Shown here piece by piece: positions 1 to 64,000 of a DNA stretch of 64,000 bases. The notes below the pieces were generated by a model, which saw only the letters and a program-made list of their open reading frames with translations, was not told the DNA's origin and ran no database searches. The position numbers and the translations under genes are program-made. Position 1 is the first letter of the stretch. Each line of letters starts with the position of its first letter. This stretch comes from Ruania albidiflava DSM 18029 (GTDB lineage: Bacteria > Actinomycetota > Actinomycetes > Actinomycetales > Beutenbergiaceae): positions 124,001 to 188,000 of the forward strand of contig NZ_ATWL01000002.1 in the NCBI RefSeq assembly GCF_000421225.1, read 5' to 3'.

Positions 1-273
1 CGAGACAACCTGGTCGAGGAGGACCCACAGATCGGGGAGAAGGTCACGGTCTTCGCCTACTCCGACGAGATCCCCAATGACGGTGTCGCCGTGGCAGGGA
101 ACCTGTCCGACGAGCTCACCCAGCAGATCTCCGACGCCATGGTCGCCGTGATGGACACCGAGGAAGGTGCCCAAGCCTTCGACGACGTCTACTCCATCGA
201 GGGCCTGGTCCCGGCCGACCTGGAGGCGTTGGAAGCCGCCCGCCAGGTGGAGGAGAACTTCGCCGGTCTGTGA
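1..273 (+). CDS. phnD: Phosphonate/phosphate-type ABC transporter substrate-binding protein, C-terminal part (5' truncated by window)
   Basis: Frame 1 is open from the first base and ends at TGA 271-273, giving the last 90 residues of a longer protein. The fragment (SDEIPNDGVAVAGNLSDEL, then a helical tail with EEGAQAFDDVYSIEGL) resembles the C-terminal lobe of PhnD/PtxB-type periplasmic binding proteins. In Gram-positive bacteria these are lipoproteins that hand phosphonate, phosphite or a related anion to the PhnE permease. The assignment rests mainly on position: the ATPase and two PhnE-type permeases follow directly. The ligand cannot be deduced from this fragment. Confidence 0.8.
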   Translation, partial: RDNLVEEDPQIGEKVTVFAYSDEIPNDGVAVAGNLSDELTQQISDAMVAVMDTEEGAQAFDDVYSIEGLVPADLEALEAARQVEENFAGL

Positions 274-288
274 GCCGGCCGGCGCCCC

Positions 289-315
289 GCGCGGGGCGGG
301 CCGCCCGCCCCGCGC
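289..315 (+). terminator. Strong GC hairpin between binding-protein and ATPase genes
   Basis: GCGCGGGGCGGGC at 289-301 is exactly complementary to 303-315, so this is a near-perfect snapback hairpin. No T-run follows and the downstream genes continue the operon. It is therefore more likely an intercistronic hairpin that protects the upstream binding-protein mRNA or partly terminates transcription than a full terminator. Excess binding protein over membrane subunits is usual in ABC importers, and such hairpins are a common way to achieve it. Confidence 0.6.
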
Positions 316-342
316 ACACCCACGAGTACACGAGGTGCGAAC

Positions 343-1125
343 ATGATCGAGTTCCGTGACGTGTCGGTCACCTACCCCAACGGGACCAAGGGGCTGGACG
401 GGGTGACCCTGACCATCCCGGACGGTCAGTTCGTGGTGGTGGTCGGCCTCTCCGGAGCCGGCAAGTCGACCCTGGTGCGCACGATCAACGGACTGGTCCC
501 GGTGACCGGTGGCGAGCTGACCGTGAACGGCGAGAACCTCGTCGGCGCGAGCAAGCGGCGCCTGCGCGGGTTGCGCTCCCGCATCGGGATGATTTTCCAG
601 TCCTTCAACCTGGTCAACCGGGTCACGGTGCTGAACAACGTGCTCACCGGTCGGCTGCACTCCACCGGCATGCTCCGCTCCCTGCTCGGCTGGTTCTCTG
701 CCGACGACAAGGAGCGCGCCTTCGACGCCCTGGAGCGGGTGGGCATCGTGGAGAAGGCCTACATCCGGGCTTCTCAGCTCTCCGGCGGGCAGCAGCAGCG
801 GGTGGCCATCGCCCGGGCACTAGCCCAGGAACCGCAGGTGGTGCTCGCAGACGAACCGGTCGCCTCCCTCGACCCGCCGACCGCGAACGCGGTGATGCGC
901 GACCTGCAGCGGATCAACCGGGAGCTGGGCATCACCACTGTGGTCAACCTGCACTTCCTGGACCTGGCCCGCCGGTACGGTGACCGGATCATCGGTATGC
1001 GCGCCGGCAAGGTGGTCTTCGACGGCACTGCCGCGGAGGCCGACGACGCAGTGTTCGAGGAGATCTACGGTCGCTCGCTGACCGCCGAGGACGTCGCAGA
1101 GCGCGAACCGGGGGCGCTGGCGTGA
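343..1125 (+). CDS. phnC: Phosphonate-type ABC transporter ATP-binding protein
   Basis: This 260-residue protein has the length of PhnC. Walker A is at residues 35-42 (GLSGAGKS), the Q-loop is in IGMIFQSFNLVNRVTV (81-96), the ABC signature LSGGQ is at 146-150, and Walker B VVLADEP is at 166-172. The Q-loop/NRVTVLNNVLTGRL stretch is characteristic of the PhnC/phosphonate family. It would power import on the inner face of the membrane. ATG 343 follows a purine-rich stretch (acgaggtgcgaac). The stop overlaps the next start by 4 bases (GTGA at 1122), so translation is coupled. Confidence 0.93.
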   Translation: MIEFRDVSVTYPNGTKGLDGVTLTIPDGQFVVVVGLSGAGKSTLVRTINGLVPVTGGELTVNGENLVGASKRRLRGLRSRIGMIFQSFNLVNRVTVLNNVLTGRLHSTGMLRSLLGWFSADDKERAFDALERVGIVEKAYIRASQLSGGQQQRVAIARALAQEPQVVLADEPVASLDPPTANAVMRDLQRINRELGITTVVNLHFLDLARRYGDRIIGMRAGKVVFDGTAAEADDAVFEEIYGRSLTAEDVAEREPGALA

Positions 1126-1940
1126 GCGCACCCGCCCCTACTGCGGCGGTGACGAGCCGGGGCCGCCCGCGCAAGCCACCGCCGTCGATCGGCGCGATCA
1201 CCGCACTGGTGGTGTTCGTGGCGGTCACCCTCTGGTCGGCGATCGGGGTGGAGTTCACCCTCAGCCCGCTGATCGTCAACCTCACCCGCGGTAGCGACGT
1301 CATCGAGCAGTACCTGCACCCGAACTGGGAGATCCTCACCCGGCCCGCGGTTCGGGAAGGTTTCCTGGAGACCCTGTACATCGCGATCCTGGCGTCCTTG
1401 GTCGGCTGCCTGATCGCACTCGTGCTCGCCATGCTGGCCTCGAAGGTCTCCGCCCCCAACACCGGTGTCTACCAGGTGATGAAGCTGATCCTCTCCCTGG
1501 TCCGTTCCCTGCCGGACGTCGCCTACGGTCTGCTGTTCGTGGCCTTCGTCGGCTCCGGTGCCCTGCCCGGCATCCTGGCGCTGATCGTCTTCAACATCGG
1601 CGTGGTCGCCAAGCTCACCTCGGAGAGCATCGACGCTGTGGACCACGGCCCGGTCGAGGCCGTCGAGGCCGCCGGTGCCACCCGGTTCCAGCGGGGCCGG
1701 TACGCCGTGCTGCCGCAGGTCGCACCGAACTACCTGTCCTACTGCTTCTACGTGTTCGAGCTGAACCTGCGCGCCTCCCTGGTGCTCGGCTTCGTCGGTG
1801 CCGGCGGGATCGGTGAGGTGATCATGCTGCTGGTCAGTCGGTTGGAGCACTCCTCGGTCTCCGCTGTGGTGATCATGCTGTTCGCCATCGTGTTCGTGCT
1901 CGACCAGGCCTCCCGCGCCGTGCGACGGAGGTTGACATGA
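1122..1940 (+). CDS. phnE: PhnE-type phosphonate ABC transporter permease (first of two)
   Basis: The protein has 272 residues with a single N-terminal membrane segment (about 23-45), then a typical BPD permease core with roughly five more segments. The EAA-type cytoplasmic loop reads EAVEAAGATRFQRG...LPQVAPNYLSY, followed by NLRASLVLGFVGAGGIGEVI, the diagnostic PhnE ending. GTG 1122 overlaps the phnC stop. The 3' end overlaps the next permease by 4 bases (ATGA at 1937). Two unlike PhnE proteins in tandem imply a heterodimeric channel, as seen in many actinobacterial phn clusters. Confidence 0.92.
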   Translation: MSAPAPTAAVTSRGRPRKPPPSIGAITALVVFVAVTLWSAIGVEFTLSPLIVNLTRGSDVIEQYLHPNWEILTRPAVREGFLETLYIAILASLVGCLIALVLAMLASKVSAPNTGVYQVMKLILSLVRSLPDVAYGLLFVAFVGSGALPGILALIVFNIGVVAKLTSESIDAVDHGPVEAVEAAGATRFQRGRYAVLPQVAPNYLSYCFYVFELNLRASLVLGFVGAGGIGEVIMLLVSRLEHSSVSAVVIMLFAIVFVLDQASRAVRRRLT

Positions 1941-2824
1941 CCACCACCCAGACGCGCTCCGCGCCCACCGGGGCCCGGCCCAAGCCGCCGTCCAAGGCCC
2001 GCAGCACCGTCGCGCTGCTGGCCACCGCTGCGATCGTGATCGCCACCGTGTGGGCGGTGGACGCGCGCTGGGAGCGGTTCCCGGCGATCTTCACCGAGGC
2101 CCCCACGTACATCTCGCTGATGGTCGAGGGGCTGGTGCAGAACCCGCTCGAGATGCCCTGGAGCGAGTACTGGACGAAGACGTCCGGCTACATGTTCGAG
2201 TCGCTGCAGATGGCCTGGATGGGCACGGTGATCGGGGCGCTGCTGTCCTTCCCGCTGTCCTTCCTGGCTGCCTCGAACGTGGCCCCACGGTGGGTGGTGC
2301 TACCGGTGCGCCAGCTGCTGAACATCATCCGCGCGCTGCCGGAGATCGTGCTGGCGATCGCGTTCATGATCCCGATCTTCGGCCTCGGTGCGCTGGCCGG
2401 CACCATGGCCCTGGGCATCGGGTCGGTGGGCACGCTGGGCAAGCTCTCCAGCGAGGCGATCGAAGAGGTCGACCGCGGCCCGGTCGAGGCGCTGCGGGCC
2501 ACCGGGGCGAACACGCTGCAGTCGTTGCGCTGGGCGGTGGTGCCGCAGGCGCTGCCGGAGATCGTCGCTTTCTGGCTGTACCGGTTCGAGATCAACATCC
2601 GCGCCAGCGCGATCCTGGGCATCGTCGGCGCCGGCGGAATCGGCTCCATCCTCAGCCAGCTCTTCAACGCCCGGCTGTGGGACCGGATCGGCATCACCCT
2701 GGTGGTGATCATCGTGGTGACGGTGATCGTCGACCAGATCTCTGCGGCGGTGCGTCGGCGGATCATCTTCGGCTCCGCCCGCCCCTCGGCCGAGATGGCC
2801 ACCGGCCCGGTGGAAGTCGCATGA
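1937..2824 (+). CDS. phnE: PhnE-type phosphonate ABC transporter permease (second of two)
   Basis: A 295-residue paralogue of the preceding permease. It has an N-terminal membrane helix at about residues 25-45, an EAA loop (EALRATGANTLQSLRWAVVPQALPE), and the PhnE-type stretch NIRASAILGIVGAGGIGSIL. It starts at ATG 1937 inside the previous stop and ends 10 bases before the regulator gene. It is the partner membrane subunit for the heterodimeric permease. No C-P lyase genes are visible downstream, so the fate of the imported compound is unknown from this window. Confidence 0.92.
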   Translation: MTTTQTRSAPTGARPKPPSKARSTVALLATAAIVIATVWAVDARWERFPAIFTEAPTYISLMVEGLVQNPLEMPWSEYWTKTSGYMFESLQMAWMGTVIGALLSFPLSFLAASNVAPRWVVLPVRQLLNIIRALPEIVLAIAFMIPIFGLGALAGTMALGIGSVGTLGKLSSEAIEEVDRGPVEALRATGANTLQSLRWAVVPQALPEIVAFWLYRFEINIRASAILGIVGAGGIGSILSQLFNARLWDRIGITLVVIIVVTVIVDQISAAVRRRIIFGSARPSAEMATGPVEVA

Positions 2825-2834
2825 GGGAGCGGAC

Positions 2835-3710
2835 GTGAGCGGCACGATCCTGCCCGAGATGGGCACCGTCCCCGCGCTCATCCGTGCCGGCGTCTCCGCC
2901 CTGCACCCCAGCGAGCAACGGGTGGCGCAGGTGTTCATCGACCGCCCGGAGTGGACCATCGAGGCCTCCGCCCAGGACGTGGCTGACGCCGCCAGCACCT
3001 CGCGGGCCACCGTGGTCCGGGCGGCGCAGCGGCTCGGCTTCACCGGCTATCCGCAGCTGCGGGTGCTGCTGGCCCGAGACCTGGGCCTGGCAGCCACGGA
3101 GACGGCGGAGAGCGACCACAGCGGCGCCGTCGGAGTAGTGCGTGCCTACGTGCGAGACATGGCCAGTGCGGCGCACGACCTTGCCGCCCTGCTGGACCCC
3201 GAGGACGTGCAGCGCGGTGTGGACCTGCTCCGCAGCGCCCGGTCCATCCTGGTGCTCGGCAACGGCCTGTCCGCCCCGGTGGCGCTGGAGGCGGCGATGC
3301 GGCTGAATGCCATCGGCCGTAACGCCGAGGCTCCGTTCGACAACGTCGCCCAGGGGGTGCGGGCCCGGCAGCTCAGCCCGCAGGACGTGTGCCTGGTGGT
3401 CTCCGGCTCCGGGTCCACCCGGCCCACGGTGCAGGCCGCCCGTGCGGCCCGCGCGGCCGGGGCCCCGCTGATCGCGATGACCGCGTTCACCACCTCACCA
3501 CTGACCGAGATCGCCACGGTCAGCTTCGTCTCCGCCCTGGGCGCCGGCTCGTTCCGGGACGAGATCACCCGCACCTCGCGGCTGTCCCAGACGATCATGG
3601 TGAACGCGCTGATCCGGGCGCTGATCCAGGCGGACCCGGAGTCGGCCCGGCTGGCGCAGGCGCGGATGCTGGACGTGATCGGCGAGGTGTTCCTGCAGGA
3701 CCCGCCGTAG
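2835..3710 (+). CDS. MurR/RpiR family transcriptional regulator (HTH plus SIS domain)
   Basis: The protein has 291 residues. The N-terminal RpiR-type HTH (about 15-90) includes LHPSEQRVAQVFIDRPEWTIEASAQDVADAASTSRATVVR. A C-terminal SIS phosphosugar-binding domain (about 120-265) has LVLGNGLSAPVALEAAMRLNAIG and LVVSGSGSTRPTV. The GTG start at 2835 lies 10 bases after the permease gene, with GGGAGCGGAC upstream. RpiR proteins usually sense a phosphorylated sugar, so pairing one with a phosphonate-type importer suggests that the operon imports or responds to a sugar-phosphate-like compound. That is inference; the HTH/SIS assignment is firm. Confidence 0.9.
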   Translation: MSGTILPEMGTVPALIRAGVSALHPSEQRVAQVFIDRPEWTIEASAQDVADAASTSRATVVRAAQRLGFTGYPQLRVLLARDLGLAATETAESDHSGAVGVVRAYVRDMASAAHDLAALLDPEDVQRGVDLLRSARSILVLGNGLSAPVALEAAMRLNAIGRNAEAPFDNVAQGVRARQLSPQDVCLVVSGSGSTRPTVQAARAARAAGAPLIAMTAFTTSPLTEIATVSFVSALGAGSFRDEITRTSRLSQTIMVNALIRALIQADPESARLAQARMLDVIGEVFLQDPP

Positions 3711-3832
3711 GTGCCCGGCGCCGCTCGTGAGTCACTCTGCTGGTGCTATGAGGCCAGCAATCCTCCACGCGAGGTGACGCTCCGCGAGGCGCCTGCGGCG
3801 CGGAGTGCGGAGCTCGCCTCGATCGGCACGGT

Positions 3833-4309
3833 TCAGTCGAGCTTGAGGTCGCGGCGGAGCTTGGCCACGTGCCCGGTCGCGCGCACGTTGTACTGGGCGA
3901 GGGTCACGGTGCCCTCTGGTGCGACCACGACGGTGGAGCGGATCACGCCGGTGTAGGTGCGCCCGTAGTTCTTCTTCTCGCCCCACGCGCCGTAGGCCTC
4001 CAGCACAGTGTGCTCAGGGTCACTGAGCACCGGGAAGGACAACGACTCGTCCGCGGTGAACCTCGCCAGCTTGTCCACACTGTCCGGGGAGATGCCCACC
4101 ACGGCGTAACCGGCCGCCGTCAGCGAGCCCAGCGAGTCGCGGAAGTCGCATGCTTGCTTGGTGCAGCCCGGCGTCCCGGCAGCGGGGTAGAAGTACACGA
4201 TCACGCCGTTCTCGGCGCTCTGCCGCAGCTCGGCCAGGCTCACCGTGGAGCCATCGGCAGCGGGCAGGGAGAAGTCGGGCGCAGTGGCGCCAACCTCGAG
4301 ACGAGACAT
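3833..4309 (-). CDS. bcp: Thioredoxin-dependent peroxiredoxin, Bcp/PrxQ type
   Basis: A 158-residue thiol peroxidase of the Bcp/PrxQ subfamily that reduces H2O2 and organic peroxides in the cytoplasm using thioredoxin. The motif AGTPGCTKQACDFRDS supplies the peroxidatic Cys49 and a resolving Cys54 five residues later, the layout of the atypical 2-Cys PrxQ class. The N-terminal GATAPDFSLPAADG is also typical. It is transcribed convergently with the regulator gene before it. ATG 4309 is preceded on its strand by CAGGAGGCCC, a good ribosome site. Confidence 0.95.
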   Translation of the reverse strand: MSRLEVGATAPDFSLPAADGSTVSLAELRQSAENGVIVYFYPAAGTPGCTKQACDFRDSLGSLTAAGYAVVGISPDSVDKLARFTADESLSFPVLSDPEHTVLEAYGAWGEKKNYGRTYTGVIRSTVVVAPEGTVTLAQYNVRATGHVAKLRRDLKLD

Positions 4310-4431
4310 CGCGGGGGCCTCCTGGAGAGTCGGTTCCCGGCCAGCCTAACCGGGCGGTGTGATGCCGCTTACCAAGAGGCCCACGAGTTCGCGCCGCCGA
4401 CCGGGCGGCTGCTAGTATCGCTTCCGCGCTA

Positions 4432-4504
4432 GCGCCTCTAGCTCAATTGGTAGAGCAAGTGACTCTTAATCACTGGGTTCCGGGTTCGAGTCCCGGGGGG
4501 CGTA
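4432..4504 (+). tRNA. tRNA-Lys (anticodon CUU)
   Basis: A full cloverleaf can be drawn. The acceptor is GCGCCTC/GGGGCGT with two G-U pairs, the D stem is GCTC/GAGC, and the anticodon stem AGTGA/TCACT closes the loop CTCTTAA. The T arm is CCGGG-TTCGAGT-CCCGG and the discriminator is A at 4504. The anticodon CTT is at 4465-4467. CCA is not fully encoded (CCG follows). A factor-independent terminator lies just downstream. Confidence 0.97.
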
Positions 4505-4520
4505 CCGGAGAATGATGCTC

Positions 4521-4555
4521 AAGGCCCGGAATCATGCGGATTCTGGGCCTTTGTT
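4521..4555 (+). terminator. Rho-independent terminator of tRNA-Lys
   Basis: AAGGCCCGGAATC (4521-4533) pairs with GATTCTGGGCCTT (4539-4551) through a 13-bp stem with one G-U pair and a 5-base loop, followed by TTGTTCC. It ends the tRNA-Lys transcript and may also serve the convergent SMP-30 gene. Confidence 0.85.
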
Positions 4556-4591
4556 CCATCCGCCAGGGTCTGCGCGGACGACGTCCTCCGT

Positions 4592-5434
4592 TCAGCCGGC
4601 GAACGGTTCCGGCAGCCTCCCGCGCACTCCCGGGCTCGCCACGAACACAGCACCGCCGTGCGGTCCGCCCGCCCCGTCCTGGGCCGAGGTGGTGATGAAC
4701 AGCTGGTCCAGGTCCGCCCCGCCGAAGGCGCAGGCACTGGTCTGTGTGGCCCCGTCGACCTCGATCGACTCCACCTCCCGGCCGCTGACCGGATCGAGGC
4801 ACACCACGCGGCCCGCACCCCAGAGCGCGACCCACAGGTTCCCCGCGGCATCGATCGTCATACCGTCCGGCGAACGACCGGCAAGATCGGCGACGATCCG
4901 CATCGCACCCCAGCTGCCGTCCTCATCCACCTCGTAGACGCGCACGGCATGCGTGCCGGTGTCGATGAAGTAGGCCAGTGCCCCGTCGGCGGAGTACACC
5001 AGCCCGTTAGGGATGAACAGGTTGTCGAGGACCGCCTCCACCTGGCCGTCCGGGGAGAGGCGGTACAGCACCCCCTCCGGGGAGTCGCCGCTGAACGTCA
5101 TCGACCCGCAGTAGAAGCGCCCCTGGGGGTCACAACCGCCGTCGTTCATGCGCAGGCGTGTGGAGGACCACAGCTCGCCGAGGTCCTGCACGCTGCCCGC
5201 CTCGTCGATCAGCACGAAAGAGCGCTCGTTGCTGGCGACCAGGCCACCGCTCTCGCGCGGCCGGAACGCCCCGACGAAGGTGCCCACGTGCTGGTCCGCG
5301 ACGACCCTGCCTGTCTCGTCCAGGGAGCGGATCCGTCCGGCGAAGCCGTCGCACACCCGCAAGCCTGCGTCCGGCCACCAGACCGGCCCTTCGCCGTGGC
5401 CGGTGACCACGTCGCTGAACTGTTCGGCCTTCAT
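4592..5434 (-). CDS. SMP-30/gluconolactonase/LRE family protein
   Basis: The protein has about 280 residues of six-bladed beta-propeller. Family hallmarks are the N-terminal EGPVWWPDAGLRVCDGFAG (metal-ligand Glu), RMNDGGCDPQGRFYCGSM, FIPNGLVYSADGALAYFIDTGTHAV and SPDGMTIDAAGNLWVALWGAGRV. These supply the Glu, Asn, Asn and Asp ligands of the divalent metal. The family hydrolyses sugar lactones, so a role in aldonolactone opening is likely but the substrate is open. The frame extends to 5500, but ATG 5434 has a strong GGAGAGAGG ribosome site at good spacing and matches usual family N-termini. Confidence 0.88.
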   Translation of the reverse strand: MKAEQFSDVVTGHGEGPVWWPDAGLRVCDGFAGRIRSLDETGRVVADQHVGTFVGAFRPRESGGLVASNERSFVLIDEAGSVQDLGELWSSTRLRMNDGGCDPQGRFYCGSMTFSGDSPEGVLYRLSPDGQVEAVLDNLFIPNGLVYSADGALAYFIDTGTHAVRVYEVDEDGSWGAMRIVADLAGRSPDGMTIDAAGNLWVALWGAGRVVCLDPVSGREVESIEVDGATQTSACAFGGADLDQLFITTSAQDGAGGPHGGAVFVASPGVRGRLPEPFAG

Positions 5435-5601
5435 CGTGCCTCTCTCCTGTACGAGCCGGCCACACCTGGACAAGAGGGACACGGCCACCGTCGCTACCAC
5501 TGATCATCACATCGGTTGCCTGGTGGGAAGGCAAGCAGGATCGGGCACCAGCCGAGGTGGAACATCGCCGCGCGGCCCGGACCGCCGGTACGGTGTGCTC
5601 T

Positions 5602-6564
5602 GTGACCACTCCACCGTCCACTCCACGCCTGGCCCTCGTCACCTGCGCCGACTTTCCCGAGCTGCACCCTGAGGATGCGCCGCTGATCCCGGCGCTGGCG
5701 GAGCGGGACATCGCCGCGGAGGCGGTGATCTGGGACGACGAGCAGGTGGACTGGTCGGTCTACGACATGGCGGTGATCCGGTCCACCTGGGACTACAGCT
5801 CGCGACGGCTGCAGTTCATCGAGTGGGCGCGGTCCGTGCCCCGGCTGGTGAACCCACCGAACGTGGTGCGCTGGAACTCCGACAAGCACTACCTGCAGGC
5901 GCTGGAGGACCACGGCCTCGCGGTGGTGCAGACCACCTGGCTGGAGCCCGGGCGTGGCTATGACAAACGCGCCCTGCACAACCGGTTCCCGGCGCGGGAG
6001 GACTTCGTCATCAAGCCGGCGATCAGTGCTGGCTCGGTGGGTGCCGGACGGTACACCGCCACCGATGCCAACTCCCGGCGCTATGCGATCGAGCACGCGA
6101 TGCGGCTGCTGGCCGAGGGACACTCGGTCATGGTGCAGCGGTACATGCCGAAGGTCGATCTGCACGGTGAGATCGCGCTGGTCTACTTCCACGGCACCTA
6201 CTCGCACGCGATGAAAAAGGAAGCAGCGCTCACCGACGTCGGCGAGGTGGCGGTCCAGGACGGGGCGGACGTGGAGACCGTGGAGCGGTACAAGGCCACC
6301 CCGGCGGAGATCGAGGCCGGCCAGGCGGCGCTGGCGTTCGCCCGGGCCCGGATCCCGGGCCGCAGCCTGTCCAGCCGTCCGCTCGCCTACGCCCGGGTGG
6401 ACATGGTGCCCGCAGGTGACGGTGAACCGGTGCTGATGGAGATGGAGCTGGTTGACCCCCGGCTGCACCTGTCGGTGGGGCGCCGATCACTGGACCGGTT
6501 CGCCGACTCCCTGGCTGCCGAGCTGCGCATGGGCCCGGACGCAGCGAATATCGACCTCGCCTGA
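5602..6564 (+). CDS. ATP-grasp domain protein (RimK/glutathione-synthetase-like)
   Basis: The protein has about 320 residues. The start LALVTCADFPELHPEDAPLIPAL leads into WDDEQVDWSVYDMAVIRSTWDY, typical of an uncharacterised actinobacterial ATP-grasp family. The nucleotide-binding region includes FVIKPAISAGSVGAGRY and VMVQRYMPKVDLHGEIALVYF. The metal-binding end is VLMEMELVDPRLHLS. Such enzymes join a carboxylate to an amine or thiol through an acyl phosphate; the substrate is unknown. GTG 5602 is preferred because conservation begins just after it; an ATG at 5557 is also in frame. Confidence 0.8.
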   Translation: MTTPPSTPRLALVTCADFPELHPEDAPLIPALAERDIAAEAVIWDDEQVDWSVYDMAVIRSTWDYSSRRLQFIEWARSVPRLVNPPNVVRWNSDKHYLQALEDHGLAVVQTTWLEPGRGYDKRALHNRFPAREDFVIKPAISAGSVGAGRYTATDANSRRYAIEHAMRLLAEGHSVMVQRYMPKVDLHGEIALVYFHGTYSHAMKKEAALTDVGEVAVQDGADVETVERYKATPAEIEAGQAALAFARARIPGRSLSSRPLAYARVDMVPAGDGEPVLMEMELVDPRLHLSVGRRSLDRFADSLAAELRMGPDAANIDLA

Positions 6565-6672
6565 TCCGGTATCGATCGCGACGGCGGAGCTCACCTCTCC
6601 CCGTCGCTCGTCCTGGTCGTCTGCCCGGGACGGCGGGCCCCGCCTCTCCCCGCCGCTCGCCTGGCAGGGCTC

Positions 6673-7248
6673 TCAGACGCCGGCGCGACCTCGGTCGACC
6701 CGTCGGTAGTGCATGGCGACAGCGCCATTGCTGAGCGGCCGCGCAGAGACCAGACCAAGGCGTCGGGTGCTGGGCAGTCCGCCCTGGTACAGGGTGGGGC
6801 CATGACCGGAGATCATGGGATGGACGAGGAACGTGTACTCGTCGATCAGGTCCAGTCGGTCCAGCTCGGTCGCAAGCGTGCCGCTGCCCACAAGTACTCC
6901 ATCGGGAGTGCGGTCCTTGAGCGCCTGCACCGCGGTGCGCAGGTCGCCGGTGAGGTGGTGGCTGCCCGTCCAGGGGAACTCGGTTCGCGTCGTGGAGACG
7001 ATGAACTTCGGCTTGGCCTCCAGCTTCAGCGCCCACTCGCGTATCGCCGGCGCGGCTTCGACGTCACCGCGAGCGACAGCCGGCCAGTAGCTCTCCATCA
7101 TCTCGTAGGTGGTGCGTCCCCAGAGCATCGCGCCGCTCTGGTCCATGAGGCGGGTGAAGAAGGCGTGCGTCTCATCGTCGGCGATGCCCTCTTCGTGGTC
7201 GACGCAGCCATCCAGAGTGACGTTGATGCTGAAGGTGAGAGTACCCAT
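6673..7248 (-). CDS. Dihydrofolate reductase / RibD C-terminal domain protein
   Basis: A 191-residue protein beginning MGTLTFSINVTLDGCVDHEEG, with GAMLWGRTTYEMMESYWPA and DGVLVGSGTLATELDRLDLIDEYTFLVHPMISGHGPTL. This is the standard YyaP/RibD_C architecture, a NADPH-dependent reductase fold. Stand-alone members are common in actinobacteria and mostly uncharacterised. ATG 7248 has an AGGAAG site upstream. A longer in-frame extension to 7491 lacks conservation and overlaps mgtE. The gene lies 84 bases downstream of mgtE on the same strand. Confidence 0.88.
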   Translation of the reverse strand: MGTLTFSINVTLDGCVDHEEGIADDETHAFFTRLMDQSGAMLWGRTTYEMMESYWPAVARGDVEAAPAIREWALKLEAKPKFIVSTTRTEFPWTGSHHLTGDLRTAVQALKDRTPDGVLVGSGTLATELDRLDLIDEYTFLVHPMISGHGPTLYQGGLPSTRRLGLVSARPLSNGAVAMHYRRVDRGRAGV

Positions 7249-7331
7249 TCGACGATTCTTCCTGTCGGATCGGCTGCTGTCGCGAACGCGTTGCCCAGGT
7301 GCACGGTGAGCCGCTCTGCGCAGAGCGCCGG

Positions 7332-8672
7332 TCAGATTCCCAGGATGGCCCGCGCGATGGTGAAGTAGATGATAAGGCCTGTCGCATCGCAGAACGTGGA
7401 GATGAACGGTGTGGAGAACACCGCCGGGTCCACCCGGCAGGCCTTGGCGATGATCGGCATCAGCCCCCCGACAGTGGCTGCCATCGTGCACACGGCGAGC
7501 AGCGTCAGCCCGATCACGATCCCGATCGGCAGCTCGTAGACCAGCGAGGCGATCAGGAACCCGAGGCTGCCGAGCACCAGCCCGAGAGTGAACCCGGTCC
7601 GGACCTCTTTGAAGGCGACCCGGCCGATGTCCCTGGTGCCTAGCTCGTTCATCGCCAGCGCGCGGGTGAGCGTGGTCGCCGCCTGGGCTCCGGCATTACC
7701 ACCGGTGCCGGTCAGCAGCGGGATGAACAGTGCGAGCGCGATCACCTCCGCCAGCGTTGCCTCGTACAGCTCCAGCACCTGCACGGTGAGGATCGCCGAG
7801 ATCGCCAGGATCAGCAGCCACGGTGCGCGCGCCCGCGCGATCTGGCGCACCGGGGTGAGGAGGTAGGTGCGCCGCAGCGGCTCGGTACCACCCGCGCGCG
7901 CCTGGTCCTCGTCCTCCGCAGCGCGGATGATGCGGATCGCGTCGTCGATGGTGAGCAGCCCGACCAGCCGCTCCTCCCGGTCCACCACCGGCAGCGCGAG
8001 CAGACCGCCGTCCAGGCAGCGCCGGGCGGCGACCTCGTCGCTGTCGTAGGCGGCCGCGGAGACGGGGGTGTTCATCACCGTTCCCACCAGGTCGGTGCCC
8101 TCAGCGCGCATCAGCTCCCGCAGGCTGAGGACCCCCACCAGAGTGCGGGAGTGGTCGACCACCGGGATGGTGTAGATCGTCTCGTACTGCGCCTCGTCCC
8201 GCTGGGTCCGGGCAAGCACGGTCTGCACCAGCTCGTCCGGGCGGGCGATGAGGTACTCCGGGCTCATCTTCCGCCCGATCGACCCCTGGGGGTAGCCGAG
8301 GATCGGTGCGGTCGCCGTGCGCTGGCGCGGGCTGAGCGTCTGCAGCAGCCGCTTGGTCACCTTCGCCGGCAGCTCGTCCAGCAGCCCGACCACATCGTCG
8401 GGGTCCAGCGCCTCGAACACCCCGACCACCTCCGCCTCGGCCAGCTCAGTGACCAGGTCAGCCTGGGCGGCGGGCTCCAGCCGTTCGAACACGTCGATCG
8501 AGGTGTCCTTGGGCAGCAGCCGGAACACCACCGCCGCATCGACCGGGGGGAGGCGGTCGAGCAGCTCGGAGATCTCCGGTCGTGGAGCCTCCGCAGCGAA
8601 CTTCGCCAGCGTGGTCAGGTCCGAGCGCTGCACCAGGTCGTGGATCGTCTCCAGCGTCTCAGTCATCGTCAT
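7332..8672 (-). CDS. mgtE: MgtE-family magnesium transporter
   Basis: A 446-residue Mg2+ channel/transporter. It has an N-terminal MgtE superhelical domain (about 1-125), two CBS domains (about 130-250; TIPVVDHSRTLVGVLSLREL and LPVVDREERLVGLLTIDD), and a five-helix membrane domain with FIPLLTGTGGNAGAQAATTLTRALAM. The acidic cytosolic domains gate the pore according to Mg2+ level. The start at 8672 (MTMTETLETIHDL) has GGAGGTG upstream on its strand. No M-box riboswitch was recognised in the 288-base leader region. Confidence 0.95.
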   Translation of the reverse strand: MTMTETLETIHDLVQRSDLTTLAKFAAEAPRPEISELLDRLPPVDAAVVFRLLPKDTSIDVFERLEPAAQADLVTELAEAEVVGVFEALDPDDVVGLLDELPAKVTKRLLQTLSPRQRTATAPILGYPQGSIGRKMSPEYLIARPDELVQTVLARTQRDEAQYETIYTIPVVDHSRTLVGVLSLRELMRAEGTDLVGTVMNTPVSAAAYDSDEVAARRCLDGGLLALPVVDREERLVGLLTIDDAIRIIRAAEDEDQARAGGTEPLRRTYLLTPVRQIARARAPWLLILAISAILTVQVLELYEATLAEVIALALFIPLLTGTGGNAGAQAATTLTRALAMNELGTRDIGRVAFKEVRTGFTLGLVLGSLGFLIASLVYELPIGIVIGLTLLAVCTMAATVGGLMPIIAKACRVDPAVFSTPFISTFCDATGLIIYFTIARAILGI

Positions 8673-8791
8673 GGCAGCACCTCCGCGCTGATCACGGCCA
8701 GGCAGCAGGATGCGGCCGGGCCGAACGGGAGCCGTGACGCAGCGCAGCGGCGCTGGTCAACGGCAGGGAATACGCCTGGGTTCGCCCTGGA

Positions 8792-8860
8792 TCAGGAGTG
8801 CTCGGCGCGGCACGCAGTCCTGATGGCGCGGCGATCTCGGCTACTACTGCCGGTGTCCAT
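8792..8860 (-). CDS. Possible 22-codon leader ORF upstream of mgtE
   Basis: On the mgtE strand, AAGGGAG followed by a short spacer precedes ATG 8860. It opens a 22-residue Arg/Ser-rich peptide (MDTGSSSRDRRAIRTACRAE...) that stops at 8792, about 120 bases before mgtE. A short translated leader could couple Mg2+ status to mgtE expression, as mgtL does in enterobacteria, but there is no sequence similarity to support that. Length and codon content alone do not prove translation. Confidence 0.3.
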   Translation of the reverse strand: MDTGSSSRDRRAIRTACRAEHS

Positions 8861-8960
8861 GGCCATCTCCCTTCGCGTGCGCCCTGTGCTTGCACCGGTA
8901 AGCCTACCTGGTACCTGCCGCCGGCGGCAGCGTCAGACCGGTCGGTAGGGTGAGATCTCA

Positions 8961-9824
8961 GTGACAACAGCTGCGCTCCTCCTCGTCCTCGGTGCCGCTG
9001 CGTTCCATGCGTTGTGGAACGCCGCCGCCAAGGGCGCCCGCGGCAGCTCCTACGTGTTCGTGTGGCTGAACTCGGTGGGTTCAGCTGTGCTCTGCCTGCC
9101 GCTGGCCCTGGTGCAGCTCAGCCAGGCCGGCTGGCCGTGGAGCTGGACGCTGCTGGTGGGACCGGTGGTCTCTGGCCTCCTGCACATCGTCTACAGCCTG
9201 GTGCTGCAGACCGGCTACCAGCGTGCCGAGCTCGGTGTGGTCTATCCGGTGGCGCGCGGTGTGGGTCCGCTGCTGACGATGCTGGTCGCCCTCCTGGTGC
9301 TCGACGAACGGCCCGGGCTGGCTGGCGTGGTCGGGGCAGTGGTGGTGCTGGTCGGGATCCTGGTCGTGGCTACCGGGAACAGGATCACCCACCGGGACCG
9401 GCTGGTGCGGGGCCTGACCTACGGCGCCGCCACCGGGGTGGCGATCGCCTGCTACACGCTGTGGGACAACCATGCGGTGGTGACCTGGGGGTTGGACCCG
9501 CTGACGTACTTCACCTTCACCATCACCACCCAGGCGATCCTGCTCACCCCCGGCGCGGTGCGCAGGCGTGCGCACTGGCGGGTGACGTTCCAGACTAGCT
9601 GGCCCCGCAGCGCCGTCGTGGCGGTGCTCTCCCCGCTGGCCTACGTGCTCGTGCTGATCGCGATGCAGAGCACGCCGGTGTCGTTGGTGGCACCGGTGCG
9701 GGAGTCCTCGATCGTGATCGGGTCGATGCTGGCGTGGTGGCTGTACCGAGAGCCGAACCCGGTGCGCCGGCTGGCCGGTGCCGTGGTCGTGCTGCTGGGG
9801 ATCGGGCTGATCGCCGCCGGCTGA
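8961..9824 (+). CDS. EamA-family (DMT superfamily) transporter
   Basis: A 287-residue protein with about ten hydrophobic segments in two EamA repeats, typified by LGAAAFHALWNAAAKGARGS, AELGVVYPVARGVGPLLTMLVALLVLDERPGLAGVVGAVVVLVGI and VSLVAPVRESSIVIGSMLAWWLYREP. These inner-membrane carriers usually export amino acids or metabolites. Substrate cannot be inferred. The GTG start at 8961 has GGTAGGGTGAG upstream. It is divergent from mgtE. Confidence 0.87.
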   Translation: MTTAALLLVLGAAAFHALWNAAAKGARGSSYVFVWLNSVGSAVLCLPLALVQLSQAGWPWSWTLLVGPVVSGLLHIVYSLVLQTGYQRAELGVVYPVARGVGPLLTMLVALLVLDERPGLAGVVGAVVVLVGILVVATGNRITHRDRLVRGLTYGAATGVAIACYTLWDNHAVVTWGLDPLTYFTFTITTQAILLTPGAVRRRAHWRVTFQTSWPRSAVVAVLSPLAYVLVLIAMQSTPVSLVAPVRESSIVIGSMLAWWLYREPNPVRRLAGAVVVLLGIGLIAAG

Positions 9825-9908
9825 TGACCGGGCACGGCGCGAGAGCCGCAGACGTCGTGGTGCGTCGCCGGTCTGGCGACCACCGGCCGGCGGCGGCACG
9901 CTGGAGGC

Positions 9909-10433
9909 ATGGCTCTTGCCGTGTGTCTGCTCTTCGACGCGCCGTCGGCGGCCCGGGTCCGCCGGCTGTGGGCGCACCTGGAGCGCCAGGGCGTGGCCAC
10001 CCTGGCCAGCCATACCCACGGCCAGCACCTGCCACACCTGTCCTATGCGGTGCTGCGCAGCTGGGACCTGGCGGAGGTGCGCGAGGTGCTTGAGCCTCTC
10101 GACGGCGGAGGGCAGGTGTCGTTGTCCTGCCAGGGAGCGGTGGTCTTCCCGCGCGGCCGGGTGGCGCTGGCGCCGGCGCTGAGCAGCCAGGTGCGGGCGC
10201 GCCAGGAACAGGTGGTCGAGGCACTCGCCGGGACCGGTGCGGACCTGCACCACAACTATGTCCGCGGACGGTGGCTGCCGCACGTTTCAGTGGCCACCCG
10301 GGCGCGTGCTGAGCAGCTGGCGGTGCTAGCGCGCACCGTTGCGGACGTGGTGCCGCTGGTGCTGCAGGCAGACCGGGCGGCGCTGGTGGACAGCGGCACC
10401 GGCGAGCAGTGGCCGCTGCCGCAGGTCCCGTGA
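9909..10433 (+). CDS. 2'-5' RNA ligase family (2H phosphoesterase) protein
   Basis: A 174-residue protein with the two His-x-Ser/Thr-x motifs that define 2H phosphoesterases: HLSY in GQHLPHLSYAVLRSW (about residue 41) and HVSV in GRWLPHVSVAT (about residue 122). The family hydrolyses cyclic nucleotide phosphodiesters or acts on RNA 2'-5' ends. It follows the EamA gene by 84 bases and could be co-transcribed. Confidence 0.85.
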   Translation: MALAVCLLFDAPSAARVRRLWAHLERQGVATLASHTHGQHLPHLSYAVLRSWDLAEVREVLEPLDGGGQVSLSCQGAVVFPRGRVALAPALSSQVRARQEQVVEALAGTGADLHHNYVRGRWLPHVSVATRARAEQLAVLARTVADVVPLVLQADRAALVDSGTGEQWPLPQVP

Positions 10434-10589
10434 CCGGCCGGTGACCGCCTGGGTGCGCACCCCCGGTGCCGGAGACGTCTCATATCCCGAGACCTTGCGG
10501 TCGCCCCTCGGACTCGCATGCAGGAGTCCGTAGCGTCGCCTGCCGTGCCGCACCGACCGCGGCGCCCCGTCTGACGGAAAGGAACACTG

Positions 10590-11663
10590 ATGATCCTCAC
10601 TGGACTCCTGCTCGGCGCTGCGCTGGGTTTCGTGATGCAGCGGGGCCGGTTCTGTGTCACCGGTGCGTTCCGAGACGTGTGGATCGCGCGGCGCACCCGC
10701 TGGCTCACCGCGTTCTTCGTGGTGATCGCGATCCAGAGCGCGGGCGTGTTCGCGCTGCAGTCCGCCGGGGTGCTCACCCTGCCCACCTCGAACCTGGCGC
10801 TGCCCGCAGTGCTCGTCGGCTCGCTGCTCTTCGGCGTAGGCATCGTGCTCGCCGGCGGGTGCGCCACCGGCACCTACTACCGCTCCGGGGAGGGCCTGGT
10901 CGGCTCCTGGATCGCGCTCGGCCTGTACGCCCTGTTCGCGTCGGTGATGAAGAACGGCGCGCTCGCCGGCGTGAACGAGGAGTTCCGCGCCCAGCGGGTA
11001 GAGGCCAGCACGCTGTACGGCACTCTCGGGGTGAGCCCGTGGGTGCTGGTCGCAGTGCTGCTGGCGGGCACCGGTGCGGCTGTCTGGTGGCACCTGTCCC
11101 GGCGCAAGAAGGTCGCACAGCTGCCGGCGCGCTACACCGGGCTGCGGCACTGGCTGTTCGAGAAGCCCTGGGACCCGTTCGTCACCGCCGTGCTGGTCGC
11201 CGTGATCGCGATTGCCGCCTACCCGCTGAGCTTCGCCACCGGCCGCGAGTCCGGGCTGGGCATCACCACCCCGAGCGCGAACATCGTCTCCTTCCTGGTC
11301 ACCGGGGAGGTGGACTTCGCCCGGAGCTGGAGCGTGCTGCTGGTGCTCGGCATCCTCGTTGGCTCCTACGCCGCGGCCAAGGGGGCAGGGGAGTTCAAGA
11401 TCCGGGTACCCGATGCGCGCACCACCGTGCGCGCCATCGCCGGCGGCACGCTGATGGGCGTCGGAGCAGCCTGGGCCGGTGGGTGCACCATCGGCAACTC
11501 CATGGTGCAGACGGCGCAGCTCAGCTTCCAGGGCTGGCTCGCCCTGCTCTTCACGTTTCTCGGGGTGGGGCTCGGTGCCCGGCTGTTCATCACCAGCCAC
11601 CGCCGCACCGGCGCCCTCACCAGCCCCGCCACGACTGCCGCTCCGCAGCCGGCCCGCGTCTGA
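10590..11663 (+). CDS. tsuA: YeeE/YedE family thiosulfate transporter TsuA
   Basis: A 357-residue membrane protein with the paired YeeE repeats. The three conserved cysteines of the thiosulfate path are visible: Cys22 (RGRFCVTGAFRD), Cys91 (LAGGCATGTYYRSGEG) and Cys299 (WAGGCTIGNSMVQTAQ). Its partner, a TusA-like protein, is encoded 67 bases downstream. In characterised pairs TsuA imports thiosulfate and the TusA-like TsuB is required for uptake. ATG 10590 has GGAAAGGAAC upstream. The sulfur assimilation role is known of the family; the specific substrate is inferred here. Confidence 0.92.
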   Translation: MILTGLLLGAALGFVMQRGRFCVTGAFRDVWIARRTRWLTAFFVVIAIQSAGVFALQSAGVLTLPTSNLALPAVLVGSLLFGVGIVLAGGCATGTYYRSGEGLVGSWIALGLYALFASVMKNGALAGVNEEFRAQRVEASTLYGTLGVSPWVLVAVLLAGTGAAVWWHLSRRKKVAQLPARYTGLRHWLFEKPWDPFVTAVLVAVIAIAAYPLSFATGRESGLGITTPSANIVSFLVTGEVDFARSWSVLLVLGILVGSYAAAKGAGEFKIRVPDARTTVRAIAGGTLMGVGAAWAGGCTIGNSMVQTAQLSFQGWLALLFTFLGVGLGARLFITSHRRTGALTSPATTAAPQPARV

Positions 11664-11729
11664 TCCCGATCATCGTCTCGCCACCAGGCGGGGCGCGCCC
11701 GACCTGATCACTACTGGAAGGACACCCCT

Positions 11730-11957
11730 ATGGCACGCCACATCCTGCAGACCGAGGGACAGGTCTGCCCGTTCCCGCTCGTGGAGGCCAAGCAGGCGAT
11801 CGCCGGCCTGGACGTCGGCGACGAGCTGGTCATCGACTTCGACTGCACCCAGGCCACCGAGGCCATCCCGCAGTGGGCGGCCGAGAACGACTACCCGGTG
11901 ACCCACTTCGACCGCACCGGGGACGCGTCCTGGACCATCACCGTGCAGAAGGCCTGA
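11730..11957 (+). CDS. tsuB: TusA-family sulfurtransferase TsuB
   Basis: A 75-residue protein of the SirA/TusA/YeeD fold with the hallmark CPxP motif (Cys13, QVCPFPLVEAKQAI). It carries a persulfide on the cysteine. Adjacent YeeE/YedE partners use this protein to accept or process thiosulfate sulfur on the cytoplasmic side. ATG 11730 is preceded by GGAAGGACACCCCT. The gene is almost certainly in an operon with tsuA. Confidence 0.92.
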   Translation: MARHILQTEGQVCPFPLVEAKQAIAGLDVGDELVIDFDCTQATEAIPQWAAENDYPVTHFDRTGDASWTITVQKA

Positions 11958-12064
11958 CCGGCGGCCCCGGCGGGGCGGTGCCACCGACCTGGTGGCGCTG
12001 CCCCTGCCGGGCAGCCTGCCGCTGGTGGGTCAGAGCGAGGCGCAGGAGCGGGTAGCGTCTCACT

Positions 12065-12907
12065 GTGACCGAGCACCCTGGGACCACGGCCGGTACGGAG
12101 ATCCTCCGGCTGGAGTCCGTCGACTTCGTCCGCGCCGGCCGGGAGATCCTCAGCGATGTCCACCTGACGGTACGAGCCGGGGAGCACTGGGCGTTGCTCG
12201 GCCCCAACGGGGCGGGCAAGAGCACCATCCTGAGCCTGTGCGGTGCGGTGCAGCACCCCACCCGCGGCAGCGCGGACGTGCTCGGTCACCGGATCGGGCG
12301 GGTCGACATCCGTGCGCTGCGCCAGTCCATCGGGCACGTGAACCCCCGGCACGCACCACGCAGCCCGCTGACCGCGCATGAGGTGATCCTCACCGGAGCC
12401 ACCGGTACCACTGAGCTGATGCTGCGCTGGCAACCGGACCAGGCCACCCTGGCCCGCGCGAAGCTGCTGATGGAGATGCTCGGCCTCGGCAACGTGCAGG
12501 CGGCGACCTGGGACACCATGTCGCAGGGGGAGCGGGGCCGTGCCCTGATCGCCCGCGCCCTGCTCACCGATCCACCGCTGCTGCTGCTCGACGAGCCCTC
12601 CACCGGACTGGACGTCGCAGCCCGGGAAGAGTTCCTGGAGACCATCGACGGCCTGCACCGCGCCCAGCCGCAGCTGGCCACGGTGCTGGTGACCCACCAC
12701 CTCGAGGAGCTGCCCGAGACCACCACGCACGCGCTGCTGGTCAGCGGCGGTCGGGTGACCGCTGCGGGCCCAGCAGAGCAGGTGCTCACCACGGAACGAA
12801 TCTCGGAGTGCTTCGCCTACCCGATCCAGATCGGGCACCAGGACGGGCGCTGGTATGCCCGGGCCGGCCGAGGCGTGCTCACCGAGGAGGCTGCGGCTGC
12901 TCGCTGA
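12065..12907 (+). CDS. ABC transporter ATP-binding protein, ModF-like
   Basis: A 280-residue single-domain ATPase. Walker A is LLGPNGAGKST (about 45-55), the signature is a variant MSQGERGRALIARALL rather than LSGGQ, Walker B is LLLLDEPSTGLD, and the H-loop is VTHHLEELPETTTH. The MSQGE signature and the HHLEELP stretch are typical of the ModF/YlmA-type ATPases, which are often encoded without obvious membrane partners. No permease is next to it, so the transported substrate, if any, is unknown. Starts at GTG 12065. Confidence 0.85.
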   Translation: MTEHPGTTAGTEILRLESVDFVRAGREILSDVHLTVRAGEHWALLGPNGAGKSTILSLCGAVQHPTRGSADVLGHRIGRVDIRALRQSIGHVNPRHAPRSPLTAHEVILTGATGTTELMLRWQPDQATLARAKLLMEMLGLGNVQAATWDTMSQGERGRALIARALLTDPPLLLLDEPSTGLDVAAREEFLETIDGLHRAQPQLATVLVTHHLEELPETTTHALLVSGGRVTAAGPAEQVLTTERISECFAYPIQIGHQDGRWYARAGRGVLTEEAAAAR

Positions 12908-13364
12908 CGAGCGGGTCGGTCAGCGTATGCGGGTTGGAGGTTCCACGTTCAGCCTGACCAGTCGTACCGCAGCAAGCCGTACACCCACGTGTCGGACAAG
13001 AACCGCCGAGCGGTAGGTGGAAGCGGTAGGGACGTGAAAACCCGGCCACGACTTCTTGCCTTCGTCAGACCGGCGGAGAGTCGCGCGACCGTAGCCGCAG
13101 CACGACGACCTGCAGGCCACGGCAGCGCCGCGCGATCAACGATGAGCTTCTCCCCGCGCCGCTGCGGCTTCCTCGGCGAAGAGCGCCCGCAGGCTGGCCG
13201 TCGTGCACGCCACGTTGCAGCGCGGGCTGCGGTGGTCCGCTGCATCGGAGCATTCACCATTGCGCAACCCACTTGTAGCATCCAGGCGCATCCATTGATC
13301 TGCGCGATCACCATCGTGCACCACCCCAGAAACCGAGCCTGAACAGGGCCGTCGAGGACACACG
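12908..13364. other. Intergenic region with no supported gene
   Basis: About 460 bases between the ATPase gene and the tRNA-His terminator. Open frames exist on the minus strand (up to about 149 codons) but they are Arg/Ala-rich, lack recognisable motifs and have no convincing ribosome site. It may contain a degraded gene or the tRNA-His downstream region. Confidence 0.5.
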
Positions 13365-13394
13365 ATCGGCCCCGACTGGGAAGTCGGGGCCGAT
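13365..13394 (-). terminator. Terminator hairpin downstream of tRNA-His
   Basis: ATCGGCCCCGACT (13365-13377) pairs perfectly with AGTCGGGGCCGAT (13382-13394), a 13-bp stem with a GGGA loop on the plus strand. It begins 8 bases after the 3' end of the minus-strand tRNA-His and is followed on that strand by CGTGTGTCCT. Confidence 0.85.
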
Positions 13395-13402
13395 TCATCT
13401 GG

Positions 13403-13476
13403 GGTGGCTGACGGGGCTTGAACCCGCGACCCCCGCGACCACAACGCGGTGCTCTACCAACTGAGCTACAGCCACC
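13403..13476 (-). tRNA. tRNA-His (anticodon GUG)
   Basis: On the minus strand the gene reads GGTGGCTG-TA-GCTC..., with the extra 5' G (position -1, base 13476) opposite C73 (base 13403) that is specific to tRNA-His. The anticodon stem CCGCG/CGCGG closes the loop TTGTGGT with anticodon GTG. The T arm GCGGG/CCCGT has the TTCAAGC loop. CCA is not encoded. Confidence 0.97.
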
Positions 13477-13573
13477 GAGTGCATGCCGGGACCTGCCGCA
13501 GCCTGCGGTTGTCCAGTGTAGCGAAGTTCCTCCCGGCCTCGGACCACCGGTGGTGTGGGTTCGGCCACCGCCC

Positions 13574-14233
13574 TCAACCGTCGGCGGGCGTCGCGTCCTT
13601 ACCCACGAGGGTGGGGGAGGCGGTGATCAGCGCGGCCTTCTGCTTCGCGGTCGCAGAGTCCGGGCCGACGCCCTCGGGCAGCAGCACGCTGCGGTAGTAG
13701 CGCAGCTCGTCGATGCTCTCGGCGATGTCCGCCAGCGCACGGTGCCCACCGTTCTTCTTCGGCGACTGGAAGTACGCGCGCGGGTACCAGCGCCGGGCGA
13801 GCTCCTTCAGCGAGGAGACGTCGATGATCCGGTAGTGCAGGTAGTCCACCAGCTCGGGCATGTCCCGGTCCAGGAAGGCCTTGTCGGTGCCCACCGAGTT
13901 ACCGGCCAGCGGCGCCTTCTTCGGCTCCGGGACGAACTGCTTGATGTAGTCCAGCACCCGGGCCTGCGCATCGGCCAGCGTGGTGCCGGCCTCGAGCACC
14001 TCCAGCAGCCCGGACGTGGTGTGCATCTCCCGGACCACCTCGCCCATCTGCTCCACCGCAGCAGCGGGCGGGGTGATGACGACGTCCAGGCCCGGGTCCA
14101 GGGCATGCAGCTCGGAGTCGGTGACGATCACCGCGATCTCGATCAGCGCGTCGTCGGCCAGGCTCAGCCCGGTCATCTCGCAGTCGATCCAGACGATCGG
14201 GTCCTTCTGGCCAGCAGTCGGTGCGGTACTCAC
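13574..14233 (-). CDS. orn: Oligoribonuclease
   Basis: A 219-residue DEDDh 3'-5' exonuclease that degrades 2-5 nt RNAs, including pGpG from c-di-GMP. Exo I is IVWIDCEMTGL (Asp17, Glu19), exo II is PLAGNSVGTDKAFLDRDMPEL with the conserved Asp, and exo III is GGHRALADIAESIDELRYYR with His and Asp. The C-terminal tail (about 35 residues after YYR) is longer than in E. coli Orn but normal for actinobacteria. Start 14233 is ATG. Confidence 0.96.
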   Translation of the reverse strand: MSTAPTAGQKDPIVWIDCEMTGLSLADDALIEIAVIVTDSELHALDPGLDVVITPPAAAVEQMGEVVREMHTTSGLLEVLEAGTTLADAQARVLDYIKQFVPEPKKAPLAGNSVGTDKAFLDRDMPELVDYLHYRIIDVSSLKELARRWYPRAYFQSPKKNGGHRALADIAESIDELRYYRSVLLPEGVGPDSATAKQKAALITASPTLVGKDATPADG

Positions 14234-14355
14234 GGGACCAGCCTAACCGGGGCGGAGAACGGCCCGGGGACGAGCGATCTCGTCCCCGGGCCGCGGGTCA
14301 CGGGTGCTGCTGGCCGCCTCGGCCCGCGCCGCCACCCGCGCGGGCCGAGGCGTGC

Positions 14356-14556
14356 TCAGCTCGCGCGGGTGAAGGTCTGCGGATCGCAGGGGGCCGGAGA
14401 CGACGAAGGGCGGCCGGTTGCCCGACCGCCCCGCGCTGCCACCCATGCGCTGCGCCTGTCCCGGAGCCGCTGCAGGATGGTCCTGCGAAGCTGGGTCTCG
14501 GCGCGAAGGTGTGCCTGCTCGAGGCGTCGTATCTCGTACAGCATGAGGGTGTCCAT
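14356..14556 (-). CDS. Small basic hypothetical protein (66 residues)
   Basis: On the minus strand, ATG 14556 is preceded by GGAAGG and opens MDTLMLYEIRRLEQAHLRAE. A basic amphipathic helix (RRTILQRLRDRRSAWVAARG) and a disordered Pro/Ser tail follow. Short proteins of this pattern (helical Leu/Glu start, Arg-rich middle) recur in actinobacterial genomes without known function. No membrane segment or motif is seen. It is divergent from the DUF1697 gene. Confidence 0.5.
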   Translation of the reverse strand: MDTLMLYEIRRLEQAHLRAETQLRRTILQRLRDRRSAWVAARGGRATGRPSSSPAPCDPQTFTRAS

Positions 14557-14682
14557 GGAGGGGCCTTCCGGTGGTGGCGGTGTCATGCCCGGATGGGCAC
14601 GGGGAGCAACTGTTCCACCGACGACGGCGCAGGTCACCTCTTTTTCTTCCGCTCCGCTGTGCGGGTGGCTACTGTGGCGCAG

Positions 14683-15204
14683 GTGACGGACTATGTGGTG
14701 CTGCTGCGCGGGGTGAACGTGGGCGGGCGCACGCTGAAGATGGCGGACGTCCGAGCCGCCCTGGCCGAGGGCGCCTTCCCCGGTGCCCGCACGGTGCTGG
14801 CGAGCGGGAACGTGCTGCTGGCCAGCGAGCGGGATGCTGCCACGGTGGGCTCCGCCGTCGAGCAGATCCTCACCGAACGGTTCGGCTACCAGGCCTGGGT
14901 GCTGGTGCGCAGCACCGCACAGCTCGCCCAGGTGGTGGCCGACTTCCCGTTCGAGACCGACGAGGCCACCCACCACCCGTACGTGGTGTTCTGCCGCTCG
15001 GCCGAGGTGCTCGCGGCGCTGCGGGAGGAGCTCACCGAGACCGACCCGGCCGAGCGCATCGCGCCCGGGGATGCGGTGCTCTACTGGCAGACGCCGCGCG
15101 GCAGCAGCCTGGACACGCCGGTGGCCAAGACGCTCGCCCGGGCGCGGTACACCGCCGACGTCACCACCCGGAACCTGCGTACGCTGCGGCGCCTGCTGCC
15201 CTGA
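14683..15204 (+). CDS. DUF1697 domain-containing protein
   Basis: About 173 residues with the family signature at the N-terminus, YVVLLRGVNVGGRTLKMADVRAAL, and ASGNVLLAS and VAKTLARARYTADVTTRNLRTLRRLL towards the end. The function of DUF1697 is unknown. Start is uncertain: GTG codons at 14665, 14674 and 14683 are all in frame and none has a strong ribosome site. GTG 14683 was chosen because it gives the usual family N-terminus directly before YVVLLRG. Confidence 0.85.
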   Translation: MTDYVVLLRGVNVGGRTLKMADVRAALAEGAFPGARTVLASGNVLLASERDAATVGSAVEQILTERFGYQAWVLVRSTAQLAQVVADFPFETDEATHHPYVVFCRSAEVLAALREELTETDPAERIAPGDAVLYWQTPRGSSLDTPVAKTLARARYTADVTTRNLRTLRRLLP

Positions 15205-15274
15205 GCTGGAGTCGCGCACGGTGGTGCCGGCGCCGGCGCAGGTGGGCACGCAGCGGACCCGGTAGGCTGCTGGC

Positions 15275-15356
15275 GGCGATGGATCCCGCCGGGGCAGCAT
15301 GCCCGAACCGCCACGAGGCTGATGGTTTCCTGCCGCCGTCCGAGACGGCGGGCAGG
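15275..15356 (+). ncRNA. Fluoride (crcB) riboswitch with expression-platform hairpin
   Basis: Conserved aptamer landmarks occur in the right order. A first hairpin is GGCG-ATGGATCC-CGCC (15275-15290). The strongly conserved GAACCGCC-ACGA-GGCTGATG (15305-15324) follows, then GTTTCC, the 3' strand expected to pair with the first loop. Immediately overlapping this, CCTGCCGCCGT (15329-15339) pairs with ACGGC-G-GGCAGG (15345-15356) in a strong hairpin sharing bases with the aptamer's 3' strand. Fluoride binding would thus prevent the hairpin. An extra small hairpin (GGGCA/TGCCC) sits between the aptamer stems. The pseudoknot pairing is imperfect by eye. It lies 30 bases before crcB, the expected target. 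Confidence 0.85.
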
Positions 15357-15385
15357 ACCGAGCATGCCCGCAGAAGGAGCACCCC

Positions 15386-15850
15386 GTGGCCGACCGAGAG
15401 ATCCCACCCGTCCGGCACCCACGACCGGCCTACCTGCGGCCTCGCTCCCTGGCGCTGGTGGGCGCCGGAGGAGCGGTCGGCACCACGGTGCGGTACCTGC
15501 TGGAGGCCGCCGTCATCCCGGCACCGGGCCACGTGCCCTGGGTGACGTTCGTGATCAACGTGACCGGGGCTTTCCTGCTCGGCGCGCTGCTCACCGCCTT
15601 GGCGCGCACGGGTGAGGACACCGGTGCACGACGCGCTGCGCGGCTCGGGGTCGGGACCGGAGTGCTCGGTGGGTACACCACCTACTCGACCTTCGCCGTC
15701 GAGGTGCACAGTCTGCTCGGCGCCGGGAGCACCTGGACAGGCACCGGCTACGCCGCTGGGACCGTGCTCGCCGGCGCGGCGGCAGCCGCTCTCGGGCTGC
15801 TGCTGGCCCGATGGTTGGTGCGCGCGCGGGGCGGGGAGGCGGCGCCGTGA
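15386..15850 (+). CDS. crcB: Fluoride channel FluC/CrcB (first subunit)
   Basis: A 154-residue four-helix membrane protein that exports toxic fluoride as half of a dual-topology channel. Hallmarks are LVGAGGAVGTTVRYLLE, VTFVINVTGAFLLGALL (conserved Asn) and GVLGGYTTYSTFAVE, where the Phe and the TM3-break residues line the fluoride path. A basic N-terminal extension of about 20 residues precedes TM1. GTG 15386 has AGAAGGAG at 15372-15379. The stop overlaps the second crcB gene by 4 bases. Heterodimeric FluC pairs are the rule in Gram-positive bacteria. Confidence 0.95.
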   Translation: MADREIPPVRHPRPAYLRPRSLALVGAGGAVGTTVRYLLEAAVIPAPGHVPWVTFVINVTGAFLLGALLTALARTGEDTGARRAARLGVGTGVLGGYTTYSTFAVEVHSLLGAGSTWTGTGYAAGTVLAGAAAAALGLLLARWLVRARGGEAAP

Positions 15851-16215
15851 TCGTGCTCGCCGTAGCGCTCGCCGGCGGGGTGGGTGCGATGCTGCGGTTC
15901 GTCGTGGACGGCGCGCTGGCCCGCTGGCGGGACCAGCCGGTACCGCTGGGGCTGATCGTGGTGAACCTCACCGGATCGTTCCTGCTCGGGCTGCTGGTCG
16001 CTCTCGCCCGCGACCATGCCGGGCTGGATGCGCTGGTGACCGTGCTGGGCACCGGGATGCTGGGCGGGTACACCTCCTTCTCCACCGCCAGCCTGGAGGC
16101 GGTGACGATCGCGTTGCGCGAGGGAGCGCGGGCGGCGGCCCTGGCCGCAGCCCATGCCGTCACGATGCTGCTGGCGAGCCTGGCCGCCGCGGGGCTCGGC
16201 CTCTGGCTGGGCTGA
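15847..16215 (+). CDS. crcB: Fluoride channel FluC/CrcB (second subunit)
   Basis: A 122-residue CrcB with ALAGGVGAMLRFVVDGAL, LIVVNLTGSFLLGLLV and GTGMLGGYTSFSTASLE. The GTG start at 15847 lies inside the stop of the first subunit (GTGA overlap), giving translational coupling and equal dosage. Shorter and less charged at the N-terminus than its partner, it would insert in the opposite orientation to form the antiparallel heterodimer. Both genes are under the upstream fluoride riboswitch. Confidence 0.95.
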   Translation: MIVLAVALAGGVGAMLRFVVDGALARWRDQPVPLGLIVVNLTGSFLLGLLVALARDHAGLDALVTVLGTGMLGGYTSFSTASLEAVTIALREGARAAALAAAHAVTMLLASLAAAGLGLWLG

Positions 16216-16247
16216 GCAGTGTCGGTGCCCGCTGGTTCACTGCGCAG

Positions 16248-16664
16248 ATGACGAACCTGACGATCGAGGACACCGAGACCTACCTGCGTCAGCTGGCCGG
16301 CGAGCTGACCGACCCGCGGCCGGGGGAGTGCCTGCTCTGCTACGTCTACCGGATGCTCGAGCACGGCTGCCGCGGTCTGCGGTGGGCGCTGCGCTACCGC
16401 GACCTGCGCGCCCCGCGGGCCACCGCGCTGGAGCGCCGGCTCGGGCAGGTCGGCGGCTACTGCGACTGCGAGATCTTCATGAACGGCTACGACCTGCGGC
16501 CGGCGTACCTGGGCGAGCCAGGAGGCTACGCCGTCATCAACGGGGTGCTGCGCCGGGAGCGACCGTACCCGAACCCGATGCCGGGTTGTCTGGGTGTGGG
16601 TCGCGGCTCGACCCGGCCGTGCGGGCTGTGGGCCCGCCGGCCGCGGGGTGGCTACCTGGGCTGA
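16248..16664 (+). CDS. DUF2695 domain-containing protein
   Basis: A 138-residue protein whose centre carries the DUF2695 pattern GECLLCYVYRMLEHGCRGLRWAL and GQVGGYCDCEIFMNGYDL. Conserved cysteines (CLLC, YCDCE) suggest metal or redox chemistry. Function is unknown. The C-terminal third (after RRERPYPNP) is Gly/Arg-rich and may be poorly conserved. Its end overlaps the convergent CocE gene by 13 bases. Confidence 0.8.
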   Translation: MTNLTIEDTETYLRQLAGELTDPRPGECLLCYVYRMLEHGCRGLRWALRYRDLRAPRATALERRLGQVGGYCDCEIFMNGYDLRPAYLGEPGGYAVINGVLRRERPYPNPMPGCLGVGRGSTRPCGLWARRPRGGYLG

Positions 16665-18379
16665 CTGCGGCGGCGGTGCGGTGGGATGACCGGGACGAGC
16701 AGCCGGCCGGGACGCTGAGGCCCCCAGTGCAGCGTGCACCTGGGGTGCGGGCTGCCCCGGAAGTGCGCTGGGAACTGGCCGGTCAGCGGGTTCCGTGGCC
16801 ACAGCCACCGGCCGGCCACGACCAGCCGGAGCGACTCTCCGGCGCGGAAGAGCGTGGCGGAGGGCCCCAGGGCGATGTCCAGGCGGACCACCTCGCCCGG
16901 TGCCAGCACCTCCCGGGTGCAGAAGGTGGGGACGGGTTCGGCATCTGTGGAGGTGCGTGCATCCAGACGTCGTAGCGACGCCCGTTGCCACCCGGAGGCC
17001 ACCCGGTCCCGGCCGAAACCGTAGGACCCCTCGAAGCCGACGTAGCGACGCCCACGCCACTTCTCCACACCGACGTAGAGGTCCACATCGTCCCCGCGGT
17101 CCACGCTCACCCAGGTGCGTAGCGCCATCGGCCCGGTGAGCTCGGTGTCCTCGGTGAAGGTGTAGGTGAACGCGGCGGCGCGCCACCGGGTCGGGAACGT
17201 GACGGTCCCCGGTGCGCCGGGTGGCTGGCGGCTCAGCCGCCCCGCCGGGCCGAGGTGGAGCGCTCGCCAGTGGGCGCCGGCCAGTGGCCAGGTGTCCTCG
17301 GTGCGTACCTGGTCGATGTGCGTGCGCGACTCGCGGACCTCCAACCGCACCCGCGGTGGTGCCGGCGAGTCCTCCTCGCGCAGGTAACGGTCGAAGAAGG
17401 ACAGCTGGGCGGTGCGTGCGGGCTCGGAGTAGAAGGTGGCCCACTTGCCGCCTCGGTGGGTGTAGGCGAACTTCTCCGGCGACCCCACCTGCTCGAAGGC
17501 GCGGAAGGAGCCCCGTGAGTGCAGGTTGTTGTCGGAGAAGCTGGTGCACACCAGCATCGGCACCTTGATGGCGGCCAGGTCCGGGGTGATCGACTGCCAC
17601 CACTCGTCCCGCAGCGGGTGCGCGCGCTGCGCCGCGCCGAGGTCGGTCGCGAGGCGGGCGGTGCGCCTGGTCATCGTCGTCCAGACCAGGGAGAAGCCAT
17701 GCTCGTAGAGACCGCCCGGTCGCATCAGGTCACGGTAGCTGTCCGTCATCCCCTCCCACGGGCAGATGGCCCGCAGCGCAGCAGGACCGATACCGGCCAC
17801 CTTGTACTGCGACATCGCCAGGTAGGAGACGCCGAGCAGGCCGGCCCGTCCGTTGCACCAGGGCTGCGCGGCCGCCCAGGTGATCAGGTCGGCGTAGTCG
17901 CGTGCCTCCTGGTCCGACAGCAGCGAACCGACCCCGCCGGACGTGCCGGCACCACGCAGGTCGGCGTTGACCACGGCGTAGCCGTGTCCGACCCACCAGG
18001 CCGGGTCGGGCGCCTCCCAGCCGGTGAGGGTGGAGAACGAGACCGGCGCGCTCTGGTGCAGGATCCGGTACTGCGCGGCGAAGCGGGCCCGCCTCCCGGA
18101 GACCGACGGCAGCCGGTCCTTCCCGTACGGGTGGGCGCACAGGATCACCGGTACCGGCGGGCTGGTCGGTGGCCGGTACACGTTCACCCGCAGCACCGTC
18201 CCGTCCCGCACCGGGACGCCGACGTCCAGCTCGCGCACCACGCTGCCCGCGGGCGGGCGGATCACCTGCACCGGTGGGCGGACAGTGCCGCGGACCCGCT
18301 CGGCTGCGTAGCGCAGGGCGCCCGGACGGTGCCACGGTCGGTCCAGGACGGGGAACGCGGTGCCAGGTGCCATATGCAC
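16652..18379 (-). CDS. CocE/NonD family alpha/beta hydrolase (X-Pro dipeptidyl-peptidase-like)
   Basis: A 575-residue serine hydrolase. The N-terminal alpha/beta domain has VPVILCAHPYGKDR, GYAVVNADLRGAGTSGG and the nucleophile elbow LLGVSYLAMSQY (Ser in GxSY). The C-terminal jelly-roll domain (from about residue 370) includes DRGDDVDLYVGVEKWRGR and GEVVRLDIALGPSATLFRAGESLRLVVAG. Members cleave esters or acyl-proline peptides; the substrate is unknown here. Two ATGs at 18379 and 18373 are close together. This is the last gene with a clearly chromosomal character before the mobile element. Confidence 0.9.
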   Translation of the reverse strand: MHMAPGTAFPVLDRPWHRPGALRYAAERVRGTVRPPVQVIRPPAGSVVRELDVGVPVRDGTVLRVNVYRPPTSPPVPVILCAHPYGKDRLPSVSGRRARFAAQYRILHQSAPVSFSTLTGWEAPDPAWWVGHGYAVVNADLRGAGTSGGVGSLLSDQEARDYADLITWAAAQPWCNGRAGLLGVSYLAMSQYKVAGIGPAALRAICPWEGMTDSYRDLMRPGGLYEHGFSLVWTTMTRRTARLATDLGAAQRAHPLRDEWWQSITPDLAAIKVPMLVCTSFSDNNLHSRGSFRAFEQVGSPEKFAYTHRGGKWATFYSEPARTAQLSFFDRYLREEDSPAPPRVRLEVRESRTHIDQVRTEDTWPLAGAHWRALHLGPAGRLSRQPPGAPGTVTFPTRWRAAAFTYTFTEDTELTGPMALRTWVSVDRGDDVDLYVGVEKWRGRRYVGFEGSYGFGRDRVASGWQRASLRRLDARTSTDAEPVPTFCTREVLAPGEVVRLDIALGPSATLFRAGESLRLVVAGRWLWPRNPLTGQFPAHFRGSPHPRCTLHWGPQRPGRLLVPVIPPHRRRSQPR

Positions 18380-18605
18380 TCCCGATGGGGCAGGCTCCGG
18401 AGCGGGGCAGGTCCACTGTAGGTCTGTGGTCGTGGTGCCGCCGCCTCAAAGCGCACTCGCCTACCGAGAATCGTTGGTGCACCTCGCTGGGTGGTTCTCA
18501 AACCCACGCAAGCCGCTCGTGACGTTGATTCGCCGGGTTCTGCGGGGATCACGGCGCTCGGCGTCGCGTCCTGAACGTCAGCCTATCGAGGATGTGCGCG
18601 GCTCA

Positions 18606-18947
18606 GTGGCGAAAAATTCACCCCGGTCTCAAACCCGTTTGAGTGTCTCGAATCGGGCTGCGCTGGCCGAGGAGTACGCCAAGGGTGTGCCAGTTGATGA
18701 GCTGGTGCGGCGGTTCGGGATACATCGCACGACGGTGCACCGGCTCGCTTCTCAGGTGGGCGTCGCGATGCGCCGCCGCGGTCTGGATGAGCCCGGGCGC
18801 CGGGAGGCCGCGCGATTGTACGAGCAGGGCATGACGCTCGAAGAGGTCGCAGCTGAACTGGGGGTCGGCCATGAGACGGTGCGCTCTGCGGTCGTGGCCG
18901 GTGGGGGAACGATCCGCCCGCGCGGTCGCCGTCCCGCCAGGGTCTGA
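18606..18947 (+). CDS. Helix-turn-helix protein with two HTH repeats, resolvase-like
   Basis: A protein of about 113 residues made almost only of two HTH units: LAEEYAKGVPVDELVRRFGIHRTTVHRLASQVG and EAARLYEQGMTLEEVAAELGVGHETVRSAVVAGG. Such tandem HTHs occur at the C-terminus of resolvase/invertase recombinases and as free-standing proteins at the ends of actinobacterial elements. No catalytic resolvase domain is visible upstream. GTG 18606 is a guess; the frame is open from 18360 but the upstream part lacks conservation. A perfect 7+2+7 palindrome (CTCAAAC/GTTTGAG) lies at 18628-18643, inside this start region. Confidence 0.55.
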   Translation: MAKNSPRSQTRLSVSNRAALAEEYAKGVPVDELVRRFGIHRTTVHRLASQVGVAMRRRGLDEPGRREAARLYEQGMTLEEVAAELGVGHETVRSAVVAGGGTIRPRGRRPARV

Positions 18948-19317
18948 CCCGCTGTGTAGCTCACCTCGCTGTCGGCAGGGGCGGTAGAGGCCGACGATGG
19001 CCTTCGCGTTGCTGGATCGGCCGCCATCGGGCGTTCGTGAGATTTCCGGCTGTACCGGCCCGGATTCGGTGGTTTCGTACGGTGTCCGTGCCCCATCCTC
19101 CGGTATATCGCGATGATCGCTGGCCTGCGCGGGGTTGGCTGGAGTGCTGCGCCGGTGGGTGTGGCTTTTGGGGTTCTGTCGACGCTCCGTGGCAACTTTC
19201 GCTTCCGGGTAATGCTGGCGGGGCTACGCTGACTGACGTTCCGTTAGCCGATCGCTCACCGGACGCTGTTCGGCATTGAGCGTGGGTCCGGTGCCAGACG
19301 GCGCCGGTTCCGTGCGG
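18948..19317. other. Intergenic region with no supported gene
   Basis: About 370 bases between the HTH gene and the end of merR. The minus strand has an open stretch of about 147 codons (18752-19195) that overlaps the HTH gene, without motifs or a ribosome site. It may be a decayed gene at the element edge. Confidence 0.4.
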
Positions 19318-19707
19318 TCACAGGTAGCGGCAGACGGTCGTGGCGTCGCAGTTGGTGGGGTCGCTGGTGGCGGCACCGTCGCGAAGGTGCGCGACGGTGT
19401 GTCGCAGTGCCTGCAGGTCGGCGATCTGCTGGTCCAGGTCGCCCAGGCGGGCCTCGAGCAGGTCGTGCACGTGCTGGCAGGGCGCGACTCCGGCGTCGCG
19501 GATGTCGAGGACCTCGCGGATCTGGGCCAGGGTGAGCCCAGCGGTGCGGCCGCGGCGAACGAAATCCAGGCGCACCAGGGTATCAGGGGCGTAGTCGCGG
19601 TATCCGTTGGCGGTGCGCTCAGGCGGGGGCAGGAGTCCGGCCTCTTCGTAGAAGCGGAGCGTCTTGGTCGTGGTGCCGCTGGCCTCGGCCAGCTCACCGA
19701 TGCGCAC
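19318..19707 (-). CDS. merR: MerR-family mercury-responsive regulator
   Basis: A 129-residue MerR protein with an N-terminal winged HTH (MRIGELAEASGTTTKTLRFY to GYRDY), a dimerisation helix, and three cysteines at 77 (APCQHVH), 120 (NCDAT) and 126 (VCRYL). This matches the three-cysteine layout of mercury and related heavy-metal MerR sensors, where Hg(II) bridges the two subunits. GTG 19707 has AAGGGG upstream. It is divergent from merA, over a MerR-type promoter. Hg specificity is inferred mainly from the neighbour; a Cd/Pb/Zn sensor is the alternative. Confidence 0.88.
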   Translation of the reverse strand: MRIGELAEASGTTTKTLRFYEEAGLLPPPERTANGYRDYAPDTLVRLDFVRRGRTAGLTLAQIREVLDIRDAGVAPCQHVHDLLEARLGDLDQQIADLQALRHTVAHLRDGAATSDPTNCDATTVCRYL

Positions 19708-19742
19708 AGTGACCCCTTGCTCGGCTCTCTTCCATGTTCACC

Positions 19743-19774
19743 TTGACCTTCCCCTGCACTGGAACGTCCAGTGT
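19743..19774 (+). promoter_or_regulatory. MerR-type operator/promoter of merA
   Basis: The -35 box TTGACC is at 19743-19748. It overlaps an imperfect dyad, GACCTTCC (19745-19752) with GGAACGTC (19761-19768), and a weak -10-like CAGTGT about 20 bases downstream. An overlong 19-20 bp spacer with the dyad between -35 and -10 is the signature of MerR-activated promoters. It lies between divergent merR and merA. Confidence 0.65.
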
Positions 19775-19811
19775 GGTCACTGAAAACGCGTAACGCAAAT
19801 GAGGGTGCGAG

Positions 19812-21212
19812 ATGACTGAGGACTACGACATCGATCTGGCCGTGATCGGCTCAGGAGGCGCGGCCATGTCGGCCGCCATCGCGGCCAGCCAGGCCGGTAA
19901 GAGCGTCGTGCTGATCGAGCGGGGTGTCCTGGGCGGCACATGCGTGAACATCGGCTGCGTGCCGTCCAAGACGCTCCTGGCGGCCGCTGGAGCCCGGCAC
20001 GCCGCGATCACCAACCCCTTCACCGGCGCCCCAACGGCAGCCGGGCGCGTGAACCTCGGCGATCTGGTGGCCCAGAAGGACGCCCTGATCGAGCGCCTGC
20101 GCGATGCGAAGTACGCCGACGTGGCCGCCGCCTACGGCTTCGAGGTCCGCCCGGGCCAGGCTACCTTCCTGGACAGGGACACCCTGGCCGTCGACGGCCA
20201 GTCGCTGCGGGCACGGGCCTATCTGGTCGCCACCGGCTCCACCCCCGCCGTCCCGGACGTGACCGGCCTTGGCTCCGTGGACTGGCTGACGTCCACCACC
20301 GCGATGCAGCTCACTGAGCTGCCCGAGTCCCTGGCCGTCATCGGTGGCGGGTACGTCGGGATGGAGCAGGCCCAGCTGTTCGCTCACCTCGGCGCCCGGG
20401 TGTCGGTGGTGGGGCGTCTGGCGCCCCACGCCGAGCCGGAGCTGGCCCAGGGTCTTCGAGAGATTTTTGCCGACGACGGCATCACCGTGGTGGAAGAGCA
20501 CGCGACGACGGTGGCTCGCGAGGCGGGCCCCGCAGGAGAGGTGGTGGTGACCACGGACTCGGGCGAGCAGGTGCGCGGCGCGCGGGTCCTGGTGGCCACC
20601 GGACGCCTGCCCCGTATCGACGGCCTGGACCTGGCTGCGGCCGGTGTGGACGTGGACGAGCGGGGCTTTATCGTGGTCGACGAGGCCCAGCGCACCTCCA
20701 ATCCCCGCATCTACGCCGCGGGTGACGTCTCTGGGGCTCCCCAGTACGTCTACGTCGCCGCCGCTGGCGGTCGGGCCGCCGCGCTCAACGCCCTGACCGA
20801 TGACGGAGTCCCGCAGGTAGCTCGGGTCGACTACGCCGGCTTGCCAGCGGTCGTCTTCACCCGGCCCCAGCTGGCCTCAGCGGGGCTGACCGAGGACGAG
20901 GCCCTCATCCGCGGGCACGCTTGCGACTGCCGCGTCCTGGACCTTTCCGACGTCCCCCGGGCGCTGGTCCAGCACGACACCCGCGGCGCGGTGAAGCTCG
21001 TCGCCGACGCCGAGAGCGGCGAGATCCTGGGCGTACACGCCCTGGCTGACGGCGCCGGAGAGATCATGCTGGCGGCCACCTACGCCATCAAAGCCGGCAT
21101 GACCGTCGATGATCTGGCCGATACCTGGGCGCCATATCTGACCATGGCCGAAAGCCTGCGCATCGCGGCCGGCCTCTTCCGCAACCAGATGCCAACGTCC
21201 TGCTGCGCTTGA
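19812..21212 (+). CDS. merA: Mercuric reductase
   Basis: A 466-residue flavoenzyme that reduces Hg(II) to volatile Hg(0) with NADPH in the cytoplasm. The FAD site is DLAVIGSGGAAMSAAIAA, the redox pair is Cys44 and Cys49 in GGTCVNIGCVPSK, and the NAD(P) site is SLAVIGGGYVGMEQAQ. The C-terminal vicinal pair Cys464-Cys465 (SCCA end), which delivers Hg to the active site, separates MerA from lipoamide dehydrogenase. The N-terminal HMA (NmerA) domain is absent, as in many actinobacterial forms. No merT, merP or merB is nearby, so Hg entry must rely on other routes. Confidence 0.96.
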   Translation: MTEDYDIDLAVIGSGGAAMSAAIAASQAGKSVVLIERGVLGGTCVNIGCVPSKTLLAAAGARHAAITNPFTGAPTAAGRVNLGDLVAQKDALIERLRDAKYADVAAAYGFEVRPGQATFLDRDTLAVDGQSLRARAYLVATGSTPAVPDVTGLGSVDWLTSTTAMQLTELPESLAVIGGGYVGMEQAQLFAHLGARVSVVGRLAPHAEPELAQGLREIFADDGITVVEEHATTVAREAGPAGEVVVTTDSGEQVRGARVLVATGRLPRIDGLDLAAAGVDVDERGFIVVDEAQRTSNPRIYAAGDVSGAPQYVYVAAAGGRAAALNALTDDGVPQVARVDYAGLPAVVFTRPQLASAGLTEDEALIRGHACDCRVLDLSDVPRALVQHDTRGAVKLVADAESGEILGVHALADGAGEIMLAATYAIKAGMTVDDLADTWAPYLTMAESLRIAAGLFRNQMPTSCCA

Positions 21213-21217
21213 CCCGC

Positions 21218-21240
21218 GGCCCCAACCCGAGGCTGGGGCC
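21218..21240 (+). terminator. Probable merA terminator hairpin
   Basis: GGCCCCA (21218-21224) pairs with TGGGGCC (21234-21240) with a 9-base loop, 6 bases after the merA stop. There is no T-run, so efficiency is uncertain. The 250 bases up to cadD contain nothing else recognisable. Confidence 0.5.
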
Positions 21241-21490
21241 AGAGCGCGACGTCGCCTGGTGGTGCACGCGCTCCTGTGCCGCGCCGGGCACAACACAAGC
21301 ACGACCCACCGCCCTAGATGCCTTGGACCTGTAAGCACTCCTTCAGACAGTGGGCTGCGGCATCTCCATAAGGGGAACCCGCCGGGCCGAAGCGTACCTG
21401 GGTTGGAAGAAGTGCGGTGGTGACGTCCCGCCAGGGGATCCTCTACCGGAACGTCGAGCCTGGGGACCTCTCTTGTTCGCTTTGGCTTCG

Positions 21491-22087
21491 TCAGAGACCA
21501 AACGCTCCGCCGCTGACGAGGATGAGGATGCCCAGGCCGATCAGGACGATGGGGAACAGGACGTGTTCCCAGCGTTCGAGGACTTCGGCGATCGGCGGGC
21601 GGGTGGCGACGAACTTGGCGAGTATGACTAGGACCGCGACGAGTGCGAGGAAGACGAGGCAGTAGGCGACCACTGCGATGGGTTCCACGTTGAGGAAGAC
21701 GGGGACGTAGACGCCGATGTTGTCTCCGCCGTTGGCGAAGGTGACTCCTGCGACGGTCCACGCGCTGACCTTCTTGCCTGCGATCTTGGCGTCATCGTCG
21801 TCATCGTCTCCGCGTAAGGCTTGCCATGCCGCCCAGAGGCCGAGGGTCAGGGGGATGAGCCCGAAGTACGGGATAGCTGCTGAGGGCAGGAATGCTCCGG
21901 CTCCGATAGTCACCAGCACAGCGGCACCGAGGATGCCGGCGAACCCCAGGTACTGGCCGACCAGGATGCGCGTGGTCGTCCCGCGTTGGCACGCGCCGCG
22001 GGCGAAAAACAGGGAGAGCACGATGATGTCGTCGATGTTGGTCACGATGAACAGGCCGATTGCCTGCAGGACGGAAGCCAGGATCAC
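21491..22087 (-). CDS. cadD: CadD-family cadmium resistance transporter
   Basis: A protein of about 198 residues with five to six hydrophobic segments of the CadD family (LysE superfamily-like). It begins VILASVLQAIGLFIVTNIDDIIVLSLFFARG; the conserved NIDDI motif and a second acidic motif FANGGDNIGVYVPVF are typical. A cytosolic acidic stretch DDDDDDAK links the two halves. It would export Cd2+. The GTG start at 22087 overlaps the cmtR stop by 4 bases, so the two are co-translated. Confidence 0.92.
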   Translation of the reverse strand: MILASVLQAIGLFIVTNIDDIIVLSLFFARGACQRGTTTRILVGQYLGFAGILGAAVLVTIGAGAFLPSAAIPYFGLIPLTLGLWAAWQALRGDDDDDDAKIAGKKVSAWTVAGVTFANGGDNIGVYVPVFLNVEPIAVVAYCLVFLALVAVLVILAKFVATRPPIAEVLERWEHVLFPIVLIGLGILILVSGGAFGL

Positions 22088-22443
22088 GCGACCACCTCTG
22101 CTGCGTCGCATCTGGGCACCGAGCAGGCCGGTTCAATGCACGGGGCGTTCTCGTCCAACGCGAGGGTGACGTCGACCAGGGCAGTCAGCGCCCGCGTCAG
22201 GTGCGGATCGGCGATCTCATAGCGCGTCTTGCGGCCCTCGGGCTCGGCGATCACGATCCCGCAGTCGCGCAGGCACGCCAGATGGTTGGACACGTTAGAG
22301 CGTGTCAGATCCAGATCGCGGGCCAGCTCTGCCGGGTAGGCCGGTCGGTCGAGCAGCGTCAGGATGATGCGGGACCTGGTCGGGTCGGCCAGCGCGCGGC
22401 CCAGCCGGTTCATGACGTTCAGGCGAGAAGCAATGGTCAGCAT
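22084..22443 (-). CDS. cmtR: ArsR-family Cd/Pb sensor CmtR
   Basis: A 119-residue ArsR/SmtB winged-helix repressor. It aligns with Mycobacterium tuberculosis CmtR through RLGRALADPTRSRI and LTRSNVSNHLACLRDCGIV. The three thiolate ligands known for CmtR, Cys57, Cys61 and Cys102, fall at exactly those positions here (ACLRDC and APCIEP). It would repress its own operon and release DNA on binding Cd(II) or Pb(II). It is the first gene of cmtR-cadD. Probably translated from a leaderless mRNA (see the -10 box). Confidence 0.95.
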   Translation of the reverse strand: MLTIASRLNVMNRLGRALADPTRSRIILTLLDRPAYPAELARDLDLTRSNVSNHLACLRDCGIVIAEPEGRKTRYEIADPHLTRALTALVDVTLALDENAPCIEPACSVPRCDAAEVVA

Positions 22444-22450
22444 GCACTGA

Positions 22451-22456
22451 ACTATA
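22451..22456 (-). promoter_or_regulatory. -10 box of cmtR-cadD, probably leaderless transcript
   Basis: On the minus strand a near-consensus TATAGT ends 7 bases before the cmtR ATG (22443). With normal -10 to start-site spacing, transcription would begin at or within a base or two of the A of ATG. No Shine-Dalgarno sequence can fit. Two TTCAGT copies flank this box on the minus strand and could be part of the CmtR operator. Confidence 0.6.
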
Positions 22457-22769
22457 CAGCAGGGACTGAAGTGTCCCAGGCGCAGCCCGGAATCAAGTTA
22501 CGTGTGCGAACCGAGCCGAACACCCTCCTGGCTGTGCCAGTTGGGGAACCCATGACGGGAACGGTGCAGGTCATCGGTCGCGCGTGTTCGGGTGTTCGCA
22601 AGATCCGCCCGAGAAGGTGCCCGGCGACGGGGCGTCATGCCGGACACGCCCGTCGTCCCGCCAACGATTCCACTACCAGGTTCGTGCGTTGGGGCGTGAA
22701 GGTCCGGGGCAGTCTGCGGTTCTTGCCACCGCGTTTGGAGCGTGCGGCACATGTTGGTCACTGCGCATA
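22457..22769. other. Intergenic region with no supported gene
   Basis: About 310 bases between the cmtR promoter and the small membrane protein gene. A minus-strand open frame (22498-22761, 87 codons) shows no motif. Possibly remnant DNA. Confidence 0.4.
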
Positions 22770-23159
22770 TCAGACCATCCTCGCCAACTCGGACATGCCT
22801 CTTTCGGATGTGTCGTTGGCCTCTTGTGGGGCGGTTCGTCGCTGTCGTCGACGTGCGCCGGCTTCACCGAGGCGGGCTCGGAGGAGCCAGGCGATGCTGG
22901 CGGGTCCGAGCCAGAGCATCTTGAATCCGGACCACACTGTCAGCAGTACGAACAGGTGGAGCCAGCCCGGCGCGCCCTGTTCGATAACACCGACGAGCCA
23001 GACGGCAGCGGCGAAGTACGGGACGGCCAGCAGCATCGCTACCGGTCCCCACTTCACGCCGCGTCTGGTGTGGATCGCGTCAGCGAGGATGTTGGTGGGC
23101 ATGTAGCGGCGCAGGAAGTATCGGATTCTGAGGCTTCCCGCTAGCAGGAGGCGGAACAT
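22770..23159 (-). CDS. Small conserved membrane protein next to the relaxase
   Basis: A 129-residue protein beginning MFRLLLAGSLRIRYFLRRYM. Two to three hydrophobic segments follow (VKWGPVAMLLAVPYFAAAVWLVGVI and GWLHLFVLLTVWSGFKMLW...ASIAWLL), then a basic tail ARLGEAGARRRQRR. Similar proteins accompany relaxase genes in actinobacterial elements and are sometimes labelled sulfate permease, for which nothing here gives support. ATG 23159 has GAGAGGAG upstream. It is on the same strand as the relaxase, 146 bases downstream of it. A role in conjugation or entry exclusion is only a guess from position. Confidence 0.7.
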   Translation of the reverse strand: MFRLLLAGSLRIRYFLRRYMPTNILADAIHTRRGVKWGPVAMLLAVPYFAAAVWLVGVIEQGAPGWLHLFVLLTVWSGFKMLWLGPASIAWLLRARLGEAGARRRQRRTAPQEANDTSERGMSELARMV

Positions 23160-23305
23160 GATCGGCTCCTCTCAATCGCACGTTTCACCTGAGGAGGCAG
23201 TGCGTTGAGAAGGGTCCAAAGCCGGACTGACCGCGTACGGCCGAGTGGTGAGAAGAATCCTGCCTCGCCTCCACGATACGCCCGATCTCTGACATCTGAA
23301 AGTGC

Positions 23306-26300
23306 TCACAGCCGGGGACCGATCTGGTCGCGTCCGGCCGGTTGCGGCCCCGGCCCATCCTGCCGGGGCCGGGTGATGGCTTGGGCGCGTTGGAGGGCGG
23401 TGTCGGCACGGGCGTGGCCGATCTTCTGCGCCGTGGTGTCCGGTTCGGGGCCGAGGGGGTGGCTGCCGGTGATCTGGTAATGGTCGCGGTAGGCGGCCAC
23501 GACTCTCGCTTCGCGCCGCCACGCCTGCGCTTCCTTCTCTCCCTCGGGCACGGCGCCGAGCCGGGTAGTCCAGGGCTCTTGGTCGGTGATGGCGGTGTCC
23601 AGGACGGCGGTGGCTCGTTGCTCGATGAGTTGGTGACGTTCATCGAGGGCATGGCGCATGTCAGCGGTCATCGGGCCTCGCGCTGCGGGGACGAGCCCGG
23701 CGATCAGCCGCGGTGCCGTCCGGGTCCGGCCCGAGCCGGCGGGACGTGCTGTGGCGCGAGTGACGCGGTGGTGCAGGACGGAGGCGATGTCGTCTGCGTC
23801 ATCGAACCCGCGGGCCGCGATCAGGCGCGGGAGCAAACGGTCCATATCGTGGTGGTTGGCCTCGGCGCGCCGCAGCTCGGCGGTGAGTGCTCCGAAGGCC
23901 TCCGAGTCCGCCGCGGCGTCGGCCTGGCTTTCGGTGAGACCGCAGGCACGGATCAAAGTCGCCCAGCGGTCACGTTGGGCTGCGGCAGCGATGGTTTCGT
24001 ACTCGGCCGCGAGTTGGGCGATCGAGCCCCACTGCTCGTGTTCCGCGGTGATGGTCTCATAGGCGGACAGCTCCGCGCCGACGTGCTGGAGGACGCCGTA
24101 GAGCACGCTCCGGGCGGTGGCGTCGGGGTTGTCACCGGGGTGCGGCTCAGTGTGGGCGTCGTCGGCTCGATCGAGGACCACATAGGCCTGGTTGGAGTGC
24201 TTGCCGCGGGTCATGGCGACATAGAAGTTCTCCCGCGTGGTCGTCGGCCCCACCAGCACATGCGCGGTATCGACCGTGACACCCTGAGCGCGATGTGCGG
24301 TGACCGCGTACCCAAGATCGACATGCTCGGCCACATACGACGTCGGCAGCACGATCGACCCGCCGAATCTGCGTCTGCTGGGACGGATCGTGACCGAGCC
24401 ATCGTCGCGCACGTCTTTGATAGTCCAGGTGTCGCCGTTGCGGACCCAGTCCTTGCCGTTGCGAAGGCGCCGGTTGTTGCGGCGGGTGATGACCGTGTCC
24501 CCGACCCCGGCGGTGGTGCCGTCGGTCAGCTCGACCTCGCGGCCGGGTGCGAGGGTGCCGTCGAGGATCAGGTCCGCGCGGGCACGGGTGTTGAGGGTGT
24601 TCACGTCGTCGCGGGTCTCGGCGATCAGCACTGCCACCGACCCGGCGTCGCGGTCGGCGCGCCAGGCGGCGTAAGCGGCATCGGTCATCGCCTCGGCGTC
24701 GCCCTCGTGGATGCGGCCATGATCGAGGTAGGCGTCGATCACCTCGGTACGTCCATGCCGTAGCCCAAGGGATGCGGTCTTCTCCCAGGCGTTCGTGAAG
24801 CGGTGGACGTCGACCAACTGGGGAGCATCGTCCCGGTCGCTCACAAGGAGGTTGAATGCGCCACCGGCGTCCACGGACTGGAGCTGGGCGAAGTCACCCA
24901 CCAGCAGCACCTTCGCGCCCGCCTGCTCCGCGAGGTGCGTGATCCGGTCCAGGGACAGGGTGCCTGCCAGGGATGCTTCGTCGATCATGACGAGCTGCCC
25001 CGCCTCGAACCTCGTCCCGTGCACGAGGTGGTTGGTCCACCATTTCGCGGTGTTCTCCGTCGCGATGCCAAGGTCATCAGCGAGGACCTGCGCTGCCACT
25101 GCGGAGGGGGCCAGCCCGACCACGGACCCGGAACCGTGTTCCTTCTCCCACATCCTCCGCAACGCCGACATAGCCGTGGTCTTGCCCGCACCTGCCGGGC
25201 CGACGAGCACGTCGAGCACCCGCCCGGAGACGGCGATCTTCATCAAAGCGTCGGCCTGGTCCTCGCCGAGCATTCGTCTCTCGGCATCGGCCTGGGAGGT
25301 GATCGTTTCCACAGTGCCGACTGGGACCGTGGGTGCGGTGATAGTGCGGGATCGGTCGAGCAGCCGGTCCTCGGCTGCGAGCAACAGCTCGGAGGAGAAC
25401 ACGGTGGAGTGCTTGGGCCGGAACACACTGGTGCCGTCCACGCGCCGGAGCGCTCCTGGGCTGGTAGTGAGGTCGGGTGGAGTGAGTCGCAGCGACGCGT
25501 TCTCGGCGGCGTCAGCGACCATGCCGACGATCGCCTCCCGGTCCTGCATGGAGGCGAACCGCCAGCCCATCGTCTGGCGGGACGCCTCGGCCATAAGGTT
25601 CCAACGGCGCCAAGTCGAGCGCTTCTCACCGACGACCTCGACCACCGCGATCCCGAGCTCGGCAACCACGCCGAGTGGGACGTCGTCGGCTCGCAGCAGT
25701 AAGGGCGTCTCGTTGTCAGTGACGGCGCGTGCCCATGTAGTGGCGTCCTGACCGATTACACCGGTGGCACGGGTGCGCCACTGCTCGGTGAGGTTCGCCA
25801 GCGACCGGACCTCCTTGTCGGGGCGCGTGGACAGGGTGGCTTGGGCGCGCAGCTTCATGATCGTCGCCGGTGACGGCCGCCGCCCGCGCTTGTCGACGTA
25901 CTCGGCGATGAGGCGGTCGGTCTCGGTGTCGATGTACCGGGCGCGGGTGGAGAACTCTTGGACCAGCTCTTCCGGCACACCGGTGATCGCCCACGCCGGG
26001 TTCCGGTCCCGGCCCATGTCACGGGCTTCCCATTCGACGCCGAAGGTGCGGGTCATGTGATCGGCGAACACCGCCTGGTGCAGCTCCGAGAGCGCGACGA
26101 CGGCGGCGTGCATCGGCCGCCCATCCACGCTCCGCCACTTCCCATCCAAGGCAGTCTGTACCTTGTTGGAGATAACGACGTGGGTATGCAGGTGGGGGTC
26201 GCTGGCGCGGGAATCGAAGTGATCGAACGCCGTGGCTACCAGCCCGGTGACATCGACCTGCGCAACAGCTCCGTCGCCAGCGGTTGCACCGGTGCGGGTG

Positions 26301-26860
26301 GCTGCAACCTCCCGCTCCATGAACGCAACCACCTCGGCAACCGCCGCACGATGCGCCTCACCGATCAACGCCTGCGTCCCGGCATCAGAGACCGCCCACA
26401 GTGCCGAGGCGGACTTCGGAACCGAGAACGTGAAGTCGAACCCCGCAACCGCCCGCCGCGTCCCACGCTCACTCTCCTCGGCCTCGATCTGCGCGACCGC
26501 CTCACCTTTCGCGCCAGGACTCATCGCCGAATCGAGGCCAGTCACGCGGGCTTCGATCCGCTCGGCCGGGGGCTTGTAGGCAGGGAACGCCAGACCGAGC
26601 GGGTCGCCGGTGAGCGGGTCACGGCCCATACCCATCAAGAGCTGGAGCTGGGCCTCCGACACCCGATCACCCACGGCAAGTCGGCCCGTGCCGAGAGAGG
26701 CCACCCCGGACCCAAGCCACTGGCCTGGTGGTGTGCCCGCCTCGGCGTAGTAACGCGTGAGAGGGGTCGAGAGCGACCGATCACCATCGGCCGCAGCGAC
26801 CGTGCGCAGCAGGTACTTGTAGCCGTCGCCAGCCGACATGACCCGCATCGAGACCGTCAC
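23306..26860 (-). CDS. MobF-family conjugative relaxase/helicase (TraA/TrwC type)
   Basis: A protein of about 1184 residues. The N-terminal TrwC relaxase domain has candidate nicking tyrosines in STPLTRYYAEAG (about 37-38) and the metal-binding HUH triad in SDPHLHTHVVISN (His 223, 225 and 227). The central and C-terminal part is a RecD2/TraI-like helicase: Walker A VGPAGAGKTT (about 552-561), VMIDEASLAGT, and the C-terminal motif GYAVTAHRAQGVTVD. It would nick oriT and unwind the transferred strand. GTG 26860 is chosen because AAGGAGG lies 5 bases upstream; GTG 26863 and ATG 26848 are alternatives. Confidence 0.93.
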   Translation of the reverse strand: MTVSMRVMSAGDGYKYLLRTVAAADGDRSLSTPLTRYYAEAGTPPGQWLGSGVASLGTGRLAVGDRVSEAQLQLLMGMGRDPLTGDPLGLAFPAYKPPAERIEARVTGLDSAMSPGAKGEAVAQIEAEESERGTRRAVAGFDFTFSVPKSASALWAVSDAGTQALIGEAHRAAVAEVVAFMEREVAATRTGATAGDGAVAQVDVTGLVATAFDHFDSRASDPHLHTHVVISNKVQTALDGKWRSVDGRPMHAAVVALSELHQAVFADHMTRTFGVEWEARDMGRDRNPAWAITGVPEELVQEFSTRARYIDTETDRLIAEYVDKRGRRPSPATIMKLRAQATLSTRPDKEVRSLANLTEQWRTRATGVIGQDATTWARAVTDNETPLLLRADDVPLGVVAELGIAVVEVVGEKRSTWRRWNLMAEASRQTMGWRFASMQDREAIVGMVADAAENASLRLTPPDLTTSPGALRRVDGTSVFRPKHSTVFSSELLLAAEDRLLDRSRTITAPTVPVGTVETITSQADAERRMLGEDQADALMKIAVSGRVLDVLVGPAGAGKTTAMSALRRMWEKEHGSGSVVGLAPSAVAAQVLADDLGIATENTAKWWTNHLVHGTRFEAGQLVMIDEASLAGTLSLDRITHLAEQAGAKVLLVGDFAQLQSVDAGGAFNLLVSDRDDAPQLVDVHRFTNAWEKTASLGLRHGRTEVIDAYLDHGRIHEGDAEAMTDAAYAAWRADRDAGSVAVLIAETRDDVNTLNTRARADLILDGTLAPGREVELTDGTTAGVGDTVITRRNNRRLRNGKDWVRNGDTWTIKDVRDDGSVTIRPSRRRFGGSIVLPTSYVAEHVDLGYAVTAHRAQGVTVDTAHVLVGPTTTRENFYVAMTRGKHSNQAYVVLDRADDAHTEPHPGDNPDATARSVLYGVLQHVGAELSAYETITAEHEQWGSIAQLAAEYETIAAAAQRDRWATLIRACGLTESQADAAADSEAFGALTAELRRAEANHHDMDRLLPRLIAARGFDDADDIASVLHHRVTRATARPAGSGRTRTAPRLIAGLVPAARGPMTADMRHALDERHQLIEQRATAVLDTAITDQEPWTTRLGAVPEGEKEAQAWRREARVVAAYRDHYQITGSHPLGPEPDTTAQKIGHARADTALQRAQAITRPRQDGPGPQPAGRDQIGPRL

Positions 26861-26930
26861 CACTGCCTCCTTCGTGACAGTCAGGTGAGCGCCCGGCAAC
26901 CAAGACGAGCACGCTCGGAGTCACCCGCTC

Positions 26931-26958
26931 TTGACACCTACGTCAACTTTGGTTGACG
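26931..26958. repeat. Phased TTGAC/GTCAA half-sites upstream of the relaxase; candidate operator or oriT region
   Basis: TTGAC at 26931, GTCAA at 26942 and TTGAC at 26953 occur at exact 11-base steps in alternating orientation. The last two form a perfect hairpin, CGTCAAC-TTTG-GTTGACG (26941-26958). It lies about 70 bases before the relaxase start, where either an autoregulatory operator or the oriT inverted repeat is expected. The sequence cannot decide between these. Confidence 0.5.
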
Positions 26959-27743
26959 GCGTCTCAACCTCGACCTGCAAGAGGCGTGGCCGCTCAATAA
27001 GCAAATGGGAGCCGAGCGGATCGAGCATCTGCCAGACGCGCGCCGCCGGGGTCTCGCGCGGGTCGCGTGACTGTCAGGAGAGGCGCTGCCGTCGTCGACT
27101 ACGGCCGAGTCTGTGCCTGGATGACGCTACCTCATAGACCGAGCATCGAGCCGTCTACCACAGCTCTCAGCGGCGGGGACGACGGCAACCGTCATCAATC
27201 CCTCCAGATCTGGCAGGTCGATCGTGAGTTGCACCACCCCTATGCACGCGTGGACGTTGTGCAGAGTCACCGAAGGGTGCACAGTTGAGCGGATCTACTG
27301 GACGTCGTATCCGCACAAGCCTCGGCGGAACGGTCCTTCGAGGACGACGCCGAGCCAGGGTGTTCGGTGTCCAAGGTGTACCCGGACACCCACCACAGCA
27401 GCCCGCCGCACGAGCGCTGGATGATCACCGCGGCGTGGTGACCGCTTGCTGTCGTGACGAGCGCGATTGCGCACGCCGGTTCAAGGGGTGGGCTACGACC
27501 GGTCCTGTGCAGCCCAGTTCGGGGCGGGTCCGTCAGCAGTGTGGCATAAGCCAGGAACGCGACGTCGCGCGTGCCGGCCCGTAACAGTGGTTCCCATGCC
27601 CGTGCGGTCCGGATCAGAGGGCGCGGCCGCTGTCCGGATGAGCGTCACCGGGTCCCGTGTAACGGCGTGGCACCGATAGTCGCGCTCGCGTCCGGTGGCC
27701 GTTCATGTCTATCGTCAACTCTTGGCGTTAGGTTAGCCGCGGG
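26959..27743. other. Long region without a supported gene
   Basis: About 785 bases between the relaxase upstream region and the Csp gene. Several short plus-strand frames (60-114 codons) lack ribosome sites, motifs and actinobacterial codon bias. This is the likely home of oriT or a decayed gene. Nothing more specific can be supported. Confidence 0.5.
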
Positions 27744-28145
27744 TCATGCGATTGCCGCGAGGAGTTCATTACAGGCTTGTGCGCACGCCCGGCAGGCCTC
27801 GGCGCAAACGCTGCAATGCTCGTGGTGGCCGGCATGCTGCTCGCACTCGTCTCCGCAGGACTCGCACGCCTGGGCACAGGCCTGGAGTTGGGCATGGGTG
27901 AGGTTGGCGTCATAGCCGGTGTGGCGGGACAGAATGCGGGCGGTGGCAGCGTAGATGTCGGCGCAGTCAAGATTGGTGCGAATGCACTTGCGTAGCTCGG
28001 TCACGGTCTCTTCGCTCAGGCAGGCATCGGCGCAGCTGGTACACGCTTGGGCGCACGCCACGAGCATGTCGATCGTGCGGGCAAGCAGATCGCGGTCGAC
28101 GCTGATCTCGGCCGGGTAGGTGTTCATCATCTCGGTGGTCCTCAT
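27744..28145 (-). CDS. Four-helix bundle copper-binding protein (Csp/DUF326 type)
   Basis: A 133-residue protein rich in cysteines that line helices at i, i+3/i+4 spacing: VACAQACTSCADACLSEE, KCIRTNLDCADI, LQACAQACESCGDECEQH and CSVCAEACRACAQAC. This is the pattern of Csp copper-storage proteins, which fill a four-helix core with many Cu(I) ions. No signal peptide is seen, so it should be a cytosolic Csp3-like store. ATG 28145 has AAGGGAG upstream. It belongs to the copper block and has a CopR-like tandem repeat 108 bases upstream. Confidence 0.9.
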   Translation of the reverse strand: MRTTEMMNTYPAEISVDRDLLARTIDMLVACAQACTSCADACLSEETVTELRKCIRTNLDCADIYAATARILSRHTGYDANLTHAQLQACAQACESCGDECEQHAGHHEHCSVCAEACRACAQACNELLAAIA

Positions 28146-28252
28146 GACGTGCTCCCTTGCTTTTCCGGTGTGACGTCGACGCGAATTCGTGACGCCGCAG
28201 ATTTGTCCCTCCGACGCTACGGCGTCACGATGGAGAACACCCGGTGATGCGA

Positions 28253-28272
28253 TGAAGGTTCGATGAAGAACC
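28253..28272. promoter_or_regulatory. CopR-type tandem box 1 (upstream of csp)
   Basis: TGAAGGTTC (28253-28261), GA, TGAAGAACC (28264-28272): two 9-base direct repeats with an 11-base period. The same design recurs three more times in this copper block. It matches the form TGAAGATTT-N2-TGAAGATTT recalled for C. glutamicum CopR. The repeats read on the plus strand, opposite to csp transcription. Confidence 0.7.
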
Positions 28273-28435
28273 GTTGGTCGGACACGCCCACCGCCGACCA
28301 TTCCGGCGCTCAGCGGCCGAACTAACCGCCCATGAACATCGCGCGGTAGTCGTCAAAGGTCACGCCAGCGCGCTTGACCGGGACCCCGGCGGGCCTCCCA
28401 CCGACCAGATATCGGTAGGCCTGGCGTGCGTTACC

Positions 28436-29017
28436 TCAGGCGTCGAGCTGGAGAGTAGTCAGGCAGGTCGCCCCGTCCTCGCTGGTGGAGAAGTCGCGCT
28501 GGCCGGTGCGGCCGTCGTGGGTGACTTCAACGGTGCCCTCGATGTCGCGGGGAAGCCAGAAGCCGACGAAGCCGTTGTCGAAGGTGGTCACCTGCTCATC
28601 GACGAGGACCGCGCCACTGTCGTCGATGATGCGCACGCTGATATCCTCGTTGGCCAGCTCGCCACGGCAGGTGGTCAGGGAGTGGTAGTAGCACTCGTGG
28701 GTCTGATCGACGTATGGCGCGATTGAGAGGTAGAACTCGTTGTCTTCGAGCGGGAGCGCGACTTCCTGATCGGGGCCGGCGAGCATAAGTTGCTCTGCGC
28801 GCACGGAGGCCATGAGCTCGGTCGGGCGATCGGCCACAGGCATCCGGTCGAGGTGGCCGATGATCTGCTGCGCGTCCATGCCGTCGAGGTCATGCGCGGC
28901 CAGGAAGTCGGCCTGCGCGGTGGTGCTGGTCGTCGTCGGGCTCGCGTCGGGGGTGGTGGTGGAACAGCCTGCGAGCACCAAGGCCAAGGCAGCAACAAGG
29001 GTCAGGGATCGTTTCAT
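28436..29017 (-). CDS. cueP: CueP-family metal-binding lipoprotein
   Basis: A 193-residue secreted protein with lipobox ALVLAGC (lipid-modified Cys18) and a Thr/Ser linker. The CueP domain has FLAAHDLDGMDAQQIIGHLDRMP and the diagnostic YLSIAPYVDQTHECYYHSLTTCRGEL (two Cys, two His for metal). In Salmonella CueP is the main periplasmic copper protein and supplies Cu to SodCII; here it would be anchored outside the membrane. ATG 29017 follows GAGGTGT. A CopR-like box lies 47 bases upstream of its start. Residues before Met at 29017 in the open frame are not conserved. Confidence 0.9.
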   Translation of the reverse strand: MKRSLTLVAALALVLAGCSTTTPDASPTTTSTTAQADFLAAHDLDGMDAQQIIGHLDRMPVADRPTELMASVRAEQLMLAGPDQEVALPLEDNEFYLSIAPYVDQTHECYYHSLTTCRGELANEDISVRIIDDSGAVLVDEQVTTFDNGFVGFWLPRDIEGTVEVTHDGRTGQRDFSTSEDGATCLTTLQLDA

Positions 29018-29063
29018 ACACCTCATTCTGCTAGACGCTGGCAGCCCGAGTGTGGTCGAGCAC

Positions 29064-29083
29064 TGAAGATTCGATGAAGATCG
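29064..29083. promoter_or_regulatory. CopR-type tandem box 2 (between cueP and SHOCT-MCO operon)
   Basis: TGAAGATTC (29064-29072), GA, TGAAGATCG (29075-29083). This is the best-conserved copy in the window. It sits in the divergent intergenic region, 47 bases before cueP and about 190 bases before the SHOCT gene, so it could act on both operons. Confidence 0.75.
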
Positions 29084-29274
29084 ACCGGACGGCCGGGACC
29101 ACGCCGGACCCATCTGATTGACTCGATCGAAAGGCCCACCGCTCGCCTTCCGGTCAGCTGCGACGCCCAAGGAGGATCGATCCCTCCTCGCGCACCGCGG
29201 CTCAGAGGAGGCATCGTGCGGTGGACGGCCGGCCGTCGATCACGTTCCGGCACGGACACTCGCGGAGGTGAGAC

Positions 29275-29544
29275 ATGGGAAGGAACTGGGACCACATGGG
29301 TGGGTGGGGCATGGTCTGGGGCTGGTTCTTCCTGGCCCTGATGGTCGTGGGCCTCGTCGTGCTCGTCCTTGTCCTGGTCCGGCTGCTCAGCGGCCGCGGT
29401 CAGCGGCCCAACGGCGCGAGCCACCCGGGTCGTAGTCGGGCCCGGGAGGTGCTCGATGAGCGGTACGCCCGCGGGGAGATCGATGACACCGAGTACGACG
29501 AGCGTCGCCGGCGCCTGGACAACGGCGCAGGACCTGAGGCGTGA
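29275..29544 (+). CDS. SHOCT-domain small membrane protein
   Basis: An 89-residue protein with one membrane helix (about residues 17-40, FFLALMVVGLVVLVLVLVRL) after a Trp/Met/His-rich start (MGRNWDHMGGWGMVW). A C-terminal SHOCT motif (REVLDERYARGEIDDTEYDERRRRL) follows. SHOCT proteins of this type regularly stand next to copper oxidases; their role is unknown. The Met/His-rich N-terminus could bind Cu(I). GGAGGTGAGAC precedes ATG 29275. The TGATG overlap couples it to the oxidase. Confidence 0.85.
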   Translation: MGRNWDHMGGWGMVWGWFFLALMVVGLVVLVLVLVRLLSGRGQRPNGASHPGRSRAREVLDERYARGEIDDTEYDERRRRLDNGAGPEA

Positions 29545-31004
29545 TGCCCATCACCCGGCGTCAAGCGCTCCAGCTCGGAATGCTTGGCGGGCTCGGGGTC
29601 GTGGTCGGTGGGGTGGGGCTCTCGCAGACCGGCCTGCCCTGGCTCGCCCCGTCCACCAGTTCGGCTGGGGCCGGCGGCGAATCCCTGGTGGAACCGGAGG
29701 TCGTGCGCAGCCGGGACGGGGTGCTGCGGGTGGAACTGGTCGCCACCCGTCGGGAGACGACCATCGCTGGGCAGCGGGCACGGGTGCTGACCTACAACGG
29801 CACGGTGCCGGGTCAGACCTGGCGGGTACAGCCGGGAGACCGAATCGAGGTGCGGCTGCGTAACGAACTCGACACCCCGACCAACTTGCACACCCATGGG
29901 CTGGCCGTCTCCCCGCGGGATAACGGAGACAACCCGTTCGTGTCCATCGACCCTGGCCAGGTCTTCGACTACCGCTTTGATCTTCCCGAGGACCACCCGC
30001 CAGGGGTGTCCTGGTATCACCCCCACCGGCACGGCACGGTCGCCGATCAGTTGTTCGGCGGCTTGTACGGTGCCTTGATCGTCGAGGGCGATCGGGTGCC
30101 GGTCAGCCGGGAGCGGGTGCTGGTCGTCTCGGACATCTCGCTGACCGGCGACGGGCAGATCGTCCCCGTCGCCGCTCCGGAGGTGATGATGGGCCGAGAG
30201 GGAAACCTGGTTCTGGTCAACGGTCAACACCGGCCGCAATTATCTGCGCGTCCCGGGCAGCGAGAACGCTGGCGGGTGATCAATGCGTGCACCTCGCGGT
30301 ACCTGCGCTTGGCGCTGCCCGGACAGCACTTGGAGCTGCTCGGTATCGACACCGGCCGCGAATTAACGCCTCGGGAGGTGCAGGAGGTGCTGCTGGCGCC
30401 GGGCAATCGCGCCGATCTGCTGGTGAGCATGCGCGCCGGTTCCAGCGAGTTGCGCACACTCGGTTACGACCGCGGTGGGATGGGGATGATGGGCGGTGGT
30501 GGCCTGTCCGGGCCAGGCACCTTGGCGACGTTGGCTGTCACCGGCGCCGAGGCCGCCGCCCCGGGCCCGGTGCCGGACCGTCTGGCGGTTCCGGATCTGC
30601 GGGAGAAGTCCGTCGCCGGGCGGCGGGAGATCGCGTTCACCATGACCATGGGATCGATGATGGGTCCCGGCCGGGGGATGATGGATCCCGGGTTCGATGG
30701 CCGCGCCTTCGACGCCGACCGGATCGATCAGCGGGTGAGCATCGGCGGGGTGGAAGAGTGGCTGATCACCAACCCGACCCCGATGGACCATCCCTTCCAC
30801 CTGCACGTGTGGCCCATGCAGCTCGTCGAGACTGGCGGACAACCGGTCCGCGAGGTGACCAGGCGCGACGTCGTCAATGTGCCCGCCCGGGGCCGGGTGC
30901 GGGTCCTGGTCGACTTCGCGCGCCACCCGGGGCGCAGCGTCTACCACTGCCACATTCTCGATCACGAGGATGCCGGGATGATGGCCAGCGTCGAGGTCGG
31001 CTGA
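29544..31004 (+). CDS. Multicopper oxidase (CueO/laccase-like), Tat-exported
   Basis: The protein has 486 residues. The N-terminus MPITRRQALQLGMLGGLGVVVGG carries a twin-arginine signal, so the folded enzyme is exported with copper bound. All four copper-binding motifs are present: NLHTHG (about 115-119), WYHPHRHGT (158-165), HPFHLHVWPM, and YHCHILDHEDAGMM with the type 1 Cys, two His and axial Met. A Met/Gly-rich insert (RGGMGMMGGGG, TMGSMMGPGRGMMDPG) resembles the Met-rich Cu(I) loop of CueO. It would oxidise Cu(I) outside the membrane. ATG 29544 overlaps the SHOCT stop. Confidence 0.94.
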   Translation: MPITRRQALQLGMLGGLGVVVGGVGLSQTGLPWLAPSTSSAGAGGESLVEPEVVRSRDGVLRVELVATRRETTIAGQRARVLTYNGTVPGQTWRVQPGDRIEVRLRNELDTPTNLHTHGLAVSPRDNGDNPFVSIDPGQVFDYRFDLPEDHPPGVSWYHPHRHGTVADQLFGGLYGALIVEGDRVPVSRERVLVVSDISLTGDGQIVPVAAPEVMMGREGNLVLVNGQHRPQLSARPGQRERWRVINACTSRYLRLALPGQHLELLGIDTGRELTPREVQEVLLAPGNRADLLVSMRAGSSELRTLGYDRGGMGMMGGGGLSGPGTLATLAVTGAEAAAPGPVPDRLAVPDLREKSVAGRREIAFTMTMGSMMGPGRGMMDPGFDGRAFDADRIDQRVSIGGVEEWLITNPTPMDHPFHLHVWPMQLVETGGQPVREVTRRDVVNVPARGRVRVLVDFARHPGRSVYHCHILDHEDAGMMASVEVG

Positions 31005-31037
31005 CCGCGCCCAACCCCCGACGAGGAGGAGAACCCC

Positions 31038-31955
31038 TTGAGTCTCGACCACGCCTCAGGTGGGCACGTCCCGGCCCACGGAGATCGCCGCGCACTGCGG
31101 ATCTCCGGGGCATTGACCGGGGTGTATTTCGTCATCGAGTTGGTCGTGGGTCTGTGGTCCGGGTCGGTGGCCGTGCTCTCCGACGCGTTCCACACCTTCT
31201 CCGCTGTCGGTGGGGTCATGATCGCCCTGGTCGCCCAACGCCTCAGCCAGCGTCCGGCCACCGGCAGGGAGACCTTCGGATGGGGGCGCGCGGAGATCCT
31301 CGGAGCCCTGTTCAACGGGGTCTTCCTGGTCGTCATGGCCGGGTACGTCTTCTGGATGGGGGCGATGCGGCTGGCCGACCCGGTCGAGCTGCCCACTACG
31401 GTCATGCTCTGGGTCGCCGCCGGCGGCATCCTCACCGAAGTCATCGCTTTCTGGTTGCTCTACCAGCGGCAGAAGTCAAACCTCAACCTCAAGGGCGCGT
31501 TCTGGCACATTCTGCAGACCTTCGTCGGCAGCCTCATCATCATCGTGTCCGCGGTGGTGATCCGGCTGACCGAGTTTCTGGCGATCGACCCGCTGCTCGG
31601 TATGGCGTTCGGGCTGGTACTGCTGTGGGCATCGTGGACCATCCTGCGCTCGGCGATGCGTATCTTGCTCCAAGGCACCCCTGAGCATCTCGACGTGCGT
31701 GAGGCGACGGCACTGCTGCGGGGCATCGACGGAGTGGCCGACGTCCATCACATCCACGCATGGACCATCACCTCCGGACGCACCGTGTTCTCCGCCCATC
31801 TGCGCGTGTCCAGTCTGCCCGAGGCTGGCGACCGTGTCCTGCACCAGGCCACCGACCTGCTCCAGGATCGCTTCGGCGTGTACTTCTCCACCCTCCAGCT
31901 CGAACAGACCTGCCCGGACGAAGAGCGCGCCGCAGACATCGACATCACCAGATAG
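31038..31955 (+). CDS. Cation diffusion facilitator family transporter with altered metal site
   Basis: A 305-residue CDF/CzcD-like protein with six membrane segments and a C-terminal cytosolic domain (from about 215; GVADVHHIHAWTITSG). CDF landmarks ETFGWGRAEILGALFN and NLNLKGAFWHILQTFVGS are clear. The membrane metal site, normally HxxxD in TM2 and HxxxD in TM5, reads His52-xxx-Ala56 (SDAFHTFSAV) and His157-xxx-Thr161 here. Both aspartates are missing, so Zn2+ specificity is doubtful. TTG start at 31038 with GGAGGAG upstream, 33 bases after the oxidase; probably the same operon. Confidence 0.9.
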   Translation: MSLDHASGGHVPAHGDRRALRISGALTGVYFVIELVVGLWSGSVAVLSDAFHTFSAVGGVMIALVAQRLSQRPATGRETFGWGRAEILGALFNGVFLVVMAGYVFWMGAMRLADPVELPTTVMLWVAAGGILTEVIAFWLLYQRQKSNLNLKGAFWHILQTFVGSLIIIVSAVVIRLTEFLAIDPLLGMAFGLVLLWASWTILRSAMRILLQGTPEHLDVREATALLRGIDGVADVHHIHAWTITSGRTVFSAHLRVSSLPEAGDRVLHQATDLLQDRFGVYFSTLQLEQTCPDEERAADIDITR

Positions 31956-32113
31956 CCCACCACCACGCCTGGTCGGTGAGAGTGGTGTCGGTGTCGCGCG
32001 ACAACCACGGCGACATCGACTGAAAGCTCCCGCAAGACTCGGCCATCCCCGGCACCAAGAGTCCATCCCGCAACCTCACCGGGCCGGGAGGCGCCGTTTG
32101 GGAGAATAGATGC

Positions 32114-32818
32114 ATGATTACGGTGGATACCCTGCCGCGCGTGCTCGTCGTGGACGACGAGGCGCCCCTGGCAAGATTGGTGGCAAGCTACTTCGAACGG
32201 GACGGCTTCGACGTCGAGACCACGGGCAACGGTCGCGAGGCGATCACCATGACCCGAGAGCTGGACCCGGGCGTGATCGTCCTCGATCTGGGGCTGCCGG
32301 GCATTGACGGGGTCGAGGTTTGCCGCACGGTGCGTACCTTCTCCGACTGCTACATCGTCATGCTCACCGCGCGGGTGGAAGAGGTCGACAAACTCATCGG
32401 CCTGTCGGTGGGCGCCGACGACTACGTCACGAAACCGTTCAGCCCGCGCGAACTCCTCGCCCGGGTGCGGGCCATGTTACGTCGTCCGCGTTCGAGCCTA
32501 GGCCCAGAGATGCCGGTGCGCCGGTTCGGTGCCCTGACGGTGGACATCGCCGCCCGCGAGGTTCACCTGCACGCCGAGCCGGTGGAACTCACCCGAACCG
32601 AGTTCGACGTACTGGCCGCGCTGGCGGTCCGACCGCGGATGGTTTTTTCCCGGCGCCAGCTCATCGAAGCGGTCTGGGGCGAGGGCTGGGTTGGTGATGA
32701 GCATCTGGTCGACGTACACATCGGGCATCTGCGGCGCAAGCTCGGCGATGACCCCGCCAACCCGATCTTCATCAAGACGATGCGCGGGGTCGGCTACCGG
32801 ATGGGCAGCGGCGAATGA
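32114..32818 (+). CDS. copR: OmpR/PhoB-family response regulator, copper type
   Basis: A 234-residue regulator. The receiver domain has the acidic pair Asp14-Asp15, phospho-acceptor Asp58 (VIVLDLGLPGIDG) and Lys107 (YVTKPFSPREL). The C-terminal winged HTH ends VDVHIGHLRRKLGDDPANPIFIKTMRGVGYRMG. It is encoded with its kinase (ATGA overlap). Tandem 11-base-period repeats upstream of surrounding copper genes are the right form for an OmpR-type dimer. The symbol copR is by context and box similarity, not proven. ATG 32114 follows GGAGAA. Confidence 0.9.
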   Translation: MITVDTLPRVLVVDDEAPLARLVASYFERDGFDVETTGNGREAITMTRELDPGVIVLDLGLPGIDGVEVCRTVRTFSDCYIVMLTARVEEVDKLIGLSVGADDYVTKPFSPRELLARVRAMLRRPRSSLGPEMPVRRFGALTVDIAAREVHLHAEPVELTRTEFDVLAALAVRPRMVFSRRQLIEAVWGEGWVGDEHLVDVHIGHLRRKLGDDPANPIFIKTMRGVGYRMGSGE

Positions 32819-33936
32819 CCCGGCTGCCGGGGCTGGCTGCACGGCTGCTCGCGGCCACGGCGGTGGTCGTATTCGTGGGCTGGGCCACCGCGTGGGTGGT
32901 CGTGGCCGCTGTCGGACCGGCGATCTTCCACGACCACATGATCCAGGGCCGGGCAAGCGATTCGGGGGTGGTCCACCACGCCGAGGAGGCCTTCCAGTCC
33001 GCCTCGGCCCTCTCCCTGGCCGGGGCGTTGCTGGCCGCGCTGGTCGCCTCGGTCGTGGTGAGCCTGTTTCTGGCTCGACGGGTCAATAGCTCTCTGGTGG
33101 CAGCCACGGACGCCGCCCACCGGGTAGCCAACGGCGATCATTCGGCTCGCGTGCCCCGGGTGGGGCTGGGCCGGGAGTTCGACGAGCTGGCCGAGGCGTT
33201 CAACACCATGGCGACGGACCTGGCGGAGGTCGAGACGATTCGCATCCGGATGCTCGGTGACCTCGCCCACGAAATGCGCACCCCGCTAGCCACCCTCCAC
33301 GGCTACCTCGAAGCAATCCTGGACGGGGTGCACGACGCCGACGAGGAGACGATCACGCTCCTGCGCGATCAGGTCACCCGCTTGTCCCGGCTCGGGGAGG
33401 ACATCGCGCTGGTGACCACCGCCGAGGAGGGCGGCCTGACCATGCACCGCCGAGAAGTTGCTATCACCGACCTGTTCGCCACAGCGCAGGCCGAGGCACA
33501 AGCCCGCTACCGGGAGCGCGGCGTTCGGCTGGAACGAATGGTCTCGGCCGCAGCGGCACAAGCCTGGCTGGACGCCGATCCTGACCGGCTCGCGCAGGTG
33601 CTGACCAACCTGTTGGACAACGCCCTGCGGCACACGCCCGCCGGCGGGCGGGTGGACTTGAGCGCAGACCGGCAGGGGTCGACCGTCGTGCTCCGGGTGG
33701 CCGACGACGGGGCCGGGATTGATGCCAAGCACCTTCAGTATTTGTTCGACCGGTTCTACCGCGTCGACACGGCACGGGACCGCGCCCACGGCGGGTCCGG
33801 AATCGGGCTCGCCGTGGTCGGCGCCATCGTCCGCGCCCACGGTGGAAAGGTCACCGCCACAAGCCCGGGAGCCGGGCGAGGCGCCACGTTCACCGTGACC
33901 CTACCGGTGGCTGGCGCCGCCGTCGGCCCCGGGTGA
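32815..33936 (+). CDS. copS: Sensor histidine kinase, copper type
   Basis: A 373-residue membrane kinase. TM1 spans about 8-33, a short outer loop (about 34-62) contains FHDHMIQG and GVVHHAEEAF, and TM2 spans about 63-86. A HAMP region follows, then the H-box LGDLAHEMRTPLATLHGY with His152, the N-box LTNLLDNALRHTP, and G-boxes VADDGAGID and GGSGIGLAVV. The loop's His/Met cluster is a plausible Cu(I) site. Overlap with the regulator gene (ATGA) makes them a pair. The 3' end overlaps a convergent small gene by 47 bases. Confidence 0.9.
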   Translation: MTRLPGLAARLLAATAVVVFVGWATAWVVVAAVGPAIFHDHMIQGRASDSGVVHHAEEAFQSASALSLAGALLAALVASVVVSLFLARRVNSSLVAATDAAHRVANGDHSARVPRVGLGREFDELAEAFNTMATDLAEVETIRIRMLGDLAHEMRTPLATLHGYLEAILDGVHDADEETITLLRDQVTRLSRLGEDIALVTTAEEGGLTMHRREVAITDLFATAQAEAQARYRERGVRLERMVSAAAAQAWLDADPDRLAQVLTNLLDNALRHTPAGGRVDLSADRQGSTVVLRVADDGAGIDAKHLQYLFDRFYRVDTARDRAHGGSGIGLAVVGAIVRAHGGKVTATSPGAGRGATFTVTLPVAGAAVGPG

Positions 33937-34174
33937 GCGGGGAGCGGTCTGCCGTGGGCCGTTCGGCGGACGGTGCGGCATCGGTCCGCTGGGGGTGCTG
34001 ACCGTGCCTGCCGTGGTCCATGAACATCATGCCGATCATCATCAGCGGGCAGGCCAGCAGCGCGGCCAGCGGGAGCGCCTCACCGAGCGAGCGACCGGCG
34101 GCGAGGAGAGCCAGGACCGCCAGGACGGCGGTCCCCAGTATGATCAGCAGGTGCGAGCGGTGGTTGGTGTGCAT
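33890..34174 (-). CDS. Small membrane protein (DUF2933-like)
   Basis: On the minus strand ATG 34174, preceded by GAAGGAA, opens a 94-residue protein: MHTNHRSHLLIILGTAVLAV, a second hydrophobic stretch ALPLAALLACPLMMIGMMFM, then DHGRHGQHPQ and a basic tail. The pattern TM-TM-CPLMMIxMMxxMxxH is typical of small DUF2933-like membrane proteins found in copper operons; the Cys/Met/His cluster may bind Cu(I). Its 3' end overlaps the kinase gene and its 5' end overlaps another small frame. Confidence 0.65.
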   Translation of the reverse strand: MHTNHRSHLLIILGTAVLAVLALLAAGRSLGEALPLAALLACPLMMIGMMFMDHGRHGQHPQRTDAAPSAERPTADRSPLTRGRRRRQPPVGSR

Positions 34175-34292
34175 CGGTTCCTTCTCGTTGAGCGTCGGCG
34201 CGGGTGGGGAAGATCGTCGCCACGGCCCAGACGCCGAGAACGACATAAAACAGGACGACCACGGTGAGCGTCAGCCAGACGATCGGTGCCAT
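34080..34292 (-). CDS. Possible small membrane protein overlapping the DUF2933-like gene
   Basis: ATG 34292 has an excellent GGAGAGGAG site on the minus strand and opens MAPIVWLTLTVVVLFYVVLG, a single membrane helix. About 30 residues later the frame runs into the next gene's start and continues as Arg/Pro-rich sequence to 34080. The first 40 residues look real; the tail may be an overlap artefact or result from loss of an earlier stop. A CopR-like box lies 66 bases upstream. Confidence 0.45.
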   Translation of the reverse strand: MAPIVWLTLTVVVLFYVVLGVWAVATIFPTRADAQREGTDAHQPPLAPADHTGDRRPGGPGSPRRRSLAR

Positions 34293-34357
34293 GTCTGCTC
34301 CTCTCCTTCAAGGCTCCACCCTCGGGCACGCTCCTGGCGCCGCGGATAGACGAATGA

Positions 34358-34377
34358 CGAAGAATCGCTGAAGCCGC
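34358..34377. promoter_or_regulatory. CopR-type tandem box 3 (degenerate)
   Basis: CGAAGAATC (34358-34366), GC, TGAAGCCGC (34369-34377): two imperfect repeats with the same 11-base period as the other boxes. It is 66 bases upstream of the minus-strand small membrane genes. It is weaker than the other three copies. Confidence 0.5.
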
Positions 34378-34518
34378 CACCCGGTGGGGGGCTCGGTGGA
34401 GCCACCGAGGGTGTCGAGCATCCGGCGGGTTCAGCTGTAGACGCTGACCGAGGGGCAGCGGGCCGAGCAAGTCGCTGGAAATCTCGCGCCCCCGTGATGG
34501 CCGCCGGCGCGGTCCCGA

Positions 34519-34560
34519 TGAAGGTCCCGTCCGGCTTTGATGAAGAGGCGATGAAGATTG
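34519..34560. promoter_or_regulatory. CopR-type tandem box 4 with extra phased half-site
   Basis: TGAAGAGGC (34541-34549), GA, TGAAGATTG (34552-34560), plus a further TGAAGGTCC at 34519, exactly 22 bases (two periods) upstream of the first. It lies 82 bases before the DUF305 gene and reads in the same direction. Confidence 0.7.
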
Positions 34561-34641
34561 GCCGCCTGGCTGGATGCGCTCACGGCGTCCTTGCTTGACT
34601 CGGAGGGAACCATGCATCGCCGTCTCTAGGAGCAGCTCCCC

Positions 34642-35280
34642 GTGAAGATCACCTCTCGCCGCCTCGCCGCTGGTGGCAGCGCACTCGCCCTCGCCCTGAT
34701 CCTGGCCGCTTGCGGCACCCCGCAGGACCAGGCTGACCCGACCGGGACTGGCACCGTGACCCAGGAACCGACCGGGACGCAGACCAGCGGGCCGGCCGGC
34801 GAGGTCGATCAGACCCACAACGACGCCGACACGATGTTCGCGCAAATGATGATCGTCCACCACGAGGGTGCCATCGAGATGGCCGACCTGGCAGTGGAAC
34901 GTGCCGCGTCGGAGAAGGTCCGAACCGTGGCCGAGGGCATTTCCTCTGCCCAGGGGCCGGAGATCGAGCAGATGACCTCCTGGCTGCAGGCTTGGGGTGA
35001 AGACACCACACCGCCTGACGACATGGAGGGTCACGGCGGGATGGATATGGACGGGATGAGCCAAGAGGAAGCCATGGCCGAACTCGGAGGACTGTCGGGC
35101 ACCGAGTTCGACCAGCGATTTCTGGAGCTGATGATCGCCCACCATGAGGGCGCCGTGACCATGGCCGAGGACGAGCTCGCGGACGGGCAGAACCCGCAGG
35201 CGCGCGAACTCGCACAGATGATCATCGACGCCCAGCAGGCCGAGATCACCGAGATGGAGCAGCTCGGCCAGAACCTGTGA
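34642..35280 (+). CDS. DUF305 family lipoprotein
   Basis: A 212-residue exported protein with lipobox ILAAC (lipid-modified Cys24) and a Thr-rich linker. Two DUF305 half-repeats each carry an HHEGA motif: FAQMMIVHHEGAIEMADLAVERA and FLELMIAHHEGAVTMAEDEL. The ferritin-like helical fold with paired His is implicated in copper tolerance in other actinobacteria. A His/Met insert GHGGMDMDGM separates the halves. GTG 34642 follows AGGAGCAGC. Box 4 upstream ties it to the CopRS regulon. Confidence 0.9.
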   Translation: MKITSRRLAAGGSALALALILAACGTPQDQADPTGTGTVTQEPTGTQTSGPAGEVDQTHNDADTMFAQMMIVHHEGAIEMADLAVERAASEKVRTVAEGISSAQGPEIEQMTSWLQAWGEDTTPPDDMEGHGGMDMDGMSQEEAMAELGGLSGTEFDQRFLELMIAHHEGAVTMAEDELADGQNPQARELAQMIIDAQQAEITEMEQLGQNL

Positions 35281-35295
35281 CAGCACGGCCCCTCC

Positions 35296-35343
35296 GGCCG
35301 GCGGCGGTTCTTTCCCTCCGCCAAAAGCGGGTTGCCGCCGGCC
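35296..35343 (+). terminator. Possible terminator after the DUF305 gene
   Basis: GGCCGGCGGC (35296-35305) pairs exactly with GCCGCCGGCC (35334-35343). The loop is long (28 bases) and no T-run follows, so it could instead be a structural inverted repeat. Confidence 0.4.
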
Positions 35344-35473
35344 ACCCGCGATGATGGCGGGGTCGCTCAGGCTTCGCTGATCATCACCGGGTCGAGCTTC
35401 ACTCGGCTGACCTTCGCAATCACTAGGACAGATTGCCGAACGAAGTGGAGAAGCAAGGGACCGACAGATCGAT

Positions 35474-36267
35474 AGCGAGCAGGACAACAAGCTCAAGACC
35501 GACTTTGCATTCGTGGCGGCGCTAGATCAGAGCGGTGTCAGCACACCAACGGCACTGAAACTGTAGGGAATGGGCGAGGACGCTTACTCCGATCAGCAGC
35601 AGATGTTCGACCTGATGCACGAGATGCGTACCCGGATCATCACCGGTCCCGCGTGCGATTGGGACCGCGTGCTGGGCACGATTCTGTTCGGAGACACGCT
35701 GGACCGGGAGATCGAGGAGGTGCGGACAGTCAAGCACCTGTGGACGGCCAGCGGCATCGTCCCGCTCCCCAAGATCGACCGCGGCCAAACTGCCGAGTGA
35801 GACCGACGGTGCCCAACTCATGAAGCCCGCCCCGACCTGGACGCCCTAGTCACCCGCGCCGCGGCGAGGTGCGGGCCTGTCCCGCGTTGTCGCCGAGCAG
35901 TCCATCCTCGCCCGGCCCATCTTGGATACCAGCCTGACGCCCACCGTCGAACCCGAGTTGGAAATCCACAGCCCCCGCAAGATCCAGGCGGAAGTGCAAC
36001 TCCGCACGAGTATCCGCGCCGAACCGTGTGGGCGGGACCAGGCAGTCATCCTGGAGCCAGCCGTGCCCGAGGTCGATGACTGCTACCCAGAGTTCGTACG
36101 CATCCGCGGTATTAGTGTGCTGGCTCTGTCCGGCCGGCCACGGCCGGGTACAGGCCATCGCTGGGCCTGCCCGACATCACTGGATGATCGCCAGGTTCTA
36201 CCGCGCGCTGAGCGAGGGCCCGTCCATCGACCAGACCGACGACGAATTCGACGCCTCGCGCACCTGA
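35474..36267 (+). pseudogene. Decayed class I fructose-bisphosphate aldolase
   Basis: Pieces of one enzyme can be read in order across shifting frames. FVAALDQSGVSTPTALKL is followed by an in-frame TAG (35564) in place of a usual Tyr codon. Next come EDAYSDQQQMFDLMHEMRTR and ILFGDTLDREIEE up to a TGA at 35798, ETDGAQLMKPAP, VEPELEIHSPRKIQAE, VPEVDDCYPEF...VLALSG, and a final IARFYRALSEGPSIDQTDDEF. All match the single-chain class I aldolase of actinobacteria. At least two stops and several frameshifts make it non-functional. It probably came in as passenger DNA on the element. Confidence 0.85.
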
Positions 36268-36506
36268 CCGCAGGCGCCGCGTGTCGAGTGCCGAGTCGGT
36301 GAGGAAGTGGGCGTGCCATCATCGCTGCGCCTTACGCTGTTCGCGCACGACACGCAGGTCAGGATCTCCTGGGCGACGGCATCGAGGTCGTCCTAGCCTT
36401 CGGAGATGACCCGATCGATCGCAGCATCGACGACATCCCTCCTAGAAAGAAAGCGCCATAGATGGTGCCTCTCGGCCCGCACTGTGGATCACCGTCGGAT
36501 CGGGGC

Positions 36507-37658
36507 TTAGTGATGCAGGCTGGGCATCTGCTCACGGAGGAGAGGGGCAGCGTCGATGCCCATGAGGGCAACTGGCGTGTCATCGAGGTAGTGGGCGACG
36601 AGCAAGGGTTTAGTGGACATCACCCGTGCGCGCGTGCCTAACGGAGGGTGGCCGGCACCAATGAGGGTGTGCCCGTGGATGCGCACGGAGAAAGTGGAGA
36701 CCGGCAGGTATGTGCGGGGATCAGCGGCCATGCCGAGATCGTGCAGCAGCGCCTGCGCGGCGTGCACTCCCTGTGCGGTGGAATCGTCCCAGTGGTCGAT
36801 CCGGTAAGCGCTGTGCCTGGGATAGTGGTGTACCGCCACGCCTCCAGCAGCGTAGATGCGCTGGTCCGGGGCATGCAGGGACCGTAGGTGACTGTCGACA
36901 GGTATGCCCTCGGGTCCGGTCCAGGGAGCCGGCGCGGTAGGTGCGGTGCCGTGAGCGACGATCGCGAGATCGCCTTCTACGCGAGTGCCGTCATCGAGGA
37001 CGACGGCGACGCGATCGGAGTGAGTGCGGATCGAACGCGCGCTTCGGCCGAGGTAGGCGGCGTGCTGGGGCTGATGCAGGTCGAGCAGCCACCGGGCGGC
37101 GGGTTCGCCGATCGAGCTGGCTCCTGGCACGAGTGAACGGGCGATCAGGGCGGTGTCGTGGCCCGCATCGGTGAGCAGTGACGCGGTCTCCGAAGCGACC
37201 AGGCCGCCACCGAGGATCAGCACCCGCGCCGGGGAGGCGTGGGCGAGGCGGTCACGTACACGGACGCCGTCGGCCATCGAATGCAGAGTGGTCAGGCGAC
37301 CTGCACGCACGGCCTCGTCGCGGCCGATGATCTCCTCATCAAGGATGCGAGGCCGGCTTCCGCTGGCGATGACGAGCGCGTCGAAGGCTCGCCTCTCGCC
37401 AGAGTCGAGACGAACCTCTCGGGTTCGCGGGTCGATGCTGCGCACGGTGTCGGCAGTGGGCTCGACCCCAACATCGGGAAGCGCTGCCTGGTGGGGTTCC
37501 AGTAGCCCGATGGCCACGCCCTTGTTGACCAGGGTCCGGTTGGAAGGCTGTTCGCCGGTTCGGGTGAACAGTTCGACGTCGACGCCCGAAGCGCGCAGGG
37601 CTTTCGTGGCGGCGGTTCCGGCCGCGCCGGCGCCGATGATTCCGACTGTCGAGGTCAT
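36507..37658 (-). CDS. NAD(P)/FAD-dependent oxidoreductase (ferredoxin-reductase-like)
   Basis: A 383-residue flavoprotein with an N-terminal FAD site (TVGIIGAGAAGTAATKAL, residues 3-20), LVIASGSRPRIL, a second dinucleotide site (RVLILGGGLVASETASLL) and the FAD-ribityl region RIYAAGGVAVHHYP. It looks like the small reductases that feed electrons to ferredoxins or Rieske proteins, but no such partner is nearby. ATG 37658 overlaps the TetR stop (TGATG), so both are one operon under TetR control. The substrate is unknown. Confidence 0.87.
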   Translation of the reverse strand: MTSTVGIIGAGAAGTAATKALRASGVDVELFTRTGEQPSNRTLVNKGVAIGLLEPHQAALPDVGVEPTADTVRSIDPRTREVRLDSGERRAFDALVIASGSRPRILDEEIIGRDEAVRAGRLTTLHSMADGVRVRDRLAHASPARVLILGGGLVASETASLLTDAGHDTALIARSLVPGASSIGEPAARWLLDLHQPQHAAYLGRSARSIRTHSDRVAVVLDDGTRVEGDLAIVAHGTAPTAPAPWTGPEGIPVDSHLRSLHAPDQRIYAAGGVAVHHYPRHSAYRIDHWDDSTAQGVHAAQALLHDLGMAADPRTYLPVSTFSVRIHGHTLIGAGHPPLGTRARVMSTKPLLVAHYLDDTPVALMGIDAAPLLREQMPSLHH

Positions 37659-38305
37659 CAGGCGTCCTCCGTCTCTCTTGCGGCCCGTGTGAAGGCTGGC
37701 AGCAGGATTGCGTCGATGAACCAGGGTGCGTCATCGGGGTCGAGGCGTCCTGCTCGGACTTCCTCTGCTGCGCCGTTCATCACCACGTGGGTCGTGGTCA
37801 GCAGCCAGGTCACGGGGAGGTCGTTGCGGAACGCGCCCTCGCGCTGGCCCCGGAGCAGCAGGGTGCGCATGCGCGCCTCGGCCTTCTCGTGCAGCTCGCG
37901 GATGCGGGCTGCGGGAAGTTCTTTCTGCGCGGCCGCCAACAAAGCGCCGGACTGGTCGACGAGTACCCAGCTGGAAGAAACCAGGCGCTGGAACGCCGCG
38001 GCGGCCTCGCCGTCGAGAGACACCTCTTTGAGCACGTCTTCGCCGCGTTCAAGGCTGTCGACCAACGCTTCTTCGATGAGCTCGGCGCGGGTCTGGAAGT
38101 GGCCGTACAGCGTCATGCGGCCCACACCCGCCTCCGCGGCGATGTCGGCGACCGAGGCGTCGGGGTTCTTGCGGATCGCCGTCACCGTAGCGGCCAGGAT
38201 CTTCGCCCGGTTGCGCTGAGCATCGGCCCGCTGGTTGGCCGCCCGGTTCGCTGTCGCAGGGGCGCGCCGGGTGCCCCGTGTCGCCTGAGCCTTCTTCGTC
38301 GGCAT
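37658..38305 (-). CDS. TetR-family transcriptional regulator
   Basis: A 215-residue repressor. After a basic N-terminal tail (about 25 residues) the TetR HTH is at about 32-78 (AKILAATVTAIRKNPDASVADIAAEAGVGRMTLYGHFQTRAELIE). The C-terminal ligand domain is typical of the family. It is divergent from the MFS exporter and co-transcribed with the FAD protein, so the likely targets are both. An inverted repeat in the intergenic region is a candidate operator. Confidence 0.92.
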   Translation of the reverse strand: MPTKKAQATRGTRRAPATANRAANQRADAQRNRAKILAATVTAIRKNPDASVADIAAEAGVGRMTLYGHFQTRAELIEEALVDSLERGEDVLKEVSLDGEAAAAFQRLVSSSWVLVDQSGALLAAAQKELPAARIRELHEKAEARMRTLLLRGQREGAFRNDLPVTWLLTTTHVVMNGAAEEVRAGRLDPDDAPWFIDAILLPAFTRAARETEDA

Positions 38306-38322
38306 CGTCCACCTCGCAAGTC

Positions 38323-38364
38323 GTATGGGAATGTATGAGATAGTGTAGCCGTTACATCCCGTAC
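38323..38364. promoter_or_regulatory. Candidate TetR operator in the TetR/MFS divergent region
   Basis: GTATGGGAATGTA (38323-38335) is an imperfect inverted match of TACATCCCGTAC (38353-38364), with a 17-base centre. It lies 18 bases upstream of tetR and about 70 bases upstream of the leader ORF, as expected for a divergent repressor site. The arms are imperfect (one inserted A, one T/C change). Confidence 0.45.
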
Positions 38365-38431
38365 ACCGATGCTTGAGTTACGGTGTCGTCGCCGGATCGG
38401 CGACGGACACACACGAGAGGAGCAGAGCGCT

Positions 38432-38470
38432 ATGAGTACGACACACACGCCTCCGGGGGGTGCGACATGA
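38432..38470 (+). CDS. 12-residue leader peptide overlapping the MFS start
   Basis: GAGAGGAG, a strong ribosome site, precedes ATG 38432. The tiny frame encodes MSTTHTPPGGAT and stops with TGA at 38468-38470, which overlaps the exporter ATG (38467) by 4 bases. The Pro-Pro-Gly-Gly stretch could slow ribosomes. This arrangement suggests translational coupling or ribosome-stalling control, as known for leader peptides of drug-resistance genes. Confidence 0.55.
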   Translation: MSTTHTPPGGAT

Positions 38471-40026
38471 GCGGCACGAGCGCACCGGAAACACGGACCG
38501 GCGCCAAGCAGTGGTGGGGTCTGGCGGTCCTGGTGATCCCCTCCACCCTGCTGTTCATGATGCTGACGATCCTGTTCCTGGCGGCACCGAACTTGGCCAC
38601 CGACCTGAACCCGTCGAGCGCGCAGCTGCTGTGGATTCTCGACATCTACGGCTTCGTGATGGCCGGGTTCCTGGTCGCGATGGGCGTACTCGGAGACCGG
38701 GTGGGCAAACGCCGCCTGATGGTGATCGGCGCGATCTTGTTCGCAGTTGTCTCCATCGCGGCAGCGCTGACGACCGAGCCGTCACTGATGATCGTCTGGC
38801 GCGCCGTCCTGGGTCTGGCCGGTGCGACGATGTTGCCCGCCACGCTCGGGTTGATCTTCGTGCTGTTCTCCGATGCGAAACAGCGCGGCGTGGCGATCGG
38901 GATATGGGCCGGCGGCATCTCAGCTGGCGTCGCGCTCGGCCCGCTGCTGAGCGGGCTACTGCTGGAGGCGTATGGATGGGAGGCCACGTTCCTGGTGGCC
39001 GTCCCGATCATGGCGATCGTGGTGATCGGTGCACCACTCCTCGTGCCCGAGCACCGCGACCCCACGGCCCGGTTCGACCTCTTCAGTGCGCTGCTGTTGG
39101 TGGCGTCGCTGCTGGCGATCATCTACGGCATCAAACGGTTCGCCACGCAGCAGCCGGCAGGCCTCTCGATCGCACTGCTGGTGGTCGGTGCTCTGATCGG
39201 TCTGTGGTTCGTGATCAGGCAGCTGCGCGCGAAGCAACCGCTGCTGGACGTGCGCTTGTTCCGCAACAAGACGGTCAGTGGCGCTCTCGCAGTCTTCCTC
39301 CTGTCCGCTGCCGCCCTGGGCGGTGTCTACCAGCTGTTTGCGCAGTACCTCCAGCAGGTACAGGGCCTTTCACCCTTGCAGGCCGGATTCGCGATTCTGC
39401 CGGCAGCAGCGGTACTGATCGTGGCCTCCACCCTCTCTCCGGTGTTCGCCCGGAAGTTCCGACCAGGAAACGTGATCGCGATCGGCCTGCTTACCCAGGT
39501 CGTCGGCTACGTCCTGTTCACGCAACTCGACGCTGGGACAGGCCTGGCACTGGTGATCGCCAGTTTCGTGATCACCTATCCCGGCGTGGCCCCGGCGATG
39601 GCGCTGACCACCGATTTGGTGGTGAGCTCGGTCCCGCCGGAGAAGGCGGGTGGCGCCTCGGGCTTGGCGACCACAGTGAACGATCTCGGTCTCTCCCTCG
39701 GCGTCGCGCTGATCGGCAGTGTCGGCGTGGTTGCCTACCGAAATCAGATTGCGGGCACGCTCCCGGATGGGTTGCCCGCTGACGCCGCGGCCGCAGCCTC
39801 CAACAGCATCGACGGCGCGCTGGTCTCGGCCAGGGAGCTGCCGGGAGCGCTCGGCGAACAGTTGGTGACTGCGGCCCAGGAGGCCTTCACCGGCGGGCTG
39901 AACACCGCCGCGATCGTTTCGGCCGTAGTGGCCGGCATCGCCGCGATCATCGCGGCAACCCGCTTGCGCCACGTTCGCCCCACAGGCGAGGCGCAGCAGG
40001 CCGCCGCCGACGCGGCCAGCCGTTGA
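38467..40026 (+). CDS. MFS drug exporter, DHA2 (14-TMS) family
   Basis: A 519-residue protein with 14 predicted membrane helices. DHA2 features include LLWILDIYGFVMAGFLVAMGVLGDRVGKRRLMVIGA (motif A between TM2 and TM3), RAVLGLAGATMLPATLGLI (motif B) and GIWAGGISAGVALGPLLSGLLLE (motif C, antiporter signature). This resembles QacA/SmvA-type exporters of cationic biocides and dyes. ATG 38467 was chosen for its overlap with the leader ORF stop and the GGGGGG stretch upstream. It is probably repressed by the divergent TetR protein. Confidence 0.92.
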   Translation: MSGTSAPETRTGAKQWWGLAVLVIPSTLLFMMLTILFLAAPNLATDLNPSSAQLLWILDIYGFVMAGFLVAMGVLGDRVGKRRLMVIGAILFAVVSIAAALTTEPSLMIVWRAVLGLAGATMLPATLGLIFVLFSDAKQRGVAIGIWAGGISAGVALGPLLSGLLLEAYGWEATFLVAVPIMAIVVIGAPLLVPEHRDPTARFDLFSALLLVASLLAIIYGIKRFATQQPAGLSIALLVVGALIGLWFVIRQLRAKQPLLDVRLFRNKTVSGALAVFLLSAAALGGVYQLFAQYLQQVQGLSPLQAGFAILPAAAVLIVASTLSPVFARKFRPGNVIAIGLLTQVVGYVLFTQLDAGTGLALVIASFVITYPGVAPAMALTTDLVVSSVPPEKAGGASGLATTVNDLGLSLGVALIGSVGVVAYRNQIAGTLPDGLPADAAAAASNSIDGALVSARELPGALGEQLVTAAQEAFTGGLNTAAIVSAVVAGIAAIIAATRLRHVRPTGEAQQAAADAASR

Positions 40027-40031
40027 CCTCA

Positions 40032-40046
40032 TACCCCCTAGGGGTA
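40032..40046. promoter_or_regulatory. CsoR box upstream of the copZ-copA operon
   Basis: A near-perfect dyad TACCC-CCTAG-GGGTA, extended by A/T on both sides (40031-40047). It lies 42 bases before copZ. This is the standard GC-tract operator of CsoR, which releases DNA on binding Cu(I). The same TACCC-N5-GGGTA frame recurs at 44015-44029. Confidence 0.88.
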
Positions 40047-40087
40047 TAGTGTTCTGGAAGTAGTACACGAGTGAAGGAGTTTCAATC

Positions 40088-40297
40088 ATGAGCACAACCG
40101 AATATCAGGTGACCGGGATGAGCTGCGGGCACTGTGAGACCGCCATCCGCGCCGAGGTCTCCGAGATCCCCGGCGTCACGGGCATCGAGGTCAGCGCGAC
40201 CACCGGCCGCCTGGCTGTTACCACCGACAATCCGGTCGATGACGCCGCGGTGCTCGCGGCGGTCGACGAGGCCGGATACACCGCCGTCAGGAGCTGA
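40088..40297 (+). CDS. copZ: Copper chaperone CopZ (HMA domain)
   Basis: A 69-residue ferredoxin-like HMA protein with Cu(I) motif GMSCGHC (MxCxxC) in YQVTGMSCGHCETAIRAEV and a conserved EAGY near the end. It shuttles Cu(I) to the CopA ATPase and to CsoR. First gene of the CsoR-controlled operon; ATG 40088 follows GAAGGAG. The next gene begins after a single base. Confidence 0.95.
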   Translation: MSTTEYQVTGMSCGHCETAIRAEVSEIPGVTGIEVSATTGRLAVTTDNPVDDAAVLAAVDEAGYTAVRS

Positions 40298-40298
40298 G

Positions 40299-41312
40299 AT
40301 GAAGGCACCTGCACGGCTGGGCCTGTACGGGCTGGTCCTCGTGGCCGTGTTCGCCGTGGCTGGATTCACGGCGAACGCGGTCATCCCCGCGGTGACCGTG
40401 CAGAGCTGGGCAGAAGACACCGCACAGAACACCCACCACGACGAAGGAGACAGCATGGACACCGCCGGGCACGAGGGCGGCCACACAGGCGAGACGGCCC
40501 CCCTCGGCCTGGGGATCGCGCAGGACGGTTACCAGCTGACCGCCGTGACCGCCCCCACCGACACCAGCACCGAGGGAAGCCTGTCCCTGACCATCACCGG
40601 CCCGGACGGGAGCCCGGTGACCGACTTCGAGCTGGAGCACGAAAAGGAACTGCACCTGATTACCGTTCGCGCCGACGGTCAGCACTTTCGTCATGTCCAT
40701 CCCGAGATGAACGACGACGGCGCCTGGACGATCCCCTGGCAGTGGGAGGCGGCCGGGTCCTACCGGATCTTCGCGGACTTCCTTCCCGCGGACGCCGGTG
40801 AAGGGCTGACCTTGTCGACCTCGGTGCACGTGGGTGGCGACTACGAGCCGGCACCGGCCACCGAGCCGGTCACCACGGCCACCGTCGACGGCTTCGACGT
40901 CAGCGTGCAGGGCGATCTCACTGCGGGCGAGGCCACGCAGCTGACCATGACCATCACCCGTGCCGGGGAACCAGTCACCGAGCTGGAACCCTACCTGGGC
41001 GCCTTCGGACACCTCGTCGCGCTGCGGGACGGGGACCTCGCCTATCTGCACGTCCACCCCCATGGGGACGAGCCGCAGGCCGGCCAAACCTCTGGTCCGG
41101 AGATCGTGTTCGAGGCCACCGCGCCCACTGAGGGCCGCTACCTGCTCTACCTGGACTTCCAAGTTGACGGCGAGGTCCACACCGCTGCGCTGGTGATCGA
41201 TACGGCGACCGGCTCGGGCGGGAGCGACGGCGGGCACTCCGACGGTGGGGGTTCCGATCAGGAGCCGGGCACCGGTGACGAGCATCAGGAAGGAGAAGGC
41301 CATGACCGCTGA
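40299..41312 (+). CDS. Exported heavy-metal-binding protein with His-rich segments
   Basis: A 337-residue protein with a single N-terminal membrane/signal helix ([21 protein letters not shown]). A His/Asp-rich linker ([21 protein letters not shown]) and two beta-type domains follow, each with a His cluster: [19 protein letters not shown] and [19 protein letters not shown]. The tail is Gly/Ser/His-rich. Proteins of this kind occur in actinobacterial cop operons and probably bind Cu outside the membrane. ATG 40299 lies one base after the copZ stop; its end overlaps copA by 11 bases. Confidence 0.78.
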
Positions 41313-43626
41313 GAACACCAACACCGGGGTCGCCGGCATCGAATTGCAGATCGGTGGCATGACGTGCGCCTCGTGCGCGAACCGGATCGAGAAGAAGCTC
41401 AACAAGCTCGACGGTGTCACCGCGAGCGTGAACTACGCCACCGAGAAGGCCAGCGTCACCGGCCCCGACGACCTGGACCCGCAGGCCTTGATCGCGGAGG
41501 TCGAGAAAACCGGCTACACCGCCGCGCTTCCGGCACGTACCAAGGGCCACGGTGACAGTTCAGAGGATGAGGGCGAGTCGGCCGAGGACAGAGAGCTGCG
41601 TTCTCTGCGTCAGCGCCTCATCGGCGCCGCGGTCCTTGCGGTGCCGGTGATCGCGATGGCGATGATCCCAGCCTTGCAGTTCGACTACTGGGGCTTTGCC
41701 TCCCTCGTCCTCGCCGCCCCCGTCGTGGTCTGGGCCGGGTGGCCCTTCCACCGTGCCACGTGGATGAACCTCAAGCACGGTGCGGCCACGATGGACACGC
41801 TTATCTCTGTGGGCACGACCGCGGCGCTGATCTGGTCGATCGTGGCCCTGTTCTTCGGTACCGCCGGCCAGCCCGGCGTCACCCACTCCTTCGAGCTGGC
41901 CATCTCCCGCTCCGACGGGCTTGGGAACATCTACCTCGAAGTCGCCGCCGGGGTGATCACGTTCATCCTGATGGGCCGCTACTTCGAGAAGCGATCCAAG
42001 CGTCGCGCCGGGGCCGCTCTGCGCGCCCTGCTGGAACTGGGGGCAAAGGAAGTCTCGGTCCTGCGTGACGGCACCGAACAGCGTGTCTCCATCGACGAGC
42101 TGGCCGTCGGCGACGAGTTCGTCGTGCGACCTGGTGAGAAGATCGCCACCGACGGGACCATCACCTCCGGCAGCTCCGCGATCGACGCTTCCATGCTCAC
42201 CGGCGAATCCGTGCCGGTCGAAGTCTCAGAGGGCGACCCTGTCACAGGTGCGACCGTCAATGCCGGTGGCCGGCTCGTGGTGAAGGCGACCCGGGTGGGC
42301 TCGGATACCCAGCTGGCGCAGATGGCGAAGATGGTCGAGGACGCCCAGTCCGGCAAGGCTGAGATCCAGCGGCTGGCCGACCGTGTCTCCGGGGTGTTCG
42401 TGCCGATCGCGATCGCCATCGCCGTCGCGACCCTCGGGGCGTGGATCGGCGCAGGGTTCCCGCTGTCGGCCGGCTTCACCGCCGCCGTCGCCGTGCTGAT
42501 CATCGCCTGCCCCTGCGCTCTCGGCCTGGCCACGCCGACTGCCCTGCTGGTCGGCACCGGGCGCGGCGCGCAGATGGGCGTGCTCATCAAGGGCCCCGAA
42601 ACCCTCGAATCCACCCGCAAGGTCGACACGATCGTCCTCGACAAGACCGGCACCGTCACCACCGGGAAGATGACCCTGACCGACGTGATCGCCGCCGACG
42701 GGGTTGACCGTGACGAGCTGCTCAGGCTGGCCGGCGGTCTGGAGGACTACTCCGAGCACCCCATCGCCCAGGCCATCGCCACCGGAGCGACCACCGAGGT
42801 CGGTGACCTACCGGCACCGGAGTCCTTCGAGAACATCGAGGGTAAGGGTGTCCAAGGCGTTATCGACGGCCACGCGGTCCTGGCCGGCCGGGAGTCGCTG
42901 CTGGCGGACTGGTCGATCCACCTGGGCGACGACCTCCGGGTCGCGAAGCAGGCGGCGGAGGCCGAGGGTAAGACCGCGATTGCCATCGCCTGGGATGGTG
43001 CCGCACGCGGTGTGCTGGTCGTCTCCGACCAGATCAAGCCCACCAGCGCCCAAGCGATCGCACAGTTCAAGGAGCTCGGGCTGACCCCGGTGCTGCTGAC
43101 CGGCGATAACCAGGCCGTGGCTGAGCAGGTCGCCGCCGAGGTGGGCATCGATCAGGTGATTGCCGAAGTCATGCCCAAGGACAAGGTCGGTGTCGTCTCA
43201 AAGCTTCAGGACGAGGGCAAGGTCGTGGCCATGGTCGGCGACGGCGTCAACGACGCCCCCGCCCTCGCCCAGGCCGACCTCGGTCTGGCGATGGGCACCG
43301 GCACCGATGTGGCGATCGAGGCCGCCGACATCACCCTGGTCCGTGGCGACCTGCGCGCCGCCGCGGATGCGATCCGGCTGGCCCGGCGCACGCTACGGAC
43401 GATCAAGGCGAACCTGTTCTGGGCCTTCGCCTACAACACCGCCGCGATCCCACTGGCCGCCTTCGGGCTGCTCAACCCGATGCTCGCGGGGGCAGCGATG
43501 GCCCTCTCTTCGGTGTTCGTCGTGTCGAACAGCCTGAGGCTGCGGACCTTCAAGGCCCGCGCCGACGATGTCAGCGACCCGGCGCCTGCTGGCCCGGCGC
43601 AGGCCCGGGAGCCGGTGGCCGCCTGA
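41302..43626 (+). CDS. copA: Cu(I)-exporting P1B-1-type ATPase CopA
   Basis: A 774-residue ATPase. It has one N-terminal HMA domain with GGMTCASC (Cys22, Cys25), the membrane copper motif Cys403-Pro-Cys405 ([12 protein letters not shown]), phosphorylation site Asp447 (DKTGT), a conserved SEHP loop ([10 protein letters not shown]), and [20 protein letters not shown]. The CPC motif and single MxCxxC assign it to Cu(I) export. Met at 41302 is chosen because it starts a normal N-terminus and has AAGGAGAAGG upstream, overlapping the preceding gene. Confidence 0.96.
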
Positions 43627-43667
43627 CCCATCCATCTGTCATCACCCAACGAGAAAGGACACACCTG

Positions 43668-43940
43668 ATGACTGCACATGAGAACCTCAACCTCACTGAC
43701 ACCTCGGGCTCCGCGGGAGGAAGCTGCTGCGGCCACGCGCCCAGCACCGACTCCGACGCGCAGGTCCCTGCCGCAGACATGGCCGAGTGCCCGGTCATGG
43801 TCGGCACCCCCGTCGTGAAGGCCGAGGCCGAAGCCGCCGGCCTCTTCCGCGACTACAAGGGTGAGCGGTACTGGCTGTGCTGCGGTTCCTGCGGGCCGCT
43901 CTTCGACGCCGACCCCGACCGGTACGTGGACGCCGCCTAA
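43668..43940 (+). CDS. YHS-domain protein
   Basis: A 90-residue soluble protein with a Cys-rich start (GGSCCGHAPS). A YHS-like domain follows: AECPVMVGTPVVKAEAEAAGLFRDYKGERYWLCCGSCGPLFDADPDRY. The four or more cysteines suggest metal transfer between the two flanking copper ATPases. YHS domains often stand inside or beside copper ATPases. ATG 43668 lies 42 bases after copA. Confidence 0.85.
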   Translation: MTAHENLNLTDTSGSAGGSCCGHAPSTDSDAQVPAADMAECPVMVGTPVVKAEAEAAGLFRDYKGERYWLCCGSCGPLFDADPDRYVDAA

Positions 43941-44014
43941 CACCCCACGAGCGAGGAACCCGGCTCGTGCGGTGCGCAACCGAAGACGAGCCGGGTTCCC
44001 CCTCACTCGCCATA

Positions 44015-44029
44015 TACCCGTACCGGGTA
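44015..44029. promoter_or_regulatory. CsoR box upstream of copB-csoR
   Basis: TACCC-GTACC-GGGTA at 44015-44029, the same 5-5-5 layout as the box before copZ. It sits 19 bases before copB, so it should make copB-csoR a second CsoR-controlled transcript with autoregulation of csoR. Confidence 0.8.
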
Positions 44030-44047
44030 ACAGATAGGAGCATCACG

Positions 44048-46309
44048 ATGCGCCCCGATCACCACCGCACGCAGACATCGTCAGCGGCACACGAGGAACA
44101 CGCAGGCCATCCCGGGAAGCACCCGGGCCATACCGATCACAGCGCCGAGCACGCCGGCAGCGAGGGCCACACCGACCACCACCACGAGCACTCCGACCAC
44201 GCCGGCACGGACCATGAGCCTGCACACCGCGAGAAGCACGTCGACCACCAGGATCATCACGGTCAAGCCGGCCAGCATCACGCCGGGCACGAGGACCACG
44301 GCGGTCACGCCGGCCACGGCGACCACGTCGGGCAGTTCCGGCGACTGTTCTGGATCATGCTCGTCCTGGCCATCCCGGTGGTGGGGTTCAACGAGATGTT
44401 CGCCGACCTCCTCGGCTACCAGCTCCCCGACGCCGGATGGGTGTGGTGGGTCTCCCCGGTCTTGGGCACCGTGATGTATCTCTGGGGCGGCCGGCCGTTC
44501 CTGACCGGCGCGCTTTCCGAGATCCGCGCCCGCCAACCCGGCATGATGCTTCTCATCGGTCTGGCGATCACCGTGGCGTTCATCGCCTCCTGGGGCGCCA
44601 GCCTGGGCTTGCTGGACCATCAGCTGAACTTCTGGTGGGAACTGGCGCTGCTGGTCGTCATCATGCTGCTGGGCCACTGGATCGAGATGCGCTCCCTGGC
44701 ACAGACCACCTCCGCTCTCGATTCCTTGGCGGCCCTGCTACCCGACGAGGCCGAGAAGGTCGACGGCGACGACGTGGTCAAAGTCGCTCCGGCCGACCTC
44801 GCGGTCGGTGACATCGTCATCGTGCGCCCCGGCGCCTCTGTGCCCGCCGACGGCAGGATCACCGACGGCTCGGCCAGCATGGACGAATCCATGGTCACCG
44901 GCGAATCCAAGTCCGTCCGACGCGAGACCGGTGAGCAGGTGGTCGCCGGCACGGTGGCCACTGATTCAGGCTTGCGGGTCGAGGTCACCGCCATCGGCGA
45001 GGACACCGCCCTGGCAGGTATCCAGAAACTGGTGGCCGACGCGCAAGCATCGTCCTCGCGCGCCCAGCGCATCGCCGACACGGCGGCGGCCTGGTTGTTC
45101 TGGTTCGCACTCGGCGCAGCCGCGATCACCGCCGTGATCTGGAGTGTTCTGGGGATGCCGGATGCGGCGGTGGTGCGCACGATCGCCGTGCTGGTGATCG
45201 CCTGCCCGCACGCGCTGGGACTGGCGATCCCGCTGGTGGTCTCGATCGCCACCGAACGCGCCGCCCGCGGCGGAGTGCTGGTCAAGGACCGCCTCGCGCT
45301 GGAGTCGATGCGAACAGTGGACACCGTCCTGTTCGACAAGACCGGCACCCTGACCAAGGGCGAGCCCACCGTCACCGGGATCGAACCGATCGAGGGACAC
45401 ACCGAAGACGAGGTGCTGGCTCTGGCCGCAGCGGCCGAGACCGACAGCGAGCACCCGCTCGCCAGGGCCGTGGTCGGGGCGGCGCGCGCCCGTGAGCTGG
45501 ACGTGTCCAAGGCGACCGACTTCTCCTCCTCGCCGGCAGTTGGAGTGAAGGCGACAGTGGGCGGCACGGTGGTCGAGGTCGGCGGCCCCTACCTCCTCGA
45601 CGAGCATGGCCTCGACGAACTCCCCGTCGCCGATCAGTGGCGCACCGAGGGTGCGATCATCCTCCACATCCTCTCCGACGGTCAGGTGATCGGTGCCCTG
45701 CGGTTGGCCGATGAGATCCGGTCGGAGTCCCGTGACGCCGTCGACGCGCTCCACGCCGCCGGCGCGCAGGTCGTCATGATCACCGGCGACGCCCAGGCGG
45801 TGGCCGACACCGTCGCGAACGAACTCGGCATCGACCGAGTCTTCGCCGGGGTCCGGCCCGAGGACAAGGCCGCCAAGGTCGCCGAACTCCAGCACGAGGG
45901 CCGCAAGGTGGCCATGGTCGGCGATGGAGTCAACGACGCTCCGGCCCTGGCCCAGGCCGATGTCGGCATCGCCATCGGCGCCGGCACCGACGTGGCCATC
46001 GGCTCCGCCGGAGTCATCCTGGCCAGCTCGGACCCGCGTTCGGTGCTCTCGGTCATCGACCTCTCTCGGGCCTCATACCGGAAGATGAAGCAGAACCTCT
46101 GGTGGGCTGCCGGCTACAACCTCATCTCCGTCCCGATGGCAGCCGGCGTCCTCGCACCGATCGGATTCGTTCTGCCGATGAGCGTTGGCGCGATCCTGAT
46201 GTCCGCCTCGACCGTGGTGGTCGCGCTCAACGCCCAGTTGCTGCGCCGGCTCGACCTGACGCCTGAGGCCAGCACGGCCAAGACCCTTGACCGCGCGGCA
46301 ACCAGATAA
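44048..46309 (+). CDS. copB: P1B-3-type copper ATPase CopB, His-rich N-terminus
   Basis: A 753-residue ATPase with no HMA domain. The first about 95 residues contain dozens of histidines (HTDHHHEHSDH, HQDHHGQAGQHHAGHEDHGG) likely to bind or sense Cu. The membrane motif is Cys386-Pro-His388 (IACPHALGLAIP), the P1B-3 signature, with Asp430 in DKTGT and [23 protein letters not shown] ATPases export Cu(II) or Cu(I). Combined with CopA it gives two export pumps. Start ATG 44048 with AGGAG upstream, just after the CsoR box. Confidence 0.95.
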   Translation: MRPDHHRTQTSSAAHEEHAGHPGKHPGHTDHSAEHAGSEGHTDHHHEHSDHAGTDHEPAHREKHVDHQDHHGQAGQHHAGHEDHGGHAGHGDHVGQFRRLFWIMLVLAIPVVGFNEMFADLLGYQLPDAGWVWWVSPVLGTVMYLWGGRPFLTGALSEIRARQPGMMLLIGLAITVAFIASWGASLGLLDHQLNFWWELALLVVIMLLGHWIEMRSLAQTTSALDSLAALLPDEAEKVDGDDVVKVAPADLAVGDIVIVRPGASVPADGRITDGSASMDESMVTGESKSVRRETGEQVVAGTVATDSGLRVEVTAIGEDTALAGIQKLVADAQASSSRAQRIADTAAAWLFWFALGAAAITAVIWSVLGMPDAAVVRTIAVLVIACPHALGLAIPLVVSIATERAARGGVLVKDRLALESMRTVDTVLFDKTGTLTKGEPTVTGIEPIEGHTEDEVLALAAAAETDSEHPLARAVVGAARARELDVSKATDFSSSPAVGVKATVGGTVVEVGGPYLLDEHGLDELPVADQWRTEGAIILHILSDGQVIGALRLADEIRSESRDAVDALHAAGAQVVMITGDAQAVADTVANELGIDRVFAGVRPEDKAAKVAELQHEGRKVAMVGDGVNDAPALAQADVGIAIGAGTDVAIGSAGVILASSDPRSVLSVIDLSRASYRKMKQNLWWAAGYNLISVPMAAGVLAPIGFVLPMSVGAILMSASTVVVALNAQLLRRLDLTPEASTAKTLDRAATR

Positions 46310-46356
46310 GCACTGTCCCCTCCCGGAGCGGACACCATACAAACAGGAGAAATACG

Positions 46357-46671
46357 ATGGAAACCATCACCACGCCAACGGCCGAAGCCAGCCACGGCTA
46401 CATCAATGACAAGGACCGCTACCTGGCTCGTCTCAAGCGCATCGAGGGCCAGGCACGCGGCATCCACCGAATGATCGATGAGGACACCTACTGCATCGAC
46501 ATTCTCACCCAGATCAGCGCCCTGACTTCCGCCCTGGAGAACGTCGCCCTCGGCTTGCTCGACGACCATCTCAAGCACTGCGTCGTGGACGCCGCCAAGG
46601 CTGGCGGGCCACAGGCCGAGGAGAAGATCAAGGAAGCCTCCGACGCCATCGCTCGACTGGTCAAGTCGTAA
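46357..46671 (+). CDS. csoR: Copper-sensing repressor CsoR
   Basis: A 104-residue all-helical CsoR/RcnR-family repressor. The Cu(I) ligands Cys46, His71 and Cys75 are spaced as in the family (C-x24-H-x3-C) in DTYCIDIL and DDHLKHC, with RLKRIEGQARGIHRMI at the DNA-binding face. It is 47 bases downstream of copB without a separate box, so it is probably co-transcribed and autoregulated. ATG 46357 has ACAGGAGA upstream. Confidence 0.95.
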   Translation: METITTPTAEASHGYINDKDRYLARLKRIEGQARGIHRMIDEDTYCIDILTQISALTSALENVALGLLDDHLKHCVVDAAKAGGPQAEEKIKEASDAIARLVKS

Positions 46672-46961
46672 GGGACCACGGTCGCATGCGCTCTTCAAAC
46701 ATCATCGTCAGGGCATTGTCACTTGCCACGGAAATCGTGACCTTCCGCGCCTCAACTTCTGGCGACGCGAGCTGGCGGGCCTCCAGCACCACGGGACGCA
46801 CTCAGTGGGTGTTGGAAGTCACCATTCGCGCCGTGAAAGCCTGCTGCTGAGGCCAGCCTCGGCGCCCGCCCGTGAGGCATCCCGGCATCCCATACGTGTC
46901 CCGCGTCAGGGGAACCGGAAGCGCTGGCCGTCAGGACGAGTCGCAGCTCCGGTGAGTCGAG

Positions 46962-47885
46962 ATGGCGGCCCTCGATACGCTCGATCTCGACCGGTTCGCG
47001 CCGGTCGTCGCACGAACGCGAGCAATACACCGCCCCATCGTGCCCGTGGCCTATGACTGCGTGAAACTGATCTTCGTCCGCGCCGGCTCAGCAATATTGC
47101 TTAGCGAGTTTGGTGAGAGACCGGTGGCCGTCGGTGACGTCGTCGTGTTAGGAGCCAACACTCTGTGTGGCAGTGAACCTGAATGCTCGATCACGGTGAC
47201 CACCCTCTACCTCGATCACGACTACGTCGTGGATCAAGTGTTCTGGCAGTATGCTGCACAGCTGGCAGATCGATGGGACGCGCAGGACTTCGCCGAGAAG
47301 CTGTATTCGGAGCCAGCCCAGATACTGCACCTCGGCGAAGACCGCGCCGGGATGCTCATGCCCTGGCTCGATGAACTCGTTGCACTGAGCATCGACGGCC
47401 CCTCCCCAGAACGGTTCTACCGGCTGCAAGCGCTGCTCTTTGCCGTACTGGACGTGGTAACCCCGTACGTGAGAACAACCGCGACGCGGCGATCGCCAAC
47501 ACAACGCCAATCGATGCGACCCAGCCTCCCACGCCACCGTAGGTTCGCGCCCCTACGGGCCGAGGCCCAGGCCGCTGCCGACCTGCTGCGCGCTGACCAT
47601 GCGCGCCGATGGACGTTGCGAGAACTTGCCGGCGCCGTGCACCTCTCCCCATCCCAGCTCGGGCGCGTGTTCGTCGATGCCTACGGTAAGACCCCGATGA
47701 CGTACCTGACCACGCTACGGGCCGAGCACCTGGCCCGGGTGCTGCGCGAGACCGACCTGCCCATCGAACAGGCCATGGCCGAGGTTGGATGGCACAGCCG
47801 CGGCCACGCCGCCCGTCTGTTCCGCCAGGCCGTCGGGCTCACGCCCACCCGCTACCGCGAACGTAGCCGACACTCCCGCGCCTGA
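46962..47885 (+). CDS. AraC-family transcriptional regulator
   Basis: A 307-residue protein. The N-terminal cupin-like sensing domain (VKLIFVRAGSAILLSEFGERPVAVGDVVVLGANTL) is linked to a C-terminal double HTH: WTLRELAGAVHLSPSQLGRVFVDAYGKTPMTYLTTLRAEHLARVLRE and IEQAMAEVGWHSRGHAARLFRQAVGLTPTRYRER. AraC proteins like this are frequent next to the ArdC/primase block of actinobacterial elements, where they may control the backbone genes. Target and ligand are unknown. The 290 bases before it hold no other gene. Confidence 0.88.
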   Translation: MAALDTLDLDRFAPVVARTRAIHRPIVPVAYDCVKLIFVRAGSAILLSEFGERPVAVGDVVVLGANTLCGSEPECSITVTTLYLDHDYVVDQVFWQYAAQLADRWDAQDFAEKLYSEPAQILHLGEDRAGMLMPWLDELVALSIDGPSPERFYRLQALLFAVLDVVTPYVRTTATRRSPTQRQSMRPSLPRHRRFAPLRAEAQAAADLLRADHARRWTLRELAGAVHLSPSQLGRVFVDAYGKTPMTYLTTLRAEHLARVLRETDLPIEQAMAEVGWHSRGHAARLFRQAVGLTPTRYRERSRHSRA

Positions 47886-48118
47886 TCGGATGATTCGCAT
47901 TAGCGCATTTTCGATACGCGTATCGGCATCATCGGCCCTTCTCGGCCCACTGCCGAGTTTCCAGTTGGTAGTCCGGTAAGGACTCGTCGGGTTTATCACT
48001 TGTGCCTGACGGTCACCGCGTCGTTGTCCGTCTCGTCCGTGCTGGTGATCCCGGCGTACCTGGGGGTTACCGAGCCTGTTCGGCTCGGTGTCCAGGGTAG
48101 CAGGAGGAGACGGCGACG

Positions 48119-49237
48119 ATGGCCACGACACGGGAAAACTCTCAGGCGGCGCGGGAGGCGAAGCTCGACGAGCTGCACGAGAAGCTGACCGGCGCCGTCG
48201 AGCGGCTGGTCTCTGGGGAGGACTGGGCGCGAGCGCTCGCGTTCGCGGCGCGGTTCAGGGCCAGATCGTTCTCGAACACGCTGCTGATCTGGGCCCAGCA
48301 CCAAGCGGCCTTCGAGGCGGGCCGGGTGCCGGAGCCGATGCCGTCGTATGTGGCCGGGTACCGGCAGTGGCAGACCCTGGGCCGGCAGGTCGAGAAAGGC
48401 CAGTCCGGGTACCAGATTCTCGCCCCGGTCACCGGCCGGTTCGCCTCCTCGAACCCGGCTGATGCGGAGTCGTGGCGGCGCCTGGGCAAGGGCGAGAAGC
48501 CGCGGCCGGGCGAGGTGGTCCGGTCGAAGATGATCACCGCCAAGCCCGCCTATGTCTGGGATGCCTCCCAAACGTCCGGGGAGCCAATCCCGGAGCCGCC
48601 GGCGCCGACGCTGCTGGGAGGCGAAGCCCCCACCGGTCTGTGGGACGGGCTGGCCGACCACGTGCGCGCGCAGGGGTTTGAGGTGGTGCGGGTGCCGCAC
48701 GAGGGCATGATCCACGGCGCCAACGGCGTCACCGATTACACCGCGAAGACGGTGGCGGTCCGGGAGAACATGGACCCCGCCGCGCAGGTCAAGACGCTCG
48801 CCCACGAACTGGGTCACGTCCTGCTGCACGGCCCCGACAACGACGAGGCGCGTCAGCATCGTGGCATCGGGGAGGTCGAGGCGGAATCGGTCGCGCTGAT
48901 GATCGGCGCCGCTCACGGTATGGACACCTCCGGGTACACGATCCCTTACGTCTCCACGTGGGCCGCGCGAGTGGACGGCAAGGAGCCCGGCGAGATCGTC
49001 AAGGCCACCGGGGAGCGGGTCCGCAAGACGGCACTGTCGATCCTGGAACGGCTCGACACGGCACAGGTCACCGACGGCGCCCCGCCCGGCCTGGACCGCG
49101 ACGCACCACAGCGCGAGGCGACCTCCCGCAAGCAGCCGACCCACGATGCCCCGGAGTCACGTCGGGTCACACCGCTGCCCGAGCCCGCGCCCCGAACGGT
49201 CACCGCGTCCGCGACGACACCGGCGAGGGCGTTGTGA
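48119..49237 (+). CDS. ArdC-like antirestriction protein with ImmA/IrrE-type peptidase motif
   Basis: A 372-residue protein. The N-terminal ArdC ssDNA-binding region has LVSGEDWARALAFAARFRARSFSNTLLIWAQ and YRQWQTLGRQVEKGQSGYQI. A C-terminal zinc-protease motif KTLAHELGHVLLHG (HELGH) carries a downstream acidic stretch GEVEAESVALM that could give the third ligand. ArdC proteins protect incoming conjugative DNA from restriction. ATG 48119 has GAGGAGACGGCG upstream. First of a tightly overlapping backbone operon: its stop overlaps the next start (GTGA). Confidence 0.85.
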   Translation: MATTRENSQAAREAKLDELHEKLTGAVERLVSGEDWARALAFAARFRARSFSNTLLIWAQHQAAFEAGRVPEPMPSYVAGYRQWQTLGRQVEKGQSGYQILAPVTGRFASSNPADAESWRRLGKGEKPRPGEVVRSKMITAKPAYVWDASQTSGEPIPEPPAPTLLGGEAPTGLWDGLADHVRAQGFEVVRVPHEGMIHGANGVTDYTAKTVAVRENMDPAAQVKTLAHELGHVLLHGPDNDEARQHRGIGEVEAESVALMIGAAHGMDTSGYTIPYVSTWAARVDGKEPGEIVKATGERVRKTALSILERLDTAQVTDGAPPGLDRDAPQREATSRKQPTHDAPESRRVTPLPEPAPRTVTASATTPARAL

Positions 49238-50178
49238 CGCCCGCGGTAGAGGCTGTCGCCCGCGTGCTGAGACGCGCCGCCAGCCCGTGGCCGGTCTCGG
49301 CAGTGGCACGGGAACTGGCCGCCGCCGGGGTGCCCGTCTTTCCGTGCCTGCCCGGCGGCAAGCGTCCCCTGACGACGCATGGTTTCCACGACGCCACCAC
49401 CGACCTCGAACAGATCACGGCGTGGTGGCGTGAGCATCCGGAGGCGAACCTCGCCGTGCCCACCGGCGCCGCGTCCGGGCTGGTGGTGGTCGATGTCGAC
49501 GTTCACGGGCCCGTCGACGGGTACCGGGCGTTCGATCACGCCCACCGGGCGGGGCTGGTGTCGGGGTGGGCGTTCCTGGTGTCGACGCCGTCGGCTGGGA
49601 TGCACGCCTACTACCCGGCAACCCCAGACCGGGACCAGCGGTCGTGGCAGGCCGCGCGCGCCGGCATCGACTTCCGTGGTGACGGCGGGTACATCGTCGT
49701 CCCACCCTCGACCGTGTCCACCGCCCGCAGGAGCGCCGGCTACCGGGTGCGGCGGATCAACGCCGGTGTGCCGTCGGTGCTCGACGCCGATCAGCTGCGA
49801 GAGTTCCTCGACCCGCGCCCCACACCCCGCCGCACTTGGGGTCGGGAGGTGGAGCAGTCGGCGGATGCGTCCCGGCTGGCGGCGTGGGTTGCCGGCCGCG
49901 CCGAAGGGGAACGGAACCGAGGCTTGTTCTGGGCCGCCTGCCGGCTCGCGGAGAACGGCGTTCCGGCACCGGATGCGCTCGATGTGCTCGCGGCCGCGGC
50001 GTCGCAGGTGGGCCTGGGTGAGCGCGAGATCACCGCGACCGTCCGCTCCGCCTACCGCACTGCCCAACCCCGACCCTCGGCGCCGCCGGTGCAGCGCGGC
50101 TCACCAGCGGCGGCTGACGGCTGGTTCACTCACGACGGCGCCGTACGGCTGTCGTCTCCGACGCGGAGACTGTCATGA
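49234..50178 (+). CDS. Bifunctional DNA primase/polymerase (prim-pol domain)
   Basis: A 314-residue protein with the AEP prim-pol core. VFPCLPGGKRPLTTHGFHDATTD is followed by NLAVPTGAASGLVVVDVDVHG (catalytic Asp pair), TPSAGMHAYYP and GIDFRGDGGYIVVPPS. The C-terminal part (RNRGLFWAACRLAENG) resembles the PriCT-like helical module. It would prime replication of the excised or transferred element. GTG 49234 overlaps the ArdC stop; the 3' end overlaps the DUF2637 gene (ATGA). Confidence 0.9.
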   Translation: MTPAVEAVARVLRRAASPWPVSAVARELAAAGVPVFPCLPGGKRPLTTHGFHDATTDLEQITAWWREHPEANLAVPTGAASGLVVVDVDVHGPVDGYRAFDHAHRAGLVSGWAFLVSTPSAGMHAYYPATPDRDQRSWQAARAGIDFRGDGGYIVVPPSTVSTARRSAGYRVRRINAGVPSVLDADQLREFLDPRPTPRRTWGREVEQSADASRLAAWVAGRAEGERNRGLFWAACRLAENGVPAPDALDVLAAAASQVGLGEREITATVRSAYRTAQPRPSAPPVQRGSPAAADGWFTHDGAVRLSSPTRRLS

Positions 50179-50972
50179 GCATTCCTGCCGCGGCGAAGCA
50201 CAGGAGCCGACATTGGGCGGTGGTGACCGCGGTGGCCGGGACGGTGTTCATCGCCGCCGGCGCGTTCTGGCTGTCGTTCACGGCGCTGGCTGATCTCGCT
50301 GCTCGTTCGGGGGTCGGTGGTTCGCAGGCGTGGGCGTGGCCGCTGATCGTCGACGGCATCATTGTGGTCGCCACCGTCGCCGTGGTCGCCCTGGCCGGCC
50401 AGCGCTCGGCGTGGTATCCGTGGGCGCTGTTGATCGGCGGCGCCGCCGTGTCGGTGACTGCGAACGCCATCCACGCCGTCGTCGCCGCGGATGCCGATGT
50501 CCCCGGAGTGCTGGCCGCGGCCGTCGCCGCGGTGCCACCCGTGGTGCTGCTGGCGATCACCCACCTGACCGTCATCCTCACCCGACCACAACCGATCACC
50601 GACCCGTCCGTGTCCAATGACGACGCCGTGCCCAGTGACACGTCCCCGTCGGTCGAGAAGTCCCGCTGGGGCGGGGTGCCGGTACCGGAGTCGGGAGCGT
50701 GGCAGTCGGCAGAGGCTCAGGCGTTCGTCGCCTTGCCGGCGCCAACGCCGGAAGCGATCGACCTGGCATCGGCGCACGAGAGCGCTGAGCCGTCGGCCGG
50801 ACCCCGGGCGGTCCTCCCGGATCGGCGTGCCCGGGCGGCAAAGCTACGCGGACAGGGGTGGTCGAACAAGAAGATCGCGCGAGAACTCGGCGTGCATCCC
50901 TCCACGGTGGGCCGCTGGTTCACCGCGGCGCACCTTCCCGACAGCACCGATGTTGAGGAGGCGATCCCATGA
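50175..50972 (+). CDS. DUF2637 membrane protein with C-terminal HTH
   Basis: The protein has 265 residues. Four membrane helices cover about residues 14-135 (VTAVAGTVFIAAGAFWLSFTAL, WPLIVDGIIVVATVAVVAL, ALLIGGAAVSVTANAIHAVV, AAAVAAVPPVVLLAITHLTVIL), the DUF2637 pattern seen in plasmid spread (Spd) proteins. A disordered linker leads to an HTH at about 225-255 (WSNKKIARELGVHPSTVGRWF). A membrane protein carrying a DNA-binding domain suggests tethering of element DNA at the membrane. Both ends overlap neighbours by 4 bases. Confidence 0.85.
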   Translation: MSIPAAAKHRSRHWAVVTAVAGTVFIAAGAFWLSFTALADLAARSGVGGSQAWAWPLIVDGIIVVATVAVVALAGQRSAWYPWALLIGGAAVSVTANAIHAVVAADADVPGVLAAAVAAVPPVVLLAITHLTVILTRPQPITDPSVSNDDAVPSDTSPSVEKSRWGGVPVPESGAWQSAEAQAFVALPAPTPEAIDLASAHESAEPSAGPRAVLPDRRARAAKLRGQGWSNKKIARELGVHPSTVGRWFTAAHLPDSTDVEEAIP

Positions 50973-51388
50973 GTTCCGCACACGACCACGATCCGCAGCG
51001 GCCCGACACCGACGAGCGGGTACCCGAGCCGATTTCCGCGCGGACGGCGGCGGAGTCTGCTGAAAAGAGCGAGGCACCGGACGCGCTCCGGGCAGCACGG
51101 GCCGCCCACCGACGCGAAACCGAACGGCAGACACCAGCGGCAGAGTCGAGGCGCGCGCGGGGGGTGGAGTGGGTGCGGCCCACGGACCTCATCGCCCGCC
51201 AGGGTGCGGCTCTCGCCGGCCGCGGCATCGACTTCGAGGTCGAGCTGGCCCGCCGCACCCGCACCCCCATCACCGCCGGCGCCCAACACCTGGGTGAGCG
51301 GGCACGCCGGCTGCCGCCCCTCTCGGCGTTCGGCCGCGGCAGCACCGCCCAGGCTGCTCTGTCCCGGCCCGGTGTCGGGATGAGCTGA
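50969..51388 (+). CDS. Hypothetical element-backbone protein
   Basis: A 139-residue hydrophilic protein, charged and Ala/Arg-rich, with a conserved-looking centre GVEWVRPTDLIARQGAALAGRGIDFEVELARRTR. No membrane segment or catalytic motif was recognised. Start ATG 50969 overlaps the previous stop by 4 bases, so it is part of the ArdC-primase operon. Function unknown. Confidence 0.75.
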   Translation: MSSAHDHDPQRPDTDERVPEPISARTAAESAEKSEAPDALRAARAAHRRETERQTPAAESRRARGVEWVRPTDLIARQGAALAGRGIDFEVELARRTRTPITAGAQHLGERARRLPPLSAFGRGSTAQAALSRPGVGMS

Positions 51389-51481
51389 GCAAGGCGGTGA
51401 CCAGCGATGCGTACGTCAACGAGGACCCACAGCGATGCCGGGGACGGCGTGTGCACCTGCCTGTCAGGAGGTGCCCTGACC

Positions 51482-52405
51482 ATGACCGACAACAACACAC
51501 ACCCCACCACCGCCCCAGCGGCAGCAGCTGGCCGCGCGGACTTCACCACCGGCGAGGGCCTGCGCGCCCTGCTACACCGGCTCCACCACGGCGGGCGGCG
51601 CACCTGGCAGCACGATCCGCAAGCAGCGGAACTGATGGCCTTCACCGCGCAGAAGTACACGCCGCTGGCACGCAAGCATGGGCTGGACCCGTGGGAGGCC
51701 ACCTCGGCGGCATTCGACGTGATGCGCACTCGGGCAGCCCGCGAGGCGCACGACCCGTGGGCGGTCATCACACACGCGGTGCGGATCACCTGCATCTTCG
51801 AAGAACGCGCCCAAGGACTGCTCTGCTCGGTCCACCAAGCCCGCCGCCCCCACATCTCCGCGTTCCACGACCCCGAACGGTTCTCCGACCGCGAGACCCC
51901 GCTGACCGACTACCACTCCGCCTTCCACATCCCCGCAGCCGACGCACCGGACGCCCCTGACCAGACACCGGCATCGGCACGGGCCAGCACCACGGCGGGC
52001 TCGGCGGTCGAGGACGCGATCGCGCTGTTCACGCTGCTGGACTGGCCGGCCGACATTGCCAGAGCTGCGGTGGAGCATGTGTGCGCCGCGCTCACTCGGG
52101 CTGGCACCCGGCAGGCTGCGTACGAGGCGTTGCGGCGCGACAAGCATGCCCGCGCCTTGCTGGACATCCCCGGCCGCTCCTGGACGGCGCTGTTGAAGGC
52201 GCTGCTGGGTCACCCGCACCCGGCCTACACCGCCACCGGCACCGGGCGCGGTGTGCTGCTGCGGCTACTGATCGGCGAGAGCCTGCCGGTGCTGCTGCGC
52301 GACGACGACCTCGTCCTGTCGATCTCCCTCGCCGCTCCCACCCACCACTACCGCGGTGAGCGTGGCCTTGCCGGTGAAGCCTCTCCCGGGGGCGAGTCCC
52401 GATGA
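51482..52405 (+). CDS. Hypothetical element-backbone protein
   Basis: A 307-residue protein with a helical, Ala-rich fold and no recognised motif. Recurrent features are LHRLHHGGRRTWQHDPQAAELM, HGLDPWEATSAAFDVMRTRAAREAHDPWAVITHAVRIT and a C-terminal FTLLDWPADIARAAVEHV. ATG 51482 follows CAGGAGG; ATG 51407 in the same frame, with a weaker site, would add 25 residues. Its end overlaps the ParB-like fragment (ATGA), so it belongs to the same operon. Function unknown. Confidence 0.7.
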   Translation: MTDNNTHPTTAPAAAAGRADFTTGEGLRALLHRLHHGGRRTWQHDPQAAELMAFTAQKYTPLARKHGLDPWEATSAAFDVMRTRAAREAHDPWAVITHAVRITCIFEERAQGLLCSVHQARRPHISAFHDPERFSDRETPLTDYHSAFHIPAADAPDAPDQTPASARASTTAGSAVEDAIALFTLLDWPADIARAAVEHVCAALTRAGTRQAAYEALRRDKHARALLDIPGRSWTALLKALLGHPHPAYTATGTGRGVLLRLLIGESLPVLLRDDDLVLSISLAAPTHHYRGERGLAGEASPGGESR

Positions 52406-52777
52406 GCGCGCGGGAAGGGTCCATCGAGCTGGAACGCAGCGTCGATTCGATCCGCGTCGGGCGCCGGCACCGCACCGACCTGGGCGACATCGACGCCCTC
52501 GCCACCTCCATCGCCCGCGACGGCCTGCTCCAACCGATCACCATCACCCTCGACAATGTGCTGGTCTGCGGTGCCCGTCGGTTGGCGGCCATCAAGCAGC
52601 TCGGCTGGAGAACTGTCAACGTGTGGGTCCGCTCGGGCATCTCCGACCGCCTCGGCCACCTCCTTGCCGAGCAGGACGACAACGTCCTGCACAAGCCGCT
52701 GACCCAGCTCGAAGCCGCCGCTCTGTATCGGGAGCTGAAGCAGGTGATGGCCGAGGATGCCGCCCGCCGGCAGGCCG

Positions 52778-52780
<3 letters not shown>
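52402..52780 (+). pseudogene. ParB-like protein, truncated by a deletion junction
   Basis: The first about 126 residues are a ParB/Srx nuclease-type N-terminal domain: DLGDIDALATSIARDGLLQPITI and LVCGARRLAAIKQLGW (the GxxRR box), then QDDNVLHKPLTQLEAAALYREL. At about 52775-52785 homology stops abruptly and the same frame continues as Arg/Pro-rich nonsense to 53022. That nonsense is the out-of-frame reading of the recombinase fragment that begins here. The gene has lost its C-terminal half to a deletion. Confidence 0.8.
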
Positions 52781-53349
<569 letters not shown>

Positions 53350-53462
53350 GGACCGCTCCAGCAGGCCTGCGCTGGGTCGCGCGAGCGAACCGGGTGCCAG
53401 GATACCCGCCGTGCGGCGCGGAAAGTTGGTCCTAGCGGTGCTGGCACGGCAGGCTAGGGGCC

Positions 53463-55118
53463 GTGACCACTGAATCCTCCGACACCAGGCCCGCGGGCGG
53501 GGATCAGTCCGTGGACCGTCCAGCGCCGACCGAGCCGGACGAGCGGGTGCCGATGGTTGAGGTGATCGAGCACCTGCTCGCGAACCTGGACGCGGCCACG
53601 CTCCCGCTGGACGTCCCCGGTGTGGTGGCCGCGCGCCAGGAACGCGACCGGGTGGCCACCCAGGTGCGCCACCATCTGCTGCCCCGCCTGCGCCAGGTGG
53701 CCGCCCCGGTGATCGTGGTGGTGGGCGGGTCGACCGGGGCCGGCAAGTCCACCATCGTGAACTCGGTGGTGGCCAAGGAGGTCACCACCGCCGGTGTGCT
53801 GCGTCCCACCACCCGGGAGCCGATCCTGGTGGTGCACCCCAAGGACGCGGACCTGCTCGAGGGGCACCCGGTCGCGGACATCGCACGGGTCACCCCCCAG
53901 GAGGTGGTGCCGCGCGGGATGGCGCTGCTGGACGCCCCCGACCTGGACTCGGTGCACGCCGCCAACCGTGGCCTGGCCGACGAGCTGGTCGAGCTGGCCG
54001 ACCTGTGGGTGTTCGTCACCACCGGCTCCCGCTACGGCGATGCCGTCCCCTGGGCACGGCTGCACGAGGCCCGGGAACGAGGCGTCTCCCTGGCGGTCAT
54101 CCTCAACCGGGTCGACCCCACCGCCCTGGCCACGGTGCGGCGGGACCTCTTCGAACGGTTGGAGACGCAGGGCTTCGGCTCCGTACCGTTCTTCGTCATC
54201 GCCGACGTCGGTCCGCACGAGGGGGTGCTGCCCGCCGAACGGATCCGGGAGTTCACCCAGTGGCTGACCGTGCTCGGGGCGAAGAGCCAGTCCCGCAGCA
54301 TCATCGCCCGGACTGTGCGCGGCGCCTGGCCGGCGCTGCGCCAGGACGTGCAGCAGGTGGCGGTCGCGCTCGAGGACCAGCGCCGCCACCACCTGTCGTT
54401 GCGCAACCAGGTCCGTGCGGCCACCACCGCCTCTGCGGAGCAGGTGCAGGAAGGGCTGGCCGCCGGCGGCGCTGCGGTGGGCGCACCGACCACCGCGTGG
54501 CTGGCCGGCGCCAGCTCCGGTGGGGTCCTGGCCCCGCTGGTCGCCGCCCCGGCGAACCTGGTGGAGTCCTGGCGGTACCGGCGTGCCACCACCGCCCGTC
54601 GAGCAGCTGTCGCCTCCCTGCGCGAGGTCAGCATGAGCGCTGCCCGCACCCTGATCAGCGAAGCCTGCGAACGTGCTGAACGCGCGATCCGCGCCGGTGC
54701 TACACACTCCGCCGGCGGCAGCCAGGTCGCCGAGCTGGTCAGCGCCGAGGAGGCCGCCGCGGCACGTACCGAGCGCCTGGACCTGCTGTTCTCCGAGTGG
54801 GACGAGGTGGTCGCCGAGCTGTGCGCCACGCTGACCTTCGGCGCCGACGACGCCGGTCTGGACGAGGCCAGCAAGGCTGCGCTGGTCGAGGTGGCGGCCA
54901 TCGGCCTGGACGGCGCCGAACGCGCCGTGGCCAGGCTCCTGTCCGAGCGAGGCTCCGCCGTCGTGCGCAGGCTCCGCACCGACCTGTCCACCTGGGCGAG
55001 GGTGGCCGTGGAAGGGGAGGCCGACGTGTTCCTGGCCGCCTTGTCTACCCTCGGGGTAGATGATGGTGCCGCCCGCAGCCTTCGACTGCGGGCCAGCGAG
55101 CTGAAGGGATACCAGTGA
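53463..55118 (+). CDS. Dynamin-like GTPase (first of a tandem pair)
   Basis: The protein has 551 residues. G1 is GGSTGAGKSTIVNS (about residues 88-101), G3 is LLDAPDLDSV, and G4 is ILNRVDPTAL. The C-terminal half is helical with a weakly hydrophobic segment (AWLAGASSGGVLAPLVAAPANLV). Tandem dynamin-like GTPases are encoded next to each other in actinobacteria, where Streptomyces DynA/DynB act in sporulation septation; direct orthology is not shown here. GTG 53463 start. Its stop overlaps the second GTPase by 4 bases. Confidence 0.82.
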   Translation: MTTESSDTRPAGGDQSVDRPAPTEPDERVPMVEVIEHLLANLDAATLPLDVPGVVAARQERDRVATQVRHHLLPRLRQVAAPVIVVVGGSTGAGKSTIVNSVVAKEVTTAGVLRPTTREPILVVHPKDADLLEGHPVADIARVTPQEVVPRGMALLDAPDLDSVHAANRGLADELVELADLWVFVTTGSRYGDAVPWARLHEARERGVSLAVILNRVDPTALATVRRDLFERLETQGFGSVPFFVIADVGPHEGVLPAERIREFTQWLTVLGAKSQSRSIIARTVRGAWPALRQDVQQVAVALEDQRRHHLSLRNQVRAATTASAEQVQEGLAAGGAAVGAPTTAWLAGASSGGVLAPLVAAPANLVESWRYRRATTARRAAVASLREVSMSAARTLISEACERAERAIRAGATHSAGGSQVAELVSAEEAAAARTERLDLLFSEWDEVVAELCATLTFGADDAGLDEASKAALVEVAAIGLDGAERAVARLLSERGSAVVRRLRTDLSTWARVAVEGEADVFLAALSTLGVDDGAARSLRLRASELKGYQ

Positions 55119-56620
55119 GTTCAACGTCGGAGACTGCGGTGCCGACCGGGGGCGCGGGGCAGGAGCTGGGGGACGACGTCGAACAGATCACCACAGCGCT
55201 GGACACTGCCGGCGCACGGATCCCTGGAGAGATCACCGCAGCAGCCCACGAGGACCTCGCCCAGGTCACCCAGCGGCTCGCGCTCGGGGTGGACTACACC
55301 GTGGTGGCCCTGGTCGGCGGCACGGGGTCGGGAAAGTCTTCGCTGTTCAACGCCCTGTCCTCGTTGCAGTTCGCTGACGTCGGGGTGATCCGACCGACCA
55401 CCTCCCAGGCCGCTGCCTGCATCTGGGGCAGCAAGGCCACCGCTCTGCTCGACTTCCTCCAGGTGGCCCCCGATCGGCGCATCCAGCGCGAGTCCGCCCT
55501 GGACGGCGACGCCGAGGAGGAGCTGACCGGTCTGGTGCTGCTCGACCTGCCCGACCACGACTCGGTCGAGTCCACCCACGCCGAGCAGGTGAACCGGCTG
55601 CTGCCGCTGATCGACCTGCTCATCTGGGTGGTCGACCCGCAGAAGTACGCCGACAACGTGCTGCACGAGGAGTACCTGCGCGCCCTGGCCGCCCGGCACG
55701 AGGCGATGGTTGTGGTGATCAACCAGATCGACACGATCCCGGTCTCCGCGCACGACCAGGTTCGTGACGACGTGGCCCGGCTGCTGGTCGAGGACGGTCT
55801 GGCAGACGTGCAGATCGAGATGGTCTCCGCGCGCACCGGTGAGGGGGTGGAGCGGCTGCGCACGCTGCTCGCCGAGGTGATCGCCGGGGAGTCGGTGGCC
55901 GCCCGCACCGCCCGGGACGAGGTGTCCGCGGTGCGCCGCCGGCTGGTCGGGCACGTCGCAGCCCAGGACCCCGCCCCACCGGAGGCGGAAGCGGTGGCCG
56001 AGGACCTGGCGACCGCCTCTGGTGTGCCGTCGGTGGCCGAGTCGATCCGCCGGGCCGTCGCCTCCCCGCGTGCTGTGGCGCTCGCCGAGGTGCAGCGTCC
56101 CGCCAGCAGCCGCACGGCGGCGATCCGGGACCGCTGGCTGGGTCAGGCCACTGCCGGCCTGCCCACCCCCTGGCGAGAGGCCGTGGTCCAGACCGTCGCC
56201 GAGGAGGCCGCGTTCGACGAGCACGTCTGGACCGCGCTGCACAGCCAGGCGCTGCCAGCCAGCACCGACCGCGTGGCGGCCGCACAGCGCACGGCCGGAC
56301 TCGCTGCCGGGGGCCTCGGCCTGGTGCTGCTGATCGTCGGCGCCGCACTGTTCTCCTCCGCCACCGCCGTGGGTGGGTCGCTCGCCGGCGCCGGAGCCGC
56401 GCTGCTGCTGGTGGCCCTGGTGCTGGTGCTGGTGGCGCGCACCCGCCGGCGCCGCACCGCCGGGGAGCGTGCCGAGGACTTCTTGCACCGCACGACGGCG
56501 GCGCTCACCTCGGTCGTGTCCGACGACCTGGTCCGGCCTGCTCAGGTCCCCCTGGGCGAGCACAGCAGTGCACGGGCGGGCATCCGCGGGGATGCCCCGG
56601 TATCCACAACCCGGGGGTAG
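55115..56620 (+). CDS. Dynamin-like GTPase with C-terminal membrane anchor (second of pair)
   Basis: The protein has 501 residues. G1 is GGTGSGKSSLFNAL (about 67-80), G3 is LLDLPDHDSVE, and G4 is VVINQIDTIP. Two adjacent membrane helices follow at about residues 385-430 (TAGLAAGGLGLVLLIVGAALF and GSLAGAGAALLLVALVLVLVA). It probably forms a membrane-bound heterocomplex with the preceding GTPase. GTG 55115 lies inside the first gene's stop. It resembles YfjP-type GTPases in E. coli nomenclature; the function is unproven. Confidence 0.82.
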   Translation: MSSTSETAVPTGGAGQELGDDVEQITTALDTAGARIPGEITAAAHEDLAQVTQRLALGVDYTVVALVGGTGSGKSSLFNALSSLQFADVGVIRPTTSQAAACIWGSKATALLDFLQVAPDRRIQRESALDGDAEEELTGLVLLDLPDHDSVESTHAEQVNRLLPLIDLLIWVVDPQKYADNVLHEEYLRALAARHEAMVVVINQIDTIPVSAHDQVRDDVARLLVEDGLADVQIEMVSARTGEGVERLRTLLAEVIAGESVAARTARDEVSAVRRRLVGHVAAQDPAPPEAEAVAEDLATASGVPSVAESIRRAVASPRAVALAEVQRPASSRTAAIRDRWLGQATAGLPTPWREAVVQTVAEEAAFDEHVWTALHSQALPASTDRVAAAQRTAGLAAGGLGLVLLIVGAALFSSATAVGGSLAGAGAALLLVALVLVLVARTRRRRTAGERAEDFLHRTTAALTSVVSDDLVRPAQVPLGEHSSARAGIRGDAPVSTTRG

Positions 56621-56702
56621 GCCGCGGGCGCCGTGGGCGCCGCACGGGTCACGGTGGTCCCGTGCACCGGACCAGCCGGTGCCCGAGCACTCTGGAGTCA
56701 CC

Positions 56703-57263
56703 ATGGTCAACGAGATCGAGGTCACCCTCCGTGGCCACATCGGCCACGACCCGAACCTGATCACCGGCGCCGGCAAGCAGTCGTTCCTGCGGTTGAACGT
56801 CGCCAGCACCCCACGGATCCGCACCCGGGAGGGGGAGTGGGGCGACGGGACCACCCAGTGGTTCGCCGTCAAGCTCTTCGGCGCCTTCGCCGAGCACGTC
56901 GCACAGAGCGTGCGCAAGGGCGACCCGGTCCTGGTCCGTGGCCGCCTGGAGCACGAGGAGTACCAGACCCGTGACGGTGAGGACCGGTGGACCGCGGTGA
57001 TCGTTGCCGACGCCTTCGGGCCGGACCTGCGCACCGTGACCGCGCACGTCTCCCGCGCCACCCGGCGCGCCGAGCCCGAGGGGGACCACGAGGAACAGAC
57101 CGCCCCTGCGGCAGGTGGTGAGGCCAGCAGCGCCGCGGACCGGACGGGCGGGGCACCCACCGACGAGACCGGAGCGGTGGACGTCTCCGGGTTCCAGGAG
57201 GTGCCGGACGAGGACGTCGAGGCCGCCGAGGAGGACTCGATGGCCGCCCGGATGTCGGCCTGA
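56703..57263 (+). CDS. ssb: Single-stranded DNA-binding protein
   Basis: A 186-residue protein with an N-terminal OB fold (about 1-110: EVTLRGHIGHDPNLI, QWFAVKLFGAFAEHVAQSVRKGDPVLVRGRLE). The acidic tail ends AEEDSMAARMSA instead of the usual DDDIPF tip. It lacks the interaction peptide of the essential SSB, so it is likely the secondary, actinobacterial SsbB-like paralogue rather than the main replication SSB. It is downstream of the GTPases by 82 bases and shares their strand. Confidence 0.85.
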   Translation: MVNEIEVTLRGHIGHDPNLITGAGKQSFLRLNVASTPRIRTREGEWGDGTTQWFAVKLFGAFAEHVAQSVRKGDPVLVRGRLEHEEYQTRDGEDRWTAVIVADAFGPDLRTVTAHVSRATRRAEPEGDHEEQTAPAAGGEASSAADRTGGAPTDETGAVDVSGFQEVPDEDVEAAEEDSMAARMSA

Positions 57264-57354
57264 GCGGTGCCCGGCCCCCGATTGCCACTATCGGGGGCCG
57301 ACGCCGTAAGGTGAGGACTTGATCCATCCCCAACCGCTCATCGCTGGGAGAAAA

Positions 57355-59037
<1,683 letters not shown>

Positions 59038-59040
59038 TCG

Positions 59041-59496
59041 ATGGGCCGGACGCGCGTTCCGGTGCAGATGCGCTGGGCCGACCTGGACGCCTACGGGCAC
59101 GTGAACAACGCCGCGATGCTCACCCTCCTGGAGGAGGCGCGCATCGCCACGTTCTGGACCAGCGACCCCGAGGGGTCACGGTCCGGTGCCAAGGTGCTCT
59201 CCGGCGGGCCCGGCAGTGACACCCACACGCTGGTGGCTCGCCAGGAGATCGAGTACCTGGCTCCGTTGTCCTACAGCCAAGACCCGGTCGGGGTGGAGCT
59301 GTGGATCGGGGAGATCGGCGGCGCCAGCCTGCTGGTCTGCTACGAGGTGCTCACCCCGGCCGGTCAGGTCTGTGCCCGTGCGGCAAGCTCGATCGTGAAG
59401 GTGGACGCTGGTTCGGGACGCCCGGTGCGGTTCACCGCCGAAGAGCGGGAAGCACTGGCCCCGTTGCTGGACGACCCGGTGACCTTCCGGCGCTGA
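59041..59496 (+). CDS. Acyl-CoA thioesterase, hot-dog fold (4HBT)
   Basis: A 151-residue hot-dog protein with the 4HBT active-site helix MRWADLDAYGHVNNAAMLTLLEEARI (catalytic Asp and the HVNN turn). The central strand is IGGASLLVCYEV. Typical members hydrolyse acyl-CoA; the chain length is not predictable. It starts 3 bases after ettA, so it is co-transcribed with it, and ends at the shared terminator before ectD. Confidence 0.9.
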   Translation: MGRTRVPVQMRWADLDAYGHVNNAAMLTLLEEARIATFWTSDPEGSRSGAKVLSGGPGSDTHTLVARQEIEYLAPLSYSQDPVGVELWIGEIGGASLLVCYEVLTPAGQVCARAASSIVKVDAGSGRPVRFTAEEREALAPLLDDPVTFRR

Positions 59497-59515
59497 CCAC
59501 ACCCACCCCAGCACA

Positions 59516-59575
59516 CGCGAACGCCCTGCTTCGCGGCTCCGACCCGGAGGTCCGCCGCGAAGCAGGGCGTTCGCG
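59516..59575. terminator. 21-bp bidirectional terminator between the thioesterase gene and ectD
   Basis: 59516-59536 (CGCGAACGCCCTGCTTCGCGG) is perfectly complementary to 59555-59575, separated by an 18-base loop. It lies between two convergent operons, so it likely ends transcription from both sides. The stem is unusually long and perfect. Confidence 0.85.
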
Positions 59576-59586
59576 ATGGGGACTGG

Positions 59587-60480
59587 TCAGCGCAGCGGCG
59601 TGTAGTCCCGGTTGGCGATGTAGCCCGGTCGGGGCGCAGGTGCCGCGTACGGGTCAGTCAGCGTGTTCTCCACACTGTTGAACACCAGGAAGATGTTCGA
59701 CCGTGGGAACGGGGTGATGTTGTTCCCGGACCCGTGCATGATGTTCGCGTCGAACCACAGCGCCGACCCCGCCGGTCCGGTGAACTGGTCGATGCCGTAG
59801 TCCGCGGCCATCCGCGTGATCGCTGCCTCGCTGGGCACACCGACCGTCTGCTCCTTCAGCGAGGACTTGTGGTTGTTCTCCGGGGTCTGGCCCACGCCTG
59901 GGATGAAGGTGCGGTGCGAGCCCGGCATCACCATCAGCCCACCGTTGAACGGGTAGTTGCGGGTGAGCGCGATCGAGCAGCTCACCGCCCGCGGCAGCGG
60001 CATCCCGTCCTCCGCGTGCCAGGTCTCGAAGTCCGAGTGCCAGTAGAACCCGGTGCCCTTGAAACCAGGCATGTAGTTCACCCGCGTCTGGTGCAGGTAG
60101 ACCTCGGAACCGAGCAGCTGACGAGCCCGGTCCAGCAGTCGTGGATCACGACTGAGCGCGTCGATCTTCTCGCTGAAGGCCTGCACCTCGAAGATCGAGC
60201 GGACCTCGCCGGATGCCTTCTCCGTGACCACGCGCTCGTCACCGCGCAGCGAGGTGTCCGAGGTGAGACGGCCCAGCTCAGCGCTGAAGGTGTCCACCTC
60301 GGCAGGACTCAAGAAGTCCTCCAGGATGGTGAAGCCGCGCTCCTCGTGCGCGGCCAGCGCCTCGGCGTCGAACGGGCCGTCGGAGGCAGACCCCCACACG
60401 GTGGGGTGCTCGCGGGCGATCGGATCCTCGGCGCTCACCCGGGTGGGGTAAGCGTCGCTCGGTGCCACAGTCGTGGACAT
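59587..60480 (-). CDS. ectD: Ectoine 5-hydroxylase
   Basis: A 297-residue Fe(II)/2-oxoglutarate dioxygenase. The signature stretch FYWHSDFETWHAEDGMPLPRA (iron His and Asp, in HSD) lies at about 145-165, and the distal iron His is in ANIMHGSGNNITP. The facial triad His-x-Asp...His is complete. It converts ectoine to 5-hydroxyectoine in the cytoplasm. Last gene of ectABCD, 126 bases after ectC, ending at the strong terminator. ATG 60480 follows AAAGGAGA. Confidence 0.96.
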   Translation of the reverse strand: MSTTVAPSDAYPTRVSAEDPIAREHPTVWGSASDGPFDAEALAAHEERGFTILEDFLSPAEVDTFSAELGRLTSDTSLRGDERVVTEKASGEVRSIFEVQAFSEKIDALSRDPRLLDRARQLLGSEVYLHQTRVNYMPGFKGTGFYWHSDFETWHAEDGMPLPRAVSCSIALTRNYPFNGGLMVMPGSHRTFIPGVGQTPENNHKSSLKEQTVGVPSEAAITRMAADYGIDQFTGPAGSALWFDANIMHGSGNNITPFPRSNIFLVFNSVENTLTDPYAAPAPRPGYIANRDYTPLR

Positions 60481-60606
60481 GATTCTCCTTTCGTCGGCGA
60501 AAAACGCGTCACCCGGTGCGGCTGGGCCGCACCGGGTGCTCTGATGGACGGCACGAACAGTGCCGCCAGGTCGGGTCAGGCGCCGGCCCGCAGGCGGGCG
60601 CCCGCG

Positions 60607-60999
60607 TCAGCTCTCTTCGACGACCAACGGGTAGACGCCGTTCTCGTCGTGCACCTCCCTGCCGGTCACCGGCGGGTTGAACACGCACACGCACCGGATC
60701 TCGGTGCGCGGACGCACCCGGTGCTTGTCATGGTTGTTCAGCAGGTACAACGAGCCGGGCGCCAGCTGGTGCACCTCGCCGGTGGCGAGGTCTTCGATCT
60801 CACCCTCACCGTGGGTGATGAACACCGCCTCGATGTGGTTGGCGTACCAGAAGTAGTTGTCGGTCCCCGCGTACAAGGTGGTCTCGTGCACGGAGAACCC
60901 GACACCCTCGCGCGCGAGGATGATGCGCTTGCTGCGCCAGTTCTCGGTCTTGATGTCATCCTCGGTGTCGGTGACGTCGTCGAGGGTGCGAACGATCAT
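60607..60999 (-). CDS. ectC: Ectoine synthase
   Basis: A 130-residue cupin enzyme that cyclises N-gamma-acetyl-diaminobutyrate to ectoine. Diagnostic stretches are [85 protein letters not shown] and DKHRVRP. Metal and substrate residues of the family are present (Glu, Tyr and His in the motifs). ATG 60999 with GAAAGGAC upstream; 37 bases after ectB. Confidence 0.96.
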
Positions 61000-61036
61000 T
61001 GACGGTGTCCTTTCGCTGGTGCCGGTCCGATACCCC

Positions 61037-62299
61037 TCAGGCTACGGCGTCAGCCGTGGCCCGGCGCAGGATATCCAGTCCGTGGGCCAGCTCGTCGTTC
61101 GTCAGCGTCAGCGGCGGCAGCAGCTTGATCACCTCGTCGCGCGGGCCAGAGGTCTCCACCAGCAGACCGGCATCGAAGGCGTTCCGGCAGGTGGCTGCCG
61201 CGTGGTCCGGGTTCTCGAACTCCAGGCCGCGAGCCAGGCCACGGCCCTTCGCGGACAGACCGGCGCCGGGGTGGTCGGCCACGATGGTGTTCAGCGCGGA
61301 CTCGGCGAAGGCACCCTTGGCGATGGTGGAACGCTCCAGGTCGTCGTCCGACCAGTAGGTGCGGATCGCCTCCGCAGCGGTCACGAACGCCGGGGCGAAC
61401 CCGCGGAAGGTGCCGTTGTGCTCACCGGGCTCCCACACGTCCAGCTCGGGACGCAGCAGGGTCAGCGCGAGCGGCAGCCCGTAGCCGCTGATCGACTTGG
61501 ACAGGCAGATGATGTCCGGCACGATCCCGGCCTCCTCGAAGGAGAAGAAGCCACCGGTGCGGCCGCAGCCCATCTGGATGTCGTCGACGATGAGCAGGAT
61601 GCCCTGGTCCTTGCACAGCTTGGCCAGCCGCTGCAGCCAGGTCCGACGGGCGGTGTTCACGCCACCCTCGCCCTGGACTGTCTCCACGATCACCGCTGCC
61701 GGGGTGTTCAGCCCGGAGCCGGCATCGTTCAGCAGCCGCTCGAAGTACATGAAGTCTGCCATGTCGCCGTCGAAGTAGTCGTCGTACGGCATCGGTGTGG
61801 AGTGCACCAGCGGGATGCCGGCACCGTCGCGCTTCATCGAGTTCCCAGTCACCGACAGTGCACCGAGAGTCATCCCGTGGAAGGCGTTGGTGAAGGTCAC
61901 CACCGACTCCCGGCCGGTGACCTTGCGGGCGAGCTTGAGCGCCGCCTCGACGGCGTTCGCCCCGCCAGGCCCGGGGAACATCACCGTGTGGTCCAGCCCG
62001 CGCGGGCGCAGGATCTGGTCGGTGAACGTGGTGAGGAAGTCGGTGCGGGCGGTGGTGAGCATGTCCAGTGAGTGCACCACGTTGTCACCGGCGAGGTACT
62101 TGAGCAGCACCTCCTTGAGGTGCCGGTTGTTGTGCCCGTAGTTCAGCGTGCCGGCACCAGCGAAGAAGTCGAGGTACTGGTCACCGTCCTCGGTGTACAT
62201 GTAGCTGCCCTGGGCCTTGGCGAACGTGGCCGGCCAGGTCCGGGAGTAGCTGCGGACACCAGACTCCAGAGCGGTGGCGTCGATGCTGGTGAGTGTCAT
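61037..62299 (-). CDS. ectB: L-2,4-diaminobutyrate transaminase
   Basis: A 420-residue class III PLP aminotransferase that makes diaminobutyrate from aspartate semialdehyde. The PLP lysine is in [15 protein letters not shown], with [25 protein letters not shown] and [16 protein letters not shown] (Asp for the pyridine N). Start 62299 ([23 protein letters not shown]) is the canonical EctB N-terminus with GAAGGAAAG upstream; the frame is open to 62371 without support. Confidence 0.96.
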
Positions 62300-62421
62300 T
62301 GGTCGCTTTCCTTCGTGAGGGTTTGCGGATAGGTCGTGGGCACGGGTAGGCGTGCGGGCTGCGCGCAGCACGCCGGGACCGGTCGGGCCGGCGCAGCCTG
62401 GGGCTGTCAGATGCGCGTGAA

Positions 62422-62982
62422 TCAGCTCCTCGTGAGCGGACTGATGTGCAGACGGGGCTCGGCGTCCTGCCCGTCCGGGAAGGCCTCGGCGAGCAGTCCT
62501 GCCGACCAGGTCAGCTCCGCTCCACGGCTGCGCGCGAAGCTCGCGAACAGCCTGCGGGAAGCCGTGTTGTCCTCGGTCACCGTCGCTTCCAGGGTGTGCA
62601 CACCGGGCAGACCGTCAACCAGGTCGTCGAGCATCCGCCGGGCCAGGCGCCGGCCCCGTTGGTCGCCGCGGACCGCCACCTGCCAGACGAACACGCTGCT
62701 GGTGCGCTCCGGCGGCTGGTAGCCGAGCAAGAAGCCGACCACTTCTGCGCCGCTGACAGCGACCCGGCAGGTGCTGGCAAAGTCCTCGGCCAGCACCAGG
62801 TAGGCGTAGGACGAGTTCAGGTCCAGCTCGCCGCCGTCCCGGGCGAGACGCCACATCTCGGCACCTTCGCCGGGGCGCGGGGGACGGATCTGCACCGTGT
62901 CCGCAGCTGCGGACGGCGCACCATCAGTGGCTGAGGGTTCAGCTGTAGCAGGACTCGTCGGGGACTCAGTCGTGATCGGCAT
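62422..62982 (-). CDS. ectA: L-2,4-diaminobutyrate acetyltransferase
   Basis: A protein of about 186 residues. A variable N-terminal tail (about 33 residues) is followed by a GNAT fold: QIRPPRPGEGAEMWRLARDGGELDLNSSYAYLVLAEDFASTCRVA and the acetyl-CoA loop RGDQRGRRLARRML. The GELDLNSSYAYLVL stretch is the EctA hallmark. ATG 62982 with GGGTGG upstream is preferred; GTG 62994 is in frame but has no ribosome site. First gene of the ectABCD operon, which makes the osmoprotectants ectoine and hydroxyectoine. Confidence 0.95.
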   Translation of the reverse strand: MPITTESPTSPATAEPSATDGAPSAAADTVQIRPPRPGEGAEMWRLARDGGELDLNSSYAYLVLAEDFASTCRVAVSGAEVVGFLLGYQPPERTSSVFVWQVAVRGDQRGRRLARRMLDDLVDGLPGVHTLEATVTEDNTASRRLFASFARSRGAELTWSAGLLAEAFPDGQDAEPRLHISPLTRS

Positions 62983-63222
62983 ACGGCCACCCACGTTATG
63001 CAGTCATTGACCGAAGTGAAACCGGCCGTTGACAGTCCTGCGGCGGATACTCGATCCCGGCAGCACGGAGTAACTCGCTTCCTGCTGCGGGAAATGGACT
63101 GCCTCCGAGCCGGCGAAAAATGCCTCTCGAATTGCGTCCAAATAGTGAGACGGGCTGGTGTTCTGTGACGACGAACGACGAAAGGAGACCTGCCTCACAG
63201 ATACCGCTACTAGGCTGGCCGG

Positions 63223-64000
63223 GTGGAGCAGGGCAGGGCGACGGGCGAGGAGCAGAGCGTTGCCGTGCCGGCAGGCTCGCCCACTGAGGAACGGCACCCA
63301 GGCAGCCGTGACATCGACACCATGGGGACCGCCGGCGTCGTGGCCACCATCCTCGCCGAGGACGTGGGCATCGCCGCCGCTGTGGCCGCCCAGGCCTCTG
63401 CGATCACTGCGCTGGTGCAGCTGGGCGTGGCTGCGCTGCGCGACGGTGGGCGGATCCTCTACCTCGGTGCGGGCACCTCCGGTCGGCTGGCGGTGCTCGA
63501 CGCTGCCGAGCTGCTGCCCACCTACCGGGTCGGTGCGGACCAGGTGCGCGGGCACATCGCCGGCGGAGAGCGCGCCATGCTCCACCCGGTGGAGGGGGCA
63601 GAGGACGACCCGGAGGAGGGGCGTGCCGCCGTCGCCGACGTCACCGCCGCCGACCTGGTCATCGGTGTGGCCGCCAGCGGACGCACCCCCTACGTCCGCG
63701 GCGGCCTGCAGCACGCTCGTGCCGTCGGTGCCAGCACCGGACTGCTCTCCTGCAACCCCGCCGCCCCGCTCGCCGCGTTCGTCGACGTGCCCGTGCTCGT
63801 GGACACCGGTCCGGAGGTGATCACCGGCAGCACCCGGATGAAGGCGGGCACCGCGCAGAAGATGGTGCTGAACGCCTTCTCCACGGCGGTGATGGTCCGG
63901 CTCGGGAAGGTCTACTCGAACCTGATGATCGACGTCCTGCCCACCAACGAGAAGCTGCGCGGACGCGTGCTGCGGATGCTCGGCCAGGCCAGCGGTGCCG
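63223..64000 (+). CDS. murQ: N-acetylmuramic acid 6-phosphate etherase MurQ, 3' end beyond window
   Basis: A long SIS-domain protein cut by the window end (259 codons seen). Hallmarks are SPTEERHPGSRDIDTM at the N-terminus, LYLGAGTSGRLAVLDAAELLPTY (phosphosugar site), LVIGVAASGRTPYVRGGL and VITGSTRMKAGTAQKMVLNAFST. MurQ cleaves the lactyl ether of MurNAc-6-P to give GlcNAc-6-P in peptidoglycan recycling. The GTG at 63223 is taken as start because conserved residues begin soon after; no strong ribosome site is visible. It is divergent from ectA; the 240-base gap holds both promoters. Confidence 0.9.
   Translation, partial: MEQGRATGEEQSVAVPAGSPTEERHPGSRDIDTMGTAGVVATILAEDVGIAAAVAAQASAITALVQLGVAALRDGGRILYLGAGTSGRLAVLDAAELLPTYRVGADQVRGHIAGGERAMLHPVEGAEDDPEEGRAAVADVTAADLVIGVAASGRTPYVRGGLQHARAVGASTGLLSCNPAAPLAAFVDVPVLVDTGPEVITGSTRMKAGTAQKMVLNAFSTAVMVRLGKVYSNLMIDVLPTNEKLRGRVLRMLGQASGA

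Follow-up and report, generated by a model that had tools for sequence, protein, structure and literature searches.

The window, a 64,000-nucleotide stretch of the Ruania albidiflava DSM 18029 genome, contains an island of predicted copper genes around a two-component pair. On the reverse strand, csp (27744..28148, -; PF03860) encodes a 134-aa four-helix copper storage protein of the cytosolic type, and cueP (28436..29017, -; PF21172, E 2e-60; NF038094 above cut-off) encodes a 193-aa predicted secreted copper-binding protein. On the forward strand are genes for a SHOCT small membrane protein (29275..29544, +; PF09851), a multicopper oxidase (MCO; 29541..31004, +; PF07731 and PF07732), a CDF-family metal exporter (31038..31955, +; PF01545 and TIGR01297), the OmpR-family response regulator CopR (32114..32818, +; PF00072 and PF00486) and the sensor kinase CopS (32815..33936, +; PF00672, PF00512 and PF02518). 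CopS has two membrane helices, as judged by eye, and a short loop of about 30 residues that carries three histidines, H39, H41 and H55. Across 89 aligned sequences, H41 and H55 are each present in 85 and H39 in 66. Beyond the pair lie a DUF2933 small membrane protein gene (33890..34174, -; PF11666) and, overlapping it at its end, a 70-aa small membrane ORF (34080..34292, -), for which domain and curated-family models gave no family match and one related locus (L182) holds a weak homologue. The last gene encodes a CopM-like DUF305 lipoprotein (34642..35280, +; PF03713, E 3e-51; lipoprotein signal by eye) that passes the NF049983 CopM cut-off (115.4 versus 90).

Three tandem boxes of the CopR type lie on the + strand of this island. 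Box 1 (28253..28272; TGAAGGTTC-GA-TGAAGAACC) is upstream of csp, which is on its 5' side; box 2 (29064..29083; TGAAGATTC-GA-TGAAGATCG) is between cueP and the SHOCT-MCO genes; and box 4 (34541..34560; TGAAGAGGC-GA-TGAAGATTG) is upstream of the DUF305 gene, which is on its 3' side. A probable, degenerate tandem, box 3 (34358..34377, +; CGAAGAATC-GC-TGAAGCCGC), has the 70-aa ORF as the first gene after it, and an in-phase extra half-site, TGAAGGTCC (34519..34527, +), begins 22 bp, or two periods, before 34541. On re-reading, the sequence held the letters at the coordinates given by the initial annotation, and the boxes and half-site were all intergenic, as it had claimed. A consensus scan of the 4.17-Mb genome found zero-mismatch TGAAGNNNNGATGAAGA only at 28253, 29064 and 34541. 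This consensus occurred with one mismatch in 1 place and with two in 31 places, the one of these 32 weaker places that falls in the window (at about 25234) being inside a relaxase gene; the reversed consensus, as a control, matched 6 places when up to two mismatches were allowed.

A scoring matrix built from 19 sites outside the window gave scores of 35.5 for 29064, 31.9 for 28253 and 22.8 for 34541. With this matrix, 0.016 sites scoring at least 16 are expected per 64 kb, and one chance site in the window still scored 16.2. The five intergenic regions of the island (1,343 bp) were also shuffled 1,000 times with dinucleotides preserved and scored with a second matrix, built from 12 sites. Scores of 24.8 and 29.2 were reached by 0 of the 1,000 shuffles, and the score of 34541 was reached by none. 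With the 12-site matrix, 34358 scored 13.8. Because this value was reached in 19 of 1,000 shuffles and two chance sites in the window, 25234 and 1355, score higher, 34358 is weak by itself. The window-wide rate had suggested that it too is a chance site, a reading that was dropped after the intergenic-only shuffle and the detection of a -10-like GAGGGT at +35 on its gene side, which is the spacing found in relatives. On the basis of these two results, 34358 is rated a probable, degenerate CopR-type box.

Boxes of this type recur beside copper genes in other genomes. A motif-only search of 396 genomes of the order found 12 places outside the window, 11 of which adjoin homologues of the window copper genes and 1 of which adjoins a DUF2202 protein gene; the reversed control found 0. 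A class-level scan added four genomes, and in two of these no copper gene adjoined the match; its reversed control gave 1 match in 394 genomes. When loci were instead selected by regulator (the best 80 of 104 non-window regulator matches), 138 boxes were found in 68 of 80 loci, the reversed matrix found 0, and 12 of the 80 loci had no box at threshold. Some boxes in these loci lie next to genes without an obvious connection to copper. The target-gene clusters are approximate, as ORFs were chosen by a simple GC3 rule and some small clusters resemble wrong-frame ORFs.

A repeat period of about one helical turn is common to the binding sites of many OmpR-type regulators, so the boxes might serve another member of the family, for example one resembling MtrA or BaeR, with CopRS merely nearby. 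The best general-model scores of CopR are indeed to MtrA and CreB, and it falls below the cut-off of the TIGR01387 heavy-metal regulator (CopR/CusR) model (154.3 versus 279.2). However, the boxes track homologues of this CopR across genera and plasmids. In another set of 80 named loci, a box scoring at least 14 lay within 400 bp upstream of 3 of the 5 regulators that share 55% identity or more, against 1 of the 75 below that value; a box scoring at least 20 anywhere in the locus was present for 3 of 5 close and 6 of 75 distant regulators. The CopR recognition helix, GDEHLVDVHIGHLRRKL, resembles that of box-bearing homologues: it equals GDERIVDVHIGNLRRKL, from loci with C. glutamicum-type boxes (L127/L138), at 14 of 17 residues, and the helix differs in three more distant regulators. 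The boxes also match the Corynebacterium glutamicum CopR box demonstrated by EMSA in the available text of PMC3140484, which gives that box as TGAAGATTTgaTGAAGATTT, the sequence that the initial annotation had stated. In the window, 29064 is the sole match to it within 3 mismatches (mean in shuffles, 0.00; n = 100). Control by a different regulator therefore appears very improbable, and the original proposal, a regulon of CopR-type boxes centred on copRS, is supported.

The distance between a box and its degenerate -10 element is fixed to steps of roughly 11 bp, with one main spacing per orientation. For boxes on the copR side, a -10 was found at +45 to +47 in 27 of 47 cases, and for boxes on the other side at +33 to +35 in 24 of 31; 0 of 300 shuffles reached either value. 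The rule was also cross-tested. In 15 named plasmid loci, the expected spacing occurred in 26 of 39 box-gene cases against a background of 0.10, these cases being non-independent through related plasmids, overlapping boxes and shared flanks. Three other 3'-side targets gave no spacing signal, and no promoter turned up when the island was scanned with the sigma-70 consensus (0.5 expected). If the hexamer is taken as -12 to -7, the 11-bp ladder would place box centres at about -45, -56, -67 and -78.

Repeat orientation is not uniform among the targets, as the initial annotation had noted, and it had suggested that CopR may activate at some sites and repress at others. The differing orientation would fit repression through one box orientation and activation through the other. 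Yet where a -10 can be placed, the box is upstream of it in both orientations, at a distance of at least 22 bp in the copR set, and the available text of PMC3140484 describes C. glutamicum CopR as activating both divergent promoters from one site. These data lend no support to a split of this kind, which we regard as scarcely credible; activation from either orientation is the preferred reading.

At individual targets, the promoter elements vary in quality. For cueP, the -10-like CAGAAT (29025..29030, -) is at +34 from box 2, has the best score of its flank (9.7) and stands 7 nt before the ATG at 29017, as in leaderless genes. On the 3' side of the same box, toward SHOCT-MCO, the usual spacing holds no promoter element, so control of these genes from 29064 is doubtful. 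For csp, a TAGCGT (28214..28219, -) picked by eye is at +34 from box 1, and the -10 matrix favours CATCGT at +21. Relatives have boxes at 99 to 122 bp from csp (L208, L211 and L215), with TAGCGT or TAGCCT at +45 to +46 by eye, and a Cellulomonas plasmid (L259) has a box 117 bp from csp with the element at +46. No CsoR-like palindrome (up to two mismatches) lies near csp. Two perfect ones are present elsewhere in the window, at 40032 and 44015.

The DUF305 side of the window likewise lacks a good -10 where the spacing rule would put one. A weak -10-like AACCAT (34608..34613, +) is at +48 from box 4 and scores only 0.6. This absence of an element at +45 to +47, the deviation of 34541 in its first half and the score of 34358 below two chance sites would be expected if only 29064, and perhaps 28253, were functional, with 34541 and 34358 decaying or chance copies and DUF305 controlled otherwise. 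Against this, none of the 1,000 shuffles matched 34541, the site has the additional in-phase half-site, and in three relatives (L183, L184 and L188) the DUF305 gene is likewise on the 3' side of a box, at 134 to 153 bp. We therefore consider this reading unlikely. With boxes here and in relatives, the assignment of csp and DUF305 as targets is supported, and CopR is very probably the activator of csp, cueP and DUF305; the small membrane pair is perhaps also in its regulon.

The regulator gene itself has no promoter box, the best score within 300 bp upstream being 8.3. That candidate, at 32021, was rejected because it is 62 bp from the -10 and off the ladder. The -10-like GAGAAT (32102..32107, +) stands 6 nt before the copR ATG. 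A copR box is likewise absent in the six closest relatives (L179 to L184; 75 to 77% identity, four genomes) and L188, and it is present in the next relatives (L185 to L187; 71 to 73% identity). Of the named plasmid loci, 14 carry copR, and in 4 of these (L260, L261, L262 and L271) no box lies near the gene; L263, on plasmid pRHL3 of Rhodococcus jostii RHA1, has a boxed copR. With several start codons allowed, 42 of 43 copR genes came out as leaderless, a count that does not amount to a test in its own right; the signal is that gaps are confined to 6 and 7, together with the ladder. The island copR looks leaderless.

Taken together, these data suggest that the CopR encoded at 32114 uses the boxes as its operators and acts with CopS in a copper-response circuit, a reading to which we assign a probability of roughly 0.84. 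The sequence itself shows the sites, how rare they are, their repeated occurrence next to copper genes and the spacing rule; from these comparisons we infer CopR binding, activation, copper as the signal and the leaderless starts. In this model, the very short three-histidine loop of CopS would sense copper outside the membrane, and CopS would then phosphorylate CopR. A CopR dimer would sit head to tail on each tandem repeat and switch on promoters with a weak -10, often without T at the first position, working in either orientation if the box is at one of several distances about one helical turn apart. Levels of cytosolic Csp, secreted CueP and the DUF305 lipoprotein would rise, and perhaps also those of the two small membrane proteins. 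The copRS genes would have a box-free, leaderless promoter, and the loop would therefore be open rather than self-amplifying. For the conjunction of a CopR promoter grammar (box in both orientations, 11-bp ladder, -10 with a weak first base, leaderless copR), box-less open-loop islands and a cytosolic store wired to an outside sensor, the odds are about even. The phased spacing from box to -10 and the leaderless-looking copR are new.

If this reading is correct, many actinobacteria and their plasmids share a conserved CopR regulon whose promoters follow a readable rule, and copper-induced genes could therefore be predicted from sequence, among them csp, DUF305, cueP, SHOCT-MCO and also lgt, DUF6803 and thioredoxin-like genes. 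Copper detection by CopS was stated to be unsolved in the available text of a 2012 review (PMC3353115), and the conserved sensor-loop histidines make this question directly testable by point changes. A cytosolic store under an outside sensor would amount to a pre-emptive response, with the store built before copper enters.

The island shares copper two-component logic and OmpR-family membership with the Gram-negative CusR/CzcR/SilR/CopR regulators (TIGR01387), although its CopR scores far under their family cut-off. Their box sequence differs from that of the island. Csp resembles the Csp3/Ccsp stores of Streptomyces and others in sequence and in having no signal peptide (judged by eye). Its best solved match is the cytosolic copper storage protein 6q6b (E 1e-50, alignment from residue 5), and all nine solved matches are named cytosolic stores or Csp3; it is below the cut-off for the exported store Csp1 (TIGR04401; 35.1 versus 100). 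The regulon is therefore not purely of the envelope, contrary to the initial annotation. In Streptomyces coelicolor, the store SCO3281 itself is in the CsoR regulon; the island csp, in contrast, has a CopR box. The neighbour of SCO3281, SCO3280, is listed as putatively CsoR-repressed in the available text of PMC6414726. As in Synechocystis CopMRS (PMC4335983, available text), a DUF305 protein would be under a copper two-component system, although copM is inside the copRS operon there and the island DUF305 gene is its own transcription unit; this comparison is one of gene content and layout.

The closest known system is CopRS (CopSR) of C. glutamicum, cg3284-cg3285 (Schelder et al. 2011, PMC3140484). 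The available text of that paper reports a single CopR site in the genome, with copR among the targets, whereas the island has three to four sites, no autoregulatory box at copR, and boxes in front of the genes for a cytosolic store of copper and a lipoprotein of the DUF305 family. In what this text covers, both systems have an OmpR-type regulator with a multicopper oxidase among the targets (in the island, a candidate target) and a 9-2-9 tandem box (TGAAGATTT-N2-TGAAGATTT, matched by 29064 with 3 mismatches). The C. glutamicum copRS layout is found in loci L127, L132, L133 and L138, and it is through the L127/L138 homologues that the island recognition helix was compared with the C. glutamicum type. 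The sensors are alike as well: the available text describes a CopS loop of about 31 residues with three histidines, H39, H41 and H56 (PMC3140484, PMC3353115), and the loops of L127, L133 and L138 are almost identical to the one printed there.

The copper island lies in the window (124001-188000 of the contig) of an actinobacterial genome of 4.17 Mb. From left to right it carries csp and cueP, both on the minus strand; five plus-strand genes for a SHOCT protein, a multicopper oxidase (MCO), a CDF exporter, CopR (32114..32818), and CopS (32815..33936); a small membrane ORF and a DUF2933 gene, both minus; and a plus-strand gene for a DUF305 lipoprotein. The initial annotation had proposed a regulon defined by four CopR-type tandem boxes (28253, 29064, 34358, and 34541), and these were correctly positioned, all in intergenic regions. 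Using a matrix built from 19 non-window sites, the three strong window sites scored 35.5, 31.9, and 22.8, against an expectation of 0.016 sites per 64 kb at scores of at least 16. With zero mismatches, TGAAGNNNNGATGAAGA occurs three times in the genome, each time in the island. Site 34358 is weaker: it was outscored by 25234 and 1355, both outside the island, and its score was matched in 19 of 1,000 shuffles of the five island intergenic regions only. These sequence data argue for the four-box regulon, with corrections to the Csp class and to the autoregulation of copRS. An envelope regulon including the Csp store had been proposed; the Csp is instead of the cytosolic kind.

The pattern TGAAGNTTNNATGAAGATN was searched in 396 genomes of the order and matched 12, including the window's own, with 12 places outside the window; the reversed pattern had no match in these genomes. 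Eleven of the 12 places adjoin genes homologous to copper genes of the window. Of these, five are next to copRS (L127, L132, L133, L137, and L138), with cueP on the other side of the box in L127, L132, L133, and L138. Further boxes are next to csp (L128, with copRS 3.5 kb away), SHOCT and copRS (L130), DUF305 (three boxes, L134-L136), and copper ATPases with a small protein that by eye looks heavy-metal binding (L131). At the twelfth place (L129, box 8001), the box precedes a DUF2202 protein; since copRS of this genome sits on a separate contig (L130), boxes may also function at a distance from the locus of the regulator. Copper may regulate this DUF2202 protein. A class-level scan of 394 genomes, some shared with the order-level set, matched five, including the window's own, and the reversed control matched once. 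Copper genes adjoin the box in two of the four other genomes (G658 and G533). None adjoin it in G469 or G412, and a second place in G658, at a contig end, had no homologue within the 9 kb examined.

Homologues of copR at an E value of ≤1e-75 were found in 84 of 396 genomes. Because none was found in the seven other sampled genomes of the window's genus, the island looks accessory. Among the best 80 of 104 non-window matches, 68 regulator loci contained at least one box at a score of 16, for a total of 138 boxes (overlapping boxes counted separately), and the reversed matrix found none across the 80 loci. Five loci (L192, L205, L206, L208, and L250) overlap loci that supplied matrix sites. In a separate set of 80 named loci, a box scoring at least 14 was located within 400 bp upstream of 3/5 regulators sharing ≥55% identity and of 1/75 regulators below that level; a box scoring at least 20 was present anywhere in the locus for 3/5 close and 6/75 distant regulators. 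The recognition helix is alike in box-bearing homologues and different in three more distant regulators. In an Agathobacter MAG (L085), TTAAGATTTGATGAAGATTT lies 95 bp upstream of a 42%-identical regulator and may reflect AT-rich chance or a distant relative.

The boxes precede -10-like hexamers at fixed spacings. In box-aligned flanks, xAnnnT occurred at +45 to +47 in 27 of 47 non-redundant copR-side flanks and at +33 to +35 in 24 of 31 flanks leading to other targets on the 5' side. Neither peak was reached by any of 300 base shuffles, each represented by its best window. Only three other targets were on the 3' side, and these gave no spacing signal. When a -10 matrix built from one side was applied to the other, hits were obtained at +33 to +36 for 18 of 31 5'-side targets (1.6 expected) and at +44 to +47 for 25 of 47 copR flanks, with six more at +22 to +25 (2.4 expected per four offsets). 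For 42 of the 43 non-redundant copR boxes, such a hexamer precedes an in-frame start by 6 nt (29 boxes) or 7 nt (13 boxes); gaps of 5 and 8 nt were also permitted, and neither was chosen. After second boxes of the same promoter were dropped (4 rows), the 38 copR box-to-hexamer distances were 23-24, 35, 39, 43-48, 56-57, and 68. The 13 distances outside 43-48 are phased with 45.5 at a period of 11, a fit equaled in none of 20,000 random draws.

Fifteen named plasmid loci (six from Rhodococcus, three from Mycolicibacterium, two from Kocuria, and one each from Gordonia, Cellulomonas, Cryobacterium, and Streptomyces) contained 30 boxes, compared with 0 for the reversed matrix. In 26 of 39 plasmid box-gene cases, which are non-independent, xAnnnT was at the expected offsets (background, 0.10); L261 and L262, without a box, and L273, without a gene table, contributed no case. 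A box was upstream of copR in 10 of the 14 plasmid loci having copR, and none was found there in L260, L261, L262, or L271. Three consecutive half-sites occur near 5852-5882 in L267, L269, and L270. The spacing of the first pair agrees with that for copR and the spacing of the second with that for SHOCT, so the two divergent promoters may each rely on a separate pair.

Under this rule, the predicted -10 element of cueP is CAGAAT at +34, with the ATG 7 nt further, a leaderless type. That of csp is TAGCGT at +34, one turn closer than in four relatives; the -10 matrix favors CATCGT at +21 instead. The small membrane ORF has a predicted GAGGGT at +35 and DUF305 a weak AACCAT at +48. For copR, GAGAAT is predicted with a 6-nt gap and there is no box. 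A copR box is likewise missing from the six closest relatives (L179-L184, drawn from four genomes) and from L188, whereas L185-L187 have one. Because copR is without a box, as in L179-L184 and L188, copRS autoregulation is probably absent. No -10-like element was found at the usual spacing on the SHOCT-MCO side of the box. In C. glutamicum, according to PMC3140484, CopR controls cg3286 from a site at -266 to -285, so distance alone would not exclude a CopR response of the SHOCT-MCO-CDF-copRS stretch. Judging from position in look-alike loci, cg3286 is probably CueP.

The 195 ORFs flanking the 138 boxes were grouped approximately. The commonest clusters were the regulator (48), DUF305 (25), SHOCT (18), multicopper oxidase (13), copper ATPase (10), and a small protein with weak glutaredoxin similarity that falls short of Pfam's cutoff (10). 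These were followed by prolipoprotein diacylglyceryl transferase (8), DUF6803 (6), a thioredoxin-like (AhpC/TSA) lipoprotein (4), Csp (3), CDF (3), CueP (2), and other groups that were smaller or had no name; for the last-named unknown clusters, the scan covered one member each. The csp gene has a box in L208, L211, L215, L252, and L259. The prolipoprotein diacylglyceryl transferase gene (PF01790) follows eight boxes in five loci (such as L179 and L215), and also a box in L267, a placement that would fit lipoprotein targets; in L264 it has no adjoining box.

A MobF relaxase-helicase gene (TrwC, PF08751; 23306-26899) adjoins the island. This adjacency and the finding that seven other genomes of the genus have no close copR homologue suggest that the island moves. 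Beside the relaxase are genes for a pyridine nucleotide-disulfide oxidoreductase (19812-21212), perhaps a mercuric reductase, and a cadmium resistance transporter (21491-22111). On Cellulomonas plasmid L259, csp, DUF305, and cueP occur together with merA and a Cad transporter. A flavoprotein ORF (36507-37658) is 90% identical in L188, whereas copRS, cueP, and DUF305 of L188 are only 69 to 74% identical to those of the window; the block common to both would thus be of mixed ages. Two perfect CsoR-operator-like palindromes (40032-40046 and 44015-44029) flank a copper P-type ATPase gene (41245-43626), at which no CopR box was found; together they perhaps form a separate cytosolic copper arm. In L131 and L038, CsoR-like palindromes are near a CopR-like box, close to copper ATPase genes, and dual control is possible there.

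The literature found on this system, seen in part, consists of C. glutamicum work and a review of it. Within that coverage, incomplete for subscription papers, we found neither a description of a CopR regulon spread more widely through actinobacteria nor any mention of CopR control of csp or of the spacing rule. The CopS loop has the motif GPxxFHxH[ML]...H[AIV]ExA[FY]. Among 89 partly redundant alignment rows, P35 and F38 were conserved in 89, H41 and H55 in 85, E57 in 70, and H39 in 66. In L204, L206, and L227, Met-rich sensor loops (such as RRMMG) replace the histidine motif and the boxes are retained, perhaps reflecting a different metal or oxidation state. The C. glutamicum CopS loop, as given in PMC3353115, nearly equals those of L127, L133, and L138.
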